A stretch of 64,000 bases of DNA from positions 186,001 through 250,000 of the forward strand of contig JANLFK010000001.1 of the NCBI GenBank assembly GCA_024655945.1. The letters run 5' to 3'. Each line of letters starts with the position of its first letter. The first letter of the stretch is position 1. Below are positions 1 to 64,000 of the stretch, in pieces. The notes under the pieces are model-generated. The model was not told where the DNA came from. It did not search any database and saw nothing but the letters and a program-made list of their open reading frames with translations. This stretch comes from a candidate division KSB1 bacterium (GTDB taxonomy: Bacteria > Zhuqueibacterota > Zhuqueibacteria > JANLFK01 > Oleimicrobiaceae). The translations under genes and the position numbers were made by a program.

Positions 1-307
1 GCAAGGCAAACGCGTCACCCCGAACTATGTAGACCCCCTTGCGTCCGCGCGTCACGCCGCGCATCATCGCCACCGCCTGCTCCGCATAGTCGAGGAGCAC
101 GACTTTTCCGCCGCGTTCTGCCAACCGCACCCCGTCGCGCCCAGTGCCGGCTCCCACCTCCAACGCCCAGCCGGCTGGGAGGGGAACTGCCCGCTCTATC
201 TGCCTGACGACGCGATCGGCATTGGAGTAGTAGTCGTCCGGGGCGGCTCTTTCAGCCCAGTAAGACTCCCAGTGCTCGCGCCGTGACTCTCTTGCGTGGG
301 TCTTCAT
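1..307 (-). CDS. Class I SAM-dependent methyltransferase, C-terminus cut off by window edge
   Basis: The first 102 residues are visible, starting MKTHARESRREHWESYW; the gene runs off the left edge. A glycine-rich SAM-binding motif I (LEVGAGTGRDG, about residues 50-60) is followed by an acidic residue at the end of the next strand (VVLLDYAE), the pattern of class I Rossmann methyltransferases that move a methyl group from S-adenosylmethionine to a substrate. The substrate cannot be told from this part. The ATG at 307 sits about 13 nt after the transcription start predicted from the promoter at 327-355. It is transcribed away from the radical SAM gene's terminator-like hairpin, so it is probably an independent unit. 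Confidence 0.8.
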   Translation of the reverse strand, partial: MKTHARESRREHWESYWAERAAPDDYYSNADRVVRQIERAVPLPAGWALEVGAGTGRDGVRLAERGGKVVLLDYAEQAVAMMRGVTRGRKGVYIVRGDAFAL

Positions 308-326
308 CGTTTCTCGCTTGGCTGGA

Positions 327-355
327 AAAGTAGCAAAAAAACCCCAATTAGTCAA
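327..355 (-). promoter_or_regulatory. Sigma-70-type promoter for the methyltransferase gene
   Basis: On the minus strand TTGACT (350-355) and TACTTT (327-332) are separated by exactly 17 nt. The predicted start of transcription is near 320, just ahead of the ATG at 307. Seen directly; activity is inferred. Confidence 0.7.
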
Positions 356-458
356 GGTAAAAGACTTGGGGGAGCAGATTCTTGGCGGGGTTCGCGGCTC
401 GCGCGCCAGCGGCCAAGGCGGCAGCAAGCCTGCGCACACGGTACCCCATAGAACGCGT

Positions 459-486
459 GAGGGGCCTCATGATGCCGAGGCCCCTC
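459..486. terminator. Perfect 10-bp inverted repeat, terminator-like, after the radical SAM gene
   Basis: GAGGGGCCTC and its exact reverse complement flank an 8-nt loop, 25 nt past the stop codon of the radical SAM gene. No U-run follows on either strand, so it may be a weak or Rho-assisted terminator or an mRNA-end stabiliser rather than a classical intrinsic terminator. Confidence 0.5.
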
Positions 487-511
487 GTTGCCATCCGGTA
501 TGTGCGAGCTC

Positions 512-1951
512 TTAATGGGGCAAGTCGAACGCGACGTCTTGCCAGAACTCCGCCTTTATTCGCCCCCCTTTCCTCGCCCGCAACACATCAAGCAACCGCA
601 GGTAGAGCCCGTTCCTCTTGCGCCACAGGCTGTTGAGGCGACGTGCGTAGTGGGCGATGGCCACTTCTTCCAGGCGAAAAGCCAACAAGCGCCGCGCTAT
701 TTCGGCCAGCGAATAGAAGCGCTGGTGAGCCCAGATCTGAGCCATCTGCAATTCCATCAGGGAAAAGCCACGCGGCTCGAAGACCACATGGTGCGCGTCG
801 TACAGGCTCCAGTCGGTGAAGGTTATGCGGTCCTCGGCCCGCAGCTCCTCATAGCAACGGCTGCCAGGAAGAGGAGTGAGGATGAGGAATTGGGCAGAGG
901 CCAACTGATGTTTCTTGGCAAAGCGCACCGTCTCCTTCACCGAAGCGAAGGTATCGTGATCCAGGCCGAGGATGAACATCCCGTGCACGTTGATGCGGTG
1001 GCGGCGGAACACGCGGGTGGCCTCCTCCATCTCCGCCACGGTCTGGTGCTTTTTGGTGGCCACCAGACTCTCCGGGTTCACTGTCTCGAATCCCACGAAC
1101 ACGGTGTGGCAGCCTGCGCGATGCATCAGGCGCACCAGGTCCTCATCTCGGGTGATGTCGGCCCGTACCTGCGTCGACCAGCGGAACTTGAACCCCTCTG
1201 CGATCATCGCCTCAAGAAGTCTGCGCGTGTGGGCAGGGTTCGCCGCAAAGTTGTCGTCATAGAAGAAGACAAAGTTCCCTGGTTGGTTGTACCGCCGGAG
1301 CTCGGCGATGACGTTCTCGGTGGAACGAAAGCGGTATTTCCTGCCGAACATCCCGGTCACCGAACAGAAAGAGCAGTCGAAAGGGCAGCCGCGAGAGGTC
1401 TGCACAGGGATGATGCGCTTGCCCGCCACTTTCTTTTCCCTGCTCTTGATGAGTGAGAAATCCGGAAAGGGAATCTCATCCAGCACCACGGGTGGCGCCG
1501 GCACGGTGGTCGTGAAGGGCTTTCCGTCGCGCAAGTAGACCAGCTTTGGCACCTCGTCCAGGCTGCGCTGCCCGGCCACCGCTTCCAACAACAGGGGAAA
1601 TGACGACTCTGCCTCACCAAGCATCACATAGTCGGCGTGCACGAGGGCCTCCTCGGGCAGGTAGGTCACATGTGTCCCGCCGAGCACCACCGGAATCCCC
1701 AAGTTGCGCACGCGCTCAGCTATGGCGTAAGCACGCGGGGCAGTGGAGGTGACCGTAGAAATGCCGACCAGATCTGCGCTCGCCACTTCTTGCCAGTCTA
1801 CCGCTCCTTGCTCTTCCACATAGACGGCAGCGTCCCATCCCGCCTTCTGCGCGATAGTGGCCAAAATGATGGTTCCCAACCGTGGAAGAGGAAAGCGTGT
1901 GAAGATGTGAAGGTTGGGGGCCTTTGGTTCGATAAGGACTACTTTTGCCAT
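512..1951 (-). CDS. B12-binding-domain radical SAM protein
   Basis: The 479-residue protein starts with a cobalamin-binding-like Rossmann domain (about 1-130, with GGTHVT near 91-96) followed by a radical SAM domain carrying the 4Fe-4S motif CPFDCSFC (Cys189, 193, 196). Members of this class cleave SAM to a 5'-deoxyadenosyl radical and often methylate unreactive carbons or remodel lipids, hopanoids or antibiotics. The substrate cannot be named from sequence. The C-terminal ~120 residues match the helical region usual for the B12-radical SAM families (YgiQ/HpnP-like organisation). It lies 19 nt downstream of a MerR-family regulator on the same strand and probably shares its promoter. Start ATG at 1951 has a weak GAGG about 10 nt upstream. 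Confidence 0.88.
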   Translation of the reverse strand: MAKVVLIEPKAPNLHIFTRFPLPRLGTIILATIAQKAGWDAAVYVEEQGAVDWQEVASADLVGISTVTSTAPRAYAIAERVRNLGIPVVLGGTHVTYLPEEALVHADYVMLGEAESSFPLLLEAVAGQRSLDEVPKLVYLRDGKPFTTTVPAPPVVLDEIPFPDFSLIKSREKKVAGKRIIPVQTSRGCPFDCSFCSVTGMFGRKYRFRSTENVIAELRRYNQPGNFVFFYDDNFAANPAHTRRLLEAMIAEGFKFRWSTQVRADITRDEDLVRLMHRAGCHTVFVGFETVNPESLVATKKHQTVAEMEEATRVFRRHRINVHGMFILGLDHDTFASVKETVRFAKKHQLASAQFLILTPLPGSRCYEELRAEDRITFTDWSLYDAHHVVFEPRGFSLMELQMAQIWAHQRFYSLAEIARRLLAFRLEEVAIAHYARRLNSLWRKRNGLYLRLLDVLRARKGGRIKAEFWQDVAFDLPH

Positions 1952-1970
1952 GACGCACTATACCTCGAGG

Positions 1971-2699
1971 TTAGCTTTGCTTGCCTTGGCTGTCGGCGGT
2001 AGACTTGCCGGCGCCCTCACTGAATTTGTTGAGGAGCTGGGCCACCTCCTTTCTCTTCTTGCGCAGCAGGTCCTCCCACCTCTTGATGCCATCCTTCAGG
2101 GCTGCCATCCGTTCGTTGAGGGCAGCAATCCTCTCCTGCATCAGTTCCAGACGTTGCCGCGCTTGTTCATGGGTGTAGGGAGATGTCCCCCCGCTGATGG
2201 CGAGAAAATCGCGGAAAAGGTCCGAGGCTTCCTTGATCTCTTCGAGAGAATAGCCAAAGTTCTGCAGGTCCTTGATCAGGTTGCAGAGGTAAACATACAC
2301 GCGCGAGTAGAGGCGAAAACCCCCGGTGCTGCGCGCGTCGGGCTGCAAGATACCTCGCTCCTCCCAGTACTTGATGGTGCGGGCGTTGAGGCCGGTCTTG
2401 TCAGCAAGTTCACCGACGGTGAGGAAATCGGTAACCTGTGTTTGCGAGCGCTGAGTCGCTTGCGAGGGTAACCCGACCTTGCGCACAATCTTTTGGATTG
2501 TCGCCAAGTCATAGCCCAGCCTTTGCAGCTGCTGGATCTGCCGCGCCTCGCTGACGTGCGCCTCGGTGTAGAAGGGGATCTGGTTGTCGATCTTGCCCAG
2601 GTGGCGGATCAGACCCAGGTTTTCCCACTCTGCGAGTTCTTCTTCCGAAATCGATAGCAGAGAAATAAACTCCTGACGTTGGTAGATGTTAGTCTTCAT
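1971..2699 (-). CDS. MerR-family transcriptional regulator with two helix-turn-helix modules
   Basis: The central part reads FLTVGELADKTGLNARTIKY, a typical MerR winged-helix recognition region followed by GILQPDARSTGGFRLY. An N-terminal region (EFISLLSISEEELAEWENLG...) looks like a second, degenerate MerR-type HTH. The C-terminal third is a predicted coiled coil (ERIAALNERMAALKDGI) as in MerR dimers, followed by a short polar tail. There is no recognisable metal or B12 effector domain. I place the start at the ATG at 2699, which has a partial GGA/AGG upstream; an ATG at 2723 (8 residues longer) is also possible. It is first in an operon with the radical SAM gene and has a promoter plus near-palindrome at its own transcription start, suggesting autoregulation. 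Confidence 0.82.
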   Translation of the reverse strand: MKTNIYQRQEFISLLSISEEELAEWENLGLIRHLGKIDNQIPFYTEAHVSEARQIQQLQRLGYDLATIQKIVRKVGLPSQATQRSQTQVTDFLTVGELADKTGLNARTIKYWEERGILQPDARSTGGFRLYSRVYVYLCNLIKDLQNFGYSLEEIKEASDLFRDFLAISGGTSPYTHEQARQRLELMQERIAALNERMAALKDGIKRWEDLLRKKRKEVAQLLNKFSEGAGKSTADSQGKQS

Positions 2700-2735
2700 A
2701 CCTGTCCGTTTACGTACGGTCATGGCATAGATATC

Positions 2736-2749
2736 AGTGAACGTGCACT
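2736..2749. promoter_or_regulatory. Near-palindromic operator candidate at the MerR gene transcription start
   Basis: AGTGAACGTGCACT is symmetric at 12 of 14 positions and lies directly downstream of the -10 hexamer, covering the predicted start site near 2743. Such a position suits repression by the adjacent MerR-type protein. Symmetry is seen; the binding protein is inferred. Confidence 0.45.
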
Positions 2750-2778
2750 AATGTAGGCCTTTTTCCCGAGACCGTCAA
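2750..2778 (-). promoter_or_regulatory. Sigma-70-type promoter for the MerR/radical SAM operon
   Basis: Minus-strand TTGACG (2773-2778) and TACATT (2750-2755) are 17 nt apart. The rest of the 2779-3163 stretch contains no gene I can support; it is simply intergenic DNA downstream of the DUF3857 gene, with a T-rich patch around 2780-2810. Confidence 0.65.
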
Positions 2779-3163
2779 GTGTTTTTTGCAGGAGCGGTGG
2801 TTTTTTTTCGGATAGCGTCTCCGAGGGGGCTCCCCGGCAAGGTGTAAGGGCTTGTGCAGGGTACCATTGAATGGCCGGTACCAACTTGAGGGAACAAGTG
2901 GTGCGATGAACTCTGCTGACCTCTGGCCCTCACCGATCCCGCTCCGTGCAATCGGCACCGCTCATGGATCGTCGCCTGCGGGGGGCGCGCCATTACCTAT
3001 TCAGCTGACAACCTCCTCCACAGGCTCTTATACCGAAACGGCCCTGAGAGTCGCTGGAACCCGTCAACCCGAGGCAAAGGTCGCGGCTGCATCGTTTCTG
3101 CCGGGGAGGAACACTCTGAGCCTCCATTGGCGGGAACGAGCAAGCTCCATGGTCAGGATGCAC

Positions 3164-5140
3164 TTAGTCCCGCACAAGACGCACTTCGCGCAGGTCACGC
3201 ACCTCCACAGTGTCAAGAAAGGCGCGAAAGGCAGGATACTGGGTGGGCGACACATCTTCGCCGGACAGGCTGTAACGAACGCTGGCGAACAGACCACACG
3301 AAGTGGGGAACCATTGCCACTTCGCCGACCCGTGGGCGCATGAGGTAGAGTCTGAGACCGGCTGAGAAAGCATTTTCCGGCCGGCAGGGGCGTCCAATTT
3401 CAAGAGGAATTCCTGGACCATCCCGAAGCGGAAGCGGATGGGGTGCATACGGGTGGGCGACCGAAACAACTCTGGCAAGTCAAGGCGGCACAACTGTGCA
3501 GGGCGCACCACCAGCAACTCGCCACTACGCACTGCAAAGGCGCTGGAGCAAAAAGAGTATGAGAAGCGCAGAGAATCCGCGTCCGGCTCTAAGCCGGCCA
3601 CCCGCCAGGACTTGAGAGTGACCGCTGGGCACCGACGAGCGAGGTAGCTCTCCAACCAACGTGTCCGTTCCGTGTTGTTCAGAGCTGCCAGCTCTTTGCG
3701 CAGCTCGTACGCCGGCGCCCCTCGCAGCAGAGTCTCCCCCTCCACCTGGGCGCTGCCCGTCTCGTCGATGCGGGCCTGCCAATGTTCGACCGTCTGGTTT
3801 TCCCTTGCAGGCCGCCGGGGCGTGCGGCGGACCGAGCCGGTCCCGTCGCCTTTCACATGCAGCACAAAGACGCCTTGGTCGTACCATGGCAGACTGCCAA
3901 ACGGCGTCCCCTTGTCGGTTGGATCGACCCACAAGCCGCTGTCCCCCATTGCCGGGACGAAGACCATCGCATGATTGAAATGGAAGGGCGAGGGCAAGGA
4001 AGTGTCGGGCACACCGTTCTGCCACGTACTCACCAGCACCTGGTCAGCCCTGAGGCCCACGGAGGCGGCCATGGTGCACAGCAGCGTGGCCATGTCCTTG
4101 CAATCCCCATATCGGTTGGCCAACACTTCTTGCGCGCCGTGAGGCTGGAACCCACCGATGCCGATTTCTACCGCTACGTAGCGCACATTGTCCCTCACCC
4201 ATGTGGCCAGCGCCTTCAGCTTCTCCATATCGGTCTGACAGCCCGCCAGCAGCGTACTGGCCAGCTCTTTGATGCTCTTGGTCCCCTTCATCTGCGGTCC
4301 AGCCAGGTCATGGTACCAGGCTGCCACGTCATTCCAGCTCTTCATTCCGGCGGGTGCCAACTCCACCCTGGCAGAGCACTCGCGCGGCGGCGGCATGGAA
4401 AGCTCGCGGCTCAGAGGCGGAACATCCTTTGCCTCCCACACGTAAGTCGCCTTGAAGCCAGCAGGAGCCCGTGTGACATGGGGCTCCAGTTCAAGACCGT
4501 GCACCCGGTAGATGAGCTCCCACTCCCCGGGCGCTAACACGGTGAACCGCGATCGCAGGACTGGGACGTCTTCCTGAAACACCCACGAGTGCCAGAAGCT
4601 CCTGGTAGGCGTCCGCACCCGGTAGCGGTATTCTACCACGGAACCAGGCTCGATGCCTGGCACTGCGAAGAGCTTTGCGCGCTGATCAGCATAAAAGACA
4701 AAGCTGGGGTAAAGATTCACATCATAGACCTTCTTCGGCTCCACCACGGAGATTTCGCCGCGCGGCGAAATAGACCTGGCCTGGAGCAGCTCCACCCTGC
4801 TGTCTGCGCCGTAGGGCACCGCCACGTTGGCAAAACGCTCACCTCGGCGGTTGAGTATCTTCACAATGCGGTGGCGCTCAAAGAGGGTAAAGCCCATCTG
4901 CCACTCGCCCGAGACCTCTACCTTACCTTCATCAGTGAGCACCACTGCCTCGGCGTCGCTGGGCTCCTCGTGCTTCTGCAATCTCAATAGCTCCGGGTCT
5001 CGCCAGCCGATGGTGCGCGCCCAGTCCCCTCCTCGAGCGCACGCAAGGACAAGCAAGGCGGCAGAACACACCGCCGCTCCGAGCACCCGCCTCACGCGCC
5101 CGCAACGGGCTCGCTTGTTGTCGGCACGAACCTCTGTCAT
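3164..5140 (-). CDS. DUF3857 / transglutaminase-like domain lipoprotein
   Basis: 658 residues. The start at 5140 gives a signal peptide with lipobox (LLVLAC) and an AGAGGG 9 nt upstream; an in-frame upstream start at 5218 would bury the signal. After the anchor comes a DUF3857 domain (beta-rich, about 40-230) and then a transglutaminase/cysteine-protease fold with the catalytic triad in order: Cys in RYGDCKDMATLL, His in FHFNHAMV and Asp in WVDPTDKG. The pair DUF3857-transglutaminase is common in Bacteroidetes/FCB bacteria, usually in surface or secreted proteins of unknown substrate. The C-terminal part (about 480-658) is a DUF2569/DUF3858-like beta domain. It is a single gene: its neighbours are divergent (URO-D-like) or far away (MerR). 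Confidence 0.85.
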   Translation of the reverse strand: MTEVRADNKRARCGRVRRVLGAAVCSAALLVLACARGGDWARTIGWRDPELLRLQKHEEPSDAEAVVLTDEGKVEVSGEWQMGFTLFERHRIVKILNRRGERFANVAVPYGADSRVELLQARSISPRGEISVVEPKKVYDVNLYPSFVFYADQRAKLFAVPGIEPGSVVEYRYRVRTPTRSFWHSWVFQEDVPVLRSRFTVLAPGEWELIYRVHGLELEPHVTRAPAGFKATYVWEAKDVPPLSRELSMPPPRECSARVELAPAGMKSWNDVAAWYHDLAGPQMKGTKSIKELASTLLAGCQTDMEKLKALATWVRDNVRYVAVEIGIGGFQPHGAQEVLANRYGDCKDMATLLCTMAASVGLRADQVLVSTWQNGVPDTSLPSPFHFNHAMVFVPAMGDSGLWVDPTDKGTPFGSLPWYDQGVFVLHVKGDGTGSVRRTPRRPARENQTVEHWQARIDETGSAQVEGETLLRGAPAYELRKELAALNNTERTRWLESYLARRCPAVTLKSWRVAGLEPDADSLRFSYSFCSSAFAVRSGELLVVRPAQLCRLDLPELFRSPTRMHPIRFRFGMVQEFLLKLDAPAGRKMLSQPVSDSTSCAHGSAKWQWFPTSCGLFASVRYSLSGEDVSPTQYPAFRAFLDTVEVRDLREVRLVRD

Positions 5141-5324
5141 GCCACCGCGCCCTCTGCCCGCTTGCCAGACAACTCTCCACCTCCGCGCCTGGTCGAACGA
5201 AGAACAGAACGACTCCACAAGAATTCGTTGCCTTTCTGCTCGGTGTTTATTACCTTAATGCTGGAGTTTTGCAGCAGAGGAAATGCGTTGGTCTTGACCA
5301 TGGGCTCACTGTCACGGTTCGTTC

Positions 5325-6425
5325 ATGACCACACGAGAACGCTTCTTAGCCGCACTTGAGTTCACCCCTGCTGACCGCCTGCCGAACTTAGAGTTCGGCT
5401 ATTGGGAGGCGACCATCCGGCGCTGGCACGACGAGGGACTGCCCTCCCACCTGCGCACTGGCACGGAGGTCGAGGCCTATTTTGGCCTGGAAGGGGTGGA
5501 GACTTTTGACTACGTCCCGGTCATCAACGGGCTGTGGCCTCCGTTCACCCGTCAGGTCCTTGCCGAGCAAGGGGGCCGCCGCCTCGTGCGCGACGAGAAC
5601 GGCGTCCTCTACGAAGAATTGACCGATGGCGAGAGCATCCCGCGCTATGTCAAGTTCCCCATCGCCTCGCCCGACGACTGGGAGGCTTTCAAGCGGGAAC
5701 GCCTGGACTGGTCCCGCGAGGACCGGGTCACCAGCCATATCGGCGACTTTGTCCGGATGCGTCACCAACAAGGGCGCCCGGTCCGTTTCGATGCCGGCTC
5801 TCTGTACGGCTGGTTGCGAAACTGGATGGGGGTCGAGAACCTGAGCATCGCCCTGATGACCGAACCCGGGTGGGTCGCCGCCATGATGGACCACCTGAAA
5901 GAGCTGACCATCCACCTCCTACGCGCCTACATCACGCCGGCGCTGGCCGTGGATGTCGCCTGGTGGTGGGAGGACATGTGCTACAACCACGGCCCGCTCA
6001 TCTCGCCCCGGCTGTTCGAACAGTTCATGGTTCCTCGCTACAAAGAGAGCGTCGAGGAACTGCGAGCGCACGGCATCACGCACAGTGTGGTCGACTGCGA
6101 CGGCAAGATCGACCTATTGGTTCCCGGGTGGCTACGGGCTGGAATCAGGGTAATGTTCCCCGTCGAGGCCCTGCACACCTCGCCTTTGCGCCTGCGTGAG
6201 GAACACGGCGACCAGGTGCTGATGATCGGAGGCGTCAACAAGTTTGCCCTCATTGCGGGACCAGCCGCCATTGACCAGGAACTCGAGTCCTTGTCGCCCC
6301 TCGTGGCCGCTGGCGGCTACATCCCGAGCGTGGACCATCGCGTCCCGCCTGATGTGTCGCTGGAAAACTACCGATACTACCTCGCGCAAAAGGAGCGCCT
6401 GCTCTCTGCTACCATGCGGGCGTAA
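5325..6425 (+). CDS. Uroporphyrinogen decarboxylase family (URO-D-like) protein
   Basis: 366 residues with the overall pattern of the URO-D TIM-barrel superfamily: an N-terminal MTTRERFLAALEF segment, a central DVAWWWEDMCYNHGPLISP segment typical of the family, and IGGVNKFAL near the C-terminus. This superfamily includes true heme-pathway HemE and the MtaA/CmuA methylcobamide:CoM-type methyltransferases. The N-terminal residues that bind the porphyrin carboxylates in HemE are not evident, and no other heme genes are near, so it is more likely a corrinoid or methyl-transfer relative than HemE. No Shine-Dalgarno sequence precedes the ATG and no other start exists in the open frame. It is a lone plus-strand gene. 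Confidence 0.8.
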   Translation: MTTRERFLAALEFTPADRLPNLEFGYWEATIRRWHDEGLPSHLRTGTEVEAYFGLEGVETFDYVPVINGLWPPFTRQVLAEQGGRRLVRDENGVLYEELTDGESIPRYVKFPIASPDDWEAFKRERLDWSREDRVTSHIGDFVRMRHQQGRPVRFDAGSLYGWLRNWMGVENLSIALMTEPGWVAAMMDHLKELTIHLLRAYITPALAVDVAWWWEDMCYNHGPLISPRLFEQFMVPRYKESVEELRAHGITHSVVDCDGKIDLLVPGWLRAGIRVMFPVEALHTSPLRLREEHGDQVLMIGGVNKFALIAGPAAIDQELESLSPLVAAGGYIPSVDHRVPPDVSLENYRYYLAQKERLLSATMRA

Positions 6426-6490
6426 AGGAGCCAGGCCGAGCAACCCGCACGCCTGCGTCGGGAGTAGTGGCCCCGATGCCGTCTTGGAGC

Positions 6491-7866
6491 TCAGGCGAAC
6501 GGGCTCTCCTGCTCGATGCCAAGTTGCTTCATCTTCCTGTAGAGATTGGTGCGCTCAATGCCCAGCTGCGCCGCAGTGGCGTTCATGTTCCACGCATTGG
6601 CGATGAGTTTGGCCCTGATCAAGTCGCGCTCAAACCTTCTCCTTGCCTCGCGCAGCGGCAGTCCCACGTAGGTGAGCTCTAAGTTGTCCAGGTCCTCGGA
6701 CATCGCGTGCCGTATGTCCGGCAGGTCGATGACCTCTTTCTCGGCGAAAATCACCATGCGCTCAACGAGGTTGCGCAGCTCGCGCACGTTGCCGGCTCAG
6801 GCGGCACCGACAAGAGCCTCCATGGCTGCGGGCGTCAGGCGAATCTGTGGCTTGTGCTGTTCCTGGCATGCTTGCTTAAGGAAATGGGCCACCAATTGCG
6901 GTATGTCCTCCCGACGATCGCGAAGAGGAGGCACCTGGATCTTAACGACGTTGAGTCGGTAGTAGAGGTCCTCCCGGAAGCGGCCAGCGCGCACCTCTTC
7001 CTCAATGTTGCGATTGCTGGCGCCGATGAGGCGAACATTCACCATGCGCACGGCCTCGCTCCCCACAGGGTGCACCTCACCGCTCTCCAATGTGCGGAGG
7101 ACCTTCGCCTGCGCCGCCAGGCTCATGCTGCACAGTTCGTCGAGGAACACAGTACCACCGTTGGTATGCACGAAGATCCCCTCATGGTCCCGGATGGCCC
7201 CGGTGAAGGCTCCCTTCTTGTGGCCAAAGAACTGGCTCTCCAACACCCCCCCGGAACGGCCGAGCAATTGACCGCCACAAAGCGCCCCTTACGGCCGCTC
7301 AGGCGGTGGATAGCGGAAGCGACCAACTCTTTTCCCGTACCGGTCTCGCCCAGGATGAGCACGGTCGCATCGGTGGGTGCGGCCCGGTCGATGAGGGCGT
7401 AGACTTCGCGCATCTGGCTGCTGGTGCCGACCATGCCATGGCGCTCATAGAGCTCGGTCGCTGAGGCTGCCGCCAAGCGCAGCGCCTGCCCCTTCTGCAA
7501 ACTCTCCTGGATGTGCCGGAGGAGGTCCGGCAGTTTCAAGGGTTTTTCTAAGAAATCACTTGCGCCTTGCAGGATGGCATCCACCGCTTTCGGGATATCA
7601 CCATGGGCAGAAATCATCACCATAGGGCGCGTGCTGTCCAAGGCGACCAGGCGGCGCAGCAACTCCATGCCGCTCACTCCTGGCATCACCAGGTCGAGAA
7701 GCACAAGGTCCGGCTTCTCTTGTTCGGCCAGACGCAAGGCGTCCTGAGCAGTAGTGGCCGTCGACACCCGATAGCCCTCGTGGGTGAGGATGTCTTCCAT
7801 GATGTCGAGAGTCTTCTGTTCGTCGTCAACCACAAGGATGTGTGCTGCGCCCTGTCGTTTCATCAC
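6491..7866 (-). pseudogene. NtrC-family sigma-54 response regulator, broken by a frameshift and a TGA
   Basis: Read conceptually, this is a 458-residue NtrC-type activator: receiver domain (acidic pair DDE at 14-16, phospho-acceptor Asp58 in [10 protein letters not shown]), AAA+ domain with Walker A GETGTGKE, the sigma-54-contact loop GAFTGA, Walker B FLDELC and a Fis-type HTH at the C-terminus (ATAAQLGIERTNLYRKMKQL). Two lesions interrupt it. A run of seven C on the plus strand (7246-7252) is one base short of what is needed to join AVPGG to VLESQFFGH. At 6797-6799 a TGA takes the place of the invariant Trp in the W-x-G-N-V-R-E-L motif. The coding texture is otherwise well preserved, so the damage is recent or partly sequence error. 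It follows its sensor kinase by 13 nt. Confidence 0.9.
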
Positions 7867-7879
7867 CGTAACCCCTGGT

Positions 7880-9241
7880 TCAAGCTTGATAGGCAGGGAG
7901 TTCCACGCGGACGGTGGTCCCCGCGCCGACCTTGCTCTGCAGGCTGATGCGCCCCCCGTGTTCTTTGACTATCTGCCGGCAAATGCTCAGCCCAAGCCCT
8001 GTGCCTCCGTCCTTGCCGGCGACGTACGGTTCGAACACCCGGCCGAGGAGCTCCTCAGGAATGCCACACCCTGTGTCGCTGACTTCAAAGGCCACAAATT
8101 CGCGGCGCACCGGCTCACCGACGGTAAGCCATTGCGCCATGCCCACACGCAGAAAGATGCGACCTTTTCCTCTCATGGCGCGCACTGCATTGTCAAAGAT
8201 GTTGTAGAACAGGCGTTGCGTCGCTTCCAAGTCCACGCGTACCTGGGGGAGGCCCTCTTCGCACTCCACGATGAGGTTCACCGTTTCGGGCAGCCATTGG
8301 CGCACCTGGCGCTCCACCGCGCTGAGCAGCTCTCTTGCCTCCATGACGCATACCTTGGGAGGTTTCAGGCTGGTAAAACGCAAGAAGCCATCGGCGATGG
8401 CACGCAACCTCTCAATCTCTTCGATGGCCGAATCGACGTAGCGATCCATGGCGGCGCTGCTCTTTGTGCGAGTCTCGTGATAGGCCAACTGCAGGCGCTG
8501 CAAGGTCAACAGCACCGTGTGCAGGGGGTTCTTTATCTCGTGGGCCAACTGCTGCGCAAGGGCCGCCCAGTCCAAGGCCCGGCGCAGTTCAACGCTCGCA
8601 GAGGCGTCTTCTATGGTCAGAAGGCTCGCGCAAGGACGCCAACGCCTTTCCGAGACCGACACGCCGCGTATGACCCCCGCCTGGCCACCTGGGAGTTGCA
8701 CCATGCGATCATCCACTGGCTCCCGCACCTCGCCCTCGGTACCAAGCTCTTTCAGGACGACGCCGACTTCCTGGACTATCGCAGGCGGAAAGACTTCCGC
8801 GTAGTGCAACCCTCTGGGATCGGTGGCGCCGGCAACCATGTGGCGGCGGGCAATTCTGTTGCTGTGAACGACCCTGCCTTTGGCGTCGAGCAGGAAGGCC
8901 GCACAGGGGAATGCCCCGAGAATGCGCACAACCTCCCGCTGCTGGCATAAGTGAGACGTCCACAACCAGGCACAAAGGGCAGCAAGCACCAGGACCAGAG
9001 CCGCGAGTCCAATTGGCCCCAGCACTGCGGCTGCTCCTGCAGCCAAGGCAAATGCCTGCGATCCATCACACACCAGGGCGATCCCTCCGTCAGCCTCATG
9101 CTCGTCACGAAGGCCGAGCGCCGCTGCCGCAGTGTCTCCGGCAATGTAGATGCCCGACCCACGCCGGCCGGACTCTCGTGGACGAACAGACCCCACTTTT
9201 GGGCTCATTCGCCCACAGCCGAAGTTGCGCCGTCGGTGCAT
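7880..9241 (-). CDS. Membrane sensor histidine kinase of an NtrB/NtrC-type pair
   Basis: 453 residues: a short N-terminal part, one clear membrane segment (about 65-95), a PAS-like region (about 101-215), the phospho-acceptor H-box [10 protein letters not shown] (His234), N-box FDNAVRAM, G1 DTGCGIP and G2 GGTGLGLSI. It should autophosphorylate and pass phosphate to the response regulator encoded 13 nt downstream, which is broken here. The start is uncertain: ATG 9241 and ATG 9208 both lack good Shine-Dalgarno sequences. The promoter at 9283-9311 places transcription just upstream of either. Only one transmembrane helix is visible, so a periplasmic sensor domain, if ever present, is gone or very small. 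Confidence 0.85.
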
Positions 9242-9282
9242 AAAACACGCACCACGCCGGGCAAGCCGTCGCTTGGCGTTTG

Positions 9283-9311
9283 AACATACGCAACAGAGAG
9301 AAAATAGTCAA
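9283..9311 (-). promoter_or_regulatory. Sigma-70-type promoter for the sensor kinase operon
   Basis: TTGACT (9306-9311) and TATGTT (9283-9288) on the minus strand, 17 nt apart, with the start predicted near 9276, 35 nt before the ATG at 9241. Confidence 0.65.
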
Positions 9312-9404
9312 GCGAAAAGTGCGGGTGTCCTGTGCATCTCGGGCGCTCTCTTGGGCTCGGACAATCAACTCACCGGCGCAACAGCGTTCCGTCGGGCCAC
9401 AAAA

Positions 9405-9571
9405 GTGAAAGGCGGGTCCTCGTGGGCTGAGGAACCCGCCTTCCCCCCTATCACGACCCGCCGTCGCCCGGCCCTCCTTGAGCTCGATAGCTCCGACGTC
9501 CCCTAATCCAAGCAGTGCTTTGTTACCGTCCCATTCCGGTGCTGGCGATCGCAGTCGTTCCGTCGCTCCGC
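9405..9571 (-). ncRNA. Candidate sigma-54-dependent small RNA
   Basis: A transcript from the sigma-54 promoter at 9582-9597 would start near 9571 and end at the hairpin 9411-9440, giving about 165 nt. The interval has no plausible coding frame: its internal ATG opens only a three-codon frame. It holds a second short stem (GAGCT/AGCTC, 9480-9493) and an exposed AAGGAGG-like segment near 9475-9481 that is not followed by a start codon at a usual distance. No known RNA family was recognised. The boundaries are inferred from promoter and terminator only. Confidence 0.45.
9411..9440 (-). terminator. Intrinsic terminator, 11-bp stem
   Basis: On the minus strand GGCGGGT-T-CCTC pairs with GAGGACCCGCC around a 7-nt loop with one bulged U, followed by UUUCACUUUUG. 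It is oriented to end the transcript from the sigma-54 promoter and lies upstream of the kinase promoter. Confidence 0.65.
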
Positions 9572-9581
9572 AACGACCATT

Positions 9582-9597
9582 TGCAACTACCGGGCCA
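9582..9597 (-). promoter_or_regulatory. Sigma-54 (-24/-12) promoter
   Basis: The minus strand reads TGGCCCG-GTAG-TTGCA, matching the sigma-54 consensus TGGCACG-N4-TTGCW at all but one core base and keeping the diagnostic GG-N10-GC spacing. It lies in the intergenic strip beside a sigma-54 activator gene. Upstream sequence holds an imperfect inverted repeat TCACT/AGTGA (9671-9696) at a distance suitable for an enhancer, but this is weak. Confidence 0.65.
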
Positions 9598-9856
9598 CAG
9601 TGCCGATCTTGGGTCATTTGGAAAATCAGCACTTATGCCTGTCGTGCAGACCTCCTCATAAGGGGGTGTATCACTTTCGCAACATTTGGGCAGTGACTTT
9701 GTTTTTTCGACAACAGGGGGTCAGCTTAGCGCGGCGCGGGTCTGCGCGGGCTACCTCCGACTGCTCACACTTTGCGCCAACAGACGGAATGGGGTGAGGG
9801 AACGGCCGAAACGACGACGCGGACACTCCTCGCGGGAACGTCCGCGTACGCTGGTG

Positions 9857-9940
9857 TGCCGAAGGGGGGAGTCGAACCCCCACGGGCGTAAGCCCACACG
9901 GCCCTGAACCGTGCGCGTCTGCCAGTTTCACCACTTCGGC
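9857..9940 (-). tRNA. tRNA-Leu (anticodon CAG)
   Basis: The 84-nt minus-strand sequence forms a full class II cloverleaf: acceptor GCCGAAG/CTTCGGC, D-arm with GTGGTGAAACTGGCAGAC, anticodon stem CACGG/CCGTG around TTCAGGG (anticodon CAG, reading CUG), a long variable arm (GTGGGC/GCCCAC) and T-arm GGGGGTTCGACTCCCCC. Discriminator base is A. The 3' CCA is not encoded (CAC follows), so it must be added post-transcriptionally. The T and variable arms are intact and nothing suggests a pseudogene. Confidence 0.96.
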
Positions 9941-9963
9941 TTCGCCAAAATTTTCACGGTGCA

Positions 9964-9992
9964 AATTTACTAATCAGCGGCGGCAAAATCAA
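9964..9992 (-). promoter_or_regulatory. Promoter for tRNA-Leu
   Basis: Minus-strand TTGATT (9987-9992) and TAAATT (9964-9969), 17-nt spacer, about 24 nt ahead of the mature tRNA 5' end. Confidence 0.65.
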
Positions 9993-10094
9993 GAGTTTTC
10001 TTCCAGGCGGTGCTCACGCCTGTTGGCCCAGGTGATCGCACCCGGCATCCAGGGAGCCGTGTACGGGGCGCACCCACGAGGCAACTAATTGGCC

Positions 10095-10123
10095 TTGACT
10101 TTTCCCGCCAAAAGTGATACTTT
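10095..10123 (+). promoter_or_regulatory. Promoter for the PAS sensor-smpB-tyrS cluster
   Basis: TTGACT (10095-10100) and TACTTT (10118-10123) with a 17-nt spacer. Transcription would begin near 10130, leaving an untranslated leader of roughly 160 nt up to the TTG start at 10289. I see no known riboswitch in that leader. Confidence 0.65.
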
Positions 10124-10288
10124 TAGCAGCGCGTTGTAAGCACAGAGCTGAACGCAACGTCGCTGTTGATGCCCCATCCAGTGAGCAACGGGTCGCTGCT
10201 CTGCGCCAGGGGGCCTCTGGCCGGCCAGCCGCAGAGGTGATTCGGCAGCCCTGCTTGCCGCGGCCGCTGACAAGTAGGAGGTTATGCC

Positions 10289-13200
10289 TTGACCGCACAC
10301 CCAACGCACGACGATACAGCAGTTCCCGGGCAGCCCATCCCTTTTGCTCCTGAGCAGGCGAGAGACGGTATTTTTGCCTTGGACCTTCGCGGCCAACTCT
10401 GTTACGCGAACCCTCGATTCCTTGAGCAGGTGGGTCGCCAGGGGTCAGAACTCCATGGCTGTCATCTGAAAGAGTTGGTCTCGGCCCGCCACCAAGACAG
10501 CGTGCGGGTGATGCTGAAACAGCTGCTGCGCGGCGCCGGCCATCCCCCCATTGAGGTAGAGCTCTCCAGAGGCCCGGAAGAGAGCATACCTGTAGAGATA
10601 CATGCCTGGTCAGTCCGCGAAGGGGGACGGATTGCCGGCGTGCAGGGTACCTACCGCGACCTTCGTCCGCGCCTGGGGGTGCACGAGGAATCCCTCGGCA
10701 CTACTGAGCTCTACGGCAGGCTCTTCGAGCTGACGCCGGAGGCTATCATAATCACTGGAGCAAGCGGCAAAGTGGTGAAAACCAACCGGGCGGCGGCACG
10801 CATGTTTGGGTTCGAGACCCCGGAGGCGATGTTAGGGCACAAGGGAGTCTCGCTCTATGCCGATCCCAGCGAGCGGGAAACCATCATAGCACAGCTGCGC
10901 GAACATGGTTTCGCCATCCAGCCAGACGGCAGGTTCCGGCGCAAGGACGGCTCGCACGGGCATTGTTGTGTGCGCGTTCAGGCACTCTATGACCAGTCCG
11001 GCCAGGTGCTCGGTGCCGTCGGCTTTCTCACCGACGTGACCGCCGAGCGTGAAGCGGGGAAGGCCCTGCGCGAGTCAGAACACCAGTTCCGCACCCTCGC
11101 CGAAGCCTCGCCAAACATGATCTTCATGGTCGCTGACGGGAAGATCGTGTACGCAAACAAGGCGGCAGAGGAGGCCCTCGGCCCTTTCTCGCCCTCTTCG
11201 CCGCTCCGCGATATTGTGGCGCAAGAACACTGGGAGGGGCTAAGAGCATATCTTGAGGCAGCCCAACGCAGGAACCAACGTGACCGCCTGGAATGCACCC
11301 TGATCTCCCCTGCCGGGCAGCACTTGGACGCTCTTGTCCACCTATCTCCTGTGGAGCACAAGGGGGGCCGAGCAGTTTTGGTGGTAGCCACGGATATCAG
11401 CGGACAGAAGAGAACGGAGCGCATCCTTCGTGACGTCGAAGCAAAGTACCGCACCCTCGTGGAGCAGTCTGCCTTTGGTGTGGCTCTCCTTTCGCTGGAG
11501 CCATTGCAGCTGCTCTTGGCGAACGAGGCCCTCGCCCGCATTCTCGGCTGTGCTCGGGAGAAGCTCTTAGGCATGCGCGGCCAGGAACTCCTCGCCCGCG
11601 TGCATCCCAACGACCGCGCTCGGATTCAGGAGTTCTTGGGGAAGGCCTTTGCCGCCGAACTCCGCCGCCACAGTGTCGTCCGTGTCATCGACGTAGATGG
11701 CGGCGTCCACCACATCGAATGCGAGGTGAGGAGGGTGACTATCGGGGGGATTCCCCTCCTGCAGTTCACCGCAATCGATATTACCGAGAGGCTTCGGGCA
11801 GAGACGGCACTCCGCGAGAGCCAGGAGAGGTACCGCGCCGTAGTGGAGGACCAGACCGAACTCATTTGCCGGCGCTCGGCCGACGGCACCATCCTTTTCG
11901 TGAATGAGGCCTACTGCCGCTACTATGGGAAGCAAGCCGCCGAACTGGTCGGCACCAAGTTCATGCCTGCCATGCCTGATAACCAGTTCCGGGAGGCGCG
12001 GGACCACTTCCTGGCCCTGCGCCCCTCGCGTCCTACGCTCACCCATGAGCACATTGTGCTCAACGCTAAGGGCGAGCAGCGGTGGATGCAGTGGACCACA
12101 AGGGCCCTTTTTGGCCGTCGCGGGCGCCTGACTGGGATGCAGGCGGTGGGACGAGACGTGACCGAGCAGAAACGTGCCGAACAGATGGCCAAGGAAAGGA
12201 CCGAAGACCTTGCCCTTGTGGCGCGCATGAACGGTGCGATAGCCGCCGGCGCGGGAATTCAGCGGGTGTTGCACATCTGCGCACAGGGCCTCATGCGGAG
12301 CTTCGGCTGCAAGATGACCACCGTCTTGTTGCGCAGCGAGGACGGGCGCTTTCTCCTCTGGGACAAGCGGATGCTCACCCGCACCCAGACCCGAAAGATT
12401 GAGGAGGCCATTAGACGCCCGCTTCCATCAGTCAGGATAGACTTGGAGTGTTCGCCGCACTTGCGCGCCGCGTTGCTGGCCGAGGCCCTCGAACTCGTGG
12501 CTGACGAGGAAGGGGCCGACGCGCTCTTGGCGGAGTTTGCCCGCGCGGTAGGCGTCAAGCGCAAGCGTTTTCCCGTGCTACGGCAACTGTTGGGGATGCC
12601 GCCGGCCATCAATGTCCCGTTACTCTGCGGTCAGGAGCATGTGGGCCTTGTCTCGATCTCGCGAGGTGCGGGGTTCACCGAAACCGAAGTGGCGCGCTTG
12701 AGAAACATCGCCGAGGCCTTAGTCTTGGCCGTCAAGCATCACAATCTGGAGGATTCGCTGCGACGCAATGAGGAGCGCCTTCGCCTCATGGCGGCGAACC
12801 TAAACGAGGGGCTGGCCATCATTGAAGACGACAAGGTCGTGTATGCCAATCCTCGCCTCCTGGAAATCTTTGCCTGTCCGGCAGAGAGCTTGGAGCCCGC
12901 GATGCTCTTGCAGTGTGCGGCTCCCGAGGAGCAGATGCGCGTGTGCACCATCGTCGAAGAAGCCCAGCGTCTTGGTCGACGAGAAGTGGAGCTGGAATAC
13001 TGGATTGTGCTCAATGGCGGCAGCCGCAGGTTTGTCCGCAGCCGATACGTCCGCTGCATGGATCGCGGTAAGGTCAGAACCTACCTGATCGCCAGCGATC
13101 TGACCGAACACCGCTTAGCAGATGTCAAACGGGAGCGCCTTATCGGCCAGCTGCTGCAGACGCTCAGCGAGGTCAAGACGCTGACAGGCTTGCTGCCCAT

Positions 13201-13414
13201 CTGTTCCTCATGCAAGAAGATTCGCGACGACAAAGGCTACTGGCACCGGGTGGAGAGCTATCTCAGCGCGCACACTTCCGCCCAGCTCAGCTGTGCGCTC
13301 TGCCCGGAGTGTGCGAGGAAAACACATGGGCAGAGTGCCCAAAAGAAAGCCGCACAGACCCGCGGCCGTGGAGGAAGGCACACTCCACCACCAACCAGTG
13401 CGAAGCAGAGATGA
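10289..13414 (+). CDS. Multi-PAS/GAF sensor protein with C-terminal Cys-rich SSCKKIRDDKGYW module
   Basis: 1041 residues with no membrane segment. Six PAS-like units can be followed (roughly 25-128, 142-257, 267-380, 387-505, 514-632 and 829-945), each ending in the usual D-[IV]-T/S-[EG] exit, with a GAF-like domain between the fifth and sixth (about 640-828). The C-terminus (about 946-1015) is a helix then a CSSCKKIRDDKGYW segment and CALCPEC, a four-cysteine probable zinc module found at the end of many bacterial PAS proteins that lack a kinase. No histidine kinase, GGDEF or HTH is present, so the output is unknown. Start is TTG at 10289, 7 nt after AGGAGG. Its stop overlaps the smpB start (ATGA). 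Confidence 0.85.
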   Translation: MTAHPTHDDTAVPGQPIPFAPEQARDGIFALDLRGQLCYANPRFLEQVGRQGSELHGCHLKELVSARHQDSVRVMLKQLLRGAGHPPIEVELSRGPEESIPVEIHAWSVREGGRIAGVQGTYRDLRPRLGVHEESLGTTELYGRLFELTPEAIIITGASGKVVKTNRAAARMFGFETPEAMLGHKGVSLYADPSERETIIAQLREHGFAIQPDGRFRRKDGSHGHCCVRVQALYDQSGQVLGAVGFLTDVTAEREAGKALRESEHQFRTLAEASPNMIFMVADGKIVYANKAAEEALGPFSPSSPLRDIVAQEHWEGLRAYLEAAQRRNQRDRLECTLISPAGQHLDALVHLSPVEHKGGRAVLVVATDISGQKRTERILRDVEAKYRTLVEQSAFGVALLSLEPLQLLLANEALARILGCAREKLLGMRGQELLARVHPNDRARIQEFLGKAFAAELRRHSVVRVIDVDGGVHHIECEVRRVTIGGIPLLQFTAIDITERLRAETALRESQERYRAVVEDQTELICRRSADGTILFVNEAYCRYYGKQAAELVGTKFMPAMPDNQFREARDHFLALRPSRPTLTHEHIVLNAKGEQRWMQWTTRALFGRRGRLTGMQAVGRDVTEQKRAEQMAKERTEDLALVARMNGAIAAGAGIQRVLHICAQGLMRSFGCKMTTVLLRSEDGRFLLWDKRMLTRTQTRKIEEAIRRPLPSVRIDLECSPHLRAALLAEALELVADEEGADALLAEFARAVGVKRKRFPVLRQLLGMPPAINVPLLCGQEHVGLVSISRGAGFTETEVARLRNIAEALVLAVKHHNLEDSLRRNEERLRLMAANLNEGLAIIEDDKVVYANPRLLEIFACPAESLEPAMLLQCAAPEEQMRVCTIVEEAQRLGRREVELEYWIVLNGGSRRFVRSRYVRCMDRGKVRTYLIASDLTEHRLADVKRERLIGQLLQTLSEVKTLTGLLPICSSCKKIRDDKGYWHRVESYLSAHTSAQLSCALCPECARKTHGQSAQKKAAQTRGRGGRHTPPPTSAKQR

Positions 13415-13875
13415 GCGAGAAGCTGATCACCACCAACCGCAAGGCAAGGCATGACTATGTCATCCTGGAGACCGTCGAGGCAGGCATCGCCTTGCAGGGC
13501 ACTGAGGTGAAGTCGCTCAGAGCGGGACGCGCCAACCTGAAGGACAGCTATGCGGCCATCAAGGACGGGGAGGTGTGGCTCTTCCATGCCCACATCAGTC
13601 CCTACGACCATGGCAGCGTCTACAACCACGACCCGGTGCGACCACGCAAGTTGTTGCTTCACCGCCAGGAGATTCGGTGCCTGGCACGCAAGGTTCAGGA
13701 GCGCGGACTGACACTTGTGCCCTTGCGCATGTATTTCAAGAAAGGCAGAGCCAAAGTCGAGCTTGCGCTGGCGCGTGGCAAACACCAGTATGACCGCCGC
13801 CAGGACATCACCCGCCGGGACGCCGAACGGGATACGCAGCGAGAACTGAAGGAAAAGTACCGGATCAAGCTCTAA
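13411..13875 (+). CDS. smpB: SsrA-binding protein SmpB
   Basis: 154 residues, the normal SmpB length. SmpB binds tmRNA (SsrA) and brings it to ribosomes stalled on broken mRNA for trans-translation. The family landmarks are present: NRKARHDYVILETVEAGIAL, the GTEVKSLRAGRANLKDSY stretch of the OB-like core, PYDHGSVYNHDPVRPRKLLLH, LVPLRMYFKKGRAKVELALARGK and a basic C-terminal tail (YDRRQDITRRDAERDTQREL). The ATG at 13411 overlaps the stop of the PAS sensor by four bases, suggesting coupled translation. The tmRNA gene itself is not in the window. Confidence 0.97.
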   Translation: MSEKLITTNRKARHDYVILETVEAGIALQGTEVKSLRAGRANLKDSYAAIKDGEVWLFHAHISPYDHGSVYNHDPVRPRKLLLHRQEIRCLARKVQERGLTLVPLRMYFKKGRAKVELALARGKHQYDRRQDITRRDAERDTQRELKEKYRIKL

Positions 13876-13887
13876 CCAGAGGCAGGG

Positions 13888-15180
13888 ATGAGAACGGAGC
13901 AGAACAACGCTTACGAGGTTCTGAAGCAACGAGGCTTTGTCTGCCAAGTGACCGACGAGGCAGCAGTGCGCGCCATGTTCGACGCCGGTCAAGTGACGTG
14001 CTACATAGGCTTTGACCCCACCGCCGACAGCCTGCACGTGGGCAGTCTGCTGCCCATCATGGCCCTGGTGCACGTGCAGCGGGCCGGTCATCGCCCCATT
14101 GCCGTGATCGGCGGCGGCACGGCCATGGTCGGCGACCCCAGCGGCAAGACTGAGATGCGGCAGATGCTAAGCAGGGAGCGCATCTACGCCAACGGCTTGG
14201 CGATACGGGCACAACTGGATCGCTATCTGCACTTTTCAGATGGTGACGCCATCGCGGTGGACAACTACGAGTGGCTGTCGCCCCTGAACCACATAGAGTT
14301 TCTGCGCGACATCGGCCGCCACTTCAGCGTGAACCGCATGTTGACTGCGGAGGCCTATCGCCAGCGCCTCGAGACTGGCCTCTCGTTCATCGAGTTCAAC
14401 TACCAGGTTCTCCAGGCATATGACTTTCTCGTCCTGTTCCGGCGCTACGGCTGCGCCGTGCAGATGGGTGGAGACGATCAGTGGGGTAACATCCTTGCGG
14501 GAGTGGACCTCATTCGCCGCCTGGAATCGGCGCAGGTGGAGGGGGTGACCTTCCCACTGCTCACCACCGCCACCGGCGAGAAGATGGGCAAGACAGCTCG
14601 CGGGGCAGTGTGGTTGGATCCACGCAAGACGTCGCCGTACGAGTTCTACCAGTACTGGGTCAACGTCGACGATCGCGACGTGGCCAGCTTCTTAGCCTAT
14701 TTCACCCTTTTGCCGCTCCATGAGATCGAACAAGTGCAAAGTCTTGCGGGGGCTGATCTCAACCTGTGCAAGGTCGTCTTGGCCTACGAGGCAACCAAGA
14801 TAACTCACGGCGAGGAGGAGGCGCGCCGCGCCTTTGCTGCTGCCTCCAGCGCGTTCGGCGCGCGGGTCATTCCGCCTCAGCTCTTACCTTCGAGCACGGT
14901 TCCTCGAGGCGAAGGGGTCACTTCCGAAGAGGCTATCCCCACAACTGCCATCGCCCGCGAACGCCTGGACCAAGGCATTTGGATCGTCGAGCTGCTGACC
15001 GAGGTCGGCTTGGCGCGCACGCGCAGCGAGGCGCGTCGGCTCATCGAGCAGCGAGGCGCCTACCTCAATCAGCAGCCAATCGACTCCCTCGACCTGAGGA
15101 TAGGTCACCAACACTTTGCCGAGGGCATGCTGATGCTACGGGCCGGCAAGAAACGCTATCATCGCCTGGTGCTCTCGTGA
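13888..15180 (+). CDS. tyrS: Tyrosyl-tRNA synthetase
   Basis: 430 residues. TyrS charges tRNA-Tyr with tyrosine using ATP. The class I signature is LHVGS (HIGH-like, residues 49-53) after IGFDPTADS, and the second signature is KMGKT (KMSKS-like, near 232). [11 protein letters not shown] is the family's tyrosine-binding segment. The last ~70 residues form an S4 RNA-binding domain ([20 protein letters not shown]). It follows smpB by 12 nt with an AGGCAGGG Shine-Dalgarno sequence. The KMGKT form marks the bacterial TyrS type common outside Firmicutes. Confidence 0.97.
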
Positions 15181-15199
15181 GTCCTCCAGGAGGGTGAAG

Positions 15200-15768
15200 A
15201 TGGTCCGACGGTGGCACAAGACTGAGATCGAGCTCCTGCGCGGCGACATCACGGAGATGGCAACCGACGCCATTGTCAACGCTGCCAATGAGCATCTTGC
15301 TCATGGTGCAGGCGTAGCTGGGGCCATTGTGCGCAAAGGCGGGCGCATCATCCAGGAGGAGAGTAACGCCTGGGTGCGCACCCATGGCCGCGTGCCCACC
15401 GGCTCTGCTGCCATCACCAGCGGGGGGCGCTGAAGGCCCGCTACCTGATCCACGCGGTCGGGCCGGTCATGGGATCAGGCGAGGAGGAGCGAAAGCTGCG
15501 CGACGCCACCATCGCCAGCCTGCGCTTAGCTGATGCCCACGGCCTGACCAGCATCGCCTTTCCGGCCATCAGTACCGGTGTGTTCGGCTGCCCAATGGAG
15601 CTTTGCGCCCGAGCCATGCTGAGCGCCGTGCGCGATTATGCCGACGGCGCTACGGGCATACGACGCATCGTCTTCTGCCTGTGGGACGAAGAGGCCTTGG
15701 CAGTCTTTTCGGCCCAGCTCGAGACCCTCATACCACAGTCAGCCGGGGAGCCCCCGCTGCTTCATTGA
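15200..15768 (+). pseudogene. Macrodomain (ADP-ribose-binding) protein with a one-base frameshift
   Basis: Conceptually 189 residues. The first part carries the macrodomain core [19 protein letters not shown] and HGAGVAGAI, the second part HAVGP and PAISTGVFGCP, which bind the ADP-ribose phosphates. Macrodomains of this type hydrolyse O-acetyl-ADP-ribose or ADP-ribosylated groups. A run of six G at 15422-15427 is one base short: with seven, ITSGG joins [13 protein letters not shown]. As given, translation stops at a TGA seven bases later. The ATG at 15200 has AGGAGG 6 nt upstream. It lies 19 nt after tyrS and overlaps the end of the DUF1844 gene tail to tail. The gene may be intact in the organism if the run is a sequencing error. 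Confidence 0.85.
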
Positions 15769-16154
15769 CCCTCGCTCTGCTGGCTTTCCGGTTCTCTCTC
15801 CGCTGTCGTCTCTGCGCCCGCTGAGGCAGACTCTTTCTTTTCGCCTTCCGTCTTGGCTTGTTGCTCCTGTGCTTTGCGGTCCTTTTCGGCCTCGTCCACG
15901 TAGTTGAGCTTCAGCTCGCTGATCATGCGGTCCAGAAACCGCGCTTCGTTGTCCGTAAGATTGCCCTTCGTCTTTGCCTTCAGCATATCCAGCATGTCTA
16001 TGCTCATTTGGGCCTGCAACAAGTCCCGCTCGATCTTGTCGGTGAGCGGATTCTTGAGCTTGCCCATGTACTGCATTGCTGAGGTATGAAACATCATCAC
16101 CAGATTGAAGAAGAGTGCCTCGAACATCTGCTCACGAGTGAACTGCTCTGCCAT
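15762..16154 (-). CDS. DUF1844 domain protein
   Basis: 130 residues. The N-terminal ~75 residues (FEALFFNLVMMFHTSAMQYMGK ... IDMLDMLKAKTKGNLTDNE) match the DUF1844 family, small helical proteins of unknown function often found beside translation and replication genes. The C-terminal ~50 residues are a low-complexity tail rich in Glu, Gln, Lys, Ser and Ala. It is last in the operon that begins at the K+ channel gene, separated from recG by 115 nt. Confidence 0.82.
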   Translation of the reverse strand: MAEQFTREQMFEALFFNLVMMFHTSAMQYMGKLKNPLTDKIERDLLQAQMSIDMLDMLKAKTKGNLTDNEARFLDRMISELKLNYVDEAEKDRKAQEQQAKTEGEKKESASAGAETTAEREPESQQSEGQ

Positions 16155-16269
16155 GCCATCCCTCCTCTTGCAACCTCCAGACGGTCACCCTGCTCGGCCC
16201 CCCCATGCTGCATGCACTGCAAACCGAGTATTCAGACGCTCCATCCCCCACTTCAGGTTCCCGTTTCCC

Positions 16270-18378
16270 TCAGCCAATGTCGGCCAGGCCGTACTTGCCG
16301 CGATAGTGCCTGAGAAAGCAGGATCGCACACCCTGGTCCTCGCTATGCAGCAGTTGTGGGTCGCGTGCAGCCAGCGCGAAAGCCTCGTCCCGCGCCTTGA
16401 GCAGAATCTCCACGTCGTCGACCAGGTTGGCAATCTTCATCTCTGGCAGGCCATGCTGCTTGGTGCCGAAGAACTCCCCTGGCCCGCGAAGCTTGAGGTC
16501 GATCTCCGCGATGCGGAAGCCGTCGGTCACCTTGGCGAGAGTCTCCAGCCGCGTGCGCGCCTCCTCGGAAAGAGGCGGATAGGCCAGGAGAATGCAATAG
16601 GACTGCTCCGCTCCTCGGCCGACCCGCCCCCGCAGTTGGTGAAGCTGCGGCAGCCCAAAGCGCTCGGCATGCTCGATGACCATGACGGTGGCATTCGGAA
16701 CGTCGACGCCCACTTCGATGACCGTCGTGCAGACCAGAACGCGCAGCTCCCCCCGCTTGAACGCCATCATGGTGCGGTCCTTGTCCTCCTGCCGCATGCG
16801 GCCGTGGAGCAAGCCTATGGGTATGTCCGAAAAGAGGCCGGCGGCCAGTTGCTCAAAGCTCTCGGTAGCAGCCTTCAGGTCGACCTTCTCCGACTCTTCC
16901 ACTAAGGGGAAAACCACATACGCCTGCGCGCCTGCCAGGACCTTGTCACGGAGCCACTGATAGACCTCGGGGCGCTTGTCGCTGGTTCGCCAGTAGGTCT
17001 TGACCAGCTTGCGGTCCTTGGGCAGCTCATCCAGCACGCTCACATCCAAATCGCCGTAGACGGTGAGCGACAGGGTGCGCGGGATGGGGGTGGCAGTCAT
17101 CACCAGCACATCTGGGCTCTGCCCCTTGTGCCGCAAGGTGGCGCGTTGCATCACCCCGAAGCGATGCTGCTCGTCGATAACCACAAAACCCACATTGGCG
17201 AACTGCACCCCTTCCTGGATGAGCGCATGGGTGCCGACGGTGATATCCACCTTCCCCTGGGCGACGTCCTCCAATAGCTGCTGGCGGAAAGCTTTGCTTT
17301 GCCCGCCAATGAGGAGTTCGACCCGTACCCCAAGGTCGCGGAGAAAGTCGCGAATGGTGAGATAGTGCTGCTCTGCCAGGATTTCGGTGGGAGCCATGAG
17401 GGCAGCTTGATAGCCGTTCTCCACAGCGATGAGCATGCTGGTCAGGGCAACGACAGTCTTGCCGGAGCCCACATCCCCCTGCAGCAGGCGGTTCATGGGC
17501 TGTGGCCGGCGCATGTCCTCGCGAATCTCGCGCAGCACGCGCTTCTGAGCCTCCGTAAGCTGAAACGGCAAGCGCTCGACCAACTGGCGGGTCTTTTCGC
17601 CCACTCGAGGGAATGCAATACCCGGGCCGCCCGAACCAAGGCGCCTCTTGCGGTAGGCAATCATCAGTTCAAGGAAGAAAAGCTCGTCAAACTTGAGGCG
17701 GCGTTGGGCGAGAGCCAGGGCAGCGCGATCACGGGGAAAGTGGATGTTCTCCAGAGCCTCGCGGAGCGGCATGAGCCCCTGTCGCCCGAGGATCTCCGCC
17801 GGCAGGGTTTCCTCCACCGAGGCCAGGTAGCTGTCCAGAGCGTTGCGCAGGATGCGGCGGAAGCCGCGGCTGTCGAGGCCTCTGCGGGCCAATGCCTCAG
17901 ACGAAGGGTAGAGCGGAATGACGGCCCCCGTGTGTAGAGCCGGGGCGGAACCCTCCTCGGAGAGGTGGTCGTACTCGGGATGCACCATCTGCAGGCCACC
18001 GTAGCTGGTCACCTTTCCCGAAAAGGCCACCACCTCGCCCGGGCTGAAGAGCTTAGCGAGGTACTCGGCGCGATTGAACCAGACGACCTGCAGGAAACCA
18101 GTGGCATCCGCGATCAGCGCCACTGCGCGGGGCCGACGCCCGCGGATCATCTGCACGGATTCAACCTTGCCCACCACGGTGGCGGTCATCCCGGGCCGGA
18201 GACCGGCAATTGGGCTGATGGTGCTCCGATCGAGGTAGCGACGTGGGAAGTAGTAGAGCAAGTCCTCTACGGTGTGGACATTGACAGAGCACAAGGCGGA
18301 CGCGCGCGCCTCCCCCACGCCGCGCACACATTGCACCGACTTGTCCAGTTGAAGAACCTGCCTGTCAGGTGCAGGCAT
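16270..18378 (-). CDS. recG: ATP-dependent DNA helicase RecG
   Basis: 702 residues. RecG remodels stalled replication forks and branch-migrates Holliday junctions. The N-terminal wedge domain (OB fold, about 60-150, with [17 protein letters not shown]) is followed by a superfamily 2 helicase: Walker A GDVGSGKT near 305, motif II DEQH near 399, motif III TATPIP, and the C-terminal lobe with [15 protein letters not shown] and [15 protein letters not shown] (motif VI). RecG-specific [13 protein letters not shown] is also visible. It lies 21 nt downstream of the DUF4139 gene. Confidence 0.97.
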
Positions 18379-18399
18379 GGCCGTAGCCGAAGGGCGCTC

Positions 18400-19758
18400 C
18401 TACCAACGGGTACGAATCGTGTACGTGAGTGTCCCCTCTGACCCAGCTTTCACTGAGACGTCAAACTCTATGGTGTACGCATCTTTCTTGCGATGCGGAT
18501 GCGAACTCTCGCGAATTTCCCAGTCGCCCCAGACATGTTCCACCACCGTCACCGTGACCGCCTCTTTCTTGTGATTGCGAATGACCACCTGCCAGGAATC
18601 CTCTCGGCTCTTCTCCCCCAGCTTGCGCGAGCTCGTTTGTGTGCGTTCGGCGACGATATCGAAGGCATTCCCCAGGAACACGCGCACGCGCTCGTCCTTC
18701 GGCGTGTGGTCGACCCAGTCCTCGCCGATGAACTCCAAGGCCTGGTCACCAGCCTCCTTGTACACGCGGATTTTGCCTTTGGGCAAAGGCAGACCGAGCC
18801 CTTGCTCCGCGCTGTTAACAAACTCCAGATTGACGCGTACCTTCTTGTCCGCCGAGGGATCGTACAGGTAGAGCCGCTTGCACCCGGTGGCTGCCGGTGG
18901 AAACAGGGAGAGTTGTTTGGTCTCCAAATCACGAATGGTCGTGGGCCGCGACAGGGTGTAGAGGTGGTACTCGAAGAGCTCTTCTTCCTGGAACTGTGGC
19001 TCGGGGGCATAGGCTACCATTGCCTCTTGCTTGGCCATGGTACGGTAGCGCACGCGCTCCTCGGCGCGATGCACGTCGCCCGCGACCAGTTTCAGTCGCG
19101 CGTTCTCGTATGTGGCGCCGCTGGTGTTTTCGATGGAGACCCAACCGGCAAGCTCGAGCACGGTGTCGTTCTGTTTGCTCACGCCCACGTATTCGGCGTG
19201 CCAGCGCACGCCACCGGTCAGGTAGCTCAGCTCCACCTTGTGCGGGCCGGGCTTCTTGTTGTCCAGCAGCCAGACGAGCGTCGGGCGGAGGATCAGGCCG
19301 GCGGGCAATGCCGGAAAACTCATCGTCTCGATAGCGGAGCTGGAGATGGCATCCACCGAGCCATCCGCGCGCTGCAGGATGGCATCGTCAGAGGCGCTCA
19401 ACAGGCGACCTTTGAACGAACGGCCGTCCTTGGTGGCCACCGCGATCTGTTCACCGACGTACTTCTGCAGGAGCCGCGGCGTGCCCACTAAGTCATACTG
19501 GAAGTTCTGCTCAAGAATCTTCACTGCATCCGGCGCGGTCAGGGACTTGAAATGCACCGAAGTGGGATCAGCGCGTGCCGCCACATCCACGAAGCGGACC
19601 TCCTGGTTGCCCTTGTCCAGCTCCAAGGAGCGCACCTCCCGGACCAACGCGAGGTCGTTGTTGTAGACCGTGACCGCCGTGGAGATCTTCTGCTGGGCGA
19701 GCCCAGCCGACAACCCCACGCAGGCGGTCATTGCTGCCAACAGGTATGCGGGCTTCAT
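18400..19758 (-). CDS. Secreted DUF4139 domain protein
   Basis: 452 residues from the ATG at 19758, which has GGAGG 8 nt upstream; an upstream in-frame start would add ten residues before the signal peptide. The N-terminus (MKPAYLLAAMTACVGLSAGL then AQQ) is a cleavable signal peptide. The rest is beta-rich and matches the DUF4139 family (VYNNDLALVREVR ... GVRWHAEYVGV ... AGWVSIENTSGATYENARLKLVAGDV). The function is unknown; related proteins are mucoidy-inhibitor A-like and are exported. It sits between valS and recG on the same strand. Confidence 0.85.
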   Translation of the reverse strand: MKPAYLLAAMTACVGLSAGLAQQKISTAVTVYNNDLALVREVRSLELDKGNQEVRFVDVAARADPTSVHFKSLTAPDAVKILEQNFQYDLVGTPRLLQKYVGEQIAVATKDGRSFKGRLLSASDDAILQRADGSVDAISSSAIETMSFPALPAGLILRPTLVWLLDNKKPGPHKVELSYLTGGVRWHAEYVGVSKQNDTVLELAGWVSIENTSGATYENARLKLVAGDVHRAEERVRYRTMAKQEAMVAYAPEPQFQEEELFEYHLYTLSRPTTIRDLETKQLSLFPPAATGCKRLYLYDPSADKKVRVNLEFVNSAEQGLGLPLPKGKIRVYKEAGDQALEFIGEDWVDHTPKDERVRVFLGNAFDIVAERTQTSSRKLGEKSREDSWQVVIRNHKKEAVTVTVVEHVWGDWEIRESSHPHRKKDAYTIEFDVSVKAGSEGTLTYTIRTRW

Positions 19759-19799
19759 CGCCTCGTCCTCCCGCTTCCACAAGCACATGCACGACTGTG

Positions 19800-22529
19800 T
19801 TAGCCAAGGCTACGCAGACACTCCTGCAGCCTGCTCAGACGTGCCTCAAAATCGCTCTTCTTCTGCCGTTCGCGTCCCACCACCTCTTGGCCGGCGCGCG
19901 CCAGGAAGTCGCGATTGCTCAACCTGGCGTTGAGGGTCTGGAGCTGTCCTTCGACGCGTTCGATTTCCTTGCTCAATCTCGCTCTCTCCAGCTCCAGGTC
20001 AATGACCCCTTCCAGAGGCACGAAGAGGGACATATTCGCCACCACGGCACCTGCTGCGGCGCACGGCCTGACGCTGTCGAATGACAGCTCCGCTACCCGC
20101 GCCAACCGGTCAAGATAGTGCAAGCTCTGCTGCAACAGGGCCCGCTGATGTGGCTCGGCTCCGTGCACGATAAGCTTGACCTGCGCCTGCGGGGGCACGC
20201 ACATCTCCCCGCGGATGTTGCGCACGGCACTGATCACCTCCTGCACCAGGGCGATCTCCTCTTCCGCCTTGCCGTCCGATGGCATCTCCTCAGGCCTGGG
20301 GTACGCCTGCACCATGATGCTGGGCACCCCCTGGGCGCGGCGGCATTTTGCCGGCAGTGCCTGCCAAATCTCTTCAGTGATGAACGGCATAAAAGGATGC
20401 GCCAGGCGCAAAATGCGCTCGAGAACGGCCAGAGCCACCGAGAGCGTCACCTGTCGCCGCCTCGATTCGGCAGAGGGGTCCAGGTGTTCTTTGGCGAACT
20501 CCACGTACCAGTCGCAGTACTCCCCCCAAACAAACTTGTGCAACACGCGCGTGGCATCATTGAAGCGAAACTCATCCAGCGCGCTGCGCACGGCTTCCAC
20601 TGCTGCGCGTAGCCGGCTCAGGATCCAGCGGTCCACCTGCAGAAGCTCTTCTGGCCGGAGTTCCTCAAGGAGCAAGGGCTCGTCCTCCGGGCGCACGTTC
20701 ATCAGCACAAAGCGCGCGGCGTTCCACAGTTTGTTTGCGAACTTTTGCCCAAACTCCACCAGCGTATGGTCGAAGCGGATGCTTCCGCCGACCGGGGTCA
20801 GGTAGACCATGGAAATGCGCAGCGCGTCGGCACCGTAGGCAGGCACTCCTTTCCCATAGGAGGGATTCTTCCTGGCAAACTCCGCGATCTCTGTGCCGCT
20901 GGCGCCATCGATGAGCCAAAGCGGATCCGGGGAATTGCCGAGCGACTTGGACATCTTTCTGCCTTGGGGGTCGCGCACCACGCTGTGGAAATAGACATCG
21001 CGAAAGGGGATGTCCCCCATGAATTCCAGTGATGCCATGATCATCCTGGCGACCCAGAAGAAGATGATGTCCGGCGCCGTGACCAACGTGTCCCCGGGGA
21101 AAAAGACCTCAAGATCGCGCGTGCGTTCTGGCCAACCCAGGGTGCTGAATGGCCAGAGCCAGGAGGAAAACCATGTGTCCAGAACGTCCTCATCCTGTCG
21201 CAAGTTCCGGCTGCCACATTCTGGGCAGCTGCTCGGCTCGGAGCGGCTCACCACTACGTGCTGGTGTTCGCAGTACCACACAGGAATACGATGCCCCCAC
21301 CAGATCTGCCTGCTGATGCACCAGTCCCGCACGTTTTCCATCCAGTGGAAGTAGGTCTCGGCGTGCTGCGCTGGATGGAAGCGGATCTTCCCTTCGCGCA
21401 CCACGCGGATGGCCGGCTCCGCCAACGGCTTCATGCGCACGAACCACTGCGTGGACAAGGCCGGCTCCACCACGGTGTCGCACCGGTAGCAGTGGGGGAT
21501 TGGCGTAATTTGCTCCTCGACGCCCCGCAGCAGTCCCTGTTTTTCGAGGTCGCTGAGCACACGCGCACGGGCCTCTGTTCGGTCAAGTCCCTTGTAGGGC
21601 CCGGCCTCCTCAGTCATCTTGCCGTCTTCATCGATCACCACCACTTGCGGAAGGTGGTGGCGCAGCCCCACCTGGAAGTCGTCAAAGTCGTGTGCCGGCG
21701 TGATTTTCACCGCACCGCTCCCCTTTTCAGGATCGGCGTGTTCGTCGGCGATGATGGGGATGCGCCGCCCCAGCAAGGGGAGAATCGCGTACCGTCCGAC
21801 CAAGTGGCGGTAGCGCTCATCCGCCGGGTGGACTGCCACCGCCGTGTCGCCCAGCATCGTCTCCGGGCGGGTGGTAGCCACGACGATTTCGCCATCACTG
21901 TCGGCAAGGGGATAGGCGATGGACCAGAGCTTTCCAGGCACCTCTTTGCCTGGTGACTCTTCGTCGGACAGGGCTGTCTTGCAGCGCGGGCACCAGTTAA
22001 TCAATGCGCGGTCCCGATAGACCAATCCCTTCTCGTACAGCCGAACAAAGACCTCGCGCACTGCAGCGCTCAACCCTTCATCCATGGTGAAGCGCTCGCG
22101 CTCCCAGTCGCAGGAAGCGCCAAGCCTCCGCAGCTGCTCCAGGATGATGCCGCCGTACTTTTCCTTCCACTCCCAGACACGGGCGAGGAACCGCTCGCGA
22201 CCCAAATCGTAGCGTGTCAGCCCCTCCTTGGTGAGCATCTCCTCCACCTTGTTCTGGGTGGCAATGCCTGCATGGTCGGTGCCTGGCAGCCACAGGCATT
22301 CGAACCCCTCCATCCTTTTCCAGCGGATGAGAATATCCTGGATTGTATTGTTGATGACGTGTCCCAGCGTCAGCATCCCCGTCACGTTCGGAGGCGGGAT
22401 CATGATCACATGGGGCTTCTTGCTCGAGTTCGGGTCGGCGTGAAACAGGCGGTACTGCTCCCAGAATCGGTACCACTTGGTCTCTGCTTTCTTCGGGTCG
22501 TAAACTTTGTCCATTGCCTGTTGCGTCAT
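19800..22529 (-). CDS. valS: Valyl-tRNA synthetase
   Basis: 909 residues, full length for a bacterial ValRS. It attaches valine to tRNA-Val and edits mischarged threonine. Visible: PPPNVTGMLTLGHV (HIGH motif, near residues 46-60), WLPGTDHAGIATQ, the CP1 editing domain with TTRPETMLGDTAV, KMSKSLGNSPDPL (KMSKS, near 525), and a C-terminal coiled-coil arm (ERARLSKEIERVEGQLQTLN) that contacts tRNA. It is third in the K+ channel operon. No T-box leader is present. Confidence 0.98.
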   Translation of the reverse strand: MTQQAMDKVYDPKKAETKWYRFWEQYRLFHADPNSSKKPHVIMIPPPNVTGMLTLGHVINNTIQDILIRWKRMEGFECLWLPGTDHAGIATQNKVEEMLTKEGLTRYDLGRERFLARVWEWKEKYGGIILEQLRRLGASCDWERERFTMDEGLSAAVREVFVRLYEKGLVYRDRALINWCPRCKTALSDEESPGKEVPGKLWSIAYPLADSDGEIVVATTRPETMLGDTAVAVHPADERYRHLVGRYAILPLLGRRIPIIADEHADPEKGSGAVKITPAHDFDDFQVGLRHHLPQVVVIDEDGKMTEEAGPYKGLDRTEARARVLSDLEKQGLLRGVEEQITPIPHCYRCDTVVEPALSTQWFVRMKPLAEPAIRVVREGKIRFHPAQHAETYFHWMENVRDWCISRQIWWGHRIPVWYCEHQHVVVSRSEPSSCPECGSRNLRQDEDVLDTWFSSWLWPFSTLGWPERTRDLEVFFPGDTLVTAPDIIFFWVARMIMASLEFMGDIPFRDVYFHSVVRDPQGRKMSKSLGNSPDPLWLIDGASGTEIAEFARKNPSYGKGVPAYGADALRISMVYLTPVGGSIRFDHTLVEFGQKFANKLWNAARFVLMNVRPEDEPLLLEELRPEELLQVDRWILSRLRAAVEAVRSALDEFRFNDATRVLHKFVWGEYCDWYVEFAKEHLDPSAESRRRQVTLSVALAVLERILRLAHPFMPFITEEIWQALPAKCRRAQGVPSIMVQAYPRPEEMPSDGKAEEEIALVQEVISAVRNIRGEMCVPPQAQVKLIVHGAEPHQRALLQQSLHYLDRLARVAELSFDSVRPCAAAGAVVANMSLFVPLEGVIDLELERARLSKEIERVEGQLQTLNARLSNRDFLARAGQEVVGRERQKKSDFEARLSRLQECLRSLG

Positions 22530-22565
22530 TCTGTCTCCGAATAGCTCTGTGAACCGGTCGTCGCC

Positions 22566-23096
22566 TTACTCCCGCAGCGCAAGACTGAAGGCAGTTGTGA
22601 GCTTGAGAATGTCCTTGTTCGCCTTGTCCAGGCGCGTGGCAAGAGTGGAGGCAATGTTGCGCATCAAGAGGAAGCCCAGGGACGGATCCTCGTGGCACAG
22701 GGCCATGCAGGGTTTGCGGCGCAGCAAGCCCAGCGTACATTGCCTCAGCGTGCGCACCGTAGCCGTGCGGCGGTGGCTATCGTCCAGCAGCGCCATCTCG
22801 CCGAAAAAGGGCGACTGGCCTGCGGCCATCCGGTCCAGCGCCTTGTCGCGGGTGTCAACGTTGCCGCGCGCTACCATGAGGGTCAAGGCCTTGGAAACCT
22901 CGACTTCGCCAGCCAAGAGAAGATAGAGAGTGTCGCCGCTTTCTCCTTCCTGGACGATCACCTCGCCAGGCGGGTATTTCCTGAGTTCGATGATCTCCCA
23001 CACGCGCGCCAACTGCGCCGGGCTCATCCCCTCGAATATGGGAAAATCGGCGAGTCTTTCTGGTCCCACGGTGGCCTTGCGTCTGCTCCTGGGCAC
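22566..23096 (-). CDS. Cyclic-nucleotide-binding domain protein
   Basis: 176 residues made of one cNMP-binding fold: LADFPIFEGMSPAQLARVWEII, GEVIVQEGESGDTLYLLLAGEVEV, and FFGEMALLDDSHRRTATVRTL, which is the phosphate-binding cassette (GE-x-x-L ... R-x-A-T). There is no DNA-binding HTH, so it is a ligand-sensing subunit rather than a Crp-type regulator. Start GTG at 23096 has GGGGAGGG 5 nt upstream. It begins one base after the stop of the K+ channel/RCK gene, so the pair looks like a cyclic-nucleotide-gated channel divided between two polypeptides. Confidence 0.87.
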   Translation of the reverse strand: MPRSRRKATVGPERLADFPIFEGMSPAQLARVWEIIELRKYPPGEVIVQEGESGDTLYLLLAGEVEVSKALTLMVARGNVDTRDKALDRMAAGQSPFFGEMALLDDSHRRTATVRTLRQCTLGLLRRKPCMALCHEDPSLGFLLMRNIASTLATRLDKANKDILKLTTAFSLALRE

Positions 23097-23097
23097 C

Positions 23098-24264
23098 TCA
23101 ACCCTCCCCTGCCGGTGCGATGGTCACCGCAACGTCACGTTCTTGAATGATGTAGGAATCCGGGGGATTGAGATTGACCTCCACCCTTGGGCGCTTCCCT
23201 AAGCCCTTGGACGACTCTTCCAGCTTCCGCCAGATGAAATCATCGATGGCTGAGTAGTCACCGGACAGGACCTGCTCCAAGCTCAGTCCCTGTTCTTCGC
23301 TGACGAAGCCGAGGAGAAGCGCACCCTTGCTCTCGCGCAGGTGGCGAGCAAACTCGCCAGAGGTCTTGCCGACAAAGCCACCAGGCACTGGCTGGCGGGC
23401 AAGTCGCATGCCCCCACTTTCCCCGAGCAGGGCGTCGAGCAACTCAGGCACGCCGGGCATGGCCACATGCGCCGCCAAAAAGAAACTGCTGTGCGCGTCG
23501 CCGATCACAATGCGATCGGCATTGGCGCGGCGCAAGTGCGGCTCATTCTGCGCGTCCACAATGTAGGCCAGGACCTTCACCTCCGGCGCGATCGCCTTGA
23601 TGGTCAGCGTGGCAAGCACCGTGCGCTCGTCCGGGGAGCCTGAGGTCCTCTCCAGGGTGTCCGGAACCAGCACGGCAGCAAAGGCGGCCTCGACGTTGGC
23701 GCGCCGGAGAATGGTCTCGTCGGCAAAGTCACCGCGCACGTACTTGATGTCAATATCCCGGTGCCGGAAAAGAAGCTTCTCTACCGCCTCCTCTTGCAGG
23801 TCGTCGATGAGCACGACCGCACGGCCATGCGCGATGAGGTCGTCGCGCAGGTGCCTGAGCAGCTCCTCCACGTGCCTCGACCAGCCGCAAATGAGCAGGT
23901 GGTTACGCGCCCGTATCTCTTGCAATCCTTTTGCCTCCCGCAACCTTCGTGTGACGAGTGTGGACGAAATGGCCGCCGTCAACAGGCTGATTACCGCCAC
24001 CCCGGAGAACATTACCAGGACGCCCACCAGCCTACCCGCTGGCGTGATGGGGACGCGGTCACCATAGCCCACGGTCATCATCGTGACCACCGTCCACCAC
24101 ATGGCGTCTTGCAGGGTGCTCAGCCCACTGTTGTGCCGCTTCTCAGCCCACAGGGCCAATGAGCCGCCCACCAGCGCAATGGCGACCACCAACACCACCA
24201 CCCGTGTGGTCACCCTCCGCCGCAGGCTATAGAGCAGGTAGTAGAAGCGACGCTTACCGACGAT
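23098..24264 (-). CDS. Two-TM potassium channel with RCK (TrkA-N) domain; start probably AUC
   Basis: The protein has two membrane helices flanking the K+ selectivity filter TVGYGD, then a cytoplasmic RCK domain (NHLLICGWSRHVEELLRHL, a Rossmann NAD-binding start) and a second RCK-like part. It is a K+ channel gated by a cytoplasmic ligand. The first canonical start is GTG at 24213, which leaves almost no room for the first helix and has GGAGG directly abutting it. An ATC at 24262-24264 instead has AGGAGG exactly 6 nt upstream and lies about 27 nt after the promoter start, giving IVGKRRFYYLLYSLRRRVTT at the N-terminus. I use that longer start but it is non-standard: the gene may start with AUC or the ATC may be an ATG damaged or misread. 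GTG 24213 remains the safe alternative. Confidence 0.8.
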   Translation of the reverse strand: MVGKRRFYYLLYSLRRRVTTRVVVLVVAIALVGGSLALWAEKRHNSGLSTLQDAMWWTVVTMMTVGYGDRVPITPAGRLVGVLVMFSGVAVISLLTAAISSTLVTRRLREAKGLQEIRARNHLLICGWSRHVEELLRHLRDDLIAHGRAVVLIDDLQEEAVEKLLFRHRDIDIKYVRGDFADETILRRANVEAAFAAVLVPDTLERTSGSPDERTVLATLTIKAIAPEVKVLAYIVDAQNEPHLRRANADRIVIGDAHSSFFLAAHVAMPGVPELLDALLGESGGMRLARQPVPGGFVGKTSGEFARHLRESKGALLLGFVSEEQGLSLEQVLSGDYSAIDDFIWRKLEESSKGLGKRPRVEVNLNPPDSYIIQERDVAVTIAPAGEG

Positions 24265-24297
24265 CTCTGGCCTCCTACCCTTTGCGAGCCAAGGTCA

Positions 24298-24326
24298 AAT
24301 ATAGCAAAACCGCGGCAACAATTCAA
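24298..24326 (-). promoter_or_regulatory. Promoter for the K+ channel-valS-recG operon
   Basis: TTGAAT (24321-24326) and TATATT (24298-24303) on the minus strand, 17 nt apart; start near 24291. The remaining stretch 24327-24580 holds nothing I can identify as a gene or structured element. Confidence 0.72.
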
Positions 24327-24580
24327 CCGGATTAGCGCGCAAGCCCGTAGCCACCCGGTGACCTTTCGTGCCGGAGCCGGAGACCACAGCGAGCTCTCGG
24401 CTGTCACCTGCGAAGTCGTGGGTCTCTGTGGCCTGGCGAGCCGTTCGAGACCGCCTCCCCAAAGCAAACACGGAGGCAGACCCCCGCAATAATGCGCCCA
24501 GAGAAGGTTGGTAGTCCCACTGCCAAGGTCATCAGGAGACGAACCACCCTCTTGGAGTGGAGGACATGAGCGCTTGTGCC

Positions 24581-26782
24581 CTACCTGAGGAAGAATTTGT
24601 GCTCAGTCGTGCTTGCGTTGCCGCATCTGTCCCTCACTGTGGCAGTGACGCGGTGTGGTCCTCGCGTCAATGGCTGTCTGGGCACGTAGAAGCCGCACCG
24701 CCGCGGAGGATCGTATTCGGCAATGACGCGCCGTCCGTCCAGTAGGAGCTCAATGGCTTCTTCGCCGCCAATCCCTGAGAGCGCATCGTGGAACTCTACC
24801 CTCAAGGTAGGCCGGTCGGTGGCCAACGTTGCACCCTGCTCGGGCTGCAACGAGGTAATGACCGGCGGCACCGAGTCGCGCACCACTGCGAAGGTCCCAA
24901 GCCGTGTGATGGTGCACCTCACCTGCTTGCCTTGCCCCTCGCCCTGTCTTCCCACATAGGCCAACGCGCCTTTTGGGCTCACCGAGTATATGGCCAACTG
25001 CTCAGGGTGTGCCTCCGGCTGTGGCAAGGATATGCTCAGGCGAGCATTGCCCTTGAGCGGCACATCGTTCGGCTCAAAGCGGTAAGCGTTCCCCACGACC
25101 GGTGCACGCCTGGTGGGCGTCAGCGGGACCTCGGCCACCCGCGCATAGAGCGGCCGATACACTGCGCCCCCTTCGAAGCGCACCTCGCTCAGGCCATCGG
25201 CAGAGCGAACGACGCCCCCCCGCTCCGGTGTGATGGCAAAAAGCTGCAAAGAGGAAACACCCTCCACTGTGTCGCCCTTAGCGTCGGCAGCAATAGCCTC
25301 CACGATGAGAGGCTTCTTGAGCCGGACATCCAGCGGAAGGCCTGCCACGTAGGTTCCCGGGCCGACATTCCAGGAACTGAGCTCCAGGTATTCCTCGTTG
25401 CCGTGCCAGACCACCACCCGAGGGGGCTCAATAAGCCGGCGTGCGGCGCTGATGCGCAGCCGCACGTAGTCATCGTAAAAGTCATGGTCGATGAGGAGCT
25501 CTGGCACCCGGCTGCGCCGGGCAACATCGCGCAGCCTCAAGGACTGCGGCTCACTCTCCATTGAGTCGACCCGCACGGCAAAGGTCACAAAGGGCAAAGA
25601 GGTATCTCCCGGCTCCGGCCCCTCAAACTGCAGTTCGCCCAAGTCAGCCTCCGCCACCATTGCCTGTTTGCCTGCAGGGGAGGCCGCCAGAACCGGAATC
25701 GGGCCGCCCGGTGCAGCGACGAGCAGGGAGAACGACAGAGTAGCCACGTTTCCCGCATAGTCGCTCGCCTCGACGAGCACGCGATGCGAACCCACGTCAA
25801 GACAGAGGTCGGAGGGGTCATCGCCCACACCGGCAAGGAGGATGCCGGCAGAGCGAAATCGCGAGCGATAGAAGCGGAGCGAGTTGTTGGGGTCGCGGAA
25901 CAGGCGCTGGAAATCCCCATAGCCGCGCGCCTCAAGGCGGAACTCGCGGTCCAGGAGCATCTGCCGGTTCTGCTCGTAGCAGAAGCGCTGGTATTCGCTA
26001 CGGAAGGCCTCTCTTCCATCCACCAGCAGGCGCAGCGCGTAGACGGCAAATCGATTGTCAGCGCCATCGCCCTGATCGTAGCACGACACCGCAATGCCGA
26101 CCCGACCCCACACCTGCACTTTCTCCTCGAGCACAAATCGATGGCCATTCACCGCCCTTACCGGGCTGACCAGCGGGGCAAGGTCGTTCTGCACGCGACT
26201 GGTGACGTCCATGGGGACAAAGGCAACACGACGAATGACCGGGGGCCTTGTATCTTGCACCTGGAAGCCAAGGAGCAGAGGGTTGACTGGGCAATTGTAG
26301 CGGTCACGCAACTCAAAATGGAGGTGCGGCGCCCTGGCTCCGCTCTGACCAGTGTAGGCAATCACCTGCCCCTGCTGGACCGGAAACTCAGAGGGTCGAA
26401 AATAGAGATCCACGCTGAACCGACCCCTCCTCTCCTGTTCAGCGTAGACCCGCTCCTCGATGCTGTCCATGAACCTCAGCAGATGGGCGTACACCGCAGT
26501 CTCTCCCGTATCCAGGCTGAGATAGAGCACTCGGCCATATCCGAACGGCGACACGTGCACTCGGGTCACATACCCGGGGCGCACGGCAAAGACCTTGTAG
26601 CCGACGGCTCCACCGGTCTTGATGTCTATCCCCGCGTGGAAACGTCCGGGCCGATGTTCGCAAAATGACGAAGAGAGCAGCCTGCTGGCGTCGGTAGGCC
26701 AGTGCAAGGCCTGGCCGCTGACGACGCTCCATACTGCCAAGTTTACCGAAAGCGCGAAAAGCGTCCTGGTGACTCGCCTCAC
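24581..26782 (-). CDS. Secreted M23 (LytM-type) metallopeptidase with large C-terminal extension
   Basis: 733 residues. A signal peptide (about 1-23) precedes an M23 domain with Zn-binding HAGID (H49, D53) and HLHFELRD (near 153), the pattern of endopeptidases that cut peptide cross-links of peptidoglycan; many family members are activators or are catalytically inactive. The long remainder (about 190-733) is beta-rich with several Ig-like repeats (ending in TVRDRCGNAS), typical of envelope proteins in FCB bacteria. Start is GTG with AAGGAG 12 nt upstream, a long spacing, and no other start fits before an in-frame stop. It lies 50 nt downstream of the glycosyltransferase gene. Confidence 0.87.
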   Translation of the reverse strand: MRRVTRTLFALSVNLAVWSVVSGQALHWPTDASRLLSSSFCEHRPGRFHAGIDIKTGGAVGYKVFAVRPGYVTRVHVSPFGYGRVLYLSLDTGETAVYAHLLRFMDSIEERVYAEQERRGRFSVDLYFRPSEFPVQQGQVIAYTGQSGARAPHLHFELRDRYNCPVNPLLLGFQVQDTRPPVIRRVAFVPMDVTSRVQNDLAPLVSPVRAVNGHRFVLEEKVQVWGRVGIAVSCYDQGDGADNRFAVYALRLLVDGREAFRSEYQRFCYEQNRQMLLDREFRLEARGYGDFQRLFRDPNNSLRFYRSRFRSAGILLAGVGDDPSDLCLDVGSHRVLVEASDYAGNVATLSFSLLVAAPGGPIPVLAASPAGKQAMVAEADLGELQFEGPEPGDTSLPFVTFAVRVDSMESEPQSLRLRDVARRSRVPELLIDHDFYDDYVRLRISAARRLIEPPRVVVWHGNEEYLELSSWNVGPGTYVAGLPLDVRLKKPLIVEAIAADAKGDTVEGVSSLQLFAITPERGGVVRSADGLSEVRFEGGAVYRPLYARVAEVPLTPTRRAPVVGNAYRFEPNDVPLKGNARLSISLPQPEAHPEQLAIYSVSPKGALAYVGRQGEGQGKQVRCTITRLGTFAVVRDSVPPVITSLQPEQGATLATDRPTLRVEFHDALSGIGGEEAIELLLDGRRVIAEYDPPRRCGFYVPRQPLTRGPHRVTATVRDRCGNASTTEHKFFLR

Positions 26783-26832
26783 CGCTGCGTACTACTCCTT
26801 GGTTATCCGCTTCATGCCGATTCCTTTTGCCG

Positions 26833-28164
26833 TCAGGCCAAGTGTGCCAAGCGCCCTGAAGCCTGAAGCCCTCGCTCGCTCACCTCGTCCAGAAGTCGGG
26901 CAAACTGAGCGGTGAGGGACCTGCGCTCGAATTGCTGCAGCCCGACCTTGTCTGCGCGGCGGGTGCGCTGCGGGGAGGTGAGCATCCCCAGGAGGGCCTG
27001 CTCAATAGACTCCACCGTGTTGTCGCTGAGCACCGATGCCGGGGCGTGGCGTCGCAAGAGGTCGGCCGTCTCACCTGGAGGCACAATGGCCAGGATCGGC
27101 TTGCCGGCACGCAGGTACTCAAAGACCTTGCCCGGCACCACATCCCGGGAAGTGGTGCCCGTGAGAAGCAACACGAGCACGTCGGCTTCCTGGAGAAAGC
27201 GCACGGCACTTTCGTGTTCCACGTAGCCGGTGGCGTGCACCAGCCCGTGAAGCCCCAGGCGCGCCACCAAACCCGATAGGTCCAGGCCGATACTCTCCCC
27301 GACAAACGTCAAGCGCAGGCGCCCGCGAAGGTCGGGCCGCTGGCCCACCAGGGACGCACAAGCCTTCAAGAGGTTAGAGGGGTCCGCCAGCCGGCTCAAG
27401 CTGCCGCAGTAGACGACATTGCGGCTTGAACTTCGTCGCATCTGTACCGGCCGGAAATCTTGTTCGTCGTAACCATTTGGGATCACGGCGACGGGGAGCC
27501 TCTCCCGACCGGACTTGTCGCGCAGGCTCACCGACAGCTGGCGCGACACGCAGACGACGGCGTCCGCGCAACGCAGAACGAGTCTCTCCAGGGCTCTGTT
27601 CAGGGCCGAGTGCAGGCGAGTTGGCGAGAGGTCAAGGTGGCCGCCGGTCCACTGGTCGCGGAAGTCCGCGACCCAGCGACAGCCAAGCCACCGGCGCAAC
27701 ACCAACCCCACAAGATGCGCAGAAACCGGTGGCGAGGTAGTCACCACCACAGAAATTCTCTCCTCTTTCACCAGCCTCATGGCGCGGCACGTGGCAAACG
27801 GCAGCCACAGCACCTTGGCATCCGGAATGAAGACCCACCTCGCCAGAGTCTCATAGACCCTCCACAACCGACCTAACCCGCGAGAGGGGCCTGTGTGGCC
27901 CGCTGCCTGACCACTCCCGCGCACCATCGCCAACAGGCGCTGCGGGTCCAGGGAGCCCGTGCGGTGCATGCGCCTCCCTTCCACCTCTCGCGCCAGCGCC
28001 TCATCCTTAGCAAAATAGGCGACGTCCTTCACCGTGACCACGACCGGTTCCCAACCAAATTCGGGCAGGTACTTCACGAATTTGGCGGCGCGCTGCACCC
28101 CTCCCATGCCCAACGGCGGGAAGTAGTAGGCGACGAAAAGGACCTTTCGCGACGCGTCAACCAT
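26833..28164 (-). CDS. Glycosyltransferase family 4 (GT-B)
   Basis: 443 residues from the ATG at 28164. The N-terminal Rossmann lobe (KVLFVAYYFPPLGMGGVQRA) and the C-terminal lobe (NVVYCGSLSRLADPSNLL, FVGESIGLDL, EYLRAGKPILAIVPP) are the GT4 pattern; the conserved sugar-nucleotide-binding segment is VVPGKVFEYLRAGKP. Such enzymes add a sugar to an envelope polysaccharide precursor. The ATG overlaps the end of the upstream epimerase-like gene by 8 bases with AGGT just ahead, suggesting coupled translation. An upstream in-frame start at 28221 would add 19 basic residues and is less likely. Confidence 0.85.
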   Translation of the reverse strand: MVDASRKVLFVAYYFPPLGMGGVQRAAKFVKYLPEFGWEPVVVTVKDVAYFAKDEALAREVEGRRMHRTGSLDPQRLLAMVRGSGQAAGHTGPSRGLGRLWRVYETLARWVFIPDAKVLWLPFATCRAMRLVKEERISVVVTTSPPVSAHLVGLVLRRWLGCRWVADFRDQWTGGHLDLSPTRLHSALNRALERLVLRCADAVVCVSRQLSVSLRDKSGRERLPVAVIPNGYDEQDFRPVQMRRSSSRNVVYCGSLSRLADPSNLLKACASLVGQRPDLRGRLRLTFVGESIGLDLSGLVARLGLHGLVHATGYVEHESAVRFLQEADVLVLLLTGTTSRDVVPGKVFEYLRAGKPILAIVPPGETADLLRRHAPASVLSDNTVESIEQALLGMLTSPQRTRRADKVGLQQFERRSLTAQFARLLDEVSERGLQASGRLAHLA

Positions 28165-29041
28165 GATACCTGCGCAACCGCGCTTTTTCCACCACCTTCG
28201 CTGCAGCCCAACGTGCGGCACTCACTGGACTTGCCAGGTAGCCTCGCCAGCGCGCCTCCCATTGGGCGAACACATCGTCGCCCGTGAGCCGGTAGAGCAC
28301 GTGCATGAGCCGCATATGGATGCGCTGGTACGCACGGGAGGCCAATCGCCGGGTAGGGTGCAGGTCGTAGAGCGTCCACCAGCCCAGATCGTAACGCCAG
28401 AGGTTTTCCTTCAGCCCCTGGACTGCTCCGCTAAAGAGCTCGCCTGCACCCTGCTCCCCTGTCACCTTCCAGAAGTCGTACACGCCCAGCAGGGCAAAGA
28501 TGTGGCCGTTCAACACATGAGGAGGCGGAACCGTAGGAAACTCCTCGAACACCGGCCTTCCGTCCGGAAATGACGAGAGCACTCCTCCTTTCTCTGTCGG
28601 CAGCAAAAACGCTCGTATCGCCTTCCGCGCCACCTGGAGATACTCCTCCTGCGCGTCCAGGAGCCAAAGGCGGAGAAGAAGGGAGATGGCCTCCCCCTGC
28701 GCCATGGCGGAGATCCACGGTGCCTTCGGCCCATAAAATGGGAGATCGAACCGGTAGATCCACGCACCCACTTGCCGACGGTGCTCCTCGCAATGCTCCA
28801 CCAGCCAGCGTCCTGCTCCTCGTGCGCGTGCCAGCTCCTCGTCCTGACCAGACGACTCCCAGGCGGTGAGCCGCGCCAAGCCGTACTGAGCCACGGTAAT
28901 GGCGTTGTACTGCCAGCCGATGGAGCGACCGTAGTAGACCTGGGGAATGCCGTTGACATCGAAACGGTACTCGTGAAAATCTTCTACGCCTGTGAAGTCA
29001 AAATGGTAAGAAATGGGTATCGGTCTTCCTTGCTCGCTCAC
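28157..29041 (-). CDS. D-glucuronyl C5-epimerase-like protein
   Basis: 294 residues from GTG at 29041, which has AAGGG 7 nt upstream; a GTG at 29140 lacks one. The C-terminal half has the hallmarks of the glucuronyl C5-epimerase C-terminal family: WISAMAQGEAISLLLRLW and PPHVLNGHIFALLGVYDF, with GWWTLYDLHPTRRLA after. Family members (heparosan/heparan epimerase in animals) convert D-glucuronate to L-iduronate in a polymer. The N-terminal beta domain of animal enzymes is missing or reduced. It is co-transcribed with a GT4 enzyme and follows a sugar nucleotidylyltransferase, so it may modify a uronic-acid-bearing surface glycan or its lipid-linked unit. Confidence 0.8.
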   Translation of the reverse strand: MSEQGRPIPISYHFDFTGVEDFHEYRFDVNGIPQVYYGRSIGWQYNAITVAQYGLARLTAWESSGQDEELARARGAGRWLVEHCEEHRRQVGAWIYRFDLPFYGPKAPWISAMAQGEAISLLLRLWLLDAQEEYLQVARKAIRAFLLPTEKGGVLSSFPDGRPVFEEFPTVPPPHVLNGHIFALLGVYDFWKVTGEQGAGELFSGAVQGLKENLWRYDLGWWTLYDLHPTRRLASRAYQRIHMRLMHVLYRLTGDDVFAQWEARWRGYLASPVSAARWAAAKVVEKARLRRYHG

Positions 29042-29083
29042 TGGACTACCCTTGTGCGGCGGCTTTAGACACGATATGGCGAC

Positions 29084-29106
29084 GGGGAGTCTACGTTTCA
29101 CTCCCC
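29084..29106. terminator. Hairpin upstream of the epimerase gene
   Basis: GGGGAGT and ACTCCCC pair across a 9-nt loop in the gap between the nucleotidylyltransferase stop and the epimerase start. There is no U-tract, so termination is doubtful; it may be a partial attenuator or processing site. Confidence 0.25.
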
Positions 29107-29176
29107 GCCTTCGCTGATGAACTATGTCCTGCACGCGCACGCCAGGGCAGGGGCCACTGGCCGCTCAGGCGTGCGT

Positions 29177-30241
29177 TCAGGCCACTTCCACGCGACTCTG
29201 GTCACCGATCATGAAACGGTGCGTCTTCGGGATGCCGTTGGCGCGCACCACCTCGGCGTGATAGCCCAGCAGACTGCTCTCGATGCGAATGCCAACGTCC
29301 AGGATGCGGCAGTGCGACATCACGATACTGAACTCCACCTCGCTATTGCGGATGAAACAGTCGTCTTGGATGGAGGTGTACGGGCCGATGTAGCTGTTCT
29401 CGATGACGGTGCGCTTGCCTATGATGGCCGGACCACGAATGTGGCTGCCGATGATGCGCGCCCCCTCCTCGATGGTCACCGCCCCGGCCACGTACGAGGC
29501 GTCGTCTATCTCGCCTGCGATGTGCGGTTGCAGATGCTCCAGGACCAGTCGATTCGCCTCCAGGATATCCTGCGGCTTGCCGGTGTCCTTCCACCACCCC
29601 GTGATTTCGGAGTAGGTGACTTTGTACCCCTTTTCAAGCAAATACTGGTGGGCGTCGGATATCTCCAGCTCGCCTCTGGCGCTGGGCTGAATGCTGTTGA
29701 CCGCCTCGAAGATGCAGCTGTCGTAAATGTAGATGCCTGCCACTGCGTATTGGCTCTTGGGAACCGTGGGCTTTTCTTCGATGCGCACGATCCTGCCGTC
29801 CTTAATCTCCGGAACGCCGAACCTCTCCGGGTCTTTCACCTTGGCGAGGGTGAGGTGGCAATTGGATTTCTGGCGCTGGAACTCCTCAATGAAGCGCTTT
29901 ATCCCGCCGACCACCATGTTGTCGCCCAGGTAGAAAACGAACGGTTCGTCGCCGATAAAGTCCTGGGAGATCTTCACCACGTGCGCCAGTCCGAGAGGTG
30001 CCTCTTGGGGGATGTAGGTGACCTTGATCCCCCAGCGGGAGCCGTCTCCTACGGCTTCGCGCACCTCCAATCCTTCGGCGTTGGTCACGATGCCCACCTC
30101 CGTGATGCCAGCCTCCGCCACAAAGTCCAACGCATTGAACAGAATCGGCTTGTTGGCGATGGGCAACAGGTGCTTGTTCTGCGTATGCGTCAAGGGGCGC
30201 AGCCGGGTTCCTTTGCCCCCACTGGTGATGAGAGCTTTCAT
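29177..30241 (-). CDS. Glucose-1-phosphate thymidylyltransferase-like sugar nucleotidyltransferase (long form)
   Basis: 354 residues from ATG 30241, which has AGGGAG 6 nt upstream. The N-terminal nucleotidyltransferase domain has the signature GGKGTRLRP (8-16) and KHLLPIANKPIL, the metal-binding FYLGDNMVVGG and the catalytic-lysine-type VRIEEKP. The C-terminal ~100 residues form left-handed beta-helix repeats (IIGSHIRGPAIIGKRTVIENSYIGPYTSI). This layout matches the long-form RmlA group (dTDP-glucose, or related NDP-sugar, formation) rather than GlmU or GalU. It likely supplies nucleotide sugar for the polysaccharide genes that follow on the same strand. Confidence 0.85.
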   Translation of the reverse strand: MKALITSGGKGTRLRPLTHTQNKHLLPIANKPILFNALDFVAEAGITEVGIVTNAEGLEVREAVGDGSRWGIKVTYIPQEAPLGLAHVVKISQDFIGDEPFVFYLGDNMVVGGIKRFIEEFQRQKSNCHLTLAKVKDPERFGVPEIKDGRIVRIEEKPTVPKSQYAVAGIYIYDSCIFEAVNSIQPSARGELEISDAHQYLLEKGYKVTYSEITGWWKDTGKPQDILEANRLVLEHLQPHIAGEIDDASYVAGAVTIEEGARIIGSHIRGPAIIGKRTVIENSYIGPYTSIQDDCFIRNSEVEFSIVMSHCRILDVGIRIESSLLGYHAEVVRANGIPKTHRFMIGDQSRVEVA

Positions 30242-30261
30242 TCCGTTCTCCCTGTGCCAGA

Positions 30262-30290
30262 ATTCTATCTGCTTTGACTCCCCCTGCCTA
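30262..30290 (-). promoter_or_regulatory. Possible promoter for the nucleotidyltransferase gene
   Basis: TAGGCA (30285-30290) and TAGAAT (30262-30267), 17-nt spacer, 20 nt from the ATG. The -35 hexamer is only 4/6. The rest of the gap 30291-30617 contains no supported gene; a GCCGGC...GCCGGC stem (30521-30544 region) without U-tract is the only structure I noticed. Confidence 0.4.
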
Positions 30291-30617
30291 GGCGGCACGG
30301 TCCGCTCCCGGCTCGCCACTCACCCGCCGGGCCGCCTTGGCTGCCCTTGCATGGACCAGCTCCAGCGAGAGCTTGTCACCACTGCGACCACCTCTGCCGG
30401 AGCTCGCCTGCGAGGGCACAGAATGCGACAACGGGGATATCGATCCACATCGTCGCTACCCCTAAAGAGGCGGCGGGCTCAGTCCCAAGAATAGCCGCAA
30501 CCACGCCTGCAGGGCACGCTGTCCGCCGGCATCGCGAAGAACGCCGGCAGCGAGGTTGCATCGACCACCACACGACGAGACCCTGGCCGGCACCCTGCAT
30601 GGAGGCGCTCTTGGGGC

Positions 30618-31190
30618 CTACGACCCGCTTCTCTGACCCGCAAGCGCCGCATCGATGGCGTTGTTCGCCAGCACGTCCGCCTTCTTGTTCGCCTGGCGAG
30701 GCACCTCCTCGATGGCAAACCGGTCGAACTGCGCGACAAGCTCGGTGACGCGTTGGTAAAGGGGTACCAAGTTGCCATTCCTGACCCGGAAATCGCCGTT
30801 GAGCTGCCTGGCCATCAACGCGCTGTCGGTCCGCACTCGTACGGCACGCGCGCCAATCTCCAATGCCTTTTGCAGCGCCAGTTCCAGCGCCCGGTACTCG
30901 GCAACGTTGTTGGTACATTCGCCCAGGTAGGCGCTCACCTGGGCAACCACCTTACCACTGGTGTCTATCAGCGCCGCTCCCGCTCCTGCCGGTCCCGGGT
31001 TGCCACGTGCTGCTCCGTCCACATAGATGACCAGTTCCTCGGGGCTTGCCTGTCCGAGAAGGCCTTCGAGCTTGTCCAGCAGGGCGTGAATCCTTCCGCT
31101 GTCCACCCCCAGGCGCCGCGCCACCTCTTCCACCGGCAGGGCAGCCCGCAGCGCTGCAAAGAGCTCGCGGTCGGTCAGGCTACGACTCAC
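30618..31190 (-). CDS. Ribonuclease HI-family protein
   Basis: 190 residues. After a ~50-residue helical N-terminal extension, the RNase H fold begins at LVIYVDGAARGNPGPAGAG, with catalytic acidic residues in VDGAARGN (Asp), NNVAEYRALELAL (Glu), RVRTDSALMARQLNG (Asp) and NKKADVLAN (final Asp). It degrades RNA in RNA-DNA hybrids. The short, basic-loop-poor form resembles the RnhA group of Gram-positives and many FCB bacteria. Start GTG at 31190 overlaps the stop of the small membrane protein gene (GTGA), suggesting coupling. Confidence 0.88.
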   Translation of the reverse strand: MSRSLTDRELFAALRAALPVEEVARRLGVDSGRIHALLDKLEGLLGQASPEELVIYVDGAARGNPGPAGAGAALIDTSGKVVAQVSAYLGECTNNVAEYRALELALQKALEIGARAVRVRTDSALMARQLNGDFRVRNGNLVPLYQRVTELVAQFDRFAIEEVPRQANKKADVLANNAIDAALAGQRSGS

Positions 31191-31375
31191 TCTTCACCTT
31201 TGCGTACTTCGGGCTTTTGGCGCACAATCAACGCGGCAGCACACCGGATGACAATGAGGCAAAAGATCGCAATCAGGACAATGTCGCGCTTCTCGACAAG
31301 AAAGAGCACGTAGAGCAGGCCCAGGCTCGAGGAGACGAGGATGGGCAGAGCCTCCACCGTCTTTGCTGCAGCCAT
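31187..31375 (-). CDS. Small membrane protein of unknown function
   Basis: 62 residues from ATG 31375, which has GGAGG 8 nt upstream; an ATG at 31393 has no ribosome site. Two hydrophobic segments (PILVSSSLGLLYVLFLV and DIVLIAIFCLIVIRCAAALIV) with basic flanks predict a two-helix inner-membrane protein. I do not recognise the family. It lies between the Yip1-like gene and RNase H, overlapping the latter by four bases. Confidence 0.6.
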   Translation of the reverse strand: MAAAKTVEALPILVSSSLGLLYVLFLVEKRDIVLIAIFCLIVIRCAAALIVRQKPEVRKGEE

Positions 31376-31417
31376 CAGGGGTTCCTCCGGCATTCGCGCC
31401 CAGCTGGCATCGCCGCT

Positions 31418-31966
31418 TCAGAACAGGGCCATCATGGTCCTGGGCACTGCGTATGCCACAACGAAGAGCACATAGAGCACCACCATGCCACTCACGGCGA
31501 AGGAGAGCACCTGTTCGTCTGGACAGCGCACGAGCATGGGGATGCCTACGTAGAGCAAGTAGAGCGAATACAGCGCCAGCAAGAAGGTGAGACCTGAGAG
31601 CCAAGGGATGACAAGGAAAACGCCACCCAGAAACGCAGGCGTCAACGAGAAGGCCACGAGTTTCAGAAAATCGATTCCCTCGCCTTGGACCTCGAATCGG
31701 CGAGCGATCGCCTCGATAATCCGCGCGCCCCCCCGGGCCAGAGCCAGGCAAAGGACGAAGTAGACGGCCGTGCTCAGGAAGTGAACCCACACCCTCCCTC
31801 TGCTGAAAAAGAAGCGAAGATAGAATGCCGCCGCCGGGACAATCGCCAGCAGGGCCACATACTGGCCGACAATCTGGCTGGTCGTTAGCTGCTCAGCCTT
31901 GATCTGTTCCCATGCGCTGCGTGGTGCGAGAAGGACATCTCTTGCTCTGCTCATGACCCACTGCAT
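31418..31966 (-). CDS. Yip1-family membrane protein
   Basis: 182 residues with about five hydrophobic segments (ALLAIVPAAAFYLRFFF, FLSTAVYFVLCLALA, FLKLVAFSLTPAFLGGVFLVI, GLTFLLALYSLYLLYVGIPML, GMVVLYVLFVVAYAV). The spacing and the LTPAFLGG segment match bacterial Yip1-domain proteins, integral membrane proteins of unknown role. ATG 31966 has AGGAG 6 nt upstream. It is downstream of dnaE on the same strand. Confidence 0.75.
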   Translation of the reverse strand: MQWVMSRARDVLLAPRSAWEQIKAEQLTTSQIVGQYVALLAIVPAAAFYLRFFFSRGRVWVHFLSTAVYFVLCLALARGGARIIEAIARRFEVQGEGIDFLKLVAFSLTPAFLGGVFLVIPWLSGLTFLLALYSLYLLYVGIPMLVRCPDEQVLSFAVSGMVVLYVLFVVAYAVPRTMMALF

Positions 31967-32010
31967 GGCACGCTCCTAAGCTCTCTGGTCATCCGTTTGC
32001 GACGTTCGCT

Positions 32011-35000
32011 TCATGTACTCACCCACACGTTCTCTCTGCCGAGAATGTTGCGGAGGGCCTCCAGGAGTTCCACCTTTGGGCTCACAGTCACCTTCTGAGC
32101 GCGCAACACCAGGCCGTTGCCGTTCTGGGTGCGCAGGCCGATGAACACGGGGCAGTCGCCCTGATACTGCTCCAACATCGCGCTGACCTGCTCGGCCGCT
32201 GCCTCATCCAGCGCACTTGGTGTCAGCCGCAGGCACAGCCGGCGCGCAAAACGCTCTGCGACCTCCGGAAGAGGAACAACCTCATCACAGATAATCTTCG
32301 CCCCTCTCTCCAGGCGGTTGGAGACCCTGCCGACCACCATAATCATGGCGCCAACGTAGATGTATTCCCTGAAACGCTCATAGCTGCTGGAAAACATGAG
32401 GCACTCGCCTGTGCCAGTGAGGTCTTCCATGGTGAAAAACCCCGTCATGCCACCCTTCTGATCCGGGCGGGCAGAGAATTCCGTCACCACCCCGCAGACT
32501 CGTACCTCGGTGTTGTCCTGCGCCTCCTCGAAGCCGTCGAGGGTAAAGGTGCCGAAGGTGGCCACTTCTTCTTTGTAGCGGTTGAGAGGGTGTCCAGACA
32601 CATAGAATCCCAGGACGGCTCTCTCCTTGCGCAGAGTCTCATCCTCTGACCAATGTTCCGTTTCTGGCAAGGAGGGTTTGAGGCTTTGTTCTCGGGCCAG
32701 TTCCCCGAAAATGCTGGTCTGGCCGGCGGCCCGGTCGGCCTGCTGACCCTGTCCGAAGGCCACGGCCGTATCGAGAGCAGCCAGCAGCTGGGCCCGGTGC
32801 CCGCCCAAGGAATCCATGGCACCGGCCTGGATGAGGCTTTCCAGGGCCTTCTTGTTGACGACGCGCACATCCACCCGTTCGCAAAAGTCAAAGAGGTCGG
32901 TGAAAGGCCCGCCTTCGCGACGGGCGCGCTCAATCTCTTGGATGGCACCCAGCCCTACGTTCTTCACCGCACCCAAGCCAAAGCGAATCCCTTTCTCGGT
33001 GACCACGAACCGCGCCTGGCTCTCGTTGACGTCGGGTGGCAGCACAGGGAGGTTCATCCGCCGGCACTCGCCAATGAGCTTCACGACGCGGTCGGTGTCC
33101 CCCATCTCGCTGGTGAGCGTGGCGGCCATGAATTCCGCTGGGTAGTGGGCCTTCAGGTAGGCGGTCTGGTAGGCAACCAACGCATAGCCTGCCGCGTGCG
33201 ACTTGTTGAAGCCATAGCCCGCAAAGCTTACCATCATGTCGAAAATGGAAGTAGCCGTCTGGGCATCAATGCCTCGTTCCTGGGCACCGGCGACGAACCG
33301 CTCACGCTGCCGTTCCATTTCCTCGGGGATTTTCTTGCCCATGGCGCGGCGCACGACGTCGGCCTCTCCCAGCGTGAACCCGCCGATTTCGTGGCAGATG
33401 CGGATAACCTGCTCCTGGTAGATTGCCACGCCGTAGGTCTCTTTCAGGATGGGCTCCAGCAGCGGGTGGAGATACTGGATGGGCCTCTGCCCGTGTCGCC
33501 GCGCGACAAAGTCCTCGATGGTGTCCATCGGCCCGGGACGATACAGGGCGTTCATGGCAATGAGGTCTTCCAAGCGACTCGGCCGCAACCTCTTGAGCCA
33601 CTCGCGCATGCCCGTGCTCTCAAATTGAAAGACTCCGACGGTCCGGCCTTCTGACAGAAGCCGGTAGGTCGCCTCATCGTCCAAAGGAAGGTTGTCGATG
33701 TCTAGGTGGACGCTCTTCGCGCGCAGCGCCTTCACCGTGTCATCGATCACCGTCAGGGTGCGGAGGCCCAGCAGGTCGATCTTGAGGAGGCCAATCTTTT
33801 CCAGGCTGTCCTTGTCGTATTGGGTGACGACCTCCTGGTCTTTCACGCGATAGAGCGGCACATAGTTGGTCAGCTCCTCTGGCGCAATCACCACCCCGGC
33901 CGCGTGCGTGGACGCGTGGCGCGCCAAGCCCTCCAGCACCAAGGAGTACTCGATGAGCTTCTGGTAGCGCTCGTCGGTGGCGACCAGATCGGCGAGCTCT
34001 TTGACGGAATTGAGCGCCTGCTGCAGCGTCATGTTGGGCGAGGCAGGGATGAGCTTGGCAATGCGGTCAACCTCGCCCAAGCTGATCTTCATCACCCGCC
34101 CCACATCGCGCACCACTGCCCGTGCCGCCATGGAACCAAAGGTGATAATCTGGGCGACGTTCTTCTCCCCGTACTTTCTGCGCACGTAGGCGATCATCTC
34201 GTCTCGCCGCTGGTCGCAGAAGTCAATGTCGATATCGGGCGGGCTGAGGCGCTCGGGGTTCAAGAACCGCTCAAAGACAAGGTCGTACCTGAGCGGGTCA
34301 ATGCGCGTGATGCCCAACACATACGACACCACGCTTCCAGCGGCCGATCCTCTCCCCGGCCCTACCGGGATGCCGATGCTGCGCGCATAGTCGATAAAGT
34401 CCTTGACGATGAGAAAGTAGCTGGAGTAGCCTGCGTCGCGGATGACCTTGAGTTCGTGCCGCACCCGCCTCTCGACCTCCGGCGAGGGAGCTCCGTAGCA
34501 CCGTCGCACCCCTTCCCACACCAGCTTTTCCAGGTACGCATCGAGTGTCGCCGCCCGCTCACCAGCCGGCAGAGCGAAGCGGGGCAGGTGCTTGCTCTTC
34601 AGGTCGAGGAGAACGTTGCACTTTTCGGCTATGGCTACGGTATTCTCGATGGCCTCGGGGAGGTCAGCAAAGAGCCCCGCCATCTCTTCGGCCGACTTGA
34701 AATAGATCTGGTCGGTGGAGTAGCGGAGCCGATCCTGCGAGTCGCGGTCGCCGCCCGTCTGCAGGCAGAGGAGGATGTCGTGCGCGGCATAGTGCTCGCG
34801 CTTGAGGTAGTGAATGTCGTTGGTGGCCACCAGAGGGATACCAAGCTCCCGGGAAAGCCTCACCAGTTGCTCGCGCACCGCTTGCTCTTCATCAAGGCCA
34901 TGGTCTTGGATTTCTAAGTAGAAGTGCTGGTCGAAGATCTCTTGGTACTCCAGGGCGGCACGGCGCGCCTCCTCCCACAGCCCCTGCAGCAGCAACCGGC

Positions 35001-35433
35001 TCACTTCACCCTGAATGCATGCCGAAAGGGCAATGAGGCCCTCATGATGAGCACGCAGCACCTGTTTATCCACGCGGGGCTTCTGGTAGAACCCCTTCAC
35101 GTAGCCATGGGTCACCAACTTGCGCAGGTTCTTGTAGCCGACCAGGTTGCGTGCCAGGAGCACCAGATGGTAGTTCCCTTCACCTGGCCGCTGCGGCGTC
35201 CGGTCCTCGCTACTGCCCGGGCTCACGTAGGTCTCCACCCCCAAAATGGGGATGACGCCGGCCTTGAGGGCCTGCTCGTAGAACTCGATGGCGCCGAACA
35301 TGTTGCCGTGGTCGGTGAGCGCCAAGGCGCGCATCTTCATTTCGGCGCACGTCTTCACCAGACCAGGTATGGTGGCGGCACCATCCAGCAGGCTATAGTG
35401 GGAATGGGTGTGGAGATGGACAAATTCTGGCAC
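32011..35433 (-). CDS. dnaE: DNA polymerase III alpha subunit
   Basis: 1140 residues, the DnaE1 size. It is the replicative polymerase. N-terminal PHP domain starts VHLHTHSHYSLLDG with ALTDHGNMFG; the palm has GRGSAAGSVVSYVLGI and PDIDIDFCDQRRDEMI (catalytic Asp pair near 397); the finger region has DLIAMNALYRPGPM and FNKSHAAGYALVAYQTAYLKAHYP; a tandem helix-hairpin-helix and an OB fold (RVCGVVTEF ... FFTMEDLTGTGECLMF) follow near the C-terminus. Start GTG has AAAGGA 9 nt upstream. It is downstream of the CpoB-like gene. Confidence 0.98.
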   Translation of the reverse strand: MPEFVHLHTHSHYSLLDGAATIPGLVKTCAEMKMRALALTDHGNMFGAIEFYEQALKAGVIPILGVETYVSPGSSEDRTPQRPGEGNYHLVLLARNLVGYKNLRKLVTHGYVKGFYQKPRVDKQVLRAHHEGLIALSACIQGEVSRLLLQGLWEEARRAALEYQEIFDQHFYLEIQDHGLDEEQAVREQLVRLSRELGIPLVATNDIHYLKREHYAAHDILLCLQTGGDRDSQDRLRYSTDQIYFKSAEEMAGLFADLPEAIENTVAIAEKCNVLLDLKSKHLPRFALPAGERAATLDAYLEKLVWEGVRRCYGAPSPEVERRVRHELKVIRDAGYSSYFLIVKDFIDYARSIGIPVGPGRGSAAGSVVSYVLGITRIDPLRYDLVFERFLNPERLSPPDIDIDFCDQRRDEMIAYVRRKYGEKNVAQIITFGSMAARAVVRDVGRVMKISLGEVDRIAKLIPASPNMTLQQALNSVKELADLVATDERYQKLIEYSLVLEGLARHASTHAAGVVIAPEELTNYVPLYRVKDQEVVTQYDKDSLEKIGLLKIDLLGLRTLTVIDDTVKALRAKSVHLDIDNLPLDDEATYRLLSEGRTVGVFQFESTGMREWLKRLRPSRLEDLIAMNALYRPGPMDTIEDFVARRHGQRPIQYLHPLLEPILKETYGVAIYQEQVIRICHEIGGFTLGEADVVRRAMGKKIPEEMERQRERFVAGAQERGIDAQTATSIFDMMVSFAGYGFNKSHAAGYALVAYQTAYLKAHYPAEFMAATLTSEMGDTDRVVKLIGECRRMNLPVLPPDVNESQARFVVTEKGIRFGLGAVKNVGLGAIQEIERARREGGPFTDLFDFCERVDVRVVNKKALESLIQAGAMDSLGGHRAQLLAALDTAVAFGQGQQADRAAGQTSIFGELAREQSLKPSLPETEHWSEDETLRKERAVLGFYVSGHPLNRYKEEVATFGTFTLDGFEEAQDNTEVRVCGVVTEFSARPDQKGGMTGFFTMEDLTGTGECLMFSSSYERFREYIYVGAMIMVVGRVSNRLERGAKIICDEVVPLPEVAERFARRLCLRLTPSALDEAAAEQVSAMLEQYQGDCPVFIGLRTQNGNGLVLRAQKVTVSPKVELLEALRNILGRENVWVST

Positions 35434-35465
35434 GAGCCCGCGTCCTTTTCAAGGCGACACAGGAG

Positions 35466-36269
35466 CTACAGACGGCGCAACAACGCCTGGGCCACCGCCC
35501 GGTACTCGCTCGTCGGATGGTGGAGGAGAAAGCTATTGAGCTCCGCCCGCGCGGCAGCTCGTTCGCCCAGGGCAATGTACGATTTGCAGATCATCAAGTG
35601 CGCGTCGTCGTACTTGTCGGTGGCGGCGAACGAGAACACCTTGAGGAAAGCAGCTATGGCCTCGTCGTATCTGCCCAGGTCGTAGTAGCACTGGCCAATC
35701 CAGTACTGGCAGTTGTCGGCCAAGCGGTGCTGCGGGTTAGCAGCAATCAGCCTCTCGAACTCGCTGATGGCCCGGTGGAAGTTCTGCCGCTCCACCAAAG
35801 ACAAGGCCGCCTGGTACTGCGCCTCATAGCTTGAAGCCGCGGTGGGCACCGGGCGCCCAGTGGTCGGAGCAGGCGCAGTGCGCGCCTCCCTCACCTGCTG
35901 CTCCAACCTGGCCATCTCCCTGTCCGCCGAGGCGAGCACGCGCCGCAGGCTGTCAAGTGTCGCCTGGCGGGCGCGCAGTTTGCTCTGCAGGGCGTCGTAC
36001 CGCGCCTGTGTACTCGCATAGAGGCTTCCACTGAGCGGCGGCGCCGAGGTAGCTTCTCTTTGCGGTACGCTCGCGGTGGCCTCCATGGCTGCGGCTGTAC
36101 CCGTTGTCGCTTGCCCTTGCTTGCTTCCCTCCTCGCTTTCCAGCAGAGAGAGAATTCGATCCCGGTAGGCCTCGTCAGTCTCTTCGGGCAAAGCACTCTG
36201 CCGTCGCGCGGCACACCCTGCCAAGACGAGACTCAGCGCAATTGCCATCCCCACATGCAGGCATCGCAT
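35466..36269 (-). CDS. YbgF/CpoB-like TPR lipoprotein
   Basis: 267 residues from ATG 36269, with AGGAGG 9 nt upstream. The signal has a lipobox (LVLAGC). A Ser/Ala/Thr-rich linker and coiled coil (QSKLRARQATLDSLRRVLAS, about 105-155) precede TPR-like repeats (YQAALSLVERQNFHRAISEFERL, CQYWIGQCYYDLGRYDEAI, DAHLMICKSYIALGERAAARAEL). This coiled-coil plus TPR layout is that of YbgF/CpoB, which couples the Tol-Pal system to cell-wall synthesis. No tol or pal genes are near, so the role is an inference. It lies 49 nt downstream of recN. Confidence 0.75.
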   Translation of the reverse strand: MRCLHVGMAIALSLVLAGCAARRQSALPEETDEAYRDRILSLLESEEGSKQGQATTGTAAAMEATASVPQREATSAPPLSGSLYASTQARYDALQSKLRARQATLDSLRRVLASADREMARLEQQVREARTAPAPTTGRPVPTAASSYEAQYQAALSLVERQNFHRAISEFERLIAANPQHRLADNCQYWIGQCYYDLGRYDEAIAAFLKVFSFAATDKYDDAHLMICKSYIALGERAAARAELNSFLLHHPTSEYRAVAQALLRRL

Positions 36270-36318
36270 TTTGTTGTCCCTCCTCCCTGCTCGGCCCGGC
36301 ATCGCTCTGCCGGGTGTG

Positions 36319-38034
36319 TCACTGGCGCACGTCGTTTGCCTGCGCCAGCAGCTGACGCGCCCCTTCCAAATGCGCCTCGGTGACGGTCTCACCGCCCAAA
36401 AGCTTGGCGATTTCGGCAGGACGCTCCTCATTTGTTAGTACGCGCACCACCGTGTACGTGCGGTCGCCTTCTACCCTCTTTTCGACCACATAGTGGCGAT
36501 CCCCCATGCTCGCGATCTGCGGCAGGTGGGTGATGGAGATGACCTGGTGGTTGCGCCCCAGGCCGCGCAGGCTGCGCCCCACCACTTGGGCTATCCTGCC
36601 GGAGATGCCAATGTCGATCTCGTCGAAAATGAGCACAGGCACACGGTCGAGGCCCGCCAACACCGACTTGAGGGCGAGCATAATGCGCGAGATCTCACCC
36701 CCCGAGGCGACCTTGGCCAGGGGACGGACAGGCTCACCCGGGTTTGTGGAAATGAAAAACTCCACGAGGTCTATTCCTCGCGGCGTGACCCGGTAACGCT
36801 TGTCGTCGGCGGTGACCAGACCCGCCGGGTCCTCTTCCCGTCCCATCTGTACCACGAAGGTGGCCTTGCTCATCCCCAGCTTGGCAAGCTCAGCCACCAC
36901 CTGCTGTTCCAATGCCAAGGCTGCCTGTCGACGTTTTGCCGAGAGCTCCAGGCAGCGCCGCGCCAGCTCGTCTCTCTCGGCTGCCAGGCGCCGCTCCGTC
37001 TCAGCGATATGCTCCTCCTGGCTTTCCCCCAAGGCCAGTTCCCGCTCGAGCAGTTCCTTGTACTCGAGCACCACGTCCAGCGTGCCACCGTACCGCTTCT
37101 TCAGTCCGCTCAACCGCGCCAGCCGTTCTCGAATCTCCTCCAGGCGGGAGGGCGAGAAATCAATATGGCTTTGGTAGGCGCGCGCCGACTTGGCAATCTC
37201 CTCCACCGCGATTCTTGCCGACTCACACATCTCGGCGAGCTGGGCGAAGGATTCATCGATTTGGCGCAGCTCTGCCAGCAGGGCCTCGCAACGATGCAGG
37301 CGCTCGCTTGCCGCTCCTTCCCCTTCGTACAGTTGCTGGCTCACCTCCTCGGTGAGCGCGAAGAGCCGCTCGCGGTTGCGCGCCAGGCACTCCTCCCGCT
37401 CCAGGGCCTGGTCTTCTCCCCTCTCCGGATTGATGGCCTGGATCTCTTTGAGCTGAAACTCGTAGAGGGCGCGCTTTTCGGCGCGTTGTCGCGCCTCCTC
37501 CTTGAGCTCAGTCAATCTCCTGGTCAGTTGCTGGACCAGTTCGTACTGCTGATGCACCTCTGCGCGCTCCTTCTCGAGCTGGCCAAAGGCGTCGAGGTAG
37601 TAGAGATGTTCCCGCACGCGGAACAAGGATTGGTGCTCATGCTGGCCGTGCAGGTCGACCAGCAGGTCGCCCAGCTCTTCGAGCACCTTCAGAGGCACTG
37701 GGGTGTCGTTCACGAAAGCGCGGCTGCGCCCCGAAAGATGCAGCTCTCTCCTCAGGATCAGCTCTTCCCCTCGGTCGTCCAGGAGGTTTTCCCGGAGAAG
37801 AGAGTCAACCTCAGGCAGGTCGGGCACCGCGAAGCCCCCCTCGACGACCGCCTTCTCCGCCCCGGCGCGGATGACGTCTGCGTCGGCCTTCTCGCCGAGA
37901 ATGGTACTCAGTGCATCGATGATGATGGATTTGCCCGCCCCGGTCTCGCCAGTGATTACGTTCAGCCCCGGGCCAAAGTGAACCTCCACCTCATCCAGCA
38001 GCGCATAGTTTCTGATGTAAAGTCGCCTGAGCAT
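36319..38034 (-). CDS. recN: DNA repair protein RecN
   Basis: 571 residues. RecN is an SMC-like ATPase that helps join broken DNA ends. Walker A GETGAGKS (near 29-36) follows LLRRLYIRNYALLDEVEV-type start; a long central coiled coil (about 160-390); then the ABC signature region LAKVASGGEISRIMLALK and Walker B VLIFDEIDIGISGR, with HLPQIASMGDRHY at the end, all RecN-specific. It lies 19 nt after the propeller gene. Confidence 0.96.
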   Translation of the reverse strand: MLRRLYIRNYALLDEVEVHFGPGLNVITGETGAGKSIIIDALSTILGEKADADVIRAGAEKAVVEGGFAVPDLPEVDSLLRENLLDDRGEELILRRELHLSGRSRAFVNDTPVPLKVLEELGDLLVDLHGQHEHQSLFRVREHLYYLDAFGQLEKERAEVHQQYELVQQLTRRLTELKEEARQRAEKRALYEFQLKEIQAINPERGEDQALEREECLARNRERLFALTEEVSQQLYEGEGAASERLHRCEALLAELRQIDESFAQLAEMCESARIAVEEIAKSARAYQSHIDFSPSRLEEIRERLARLSGLKKRYGGTLDVVLEYKELLERELALGESQEEHIAETERRLAAERDELARRCLELSAKRRQAALALEQQVVAELAKLGMSKATFVVQMGREEDPAGLVTADDKRYRVTPRGIDLVEFFISTNPGEPVRPLAKVASGGEISRIMLALKSVLAGLDRVPVLIFDEIDIGISGRIAQVVGRSLRGLGRNHQVISITHLPQIASMGDRHYVVEKRVEGDRTYTVVRVLTNEERPAEIAKLLGGETVTEAHLEGARQLLAQANDVRQ

Positions 38035-38053
38035 GACTTCATGCGTAGAAACG

Positions 38054-40237
38054 CTAACGTCGGATCACAGCCACCTTCCCCACGTGCGAAAGCCCCGACT
38101 CGGTGTAGATGACATAGAGGTACACGCCCGAGGCCACGTACTCGTAGCGGTCGTTGCGGCCATCCCATTCCACCCAGGAACCAGGGATTTCCTGCTGCGA
38201 AAAGTATCTTACCAGCAATCCGTCCGGCGTGAGGATGCGCACCGTGGAGTGATCCGCCAGGTTGTGGATGTGAAAACGCTCGTTTCCCTGTTCAATGACA
38301 AAGGGGTTCGGATAGGCCAGCACCTCGGAAAGGTCAGCCTTCGGCGGGGTAAAAGGCGTCTCCAGCCGCGACAGACCGCTCTCGGTGCCGATGTACACAT
38401 AGCCGGTGTTGGCGTCGAAAGCAAAACATTGTACGTTGTCACCGACCAGGGGGCTAGTGTCCGTGGAGTAGTGTGTCCAGGTGTAGCTATCCCACGAGAG
38501 CACGCTCACGCCGGCAGAAGTGCCGATCCACTTGTTGTTGCGAAAGTCCACGGCGATGACGTTGATATCGTCGCTGAGAAGGCCACCTCTGCCTCCCACG
38601 GTTCCCTGAAACCAATAGTTGAGGCCCTGGCTGGTTCCGATCCAGACGACCCCATCACTGTCCACGGCGATGGAACGGATCAGGTTGTTGAACAGGCCGT
38701 CCGCCGTGGTTAGCGTGCCCCGGATCTGGTCATCGCTCTTGTCAAAGGGCGTTCCCCCGTCATCCAGCACGACCACGCCCTGGTTCTGCATGCCAATCCA
38801 TTTCCACCCTCTCTGGTCGATGGCCATGCAGGTGACGGCGGTCTCGGGGATGCCGTCGCTCAAAGAAAAGTACTGCCATTGGCCAATGGGACTGACCACG
38901 GCAAGAGGCCTACGATTGGCGGCGTACTTGTTCAGGATCCACACGTTCCCCTGGCTGTCCAAGACCAGCTTCTCGACAATCACATTGGCAGGAGTGTCGC
39001 TGCCGGAAAGCCTGCCACCTGTGGTGTCGATGCGCGAGAACCGAAACCAATCTCCCTCTTCTTCGATGATGGTCACGCCCCTGCCGGCAGTACCGAACCA
39101 CTTGCGGTTCTGGCCGTCGACCACCACTGCTCTATGGCCGGCGATGCTGAGACCATCACTGGCCGTCAGGGTGACCCACTGCCCTTGCCGCAGGGCGGCC
39201 ACACCGTCCGCTCCGGAAGCGCACCAGAGGCTGCCGGTCCTGTCAATGGCCATGGCGCTGAAGACTTCCACCTCCGCCACGTTGAGGCGTACCTTGCGCC
39301 ACGTCTGCTCCGCATAGGCGAAGCGATGGAGGCCCAAGCTCTCACTCCCAAGCCAGAGCCCACCTTGCGCATCAATGAGCACGGCTGTTCGCCCCCAGGG
39401 TGCCCACGGCTTCTGCTGCATGCTGCCATCGCCCGTCAGCAGGTAGACGCCCTTTGTGGTGCCCACCAGGACAGAGTCGCCTGCCGCGGCAACATCGGTG
39501 ACCTCAAAGCCAGAGAGTCCCACGTCCTCCCATGCCGTACCACTCCAGCGCGCCAGGCCAGAACCGGTGCCCACGTAGATGGCGCCCTTGTGGTAGGCCA
39601 AGGCAGTGGCCTTGTCGGAGGGTAAACCGTCGACCATCCGATAGTTGGTCCAAAACTGAGGGTCCATCAAGTTGGGGGAGCGAAGATCGGCGCGCGCCAG
39701 CCCCAAAGGAGTGGCCACCCAAATCTCGTTGCCGATGACCAGCAGAGCACTGGCACTTGTGTACCAGTTGAGGGCATTGCCCAGGCGCTTGTAGTTTTCT
39801 TTGACTTCCCGCCTCTTCAGGTCGTAGAGGCTCACGCCAAAATCCAGGGCGACGAAGAGAGAGTCCCCCACGGCCTGGAGGTCGTTGATGGTGTGCCCCT
39901 TGTAGTCATTCACCACGGAGGGCACCACACCGTCAGGGGAAAGATAGGCCAGACTCCCGGTACTCGTTCCTATCCATAGACCACCGGAGCTCTCCAGGGC
40001 CAGGGCGGTGACGGTATTGGCGGGAAGTCCTTCGGTGTTCGTCAGCATCGCAGAGTGGGACCCTGTGCCATCGATGCGCACCAGGCCGCCAGTGGTTCCT
40101 GCGTAGATGGTCTGCCCATCGGTAATGAGCACGCGCACGCTGTTTGCCGAGGTGAAGCTCTTCCAGTCTCCCACGCCGGCCTGCGCGCCAGAACACATCA
40201 CCACCAAGACAAGGGCTATGTGGAGGCTCGCTCTCAA
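38054..40237 (-). CDS. Secreted beta-propeller protein with FlgD-like C-terminal domain
   Basis: 727 residues from TTG 40237, which follows AGG by 9 nt and gives a signal peptide (LHIALVLVVMCSGAQA). An upstream in-frame start at 40465 would add 76 residues of proline/arginine-rich sequence with no signal. The body has many repeats of the two-component-regulator propeller type (LGLWIGTS-, WVATPLGLA-, IYVGTGSGLARWS-, LWLGSESLGL-, VWIGTSQGL-, IYIGTESGLS-like). The last ~90 residues (VLAYPNPFVIEQGN ... VEWDGRNDRYEYVASGVYLYVI) are a FlgD/T9SS-type C-terminal module. It is likely exported and cell-surface bound. It follows ribH by 61 nt. Confidence 0.83.
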   Translation of the reverse strand: MRASLHIALVLVVMCSGAQAGVGDWKSFTSANSVRVLITDGQTIYAGTTGGLVRIDGTGSHSAMLTNTEGLPANTVTALALESSGGLWIGTSTGSLAYLSPDGVVPSVVNDYKGHTINDLQAVGDSLFVALDFGVSLYDLKRREVKENYKRLGNALNWYTSASALLVIGNEIWVATPLGLARADLRSPNLMDPQFWTNYRMVDGLPSDKATALAYHKGAIYVGTGSGLARWSGTAWEDVGLSGFEVTDVAAAGDSVLVGTTKGVYLLTGDGSMQQKPWAPWGRTAVLIDAQGGLWLGSESLGLHRFAYAEQTWRKVRLNVAEVEVFSAMAIDRTGSLWCASGADGVAALRQGQWVTLTASDGLSIAGHRAVVVDGQNRKWFGTAGRGVTIIEEEGDWFRFSRIDTTGGRLSGSDTPANVIVEKLVLDSQGNVWILNKYAANRRPLAVVSPIGQWQYFSLSDGIPETAVTCMAIDQRGWKWIGMQNQGVVVLDDGGTPFDKSDDQIRGTLTTADGLFNNLIRSIAVDSDGVVWIGTSQGLNYWFQGTVGGRGGLLSDDINVIAVDFRNNKWIGTSAGVSVLSWDSYTWTHYSTDTSPLVGDNVQCFAFDANTGYVYIGTESGLSRLETPFTPPKADLSEVLAYPNPFVIEQGNERFHIHNLADHSTVRILTPDGLLVRYFSQQEIPGSWVEWDGRNDRYEYVASGVYLYVIYTESGLSHVGKVAVIRR

Positions 40238-40298
40238 CGCTTTTCGCCTACCTGGTGAGTGGTACAAACACCCCGCCCCAGCAGAAGCTGGCCATGAT

Positions 40299-40766
40299 TC
40301 ACTGCAAGCGCGCGAACAGGTCGGCCATCTCGATAGCGCTGAGCGCGGCCTGCCATCCCTTGTTGCCCGCCTTCGTTCCCGCGCGCTCCAATGCTTGCTC
40401 CAAATTGTCGGGCGTGAGGACGCCGTAGATGGTGGGCACGCCGGTAGCAAGACCCACCTGGGCAATGCCCTTGGTCACTTCCGCAGCAATGTACTCAAAG
40501 TGCGGCGTCGCGCCCCGAATGACTGCTCCCAAGCAAATGACCGCGTCGTAGCGCTTGGAGGCTGCCAGCCGCTGCGCTGCCGCAGGAATCTCGAAGGAAC
40601 CGGGCACCCAGACGATGTGGATCTTGTCCTCAGCAGCCCCGTGCCGCCGCAGACAGTCCAACGCCCCATCCAGAAGCTGCTTGGAGATCAGTTCGTTGAA
40701 TCTGCTCACCACAATGGCAAATGAGCGGTCTTTTGCGCTCAACAGTCCTTCAGTTACAGCAGGCAT
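40299..40766 (-). CDS. ribH: 6,7-dimethyl-8-ribityllumazine synthase
   Basis: 155 residues from ATG 40766, which has GGGAGG 4 nt upstream. RibH condenses the pyrimidine intermediate with 3,4-dihydroxy-2-butanone 4-phosphate. Family segments are clear: [50 protein letters not shown] and [22 protein letters not shown] (the catalytic His lies in ATPHFEY). It is the last gene of the riboflavin set. Confidence 0.97.
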
Positions 40767-40809
40767 TGTACCTCCCGCGATGCCATCCTGCACAGCCTCT
40801 TGTCCGGTC

Positions 40810-42072
40810 TCACTTGCACAGTTTGTACAGACTGGCCTCTTCTGTCTGTGCGTCTTGTTCCTTTCCCTGTTGCAGAATGAGGTGACCGAGCTTGTCCCGC
40901 TTGGTTTCAAGGTAGGCAGCATTCACCGGATTGGGCGGCACCTCGATGGGAACGCGCTCTACCACCTCCAGGCCGTGCCCGGTGAGGCCGATGATTTTGC
41001 GTGGGTTGTTGGTCAGCAAGCGGATCTTCCTGACGCCCAGGTCGCGCAGGATCTGCGCACCCACGCCATAATCTCGCAAGTCAGCCTTGAAACCCAGCTC
41101 CTCGTTGGCCTGGACTGTGTCTCGGCCCAGTTCCTGCAAGCGGTAGGCGACCAGCTTATTAGCAAGGCCGATGCCCCTCCCCTCCTGGCGCATGTAGAGG
41201 AGCACACCCCGCCCTTCTCTCTCTATGGCGCGCAGCGCCTGCTCCAACTGCTCGCCGCAGTCGCAGCGGAGGGATCCGAAAACATCCCCGGTCAAACATT
41301 GCGAATGCACGCGCACCAGCACCGGCTCGTCGGTTGCCACCTCACCCTTCGCCACGGCCAGGTGGTGGTGCTCGTCAATGGCGCTCTCGTAGAGGTGCAG
41401 CACGAAATTGCCGTACTTGGTGGGAAAAGAGGTGGTGACGACGCGTTTCACCAAGATCTCGGTCCGGGAGCGGTATTCGATGAGGTCGCGCACGGTGATC
41501 ATCTTGAGGCCAAAACGCCTCGCCAACCTGCGCAGGCGCGGCACGCGCGCCATGGTTCCGTCGTCGTCCATGATTTCGCAGAGCACGCCCGCCGGATAGA
41601 GGCCGGCCAGGCGCGCAAGGTCCACTGCGGCCTCGGTGTGACCGGCTCTGCTGAGAACCCCACCAGGCTGCGCCCGCAAGGGAAAGATGTGCCCTGGTCT
41701 GGCTAAATCACGCGGTTTGGTGGCAGGGTCGATGAGAGCCTTCACCGTCTCCGCCCTGTCCTGCGCGGAGATGCCTGTCGTGGTGTTGCGTCGGGCATCC
41801 ACCGACACGGTGAACATGGTACCCAGCCGGGCTGTGTTGTCGGTCACCATTGGCTGCAAGTCCAACTCGTCCAAGCGTTCACCGGTCATGGCCACGCAGA
41901 TAAGCCCACGACCATACTTGGCCAAGAAATTAATCTTCTCCGGCGTGACCTTCTCGGCAGCCATGATGAAATCGCCTTCGTTCTCCCGGTCCTCATCATC
42001 GACCACGATTACGATGTTGCCGCGCCGGTACTCCTCGATTGCACTTTCTACGGAATCAAAGACTGCAGCCAT
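40810..42072 (-). CDS. ribBA: Bifunctional 3,4-dihydroxy-2-butanone-4-phosphate synthase / GTP cyclohydrolase II
   Basis: 420 residues. The N-terminal DHBP synthase domain (1-200) shows [10 protein letters not shown] and the H in [16 protein letters not shown]. The C-terminal GTP cyclohydrolase II domain (about 205-400) shows the Zn-binding cysteines in [20 protein letters not shown], the catalytic [11 protein letters not shown] and [10 protein letters not shown]. It supplies both branches of the riboflavin pathway. It lies 21 nt downstream of ribE. Confidence 0.97.
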
Positions 42073-42093
42073 ATCCCATGCACTCCATAGTGG

Positions 42094-42729
42094 CTAATAG
42101 CCCCATTCCCTCAACTTCTCCATGCTCAGGGCGTCCTGTCGGTCGCGGCTCAGCATACGCGCCACGTACTTGGCAAGCACATCCACTTCAACGTTCACCA
42201 AGTCACCCACCCTCTTCTGCCGCAAAGTAGTCTTTGCCAGCGTGTGGGGCACGAGCCAGATTTCCAGCGCTTGTCCCACAATGCGTGCCACCGTCAGGCT
42301 GACGCCATCGACCGCCACCGCACCCTTCGGCACGACGAAGGGATGGAGCCCCCCCGGCAAAGATATCCGCATCACCCGCCCTTCGCCGCGTTCACTGACC
42401 TGCGCAACCTCAGCGACGCCGTCCACGTGTCCCTGCACCAGGTGGCCACCCAGCCTATCGTCTGCCCGCCGGGCGCGTTCCAAATTGACCTGCCGCCCGG
42501 GGGTAAACGTGCCGATGGTGGTACGCGCCAGCGTTTCGCCTACCACGTCGACGGCGAAGGCACCACTGCGCAGCGCCGTCACGGTGAGGCACACCCCGTC
42601 GACGGCGATGCTGTCGCCGACTGCCAGTCCGGGGAGCACCTCGCGGCAGCTCACCGCCCAGCAGATGCCCGAGGCAGTCCTCTTCACCGCAGCTACGGTG
42701 CCGACCTCTTCAACCAATCCTGTGAACAT
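42094..42729 (-). CDS. ribE: Riboflavin synthase alpha chain
   Basis: 211 residues from ATG 42729 (MFTGLVEEVGTVAAV), which has GGGAG 5 nt upstream. It converts two lumazine molecules to riboflavin. Two homologous beta-barrel halves are visible, each with the ligand-binding segment: GDSIAVDGVCLTVT in the first, GAVAVDGVSLTVAR in the second, and LGGHLVQGHVDGV between. It overlaps the end of ribD. Confidence 0.96.
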   Translation of the reverse strand: MFTGLVEEVGTVAAVKRTASGICWAVSCREVLPGLAVGDSIAVDGVCLTVTALRSGAFAVDVVGETLARTTIGTFTPGRQVNLERARRADDRLGGHLVQGHVDGVAEVAQVSERGEGRVMRISLPGGLHPFVVPKGAVAVDGVSLTVARIVGQALEIWLVPHTLAKTTLRQKRVGDLVNVEVDVLAKYVARMLSRDRQDALSMEKLREWGY

Positions 42730-43840
42730 TCTCGCTCCCACGCCGGGGCAATGGACGTGCCGTCAGGAGAAACGTAGTGCCCATCTTCCGCAGAGAAACA
42801 TCGACAAGTTCGATGGCTGCGTTGACATTGCTCACCCCCAGATCGCCAAACGCATCGAGCCCCTTCCCAAGGAGTTTCGGCGCCACAAAGACCCACAAAC
42901 GGTCGGTTTGACCAGAGAGGAGAGCCTCGGTGAACACCTGCTGCCCGCCTTCCACGAGAACGGAGGCAATTTGCAACTCGCCAAGCTTCTGCCAAAGCTT
43001 CAGGAAGGGGATGCGACCATCCTCGCCAGCGTCGAGACAGACCACCTTAGCGCCACGCTCCTCGATGCGCCTCACCTTCTCTGGCGAGGCCAAGGTGCTG
43101 GTGACCACAATGGTCTTGGTGGCATAGTCATCGGTGAGGAGGCGGGCATCAAGGGGAATGCCAAGTTGGTCATCAACCACCACCCGCTTCGGAATGGGTC
43201 CAGCCTTGTCCAGCGGGGTCAAGGCGGGGTCATCGGTGCGTACCGTGCCTGCCCCGACCAGGACGGCGTCGTACTGCGCCCGCAGCCTCCTGACGAAAGC
43301 CCGCGCCTGCTTGCAGGAGATCCACTTGGAGTGACCGGTGGCTGTGGCGATCTTACCATCTAGGCTCTGGGCGATCTTCAGCGCGACAAAGGGGAGGCCA
43401 GTGGTGATGTACTTGACGTAAGACTCGTTGAGACGTCTGCACTCCTCCTCTCGCACCCCCACGGTCACAGAGATGCCGCGCCGGTTCAGTGCCTCGATTC
43501 CCTTGCCGTTCACCAAAGGGTTGGGGTCCCGCATGCCCACCACCACGCGCGCCACCCCCGCTTCCACAATAGCATCGACGCAAGGGGGGGTCTTTCCATG
43601 GTGGGCACAAGGCTCGAGCGTCACGTACAAGGTGGCGCCATTGGCGGCGTCTCCCGCCTCAGTCAAGGCGACCACCTCGGCGTGCGGACCCCCAAATCGC
43701 GCATGGTAGCCGCGCCCAACGATTCTCCCCCCTCTTACGACCACCGCTCCGACCAGCGGATTGGGGCTGACAAAGCCGAGCCCCTTTCGCGCCAGGCGAA
43801 GCGCGGCGGCCATAAATGACTCGTCGCTACCGGCAGTCAT
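42710..43840 (-). CDS. ribD: Riboflavin biosynthesis deaminase/reductase RibD
   Basis: 376 residues. The N-terminal cytidine-deaminase-like domain has the Zn-binding HAEVVAL and PCAHHGKTPPC; the C-terminal reductase domain has VALKIAQSLDGKIATATGHSKWIS and VLVEGGQQVFTEAL. It carries out the second and third steps from the GTP branch. It is the first structural gene under the FMN riboswitch, with AGGG 5 nt before the ATG. Confidence 0.97.
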   Translation of the reverse strand: MTAGSDESFMAAALRLARKGLGFVSPNPLVGAVVVRGGRIVGRGYHARFGGPHAEVVALTEAGDAANGATLYVTLEPCAHHGKTPPCVDAIVEAGVARVVVGMRDPNPLVNGKGIEALNRRGISVTVGVREEECRRLNESYVKYITTGLPFVALKIAQSLDGKIATATGHSKWISCKQARAFVRRLRAQYDAVLVGAGTVRTDDPALTPLDKAGPIPKRVVVDDQLGIPLDARLLTDDYATKTIVVTSTLASPEKVRRIEERGAKVVCLDAGEDGRIPFLKLWQKLGELQIASVLVEGGQQVFTEALLSGQTDRLWVFVAPKLLGKGLDAFGDLGVSNVNAAIELVDVSLRKMGTTFLLTARPLPRRGSENVHRIG

Positions 43841-43860
43841 GATTTCCCTGTGCGTTCACT

Positions 43861-43892
43861 ACAAACAAGCCCCAGATGAGGTAGTCCGGGGC
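43861..43892 (-). terminator. Attenuator hairpin of the FMN riboswitch
   Basis: GCCCCGGA pairs with TCTGGGGC (7/8), followed by UUGUUUGU, about 20 nt before the ribD ATG. It is the likely expression platform that stops transcription when FMN is bound. Confidence 0.65.
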
Positions 43893-43953
43893 CCGCAGAT
43901 GTCCAGGCAATAAGCCTGCGCAGCGCTTAACCGCGCGCCAGCTCTTGTCAGGG

Positions 43954-44072
43954 TCTTCTCCCGTCCGGGCTGTCACCGTCGGCGCCGGGATTGCACCGGC
44001 TCTGTCCCTCCGATCGGGATCGGGACTCGCGGGCTCTTACCGCCGGCAAGGAATTTCACCTGGCCCCGAAGA
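43954..44072 (-). promoter_or_regulatory. FMN riboswitch (RFN element)
   Basis: The minus strand carries the RFN consensus in order: TCTTCGGGGCCAGGTGAAAT, CCGGCGGTAAGAGCCCGCGA, GTGCAATCCCGGCGCCGACG and GACAGCCCGGACGGGAGAAG. It precedes ribD and is followed by a terminator-like hairpin, so FMN presumably shuts off the operon. Confidence 0.95.
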
Positions 44073-44079
44073 CCGCTTT

Positions 44080-44108
44080 AATATAAGCATTCCCCAGCAC
44101 GCAGTCAA
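44080..44108 (-). promoter_or_regulatory. Promoter of the riboflavin operon
   Basis: TTGACT (44103-44108) and TATATT (44080-44085), 17-nt spacer, immediately upstream of the FMN aptamer. The start falls near the aptamer's 5' end. Confidence 0.78.
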
Positions 44109-44212
44109 GAGCTTTTTTGCCTGCCTCTGACCACAACATTCTGCCGCAGGGCAAGGGCCCTGGCACTACATATAGGCGCAAAGAAGATTTTTGTTCGACA
44201 TGTAGAATTCAC

Positions 44213-44241
44213 TTGACAAATCACACCGAATTTGGTATATT
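44213..44241 (+). promoter_or_regulatory. Near-consensus promoter of nrdJ
   Basis: TTGACA (44213-44218) and TATATT (44236-44241) with a 17-nt spacer, among the strongest sigma-70-like sites in the window. The start is near 44248, leaving about 225 nt of leader before nrdJ. Confidence 0.8.
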
Positions 44242-44301
44242 GTCCACGGTCTGTCAGAGTGAAGGGAGCAGCGGTGGAGTGGTTACTGTGGAGGAACTCT
44301 G

Positions 44302-44379
44302 ATGAACGACCGAAAGCGACTGCCAGCTCTGCACGCCTGTTTCAAGCACGATTTGACCCTGCCAACGTCCTTCAACTGA
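44302..44379 (+). CDS. Short upstream ORF (25 residues) in the nrdJ leader
   Basis: ATG at 44302 follows GGAGG by 7 nt and encodes MNDRKRLPALHACFKHDLTL then PTSFN and TGA. It lies fully in the nrdJ 5' leader. No similarity is recognised; it could be a leader peptide regulating nrdJ, or chance. Confidence 0.35.
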   Translation: MNDRKRLPALHACFKHDLTLPTSFN

Positions 44380-44471
44380 GGTTGAGCGATCGCTTTCTGC
44401 TTGTCGTGAGGAGGTGGGCTTTTCTGTCTTTGGGAATGGGAGGTTGAACAAGAAGCAGCGGTGAGGTCGCC

Positions 44472-47222
44472 ATGCCCGGAACTCGTGATGCATCGCAAAT
44501 GGAACTGGTTTCTGACAGCACAGGCAGAGGGAGTGCCCCAACCGCCAAGCGCATGGCAACGCGCGGCTTGGTTATCCCGCGACGCTTTTCCAAGCCCGCG
44601 GTTCACCCTTTCGATGAGATCGAATGGGAAACCCGCGAGGCGGTGATCGTCGACGAAAAAGGCGAGGTCATTTTCCACCGCCCCAATGTCGAGGTGCCAA
44701 AGTCCTGGTCGCAGATGGCCACCAATGTGGTAGCCTCCAAGTACTTCTGCACCAGGCTGCGTTCCGATTTCGAGGAAACCAGCCTCAAGCAGCTCATCGA
44801 GCGGGTGGCACGTACCATCTGCACCTGGGGCATGGAGGACGGCTACTTTGCCACCCAGGCGGATGCCCAAACCTACCACGACGAACTGGTCTACCTTCTG
44901 GTAAACCAGATGGCTTCCTTTAACAGCCCGGTCTGGTTCAACCTGGGTGTGGAGGAGCGCCCACAGTGCTCCGCCTGCTTCATCAACTCAGTAGAAGACA
45001 CCATGGAGTCCATCCTCGACCTGGCCAAGGTCGAGGGTTTGCTTTTCAAGTGGGGCTCGGGAACCGGCACTAACCTATCCACGCTCCGTTCCTCCAAGGA
45101 AAGGGTGAGCGGTGGCGGCCTTGCGTCGGGACCTGTCTCCTTCATGAAAGGCTATGATGCCTTCGCCGGGGTCATCAAGTCGGGGGGCAAGACCCGCCGT
45201 GCGGCGAAGATGGTCATCCTGAACATCGACCACCCGGACATTGTCGAGTTCATCAACTGCAAGGCCAATGAGGAGCGGAAGGCGTGGGCCCTGATCGAGG
45301 CTGGCTACGACGGCTCCTTTGATGGCGAAGCCTACAGCTCGGTCTTTTTCCAGAATTCCAACAACAGCGTGCGCGTGCCCGATGCCTTCATGCACGCGGT
45401 GAAGAACAACGAGAAGTGGCACACGCGCGCCGTGCTGGACGGCAAGATTGTGGATACTTATGATGCAGTTGACCTCATGCAAATGATCGCGCAGGCGGCT
45501 CATCTGTGCGGCGACCCGGGGATGCAGTTCGATACCACCATCAACAAGTGGAACACCTGCGCCGCCTCCGGGCGCATCAACGCTTCCAACCCTTGTAGCG
45601 AGTTCATGTTCCTGGACGACTCGGCCTGCAATCTCGCCTCCATCAACCTGATGAGCTTTCGCAAGGACGGCATGGAATTTGACGTGGAGGCCTTTCGGGC
45701 AGCGGTGGACATCATGCTCATCGCCCAGGACATTCTGGTGGACCGATCCAGCTATCCCACGGAAAAAATCACCCGCAACAGCAAGATCTTCCGTCCGTTA
45801 GGGCTTGGCTACACGAACTTGGGCGCCTTGCTCATGTCGTGGGGCGTGCCCTACGATAGCCAGCAGGGGACGGCCTTAGCTGCAGCAATCACCGCCCTGA
45901 TGACCGGGCAGGCGTACGTGACCTCGGCGCGCATGGCGGAGCGCTTGGGGCCCTTCGCAGAGTTCAAGAAAAATCAGGAATGCATGCTCAACGTCATCCG
46001 CATGTACCAGCAAGCGCTCAATGACGTCAACGCCGCGCTTGTGCCGTCCACGCTCTGGCAGGCTGCCCAGAAGGTCTGGGAAGAGGCAGTGGCACTGGGC
46101 GAGCAGTTCGGCTTCCGCAACGCGCAGGTTACCGCCCTGGCCCCCACAGGCACGATTAGCTTCATGATGGACGCCGACACCACGGGCGTCGAGCCCGAGG
46201 TGGCTCTCGTGAAATGGAAAAGGATGGTTGGCGGAGGCAAGGCCAAGCTGGTCAACACCACCGTCCCCATGGCCCTCAAGCACCTGGGCTACTCCCCCGA
46301 GGAGATCCGCACGATTGTTGCTTACGTGGACGCGGAAGGGACCATCGAAGGGGCGCCTCACCTGAAGCCCGAGCACTTGCCGGTCTTCGAGTGCGCGATG
46401 CGGCCAGCCAAAGGCACGCGCTGCATCAGCCACATGGGGCACATCCGCATGCTGGCGGCGGTGCAACCGTTCATCTCCGGTTCCATCTCCAAGACGGTGA
46501 ATATGCCCAATGACGCCACCCCCCAGGACGTGATGAACGCCTACATGACCGCCTGGGAACTGGGGCTCAAGTGCATCGCTATCTATCGCGATGGTTCGAA
46601 GCGGACGCAGCCTCTCAGCACCTCAGCCAAGAGCGAAGGTCAAGCCGAGGGCAAGTTCAAAGCGAGTCGCCGGCGGTTGCCTGCAGAGCGACGCGCTCTG
46701 ACCCACAGGTTCAATATCGCGGGCCACGAAGGTTACCTCACGGTAGGGCTGTACGATGACGGCACGCCCGGGGAGATCTTCATTGTCATGGCCAAGGAAG
46801 GTTCGGTGGTCTCCGGGCTCATGGACTCCTTTGCCACCGCCATTTCCTTAGCGCTCCAGTACGGGGTGCCGCTCAAGGTGCTGGTGAACAAGTTCAGCCA
46901 CACGCGTTTTGAGCCCTGGGGCTACACCGACAACCCCGACATTCCGTTCGCCAAGTCGGTCATGGACTACATTTTCCGCTACCTGGCGCTCAAGTTCCTG
47001 CCGCCAAGCGAGCAGGCAGACGCCAGCGGCAACGGGCAGGGGCTGCAGGAATTCGTCGCGCAGCGCCCCATGCCGGCAGTGGCCCCGCAGCAGCGTGAGG
47101 AGGAAGGGGCCGGCTGGTTGAGCGACACTCCGCCCTGTCCGGAGTGCGGCTCCATCATGATTCGCGCGGGCAGCTGTTACAAGTGCTTGAATTGCGGTTC
47201 CAACACCGGGTGTGGCGGATGA
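44472..47222 (+). CDS. nrdJ: Class II (adenosylcobalamin-dependent) ribonucleotide reductase
   Basis: 916 residues. NrdJ makes deoxyribonucleotides using a cobalamin radical and works with or without oxygen. Active-site features are visible: SACFINSVEDTMESI, LLFKWGSGTGTNLSTLRSS (specificity/active loop), NPCSEFMFLDDSACNLASIN (near 372, active-site Cys), LAPTGTISFMMDADTTGVEP (phosphate-binding loop). A C-terminal TSCPD/zinc-ribbon domain (CPECGSIMIRAGSCYKCLNC) ends the protein, as in many NrdJ. No B12 riboswitch was found in its leader. GAGG lies 5 nt before the ATG. Confidence 0.97.
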   Translation: MPGTRDASQMELVSDSTGRGSAPTAKRMATRGLVIPRRFSKPAVHPFDEIEWETREAVIVDEKGEVIFHRPNVEVPKSWSQMATNVVASKYFCTRLRSDFEETSLKQLIERVARTICTWGMEDGYFATQADAQTYHDELVYLLVNQMASFNSPVWFNLGVEERPQCSACFINSVEDTMESILDLAKVEGLLFKWGSGTGTNLSTLRSSKERVSGGGLASGPVSFMKGYDAFAGVIKSGGKTRRAAKMVILNIDHPDIVEFINCKANEERKAWALIEAGYDGSFDGEAYSSVFFQNSNNSVRVPDAFMHAVKNNEKWHTRAVLDGKIVDTYDAVDLMQMIAQAAHLCGDPGMQFDTTINKWNTCAASGRINASNPCSEFMFLDDSACNLASINLMSFRKDGMEFDVEAFRAAVDIMLIAQDILVDRSSYPTEKITRNSKIFRPLGLGYTNLGALLMSWGVPYDSQQGTALAAAITALMTGQAYVTSARMAERLGPFAEFKKNQECMLNVIRMYQQALNDVNAALVPSTLWQAAQKVWEEAVALGEQFGFRNAQVTALAPTGTISFMMDADTTGVEPEVALVKWKRMVGGGKAKLVNTTVPMALKHLGYSPEEIRTIVAYVDAEGTIEGAPHLKPEHLPVFECAMRPAKGTRCISHMGHIRMLAAVQPFISGSISKTVNMPNDATPQDVMNAYMTAWELGLKCIAIYRDGSKRTQPLSTSAKSEGQAEGKFKASRRRLPAERRALTHRFNIAGHEGYLTVGLYDDGTPGEIFIVMAKEGSVVSGLMDSFATAISLALQYGVPLKVLVNKFSHTRFEPWGYTDNPDIPFAKSVMDYIFRYLALKFLPPSEQADASGNGQGLQEFVAQRPMPAVAPQQREEEGAGWLSDTPPCPECGSIMIRAGSCYKCLNCGSNTGCGG

Positions 47223-47241
47223 CCCCAGGGGGCGGCGACCG

Positions 47242-47601
47242 CTAAAGGTCTACCGACTCGTCTTGCCCCTCTCCTTTTTTCGCCTCGTCTGCTTCCCGGG
47301 CGGCTTCCTCGGCAAGGTGGTCGATGTCCTCACCGAGGTCTTCGCCGAGCGCGCTCCCCATTTTTTTCACGAAGCGGGCCACGCTGGCCGCGTCATTCTC
47401 ATCGAAGCCGCTCCACTGGCTCGGGTCGGCCAGCCGTTCGAGGCGCGCTTCTTCGGACAAGGGGGCCGCGAAGCGGGACATAATGCGGCGAAGTTTGGTG
47501 CTCCCGCACTTGGTGCATTTCTCCTCATCGCCGCCCGAAGGCCAGATGAGCAGACTCACCTTTTTGCCACAGGACTCGCAGATGTACTCGTAGATGGGCA
47601 T
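47242..47601 (-). CDS. FmdB-family zinc-ribbon protein
   Basis: 119 residues from ATG 47601 (MPIYEYICESCGKKVSLL), with GGGGAG 5 nt upstream. Two CxxC pairs (CESC, CTKC) form a zinc ribbon typical of the FmdB/regulator family of unknown function. The C-terminal ~70 residues are acidic and helix-rich (GSALGEDLGEDIDHLAEEAA). It ends the operon with STAS and the glycosyltransferases. Confidence 0.8.
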   Translation of the reverse strand: MPIYEYICESCGKKVSLLIWPSGGDEEKCTKCGSTKLRRIMSRFAAPLSEEARLERLADPSQWSGFDENDAASVARFVKKMGSALGEDLGEDIDHLAEEAAREADEAKKGEGQDESVDL

Positions 47602-47641
47602 AGCTGCTCCCCATTCAAGTTGCTTCAGCCTCCCGGTCCCT

Positions 47642-47998
47642 TCATGAGGGGTTTGCCACTGAGTTGAGGAGCCTGATGGCCTCCTGTTCGCTGGCAAACG
47701 TCGGCAGAATTTCCTGCAAATGAGCAATGCGCATGAGGTCCGACACGCGCTTTTGGGTGTTCACCAGGACCATCTTGCCTCCTTTGTCGCGAGCCTGGCG
47801 CACCCCCAAAAGCAGCGCGCCCAGACCTGAGCTATCGGCATATTCGACTTCACCAAGGTCCAAGACGATCTTGTGAGGCGGCTGGCTCAGCAACACCAAA
47901 AGCTCGGTCTTCAGTTTCGGGGCCAGTGGGCTATCCAGCCGCTTCTCATGCAGCCGGACCACCTTGAGCCCTTCGCGTTCCTCTACGGATATCTGCAT
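47642..47998 (-). CDS. STAS-domain anti-sigma-factor antagonist
   Basis: 118 residues, one STAS fold: VVRLHEKRLDSPLAPKLKTEL, VLDLGEVEYADSSGLGALLLG (DSSGLG holds the phosphorylatable Ser) and LVNTQKRVSDLMRIAHL. Such proteins bind a switch kinase or anti-sigma factor in an SpoIIAA-like partner-switch. No kinase partner is in the window. It is 14 nt downstream of the last glycosyltransferase. Confidence 0.86.
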   Translation of the reverse strand: MQISVEEREGLKVVRLHEKRLDSPLAPKLKTELLVLLSQPPHKIVLDLGEVEYADSSGLGALLLGVRQARDKGGKMVLVNTQKRVSDLMRIAHLQEILPTFASEQEAIRLLNSVANPS

Positions 47999-48012
47999 GT
48001 GGTCTTCCTCCC

Positions 48013-48855
48013 CTAGCGCAGGTCACTCCGGCCCGTGCTCCGTCTCCGCCGCCTCTCCTCTCCTGCTGGCGCGGAGATCGGCAAACCGAGCTTTTGGGCG
48101 CTCGGCTGGTGTCTTTGCTGGCCTTCATGCCAGATCTTCGCGTACTTGGCAAACGTATGCCCTGCCGACAGGAGCGCGAGTATGAGTCCCTGGATACCAT
48201 CCAAAAAACCTGCCTTGAAAAAATACATTTTCGCGAAAGTGTGCACCGGCCTGGCAAGCATTTCCCATAGACCAACGGTTCGTCCCTTGGCCAGAGATGC
48301 ATGCGCAGACAGCGTGGTGTAGGTGTTTAGCTTGTCCAGATAGTGTTCCAGAGTCAGATCGGTGTAGTGGAGCAAATGGTGCTGCAGTCGCCCGCAAGGC
48401 CCCGACAGTACCACCCCCTCGTGCACCGGGTCGTCGGAAAAACGGCCCTGGCCGCACCGGAAGAGGCGCACCACGCGTCCCGGATACCAGCCGCCGTGTC
48501 GTATCCATCGGCCCATGAAAAAGGCAAGCCTCGGAATCTCAAAGCCGGCAACGGCAGGATCCGCGGCCAGCGTGCTCTGAATCTCCCGAGCGAGCAGTTC
48601 GGCTACGCGCTCGTCGGCATCCAGCCACAGGACCCACTCACCCGTCGCCTTTGCCAGCGCAAAATTCTTGTTGGCCGAGTAGCCCTGCCACGGGACGATG
48701 TACACCTTGGGGGTGAACTGCCGCGCCAGGTCGGCCGTGCCGTCGTCGCTGCCGGAATCCACGACGATAATCTCGTCGGCCCAGGACACACTGCGCAGGC
48801 AGTCCACAACGTTGTGCGCCTCATTGCGCGTGATGGTGATCACCGAAAGACGCAT
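48013..48855 (-). CDS. Glycosyltransferase family 2, second of a tandem pair
   Basis: 280 residues from ATG 48855. GT-A landmarks: LSVITITRNEAHNVVDCL, ADEIIVVDSGSDDGT, and the metal-binding LWLDADERV. The later WYPGRVVRLFRCGQG and DPVHEGVV segments match the LPS-core WaaE/KdtX-like group (beta-1,4-glucosyltransferase-type). The C-terminus is basic and poorly conserved. It overlaps the end of its paralogue upstream by 35 bases. Confidence 0.85.
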   Translation of the reverse strand: MRLSVITITRNEAHNVVDCLRSVSWADEIIVVDSGSDDGTADLARQFTPKVYIVPWQGYSANKNFALAKATGEWVLWLDADERVAELLAREIQSTLAADPAVAGFEIPRLAFFMGRWIRHGGWYPGRVVRLFRCGQGRFSDDPVHEGVVLSGPCGRLQHHLLHYTDLTLEHYLDKLNTYTTLSAHASLAKGRTVGLWEMLARPVHTFAKMYFFKAGFLDGIQGLILALLSAGHTFAKYAKIWHEGQQRHQPSAQKLGLPISAPAGEERRRRRSTGRSDLR

Positions 48856-49681
48856 CGTCTCCCACTGCTTCAAGCTGACACCGGGGTGCCCCGGCGCGCT
48901 GATAGGCCTCCATGAGCTGCTCCCGGTGTTGCAGTTGCCAAATCTTCATGTAAAGGGCCATTTTCTGGAACGCAGACATCGCGCAGAGGACGAAGCCGTG
49001 CGTCCCTTCCAGAGTTCCCCCAAGAGCGACGAACTTTCTCAAGAACTCAGAAAGCGGATGCAGCACAAAGTCGTACCACCTGACCCTCGTTTGAGCTGCT
49101 CGGTCGAGCGCCTCCAGCGTCGAATAGCGGTTCAACTTCTGCAGATTCTCTTCGAGATCGCGATACGAGTAGTGGAGCAACTCCCCACGGAGGTAGCCGA
49201 CTTTACCCTGCACGATGAAGCCCTCGTGCACGCGCGACTGGGCTACGCCCACCTTGCTTTTCCGGAAAAAGCGCAGCTGATACCCGGGATACCAGCCGCA
49301 ACGCCTGATCCATTTGCCGAGATACGAACTGAGCCGAGGAACATAGTAGCCGTCACATTCCGTTCGCAAAGCGATGAGGGTGGCGAGCTCGGCCCGTAGC
49401 GCATCGCTCACCCTTTCGTCCGCGTCCAGGCTCAACACCCACTCATGTCTGGCCTGCGCCACGGCGAAGGCCTTTTGCGCCGCATAGCCGGGCCACGGGC
49501 GCCGAAAGACCCGCTGTGTGAACTTGCGGCAAAGCTCCACGGTCCGGTCCCGGCTCTCCGCGTCCACCACCACAATGTCATCCGCCCACTGCACGCTCTC
49601 CAGGCAGCCTTCGATGTTGTCCTCTTCGTCCCGAGTGATGACCACCACCGAAATGGGGAGCCAGGAGCTCTGTCCGCCCAT
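48821..49681 (-). CDS. Glycosyltransferase family 2, first of a tandem pair
   Basis: 286 residues from ATG 49681 (MGGQSSWLPISVVVITRDEE); AGGAG lies 10 nt upstream and ends in the stop of the heptosyltransferase-like gene. It has the same order of motifs as its downstream neighbour: DDIVVVDAESRDRT, LSLDADERV, WYPGYQLRFFRKS and SRVHEGFIV, followed by HYSYRDLEENLQKLN. The two are paralogues from a local duplication and probably add successive sugars to a core oligosaccharide. Confidence 0.85.
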   Translation of the reverse strand: MGGQSSWLPISVVVITRDEEDNIEGCLESVQWADDIVVVDAESRDRTVELCRKFTQRVFRRPWPGYAAQKAFAVAQARHEWVLSLDADERVSDALRAELATLIALRTECDGYYVPRLSSYLGKWIRRCGWYPGYQLRFFRKSKVGVAQSRVHEGFIVQGKVGYLRGELLHYSYRDLEENLQKLNRYSTLEALDRAAQTRVRWYDFVLHPLSEFLRKFVALGGTLEGTHGFVLCAMSAFQKMALYMKIWQLQHREQLMEAYQRAGAPRCQLEAVGDDASFGDHHHAQ

Positions 49682-49688
49682 GCGAGCC

Positions 49689-50714
49689 TTACTCCTGGTC
49701 AGGCTGACCTGTGCTGAGCGCCTTAGCACACGCGGCATAGACCGTCTCCACCGCCAACTCTCGCATGCAGGCTCCGTCTTCGCACACCGTGCGATTGCAT
49801 CCCAGACACGAAAGCGACTCATTGCGCACCACTATGTGCCCCGGCCCGAACGGCCCTTGCAGCAAGGGATTGGTGGGCCCAAACAGAGCCACCACTGGCG
49901 TGCCCACGGCTGCGGCGATGTGCATGGGAGCCGAGTCGGTGGTCACCAACAAGCGGAGGTCAGCCAGCAGGGCCGCGAGCTGGTGCAAGTCCGTGGGGGG
50001 AGCCAGCAGCACGCCCTGGCCAGCAACCGCAGCAATCTGCTCGGCCTGAGCCTGCTCCCCAGGTCCCCACAGCAGCAACACCGTTGCCCCATGGCGTTTG
50101 ACCAGAAGTTGGGCCAGTCGCGCGACCCTTTCGGGCAGCCATCGCTTCGCCGGCCAGCCGCCGGAGTTATTCAAGCCTATGAGCAGCTTGTCGGACAGTT
50201 TGTTCCTCGCCACAAACTCCTGGGCATACTGCCGGGCAGGTTCGGGCACCGGGAAATGGAGTCGCGGGGCTCCCACCTGCACACCGATGGCCCGCAGGGC
50301 ATCGAGGTTGAATTCCACTTCGTGCACCAAGTGCCCACGGGCAGGCACACGGACATTGTACGCCGCCTGCCTGAATCGGAAGTTGAAACCCACCCGCGTC
50401 GCAGCGCCGGTCAGCAGAGTCAGCAAGGCGCTGCGCGGATTGCCGAACAAGTCGATGACCAGGTCATAGCGCTTGGCCCGCAACCGCCGCAGAAAACGCA
50501 CGCGCGTCGCAAGAGAAGCCTGCCGGTCATGGAGTAACAGCTCATCGACATCAGGGTTCCCCTCCAGCACCTGCCGTGAGGGCGGCTCGGTCAGAAAATC
50601 GATCTGCCCCCGTGGGAAGGCCCTGCGGGCTTCAGCCAGCGCCGGCGTGGCCAGCACCACGTCGCCAATCGCCCTCAGCTTGATCAGCAATATGCGCTGC
50701 GGGGCACCTCTCAT
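49689..50714 (-). CDS. Glycosyltransferase family 9 (heptosyltransferase-like)
   Basis: 341 residues from ATG 50714. GT-B features: KLRAIGDVVLATPAL near the start (ADP-heptose-type lobe), DLVIDLFGNPRSALL, and the donor-binding LLVTTDSAPMHIAAAVGTPVVALFGPTNP. These are characteristic of WaaC/WaaF/WaaQ enzymes of the LPS inner core. It heads the operon GT9-GT2-GT2-STAS-FmdB. The promoter leaves no leader, so translation is probably leaderless. Confidence 0.88.
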   Translation of the reverse strand: MRGAPQRILLIKLRAIGDVVLATPALAEARRAFPRGQIDFLTEPPSRQVLEGNPDVDELLLHDRQASLATRVRFLRRLRAKRYDLVIDLFGNPRSALLTLLTGAATRVGFNFRFRQAAYNVRVPARGHLVHEVEFNLDALRAIGVQVGAPRLHFPVPEPARQYAQEFVARNKLSDKLLIGLNNSGGWPAKRWLPERVARLAQLLVKRHGATVLLLWGPGEQAQAEQIAAVAGQGVLLAPPTDLHQLAALLADLRLLVTTDSAPMHIAAAVGTPVVALFGPTNPLLQGPFGPGHIVVRNESLSCLGCNRTVCEDGACMRELAVETVYAACAKALSTGQPDQE

Positions 50715-50719
50715 GCCGT

Positions 50720-50748
50720 AGTATACGGAATTTTTCGACCCAACGCAA
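50720..50748 (-). promoter_or_regulatory. Promoter for the GT9 operon, leaderless
   Basis: TTGCGT (50743-50748) and TATACT (50720-50725), 17-nt spacer. The -10 box ends only 5 nt before the A of the ATG at 50714, so transcription should begin at or next to the start codon. No Shine-Dalgarno sequence is present. Confidence 0.62.
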
Positions 50749-50767
50749 GCATTTTCCTCGGATGATG

Positions 50768-52189
50768 CTACTGGAGAGCGCGCAGTTCCTCCGTGACACA
50801 CTCGTTGCGCACCTCCTCGGCCACCAATCGCACATGCGGGCTCAGCGCGGCCAGCGTGGTGAGAATCTGGCTGCGCCAGGTGTACTGGCGAAGGATTCGT
50901 TCGAGACCAGCCCTGCGCACACGTTCCCTCTCCGCATCAGTCATCGCCATGATGCGCCGCACCGTCTCCGCCACGTGGGCCACGTCGTCCTGCCGGGTGA
51001 TGAATCCGTCCACGCCGTGCTCAATCTGCTCCGGCAAGCCGCCGGTGTCCGAGGTGATGACCAGAGGCCCCTGACGCCTTGCCTGCATGCGCGCCTCCAT
51101 AGGCGTCAAGCCGCATGGCTCCAAGTAGGCCAAGATTGGCACCGCAACCGTGTTCTTCCACTGCAGCAAGCAGGCGATAAGCTCGGCATCAAAGGCAAAG
51201 ATCAAGGACATGTCCAGGTGTAGGTCTTCCTTGAGCTGGAGGAGCTCCTGCGAACGTGGCGAGACGACAACCACGGCGTGCACTGCATCACGCAACTCGG
51301 CAGCGACCTTCATGACCACGTCGAAGCGCTTGTACAAGACTGCCCTTCCCCATGTCACCATGAGCGGTTTGTCAAGCGGGATGTGGTGTTCGCGCAGCTT
51401 TGCCACGATCTCCTGCTCGCTCCGCAAGCGAAAATGTGGGTCGTCGGGATTGAGGCCGTTGCCAGTGGGCACGGTGTGCTCCGGGCGCACGCCATAGTCC
51501 GAGATGAGGTGCCCGCGGATGAATTCGCTGATATAGCCGATGCGCACGCGGGGCGAGACCTTCGGCCAGTGCATGGCCACCGCCTCCGCCATGAGTCGAT
51601 CTGGGTTGGGTAGCGGCAACTCGTGCGTCAATGCCGTCGAGTGCACCACATAGACGGCGCGGATGTCCGTCCCATAGGCCTCTGCCTCCAAGGCCGCGTA
51701 CAGCGAGGCCAAGGCATAGACGCAGTCGTGGCAATAGAGCACCGCGGCCTGGTGGCGTCGCGCAAAGTTCAAGGCAAGGGCGGCACCCGAAGCGCAGGCG
51801 TGTTTCCAATTTTCCACCGGACCAAGGTCCTTCACCCCCCACTTGGTGAACGGCTCATCACCGACGCTGTAGTTGGTGAGGTAGGCAACCTCGCCTCCCA
51901 TCGCCGCCGCCTTCTGGCGCGCGTATTCCTCGTAGCGCCGATCCCTGCGGGGATGGTCGGGCGCGTAAGCGATTTCCAGGAAATAGGGCGTGACCCGTAT
52001 CGCTCGCCGTCGCAATTTGTCCTGCAAACGACCGAGGGCTTCCAGGTGCCCCCTTGTCACGGTGCAGACACCTCCTCCGAAAATCTGAATCCCCTCAAAG
52101 GTAAGGTGTACTACCGCCAAGTCCAGCTGGCGGTCGTCTTGCCGAAGCTTGCGAAGTTCTCCTTCAGAAATCGTGAATACGCTCTCCAT
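50768..52189 (-). CDS. Starch/glycogen synthase-like glycosyltransferase
   Basis: 473 residues, GT-B fold. The N-terminal lobe has FGGGVCTVTRGHLEAL near 37-52, in the place of the synthase KxGGL loop, and the C-terminal lobe has LMVTWGRAVLYKRFDVVM, PRSQELL and LEPCGLTPMEARMQARRQGPLVITSDTGGLPE, an E-x-C-G-L nucleotide-sugar site as in GT5/GT4 synthases. Substrate is unknown. It lies 24 nt downstream of the six-hairpin glycosidase, in an apparent two-gene unit. Confidence 0.83.
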   Translation of the reverse strand: MESVFTISEGELRKLRQDDRQLDLAVVHLTFEGIQIFGGGVCTVTRGHLEALGRLQDKLRRRAIRVTPYFLEIAYAPDHPRRDRRYEEYARQKAAAMGGEVAYLTNYSVGDEPFTKWGVKDLGPVENWKHACASGAALALNFARRHQAAVLYCHDCVYALASLYAALEAEAYGTDIRAVYVVHSTALTHELPLPNPDRLMAEAVAMHWPKVSPRVRIGYISEFIRGHLISDYGVRPEHTVPTGNGLNPDDPHFRLRSEQEIVAKLREHHIPLDKPLMVTWGRAVLYKRFDVVMKVAAELRDAVHAVVVVSPRSQELLQLKEDLHLDMSLIFAFDAELIACLLQWKNTVAVPILAYLEPCGLTPMEARMQARRQGPLVITSDTGGLPEQIEHGVDGFITRQDDVAHVAETVRRIMAMTDAERERVRRAGLERILRQYTWRSQILTTLAALSPHVRLVAEEVRNECVTEELRALQ

Positions 52190-52213
52190 GCTCCGTTCCT
52201 TTCCGGCCTTTTC

Positions 52214-54493
52214 TCAATGCTCCCGTGCATGTCCAAAATCGACCACGTAAGTGCAATGGTTGCGCAGCGTGCAGCACAGAGTCTCCCGAGCCCCGCGCCG
52301 CTGCACGCGGAATGGCGGCACCTCCCCTTTTGGGCCGCGGATGGCTCGCATCGGGCTCTGTCCAGCGAAGTCGAGCCGAACCTCAAACAAGCCGTTACCT
52401 TTGCCCTCGTAGACGAGGTCAAATTGCTGTCCGCAAAAGGAGAGGTTGCGGACACCCAGGCTGTGGGCCGGCCCAGACGCCATATCCGCAGGCAGCGCCG
52501 GGTTGAGAGTGATGGCGCTGGGCCGCTGCGGGCATTCCCGGAAGCCGAGAAGGCCCCGGATGATGTGCATGGGCATGGTCGCCCCCCAGCCGTAGCCCTC
52601 AGAGCCTCTTGGCTCGTCAAAACCCCAGCACTCAAGGCTGACGCCAGGCAGGGGCCCGCCTGGCTCCCAGGACGCACGGTCCCACTGGCGGTAGATCCGG
52701 TCTGCTGTCTGGTGGATGAGCTCACCGGCCATCTCCAACTCGCCCAGGCGGAAAAGGATCTCCGCAAACATGAAGAAGAAAGAAGGCCATTCGAGCCAGT
52801 AACGGGGATTGTCCACGTACCAGCGAATCCTGGGCTTGAGAAGGCGCAGCTGCTCTTCGCCGGCCAAGCCGCAGAGAAGGGGTGCCAGGTTTGTGATGTC
52901 CCAATAGTCGTGCGGGTGGACCCATTCCAGGCTGCGTCGGTCAAAGTCACAGAACCAGTCTCCCTGCCACATCTTGCCGATCATGGCAGCCAGGCGGTGC
53001 TCATCTCTCCTCCAGCGTGCAACCGGCAAGCCAAGTACCTTGCGCAGCCGTACCAGCACATCGACGCTGCAGTGCAGGCCAGCCTGCAAGTCCACCGGGC
53101 GAAGGTGTTCGACCAGCTCCCCTCCGGTTGGCTGTGCGATGCGAAATTTCTCGGAGCAATCCTGACCGCTTTCCCAGCTGCATTTGTAGAATCCCCACCC
53201 CTCTTGGTCGCAGCGATTCTTCAGCCACCAGCTAAGGTAGCGCTCCAAGTGGGGCAAGAGCTCCCGCAGCCACCCGCAGTCTCCGCTGCGGAGAAAGACC
53301 GATTCGATGCAGTAGAAGGGAAAGCACCAGGCGGGCGATGTCCCGCACTCGCTGCCATCGGCTGCGACCATATTGGTCGAGCCATCCTCGCGGGCGCATG
53401 GTACCTGCGGCCCGAGCGCGTCTGCGAAGGTGCCCAGCAATACCTCCTTGGCGAGCGACGGATCGGCGTAGCTGAGCATCATCATGTCCAGAGCAGTTTC
53501 GGCCAACACCACGCGCGGCTTCTGCACCTGCATACCATCCCACCGTCTGCGGAAGACTCCTGCTGGCTGACGGACGCACATGCGCAAGGTCTCCCAATCG
53601 TACACCCAACCATGTTGCCAGTGAGAGGGCCAATCGCCGACCAGTTGCGGACACCTGCGCCAGAAGGCGTCATCCTCCCTCCTCTTGGCAGCAATGGTGC
53701 GCGCCGGCTTCGCCATCTTGCTCTGCAAAACAGCCAACACCTCAGACTCTGACCAGCCCCTGGCTACCCCGCACTCCACAACGCGCTTCTCCCGTGAGCC
53801 GAGGGCAAATGGAATTTCCATCAGCGCCCCGCAGAGATTCTCTCCTGGCTTGGGCTGCTCGAGGACAAGCCCTTTCCATTCGCGCAAGAGCTTGTCGGCC
53901 CAGGGGCTCTGGGGTCCTATCAACTCCACAGCTTCCGGGCGAACCGAGGGCTGCACGGCAAAAACGGGGCCTTCAGCAAAGCTGCGCACAATCAAGGTTC
54001 CGTGGGAATGCTGGTATTGCCCGGCTGCCCCAAACTGCCACAAGCCAGTGCGGTCCTGGCCGGAAGCGTAGCTCACCAGCATCAGCAATGCAGCGTTCAG
54101 GGGCTCGTCGCTTCGATTGGCAAAATGGCAGGCGACCTCCAGCAGGTCAGCGGCCCCCATGGCGAACTCCACCGTGAACTCAAGGGCGCCCAGCCTGGCG
54201 CGGTGTATCATCAGGTTCTTGCTATGGTAGGGGCATGCTATCTCAGCCCCGGCTCGGGCCAGATCTCGACCTACGGCAGTGGTGGAGCCAATCCGGAGGC
54301 CCACGTGCAATGACAGCGCTGCGGTGCAATGAGGCGCGCTGGGGTAGTACCAGACTGCCCGCAGAGGCGCAACGAGGCGCACGAGCCCTGCGCGGTTCAA
54401 CTTCCAGGTGTGGCCAGGGTTATCGAGGTAACCGAAAGGTGTATAGTTGTCGGTCGGAAAACCGGATCTCACTTCCCAGCAGCCCTTCCGCAA
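52214..54493 (-). CDS. Six-hairpin (alpha/alpha)6-type glycosidase
   Basis: 759 residues from TTG 54493, which has GGAG 9 nt upstream; an upstream TTG at 54544 lies within the promoter -10 region and cannot be translated from it. The N-terminal ~260 residues are beta-rich; the C-terminal half has repeated helices with aromatic patches (DMMMLSYADPSLAKEVLLG, LEWVHPHDYWDITNLAPLLCGLA, LEWPSFFFMFAEILFRLGE, GYGWGATMPMHIIRGLLG). This is the layout of GH63/GH15/MGH-like enzymes. It is likely to trim or recycle an alpha-linked glucan or glycoside. The sequence has no signal peptide, so it acts in the cytoplasm. Confidence 0.75.
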   Translation of the reverse strand: MRKGCWEVRSGFPTDNYTPFGYLDNPGHTWKLNRAGLVRLVAPLRAVWYYPSAPHCTAALSLHVGLRIGSTTAVGRDLARAGAEIACPYHSKNLMIHRARLGALEFTVEFAMGAADLLEVACHFANRSDEPLNAALLMLVSYASGQDRTGLWQFGAAGQYQHSHGTLIVRSFAEGPVFAVQPSVRPEAVELIGPQSPWADKLLREWKGLVLEQPKPGENLCGALMEIPFALGSREKRVVECGVARGWSESEVLAVLQSKMAKPARTIAAKRREDDAFWRRCPQLVGDWPSHWQHGWVYDWETLRMCVRQPAGVFRRRWDGMQVQKPRVVLAETALDMMMLSYADPSLAKEVLLGTFADALGPQVPCAREDGSTNMVAADGSECGTSPAWCFPFYCIESVFLRSGDCGWLRELLPHLERYLSWWLKNRCDQEGWGFYKCSWESGQDCSEKFRIAQPTGGELVEHLRPVDLQAGLHCSVDVLVRLRKVLGLPVARWRRDEHRLAAMIGKMWQGDWFCDFDRRSLEWVHPHDYWDITNLAPLLCGLAGEEQLRLLKPRIRWYVDNPRYWLEWPSFFFMFAEILFRLGELEMAGELIHQTADRIYRQWDRASWEPGGPLPGVSLECWGFDEPRGSEGYGWGATMPMHIIRGLLGFRECPQRPSAITLNPALPADMASGPAHSLGVRNLSFCGQQFDLVYEGKGNGLFEVRLDFAGQSPMRAIRGPKGEVPPFRVQRRGARETLCCTLRNHCTYVVDFGHAREH

Positions 54494-54532
54494 GTAGCCC
54501 AGCTCCGTCAGGGAACACAGATTGGCGCGCGT

Positions 54533-54561
54533 AATATAGCACAACCGCGCCAGCTTTGCAA
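54533..54561 (-). promoter_or_regulatory. Promoter for the glycosidase-glycosyltransferase pair
   Basis: TTGCAA (54556-54561) and TATATT (54533-54538), 17-nt spacer, start near 54526. The rest of the gap to 54726 has a CCCC(GCTGA)GGGG stem (about 54640-54655) but no supported gene. Confidence 0.7.
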
Positions 54562-54726
54562 GAAGTTTGTGCGCCTCATGCGCCGCTCAGAGGATCCCGC
54601 GTCTGACCTGTCCTTGCCGGACTCAGCAAAAAGACGGTCAAGTCCCCTCAGCGGGGCCGAAGCAGTGGCCGCCAAGAGCAAGCCAGCCGGGTGCTGCTCC
54701 TTCGCGCTTTGCGACCCGCGCCTTGG

Positions 54727-55275
54727 CTACCAGTAGATGAGGCGCATGAGTTTGTTGCGGTCGGAGCTTGGTAGATCAGCGACCGAGGGGATCACATAGC
54801 GGTTGTCGAAAGTATCGAGCAGCACCTTGCCGTTCTGGCCGTACTCCAACGCCTTCTCGTGCTGCCATCGCATGCTGAACTGCGTGCGCCCGTTGTCGGT
54901 CTCCACGTCGAAGAAGATGAGCCCGTACTCCCATCGCGTCTCGTATATGCGGCGAATGCGCTGCTCGTAGTACTGGCGGCCAAGACTTTGGCGAATGAGC
55001 TTCTGCATCTCGCCAGGAAAATCCTCTAAGCGCACGATGACGCCAATTTCGTGCTCCTTGCCCTGCTCGTCCGTGTACCACACCGAGATGAAGTTTTGCG
55101 GAAAGCTGATAGGGAACGAGAGCAGACAGTGCACATTGGCGTATGCCTCCTGGTCATCGACGATGCAATGCAGTGAGCCGAAGCTACCGATGAAGAAGTG
55201 GGAGTTTTCGGGCGTGAGGTAGCGCACACCCACTTCCCGCAGGGTAGCCCGTCCGTTGTCCTCGATCTCAGACAT
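54727..55275 (-). CDS. DUF1854-family protein
   Basis: 182 residues from ATG 55275 (MSEIEDNGRATLREVGV). The family pattern is VRYLTPENSHFFIGSFGSLHC, VHCLLSFPISFPQNFISVWY, EHEIGVIVRLEDFPGEMQKLI and the long YYEQRIRRIYETRWEYGLIFFDVETDNG. DUF1854 proteins are usually encoded next to an ABC exporter like the one directly upstream (43 nt away), and in some genomes are linked to cyanophycin metabolism; the biochemical role is not known. The C-terminus is YVIPSVADLPSSDRNKLMRL. Confidence 0.82.
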   Translation of the reverse strand: MSEIEDNGRATLREVGVRYLTPENSHFFIGSFGSLHCIVDDQEAYANVHCLLSFPISFPQNFISVWYTDEQGKEHEIGVIVRLEDFPGEMQKLIRQSLGRQYYEQRIRRIYETRWEYGLIFFDVETDNGRTQFSMRWQHEKALEYGQNGKVLLDTFDNRYVIPSVADLPSSDRNKLMRLIYW

Positions 55276-55318
55276 TGCCTGCCTCTTGTTCCTCCTACTC
55301 ACAGCTCGCCTGGGGCTG

Positions 55319-57565
55319 CTACGCCTCCAACTTGGTCAGGCGGGTTTGAATCATGACGAGTCGATAGTAGAGCCCTTCCTTGCGCATGAGCTCCTCATGC
55401 GAGCCTTGTTCCACAACGCATCCATCGTCCAGCACATAGATGATGTCCGCGCCGCGCAGGGTGGAAAGACGATGGGCGATGGCTATGGTGGTCCTCCCTT
55501 TGCAGGGACAGCGAGCGCCTCCTGAATCTGCAGCTCCGATTCGGTGTCCACGTTGGAGGTGGCTTCATCCAAGATCAGGATGCTCGGGTCGCAGAGGAGA
55601 GCGCGCGCGATGCTGATGCGTTGCTTCTCACCGCCGGAAAGGCCAGCGCCTCGTTCGCCCAGCCGGGTGTCGTAGCCACTTGCTTGCCGCATGATGAACC
55701 GGTGGGCGTTGGCCGCTTTTGCGGCGTCGATAATCTCGGCAGGCGTGGCGTCAGGACGCCCATAGGCAATATTCTCGGCAATGGTGGCGCGAAAGAGAAA
55801 CGGCTCCTGCAGCACCAGCCCCACGTGACGGCGGAGGTCTTCGTTGCACATCTCCCGCACGTCCACCCCATCGATAAGGATCTGCCCCTGCTGCGGTTCG
55901 TAGAAGCGGCAGATGAGGTTGACCAGCGTGGTTTTGCCGGAACCACTCTTGCCCACGATCCCCACCAACTGCCCAGGCTCAATCACCAGCGAGACATTGC
56001 GCAGAACGGGATCGTAGGGGTCGTAGCCAAAAGTGACGTTGCGGAACTCGATCCGGCCTCTGACGGCGCGCACAGGCCGCGGGTGTGCGGGCGGGCGCAG
56101 GGTCAGATCGGCGTCCAACACCTCGAAAATCCGTTGGCCGGCGGTGAGAAAGCCAGTCAGCCAGTTGGAAAACATGGTGAGAGCCGAGATCGGCCCGTAG
56201 AACACGCCCAAGTAGCCGAGGAAGGCCATGAGCGTCCCCAGGGTGATCTGCCCGCCGATCACGCTCTTTCCCCCGGCCAACCACACAATGAGGCCACCCA
56301 GGCTGAACGCATAGCCGAAAATGGGAAAGAAGGTAGCGGAACCACGGTCGACAGCACGCCGGGAGTCGCGCAAGTAGGCAGCCACGCCGTCGAAGCGCTT
56401 CTGCTCCCGACGCTCCTGGGCAAAAGCCTTCACGGTGCGAATACCCGAAAGCATCCCATTGAGCAGGGCGGCGAGCTTTGACTGGCTGTCCCAGAAACGA
56501 TAGTAGCAGGGATAAATCGTGTGCCAAAAAAACCACGTCCCCAGCACCACGAACGGCACCGGGATGAGCACAAACAGGGCCAGCCGGGCATTTAGGCTAA
56601 AGAGCATGAAGCCAATGCCCACCACAAGAAAAATGTTCACCATGAAGCCAGAGGCAACTTGCTGTACGAAGCCGTGGAAGTAGTCCACATCGTGCAGGAG
56701 ACGGGTCATTAGCGTACCCACAGAGGTCCGGTCGTAGAAGTCGACCGAGCTCCGACAGCTTCCGTTGCAGCTGCCGCCGCAGCTCGTAGGTGATGCGCGT
56801 GCCGATCTGCGTGCTTGTCCGGCCGATGGCGATGTTGAGGCCGGCACGGAGCAGCGTTGTTCCGGCCAATCCGAGCACCAGCCAGGGGAGCCACGCCACG
56901 TGCTGCTTGCTCGTCAACACATCGTCCACCAAAATACGGGTGAGATATGGTGGCACCAGGTCTAACGCCACCCCGGCCAGCATCATGACCAGCAACACGA
57001 ACACGAACAGGCGGTAGGGAGACATCATGCGCAGCGTCCGGCGCACCAGGCCACCCTGCCGGGCGCAGCGCGGGCAAACTGCCTCCCGCGACGGCAAGGC
57101 CAATCCGCAGACTTCGCAGAACCAGGGATCCTTCTTCCGGAAAATCTCTAAGGGGGCAGGCCTCTTTTCCAACAGCCCCTCCAAGTAGAGGTGCGCCCTG
57201 TTGAACTCCTCCCGGCGAGCGTTGCTGAAGCGGATCACATCGACGTAGAAGTTCTGGATATACACCTGCAGGAAGCTACTTCCCACCCCGGTGAAGACGC
57301 GCGCCTTACTGATGCAGGCCAATACAAAAGCGCCGACGATCCGATCGCCACTGGGCGCGGAGGGGGTGATGGACACCACCGACTCATCGGTGATGAGCAA
57401 CCAACTGGAGGCGTGGCCTCCTCGCAAATCGAGGTCACTGCGGATAGCCACCCGCACATTGGTGGGACGTATGCCACACTGTCTGAGCTCGCTGGTCACT
57501 TCCTCGGGCGGCTGCCCGCGAAGGATACCGGTATCTCGCCGTGCCGATTTCTCAGCCTTCGCCAT
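55319..57565 (-). pseudogene. ABC exporter (fused TM and ATPase) with novel N-terminal domain, two frameshifts
   Basis: Conceptually about 748 residues. Residues 1-160 are an uncharacterised beta-rich domain (ITPSAPSGDRIVGAFVLACI, ARREEFNRAHLYLEGLLEK). A zinc ribbon follows (CEVCGLALPSREAVCPRC), then six-helix ABC membrane domain, and an ATPase domain with Walker A GIVGKSGSGKTTLVNL, signature LSGGEKQRISIARALL, Walker [11 protein letters not shown] and H-loop AIAHRLST. The frame changes near 56745, where KLSEL must join SVDFYDRTSVGTL, and near 55500, where EALAV must join [13 protein letters not shown]. The total length is still a multiple of three, so the two lesions compensate. With DUF1854 downstream and HAD upstream (14-bp overlap), it belongs to a conserved pair that exports an unknown substrate. 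Confidence 0.85.
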
Positions 57566-58265
57566 AGTTGCTTTTTCCGCGTGAGAACGCTTGGCGGAGA
57601 ATTTTTTCCGTCTCTTGGTCGGAATAGGGATTCTTGATCACTATCCAGCTACGGCGGTGCGCCAAAAGGGCAAGGCGCAGCCCCGGCCGCACCACCACCG
57701 GCCACCCGACAAAAGACAGGAGGAACCTGTCGTCCCAGTGGTCGGCGATGGCCCCGGCTTGCGCTGGCAGGAGCTTCTGCTCCTGCAGCCATTGCCTTGC
57801 GGCTGTCACTTTGCGCACCCCTCGCGGGTGGGGCCGCGCGAGGCTCCCAGTGAGCACTCCGTCCACTAGCGCCGGCTCGGCGCAGACGAGCTCGGCAATG
57901 CCAAGGTGTCGCGCCAGGGGAGCGGCAAGAAAGGTCGGCGCACCACTCAGGATCACGATTCGCACTCCGCGGTGTTGCAGCTCTTGCACCAGCGGTGCAA
58001 TGCCGGGGAAAAGTCGCCCTTTGACGACCTTCTCCCAACACTCTTTGGCCCATTGCTCCACAGTCGCCAAGTGGATACCCGCAAGGTAGCGCAACTTAAG
58101 GTCGAACCAGCTTCTAGTCGACGCACTGAGGAGGCTCCGACAGTACAAAACAACCGCCTTAGCCGGACGCATCAGTCCCTCTTGAATCAGGTAGGGGACA
58201 AACCATTGCTCTAAGCTCCTGGGCAGGAGTGTGCCGTCGATGTCAAGAAACACCACTTCCGGCAA
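57552..58265 (-). CDS. HAD-superfamily (SerB-like/IB) phosphatase
   Basis: 237 residues from TTG 58265, which has AAGGAG 7 nt upstream. HAD motif I is VVFLDIDGTLLP, motif II VILSGAP, motif III a Lys in RGVRKVTAAR, motif IV IADHWDDRFLLSFVG. A helical cap (about 15-90) marks the type IB cap. It overlaps the CDP-alcohol transferase gene by 23 bases, so it likely dephosphorylates that enzyme's product, as phosphatidylglycerophosphate phosphatase does. Confidence 0.83.
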   Translation of the reverse strand: MPEVVFLDIDGTLLPRSLEQWFVPYLIQEGLMRPAKAVVLYCRSLLSASTRSWFDLKLRYLAGIHLATVEQWAKECWEKVVKGRLFPGIAPLVQELQHRGVRIVILSGAPTFLAAPLARHLGIAELVCAEPALVDGVLTGSLARPHPRGVRKVTAARQWLQEQKLLPAQAGAIADHWDDRFLLSFVGWPVVVRPGLRLALLAHRRSWIVIKNPYSDQETEKILRQAFSRGKSNYGEG

Positions 58266-58911
58266 CTTCGCTCTCCTTCTGGCGAATGAGCGCCAGGCCT
58301 TCGACGACCACCGGAACGCCCCGCACCAGGCACAGCACGGCAGTGAGCACGGCGGCCCAGTAGCCGATCTTCAGCCCGACGCTGGCCGCTCCACTCAGCC
58401 CTGGCTGCCACCGGCTTGCCGCTTCGCTTAGCACGCTCAGCAAGAGAATCCAGCCGAACGTGAAAGCCTTCAGCACCGCATAGGAAGTGCGCATCCAGGG
58501 CGAACCGGTGAGGAATCGACCTGCCCGGCTGCGCATCATAGTACTCTTGCCAAAGGCCGTATACCCGAAGCGCAGGGCAAAGCCGCGCATGCTGTCCGTG
58601 AGGATGTCCCGCGAAACGACCACAATGGGGATCCACACCGGCACGAGGCGCAGGTCAGCAAGCACAATCCACAACACCGCCTCGATGATGCGGTCGCCAG
58701 CAATGTCCAGGACACTGCCCAGCACCGTCGCAGCGTCCAGCCTCCGTGCCAGGTATCCGTCCAGCCAATCCATGACGATCACCAGGACGGCCAAGGCTGC
58801 GGCGGCAAGTCGCGCCCACAGGTTTTGGTTGTAGACCAGCACCGCCAGGAAAAACAGCAACCCTATTCGCGCCAAGGTGATCCGGTTCGGCCAGCTCAGC
58901 AGCACTCGCAT
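58243..58911 (-). CDS. CDP-alcohol phosphatidyltransferase
   Basis: 222 residues from ATG 58911, which has GGAGG 5 nt upstream. The family signature is complete: DWLDGYLARRLDAATVLGSVLDIAGD (D-x2-DG-x2-AR-x8-G-x3-D-x3-D), with about six membrane helices around it. It transfers a phosphatidyl group from CDP-diacylglycerol to an alcohol phosphate. Close relatives are PgsA and PssA; which one cannot be decided. The pairing with a HAD phosphatase favours phosphatidylglycerophosphate or a related anionic lipid. Confidence 0.85.
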   Translation of the reverse strand: MRVLLSWPNRITLARIGLLFFLAVLVYNQNLWARLAAAALAVLVIVMDWLDGYLARRLDAATVLGSVLDIAGDRIIEAVLWIVLADLRLVPVWIPIVVVSRDILTDSMRGFALRFGYTAFGKSTMMRSRAGRFLTGSPWMRTSYAVLKAFTFGWILLLSVLSEAASRWQPGLSGAASVGLKIGYWAAVLTAVLCLVRGVPVVVEGLALIRQKESEVAGSGVS

Positions 58912-58982
58912 GCGCGCCTCCGTCAATCGGGGTCTCTATGCCTTATCGCCGCACAGCCTCTTGCCCACGGCACGCACAACGC

Positions 58983-60560
58983 TCAGCGCCGGAAACCGAG
59001 CAAGCGGTAGATTGGCAGGACTTTGTCCTGGAAGAGGTCGCTAAACTGGTCGTAATGGGACAAGCCATAAAGGCTTCTCGGCTCCATAATCTGGACCAGC
59101 TTGGCCGCACCCACTCCATTGACCGGTACCAGCAATGCCCCGGGGTTGAAGGTCTTCTTGGCCCGCCAGTAGCCCCCTGCGGGCACGACGGTTTTTCGCC
59201 CCTCGCAGCGCAGAGTATCCCAGCCCTCCACTCGGAATTCTTCGACCATCATGGACTTCTTCGCCGTCAGCAGCTCATGAGCGAAGCCATGCGCCGCCAG
59301 CAGCTCCAGAAGAGGTCCGGTTGGCCGCTCGACCACATAGGCCTCCGGGGGCTCCACCGCATACAGCACCTCCGGCGCGCTGCGATAGTCCGGAAGCACG
59401 ATGGTGGTGTCGCGCAGGTCGCGCGTGCTGAGGATCGTCACCTGCAAGGTGCCAGACGACGAAAGCGTGTAGTCGGCCTGAATGGCGACCTCTCGCGGCG
59501 GCTGAGCCGCCCGCGCCTTTCTCGCCTCGGACACCACCCGCACAATCTCTTCATGGTTCGCCTCGCACACGGCCAGGAACGACTCGATGAAGGCTAGTTG
59601 CCCCTTCGCCCTCTGCCATATGCGGTCGCCAGGCCAGAGGCCGTTGGGCCCTTCGAGGATAAACGACAACGTGCAGTCGATTCCGAATCCGTTGCGCCCG
59701 TCATCTATATCGGTGGTGCTGTGCCTCACCGGCAGAGCCGGGTCGTCTTGAGTGACAAGGTAGCGATTTGCGTTGACCCCCCGCTCGCGGGCTCTCTCAA
59801 TGGCCGGCCACAGGAGACGCTCCCGGGCGAACTCCAGGAGCACCTCGGGGATCGCAGGGTTGCTTATGCAATCAAACTGCTCCCCCAGGTCCTTGCTGAG
59901 ACCCTGACGCAACCAAGAGCGGATGCCGTACTCGTGCACGTCCAAGGTCACCTGCGCCGCATAGCGGTTGAAGAGCGTGCGCAGCAACCTTGTCTCCGGT
60001 TCGGTGAGAATGGCGTGGTTGCGATTGAGGTCCACCTGCCTGTCATTGCGGCGGCGGTGGGCCTCGCCGCCATCCGGATTGACGCTGGGCACAATCATGA
60101 GGTTGAGGTGCAAGAACGGCCACCCTGCCGGCTCCGCGCAAAAGTCATCCAACAACATCAGCAAAGCCTCTTTGCCCGAGGGCTCGTCGCCGTGCTGCTG
60201 GGCAAAAATCATCACCGTGGCGGCTTCAGTCCGCCACCTGCTGCGCGGGGGAATGAAGACGGCGGGTATCTCCCGACCGGCCACGCTCTGCCCGGCGATT
60301 TCCAACTCCATCTCAGGGCAGCGGCTGCACAGCGCGGTGAGGTAGGCAAGCATCTCCTTATGGGTGGTCCCCACCGGTGGTGTCTGAACTGCCAGAGGAA
60401 GCCGCGGCTTGGCAACCTCCTGGTGGCTTTTCCCTGAGGAACCGCCGCCGTCGGCCCTGGGCAACGACCTCTCCTCTTGACCGAGCACGCACCCGGCCAG
60501 CAATCCGAGCACCAGCAGAGCTGAGCGAATTCTCATGGCAACTACTCTTTGAAGGAACAT
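58983..60560 (-). CDS. M14-family zinc carboxypeptidase lipoprotein
   Basis: 525 residues from ATG 60560, which has GAGGGGAG 7 nt upstream. The signal has a lipobox (LLGLLAGC). The catalytic domain has Zn ligands in QQHGDEPSGKEA (His and Glu) and TLDVHEYG (His), SVNPDGGEAHRRRNDRQVDLNRNH as substrate pocket and the general-base Glu in LSFILEGPNG. It likely trims peptides at the cell surface. It is 13 nt downstream of the M28 peptidase gene, so both may form an extracellular peptide-digesting unit. Confidence 0.87.
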   Translation of the reverse strand: MFLQRVVAMRIRSALLVLGLLAGCVLGQEERSLPRADGGGSSGKSHQEVAKPRLPLAVQTPPVGTTHKEMLAYLTALCSRCPEMELEIAGQSVAGREIPAVFIPPRSRWRTEAATVMIFAQQHGDEPSGKEALLMLLDDFCAEPAGWPFLHLNLMIVPSVNPDGGEAHRRRNDRQVDLNRNHAILTEPETRLLRTLFNRYAAQVTLDVHEYGIRSWLRQGLSKDLGEQFDCISNPAIPEVLLEFARERLLWPAIERARERGVNANRYLVTQDDPALPVRHSTTDIDDGRNGFGIDCTLSFILEGPNGLWPGDRIWQRAKGQLAFIESFLAVCEANHEEIVRVVSEARKARAAQPPREVAIQADYTLSSSGTLQVTILSTRDLRDTTIVLPDYRSAPEVLYAVEPPEAYVVERPTGPLLELLAAHGFAHELLTAKKSMMVEEFRVEGWDTLRCEGRKTVVPAGGYWRAKKTFNPGALLVPVNGVGAAKLVQIMEPRSLYGLSHYDQFSDLFQDKVLPIYRLLGFRR

Positions 60561-60573
60561 GCCCACACTCCCC

Positions 60574-63500
60574 TCAATAAAGGAGAACGCACTTCCTGGT
60601 CAGACGCACATCGCCAACTACCAGCTGGTAGAGGTAGACGCCGCTGGCTAAGCGCACACCGTTCGCGTCCGTCCCATCCCAGGTGACCTGGTGGTAACCC
60701 TGGGGTAAGAGTTCGTCCCTGAGAATCCGCACCACCTGACCCAGCGAGTTGAGAACACGTACCTGCACCCTCGCCGCCTTGGGCAGTGCGAAGAAGATGT
60801 GGGTCCCCGGATTGAAAGGATTGGGATAATTGGGCGCCAGCGCGAAGTCTGCCGGCACGTGCTCTTCTGCCGGCTCCTCAACATCGCTCACCGTACCTTG
60901 CAGCCAGTCGAGGATGCGCATGAGCAGCAATTGCCGGAGCTGCGCGTCGGCGATCCCCTCCCATCCGAAACCGAAAAAGACCGCGCGGTAGGTAGCTCCC
61001 TCCGCTGCCACGGCCCCAGCCCCGCTGGATCGGATAGTGCCTGGGCCCTCCGGGGTGCTTCGATCATAGAAAAGCAACGCCTGGCCCGGTGCAATCGCGT
61101 CCACTTCGTTGGGGAGCGGCTGCCTATTGCCGCCCTCCCGCGACAGCCAGAACTGGACGCTGCCAAGGACCTGGTTAGCGCCCTGGGTCACCAGCCGGTG
61201 CAGCTGCGTGTTGTGATTGACGTAGGCAACGCGCAGCCAGTCCCGCAACAGCGTGCTGTTTTTCAGAGAAAGACCCAACATGGAACCATTCAGGAACAAA
61301 TTGCCGCCACTGGCAAGATAGGCCTCCAAGGCTGCGGTGCCGTGGCTGTACAGGGTGTGGCCGAAATAGTGGCCAGTGTACCAGATGACGCGCGTGAACA
61401 TGCGCAGCGTGTCTTCAGGCACCGGGCCCTCAACTCCGGTACCCCAATAGCGGAAGTTGAGCCCGAGCGTGTTGAGGGCGGATGTGTAGTAATCCGCCAA
61501 GGCAAAGTCCCCATCGTCCTCCACAAGCAGGATTCTGCCCTGTCCCACAGCAATGTTGAGAGGCAGAGTGGCTCGGCAGAAGCCGCCTCCTTCCCGGACT
61601 TCAAGCTGGAAGGCAATGGTGGAGGACGGAGCACCGGGCGCCACCCGCGCAGCGAATCTGTCTGCCCAATTGGCTCGCACTTGACCCACTCCGATATCGG
61701 GATATGCGGCGACGCTATCTTCGATGGTAACCCACGGCGAAGCGGTTCGCAGTACGGCCTCCACATGTTGCGCCGGGCGCAATCCGCTGTTCTTCAGGGA
61801 AACCGCCACGGTGAAGGTCTCGCCTGGGTCGATCTTGCCATCAGCGTTTCCGGTACTTTCCTGCACGGTCTGCGCCACGTAAGCGAATTCCGGCATGGTG
61901 ACCAGCATCTTCAGCACGTCCGACCACATGCCGCCGGCGGCGTCGCGCGTCACCACCCGCAGCTCCACTCGTTGCCCGGCAGTAAGAGCTGGGGACAAGG
62001 CGACGACGACCGGAGTTTGGCTCTGCAGCACCGCTCCCACTGGCACATCGCCAACGTGGGCACTGTCCACCACCACTTCCACGCGGCGGTCATCGCTGTG
62101 TGCCTTGCAGTAGACGCCCTGTCCCGGTCGGTTGCCAAAGTTTCGCACATTGAGGTTGAGTTCCAGCCTTTCCCCAGCGTCGACGTAGCCGTTGCCGTTG
62201 CCCTGGCTATTCCCAACGGCGTCGTCGTCAACGGAAAAAGCCACCACCTTGACGAAGGGCACATCGCCGAAATTGTCGGCCGGACCAGCCAAGGCAGCAA
62301 TGGCTGCGACGCTGGCCTGCACCACTTCGCGCATGTAGGGGAAATCCATGTTGCTGGTGACATCAGTCGGTTGATGCCAATGAGGGCTAAAGTCGCCCTC
62401 CGCCACAAATATAGCCGGTTGCCCCCACACCTGGAAGGAGCGATGGTCGCTGCCACTGCTGTTGCCCGGGATGGAAGGCAAGAGCGTTGTGTAAGTCCGA
62501 AACATGTCGGCAACAAACTCGGCAAATGGCCGCGAGGCCGCGTCGGTGTAGATGACCACGTCACGGGGCGGAGCCGCAGGGTTGTAGTTGCCGATCATGT
62601 CGCCATTCAGGTAGAAGGAGACCGGCCGACCGCTGCGGTAGGCTTTCTGGGCATAGGCGGCGCTTCCCACCAGGCCGATCTCTTCGGCATCCCACGCAGC
62701 AAACTTGAGCGTGGCCTCGAAGTTATGACAGGCCAGCACCCGCGCAGCCTCAAGCGCCAGCACGGTGCCGGAGGCGTTGTCGTCCGCGCCCGGCGCCCAC
62801 ACCAGCGGGTTGGCACCAGCACCGAGCACAATGGAGTCATAGTGCCCGCCGATCATGATGACGCTATCCGGATAAATAAGCCCCGGTTTGGCAGCAACGA
62901 CGTTGAAGTGCGGTACGCCGGAAATGTAGAAGGTGTCGAACTCCACATCGGTGAAGCCAAGGGCTAAGTAGCGTTTGTAGAGCCACTGCGCCGCCTTGCG
63001 GATCGAATCCGAGTAGGTGTAACGGGTGCGAAAGTCCTGCAGACGCTGCACCCAGCGCTGCAGTGTATCGGCGCTCACCTCGGCGATGATGCTGGCAATA
63101 GTAGAGTCAAAAGCGCCGGGAACCAGGGAAATCTTAGGAGTCGCCGCACGGGGCACCGGTTTGGCCACACGGCTGATCTGCTGCAGGCTGTAGCCCGAAT
63201 GAGCGAGGGCCAGAGCCTCGTCCGGCGAGGCCTTCACCAAAGCTTGCTTCGCCCGAGTGTACAGAATCCGCCCCTTGGGCAGCGCACTCAGGCTCGGTCC
63301 ATGCACTCCTTCCGCCACCACGTAGTACTGGCCGCTCCAGCCGCTCTTGTCAACTACCTCATGGCGGATTCCCCGTCGCTGAAGGTCAGCGAGACCATTC
63401 TGGTCAATCTCGCCGAAGGCGAGGTCATCCTCAAAGTGATAAGGGACAAAGGGAGCCACTTCGCTGAGCTGCTGGAAATCGCTCGTGCGCACCACCACAA

Positions 63501-63585
63501 GCACGGGTTGCTGGCCTTGCGGTGCGTGCACCGCTATCACCAGCAACAGAACTACGAAAAGCACCGCCGATGCACTCCTTTTCAC
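60574..63585 (-). CDS. Secreted M28-family aminopeptidase with FlgD-like C-terminal domain
   Basis: 1003 residues from GTG 63585, which has AGGAGG 8 nt upstream. Signal peptide about 1-24. The M28 domain (about 195-450) carries the two-Zn ligands in order: GGHYDS, DDNASG, AEEIGLVG, NGDMIG and the late His in SPHWHQPTDV. Two CARDB-like beta domains follow (about 460-690), then a ThuA/glutamine-amidotransferase-like stretch (ILLVEDDGDFALADYYTSAL), and a C-terminal FlgD/T9SS module with NYPNPFNP (about 910-1003). Probably exported and surface bound; it is the largest secreted protein of the window. Confidence 0.88.
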   Translation of the reverse strand: MKRSASAVLFVVLLLVIAVHAPQGQQPVLVVVRTSDFQQLSEVAPFVPYHFEDDLAFGEIDQNGLADLQRRGIRHEVVDKSGWSGQYYVVAEGVHGPSLSALPKGRILYTRAKQALVKASPDEALALAHSGYSLQQISRVAKPVPRAATPKISLVPGAFDSTIASIIAEVSADTLQRWVQRLQDFRTRYTYSDSIRKAAQWLYKRYLALGFTDVEFDTFYISGVPHFNVVAAKPGLIYPDSVIMIGGHYDSIVLGAGANPLVWAPGADDNASGTVLALEAARVLACHNFEATLKFAAWDAEEIGLVGSAAYAQKAYRSGRPVSFYLNGDMIGNYNPAAPPRDVVIYTDAASRPFAEFVADMFRTYTTLLPSIPGNSSGSDHRSFQVWGQPAIFVAEGDFSPHWHQPTDVTSNMDFPYMREVVQASVAAIAALAGPADNFGDVPFVKVVAFSVDDDAVGNSQGNGNGYVDAGERLELNLNVRNFGNRPGQGVYCKAHSDDRRVEVVVDSAHVGDVPVGAVLQSQTPVVVALSPALTAGQRVELRVVTRDAAGGMWSDVLKMLVTMPEFAYVAQTVQESTGNADGKIDPGETFTVAVSLKNSGLRPAQHVEAVLRTASPWVTIEDSVAAYPDIGVGQVRANWADRFAARVAPGAPSSTIAFQLEVREGGGFCRATLPLNIAVGQGRILLVEDDGDFALADYYTSALNTLGLNFRYWGTGVEGPVPEDTLRMFTRVIWYTGHYFGHTLYSHGTAALEAYLASGGNLFLNGSMLGLSLKNSTLLRDWLRVAYVNHNTQLHRLVTQGANQVLGSVQFWLSREGGNRQPLPNEVDAIAPGQALLFYDRSTPEGPGTIRSSGAGAVAAEGATYRAVFFGFGWEGIADAQLRQLLLMRILDWLQGTVSDVEEPAEEHVPADFALAPNYPNPFNPGTHIFFALPKAARVQVRVLNSLGQVVRILRDELLPQGYHQVTWDGTDANGVRLASGVYLYQLVVGDVRLTRKCVLLY

Positions 63586-63618
63586 CGTGAGTTCCTCCTG
63601 GCGATTTATTCTGGCTAG

Positions 63619-64000
63619 TCACTCCGCATCACTATTCAGGCTTGTCTCTTTGAAGCCAGTGACGAGCGACTTGACGCTGATCGGCCGGCCGTCACGCAGG
63701 TACACACGGGGCAGCCGTGATCCAAAGCGCGCCATGACCTCGTATGACACCGAACCAATGGCATCAGCGATGTCATGCGGCGAGATCTCCTCCTCGCCAT
63801 CCTTTCCCATCAGCGTCACGACGTCGCCCACACGCACCTCTCCCACCCCGTCTACGCGCACGAAGCAGGCATCCATGCAAATGCCCCCGACGATGGGCGC
63901 TCGCTTCCCTCGGATGAGCACCGTTCCCACGTTACGCAGGCCGCGATCGTAGCCATCCGCATAGCCGATTTGCAGCACGGCGATGCGCTCCTGACCTTCT
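63619..64000 (-). CDS. alr: Alanine racemase, C-terminal part (cut by window edge)
   Basis: Only the last ~127 residues are present and the gene continues to the right. They match the C-terminal beta domain of Alr: VLQIGYADGYDRGLRNVGTV, VGGICMDACFVRV (the GxxxMD segment of the active site) and GDVVTLMGKDGEEEIS. Alr makes D-alanine for peptidoglycan. It lies 33 nt upstream of the M28 peptidase gene. Confidence 0.9.
   Translation of the reverse strand, partial: EGQERIAVLQIGYADGYDRGLRNVGTVLIRGKRAPIVGGICMDACFVRVDGVGEVRVGDVVTLMGKDGEEEISPHDIADAIGSVSYEVMARFGSRLPRVYLRDGRPISVKSLVTGFKETSLNSDAE

Follow-up and report, generated by a model that had tools for sequence, protein, structure and literature searches.

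A predicted sigma-54-dependent small RNA beside an NtrC-type two-component system in a genus of candidate division KSB1

Introduction

Two-component systems that have one sigma-54-dependent small RNA (sRNA) as their main output are known from a few Gammaproteobacteria. In Pseudomonas, the sRNAs CrcZ and CrcY are transcribed from RpoN promoters via CbrB, the NtrC-type regulator of the adjacent CbrA/CbrB system, and CrcZ, which is located after cbrB, contains A-rich Hfq/Crc decoy motifs. The Qrr RNAs of Vibrio are sigma-54-dependent sRNAs activated by the NtrC-type regulator LuxO; they are Hfq-dependent, about 100 nt long and often multicopy, and one copy adjoins luxO. The glmY-glrK-glrR locus (QseE/QseF) of the Enterobacteriaceae, with a kinase, a regulator, tandem upstream activator sites (UAS), a sigma-54 promoter and an sRNA, has the anatomy closest to that of the locus described here. 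In Escherichia coli, the RNA and the operon have independent promoters (PMC8745638), and the UAS consensus of QseF/GlrR at glmY is TGT-N12-ACA (PMC6075780).

Here we describe a locus found in a 64,000-nt stretch of DNA (the window) from a candidate division KSB1 bacterium. The window belongs to genome G000 and was compared with G001 and G002, the other two genomes of the genus, of which G002 is the more distant. The features of the locus, all on the minus strand, are as follows.

9856–9940 (−): tRNA-Leu(CAG), the conserved upstream neighbour
9698–9715 (−): candidate UAS1, TGTTGTCGAAAAAACAAA, centred about −136, degenerate in the window
9667–9684 (−): candidate UAS2, TGTTGCGAAAGTGATACA, a TGT-N12-ACA dyad centred about −105, 83–89% identical among the three genomes
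9582–9597 (−): sigma-54 −24/−12 promoter predicted from sequence, TGGCCCGGTAGTTGCA, with every fixed position retained in both relatives
9401–9571 (−): predicted sRNA of about 160–171 nt, delimited by the promoter and terminator positions and conserved in the relatives (L003 and L004)
9448–9511 (−): conserved RNA core of 64 nt, 95% (G001) and 84% (G002) identical
9411–9440 (−): intrinsic terminator hairpin predicted by folding, with a T-rich tail at 9401–9410, conserved with one doubly changed pair
9283–9311 (−): sigma-70-like promoter TTGACT-N17-TATGTT, conserved in the three genomes and likely a separate promoter of the kinase-regulator operon
7880–9241 (−): histidine kinase, with weak PAS_4, HisKA and HATPase_c matches
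6491–7866 (−): NtrC-type response regulator, with receiver, Sigma54_activat (GAFTGA) and HTH_8 domains

Comparison with known systems

The locus resembles that of E. coli GlmY, a sigma-54-dependent sRNA of 184 nt as annotated, in that the predicted RNA gene immediately precedes a kinase-regulator operon encoded on the same strand. When applied as a positive control to E. coli glmY, the script used for this locus identified TGT-N12-ACA at −125, −188 and −221 and TGGCACAGTTACTGC at −27. Three UAS are thus present at E. coli glmY, against two here, and in contrast to the enterobacterial system no qseG-type gene separates the kinase from the regulator, Hfq was not found, and the host lies outside the Enterobacteriaceae, in a phylum of which 82 genomes were searched. 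The RNA has no Rfam match, and the regulator scores under the cut-off of the GlrR equivalog (358 bits in G001 and 369 in G002; cut-off 763). As neither the RNA nor the regulator is orthologous by the tests made, the locus is not a member of the glmY-glrKR family, and the shared UAS consensus is a resemblance and no proof of kinship, since the bare TGT-N12-ACA string is common.

The likeness to CrcZ/CrcY and CbrA/CbrB consists of an sRNA with an RpoN promoter and an adjacent two-component system with an NtrC-type regulator; here, however, a G-rich RNA precedes the kinase, and no Hfq was detected. The combination of a sigma-54 sRNA and a neighbouring NtrC-type response regulator is shared with Qrr/LuxO, from which the locus differs in being single copy and in having a regulator below the LuxO cut-off (342–356; cut-off 800). 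The regulator also falls below the curated equivalog cut-offs of NtrC (best score 393 bits; cut-off 558.6), AtoC and ZraR, and the kinase reached no curated equivalog among the matches listed.

The sigma-54 promoter and candidate activator sites

The minus strand at 9597–9582 reads TGGCCCG-GTAG-TTGCA, with the correct GG-N10-GC spacing. The window contains no other match to TGGCMCGNNNNTTGCW, 0.05 being the number expected from shuffled sequences, and 12 of the 16 positions of the element are identical in G002, with all fixed bases kept and the differences confined to the N4 spacer. Genome-wide, the strict pattern gave 9, 7 and 5 matches in the three genomes of the genus, compared with 1, 0 and 1 in a reversed control. 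Several of these sites precede genes of kinds plausible for sigma-54 control, among them flgB, hsp20 and another NtrC-type regulator, as judged from the translations, and one copy of RpoN (PF04552) is encoded in each genome. The sigma-54-like promoter of the hsp20-type gene is found in all three genomes (L057, L041 and L049) and is of an unusual class for a small heat-shock protein.

Further upstream are two imperfect tandem TGT-N12-ACA dyads, 31–32 bp or some three helical turns apart. UAS1 is a full dyad in the relatives (TGTTGTGGAAAAACAACA in G001 and TGTTGCAAAAAAACGACA in G002). A motif fitted to these sites, with one mismatch allowed, matched the dyad pair alone in G002, the pair and one weak site elsewhere in G001, and UAS2 and one weak site elsewhere in G000. 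Having been derived from the sites themselves, the motif is informative only through its scarcity elsewhere. As predicted sites of the right kind and in the right position, the tandem dyads are a further argument for control by an NtrC-type activator.

The predicted RNA and its terminator

With the C of the −12 GC at 9583, transcription would be expected to start near 9571; the 5′ end of the predicted RNA was accordingly placed 12 nt downstream of this C, and the 3′ end at the T tract. The hairpin at 9440–9411 has the arms GGCGGGTTCCTC and GAGGACCCGCC, which form a GGCGGGT/ACCCGCC stem, followed by the tail TTTCACTTTT. A simple generic terminator scan missed it, since the U tract is interrupted and contains no pure T run. 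In the relatives, both bases of one pair are changed (A-U to G-C), although the covariation is thin, with one doubly changed pair in three genomes of one genus. Compared with shuffled sequence, the predicted RNA gives a better fold (z −2.2), mostly owing to the terminator.

Within the core, 32 consecutive nucleotides (TGGATTAGGGGACGTCGGAGCTATCGAGCTCA) are invariant in the three genomes and the remainder is nearly so. Identity is lower than this in the 5′ part of the transcript (81% in G001 and 34% in G002).

A first-pass annotation of the window had recorded the TGGCCCG-N4-TTGCA element with its GG-N10-GC spacing, a hairpin with a U-rich tail at 9411–9440, and nothing between them that looked coding. 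The element was confirmed as the sole strict match, the stem and tail of the hairpin are kept in both relatives, and no ORF starting with ATG, GTG or TTG after the predicted start is common to the three genomes across the interval. The suggestion that an AAGGAGG-like patch might titrate or pair with something fared less well, as the relatives read AGCGAGG and AGTGAGG. The patch sits in an apical loop (AAGGA, AGCGA and AGTGA) and, because this loop differs among the three genomes, it is not the active part; a role as a Shine-Dalgarno mimic or pairing patch was rejected for lack of conservation.

Conservation and distribution

The order tRNA-Leu(CAG), sigma-54 element, RNA, kinase and regulator is common to the three genomes. 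Compared with G002, the window shows conserved islands at UAS2 (83%), the core (84%), the terminator (84%) and the sigma-70 box (83%), separated by poorly conserved sequence in the spacer after the tRNA (32%), between UAS2 and the promoter (45%), in the first 59 nt of the RNA (34%) and between the terminator and the sigma-70 box (39%); the kinase gene is 63% identical. This is the pattern that selection on a promoter, an RNA core and a terminator would leave. Conservation of the promoter/terminator pair in close relatives, the test that the first-pass annotation had set for itself, was observed in G001 as well as in G002, where the neighbours also follow in the same order.

The interval 9200–9720 had no Rfam match at gathering, nor up to E 10, and a new covariance model of the core and terminator identified a single locus per genome in the three members of the genus and none in the 79 other genomes of the phylum (82 searched). 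Since the model matched members of the genus only, the RNA seems to be genus-specific among the genomes compared. Searches of genome_contigs and viral_contigs, collections from which near relatives of the window may be absent, found no exact copy of a 20-nt piece of the core. Distant homologues of the kinase from two other families (G025 and G005) have no sigma-54 element and no tRNA nearby. Judging from these comparisons, the RNA seems to represent a new, previously undescribed family of a known functional kind, seemingly confined to one genus.

The kinase-regulator operon

The adjacent operon had been read as encoding an NtrC-type regulator, which is correct: a regulator with receiver, sigma-54 AAA+ and HTH_8 domains and a GAFTGA motif adjoins the RNA locus in all three genomes. 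The start codon of the kinase is uncertain, as homology begins near 9090. In the window, the regulator domains are spread over three fragments, while they are continuous in the relatives, where the gene is intact. Relative to G001, the window has lost 1 nt beside a G7 run near 7245, giving a frameshift, and near 6800 it has TGA where the relatives have TGG. A macro-domain gene at 15194–15768 (+) is likewise divided between two frames, at a G6 run near 15421–15427, probably by another assembly indel error, which makes such an error plausible for the regulator frameshift. The TGA, however, is a substitution, for which such indels give no explanation. If the assembly is correct at these sites, the interrupted regulator and the degenerate UAS1 suggest that the circuit may be decaying in the species of the window.

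Beyond the tRNA, at 10289–13414 (+), the window encodes a protein of 1041 amino acids with many PAS domains, which is found in the same place in G001 and G002. Pfam recognized no kinase or cyclase output domain in this protein.

Proposed circuit and alternative explanations

Taken as a whole, the locus is probably best explained as a stand-alone sRNA gene whose sigma-54 promoter is switched on by the adjacent two-component system. This is the arrangement put forward in the first-pass annotation, and the conserved promoter/terminator pair and the upstream dyads argue for it. The histidine kinase would phosphorylate its NtrC-type partner, which would bind both TGT-N12-ACA dyads, some 105 and 136 bp before the start, and contact RpoN-RNA polymerase at 9582–9597, thereby firing transcription. 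Transcription would end at the hairpin at 9411–9440 and give an RNA of about 160–170 nt. The kinase-regulator operon would be made separately, from the sigma-70-like promoter at 9283–9311.

The interval might instead be the 5′ leader of the kinase-regulator mRNA, with the sigma-54 promoter serving autoregulation and the hairpin acting as an attenuator or processing site. The common strand and the short distance from the terminator to the kinase gene (about 170–300 nt) are compatible with a leader, and glmY and qseEGF are co-transcribed in Proteus mirabilis (PMC8745638). However, a conserved, separate sigma-70-like promoter is found between the terminator and the kinase gene, and the gap leading up to it is not conserved (39% identity); the fold is conserved without an obvious competing antiterminator, and Rfam identified no riboswitch in the interval. 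A leader is therefore unlikely, and the separate promoter of the operon makes the RNA look like the output of the system more than its leader. A short protein could be encoded by a frame reading LGLGDVGAIEL.EGRATAG, which stays open through the core in each of the genomes and in which one core difference is a 3-nt deletion. Downstream of the predicted transcription start, neither the window nor G001 has an ATG, GTG or TTG to open this frame; over the 32 nt, third codon positions vary no more than first and second ones, and the frame remains open into and past the hairpin. We regard coding as very improbable, because two of the three genomes offer no start for the frame, which also extends across the terminator. 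Hardly more credible is a chance association of a sigma-54-like string with an unrelated hairpin, their conservation having some other cause: loose strings of this kind are common (90 TGG-N9-TGC in the window), but the strict pattern is rare, and each predicted element is conserved while the sequence between the elements is not.

Mode of action

A sigma-54-dependent RNA of the kind proposed would act in trans without Hfq, most likely via the invariant 32-nt core, by base-pairing or protein binding. Hfq (PF17209) was detected in none of the three genus genomes, while the same profile matched 5 of 14 control genomes. The exact 11-nt complement of the core revealed no gene start common to the genomes and no conserved target.

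Each of the three genomes has csrA, and with hfq not found, the RNA could also be a CsrB/RsmZ-like decoy that binds CsrA via GGA motifs and is switched on by the two-component system. With respect to control, a decoy is a sub-case of the circuit outlined above; with respect to mode of action it is a rival, and one that we consider rather doubtful. The RNA resembles CsrB, RsmY and RsmZ in being GGA-rich and, as far as can be inferred, under two-component control. The three RNAs contain 10, 8 and 10 GGA motifs, compared with 5.2, 4.6 and 6.2 in shuffled sequences (p 0.012, 0.057 and 0.053, three values that are not independent), and 10 GGA per 171 nt is reached in 0.2% of segments of that length in the 64 kb, or 1.1% when G content is matched. 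The number of motifs is kept even in the unalignable 5′ part. Against this, the enrichment is modest in an RNA that is itself G-rich, two of the motifs in each genome are buried in the terminator, and Rfam gave no sequence or structure match to CsrB, RsmY or RsmZ. The location of csrA after a fliW-like gene in G002 also suggests that a protein antagonist of CsrA already exists. The strict conservation of the 32-nt core exceeds what GGA-decoy RNAs should need, and suggests pairing or a specific protein contact, beside or instead of a CsrA decoy. In the G002 segment concerned (L094, 1030–1857), CsrA looks to be of the flagellar, FliW-linked kind.

Significance and other features of the window

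More tentatively, and with less confidence than in the circuit itself, we suggest that the module may have an origin separate from that of the enterobacterial glmY-glrKR, with convergence on one layout and on the TGT-N12-ACA UAS, in a phylum that apparently lacks Hfq; its regulator would be dedicated, with the RNA as its only clear target, and the RNA might titrate CsrA. If the same anatomy has indeed been built around an unrelated RNA and with a regulator that is no orthologue, it would show that circuits of this design evolve repeatedly and need no Hfq. The setting is a sparsely studied phylum, with Hfq undetected in the genomes of the genus. The 64-nt core and a UAS motif that is nearly unique in each genome make the activator and the RNA targets directly testable.

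Elsewhere in the window, an FMN riboswitch (RFN, 102.9 bits) was identified at 43949–44077 (−). It is followed by a frame resembling a RibD-type riboflavin deaminase/reductase and then by the start of a riboflavin synthase-like frame.
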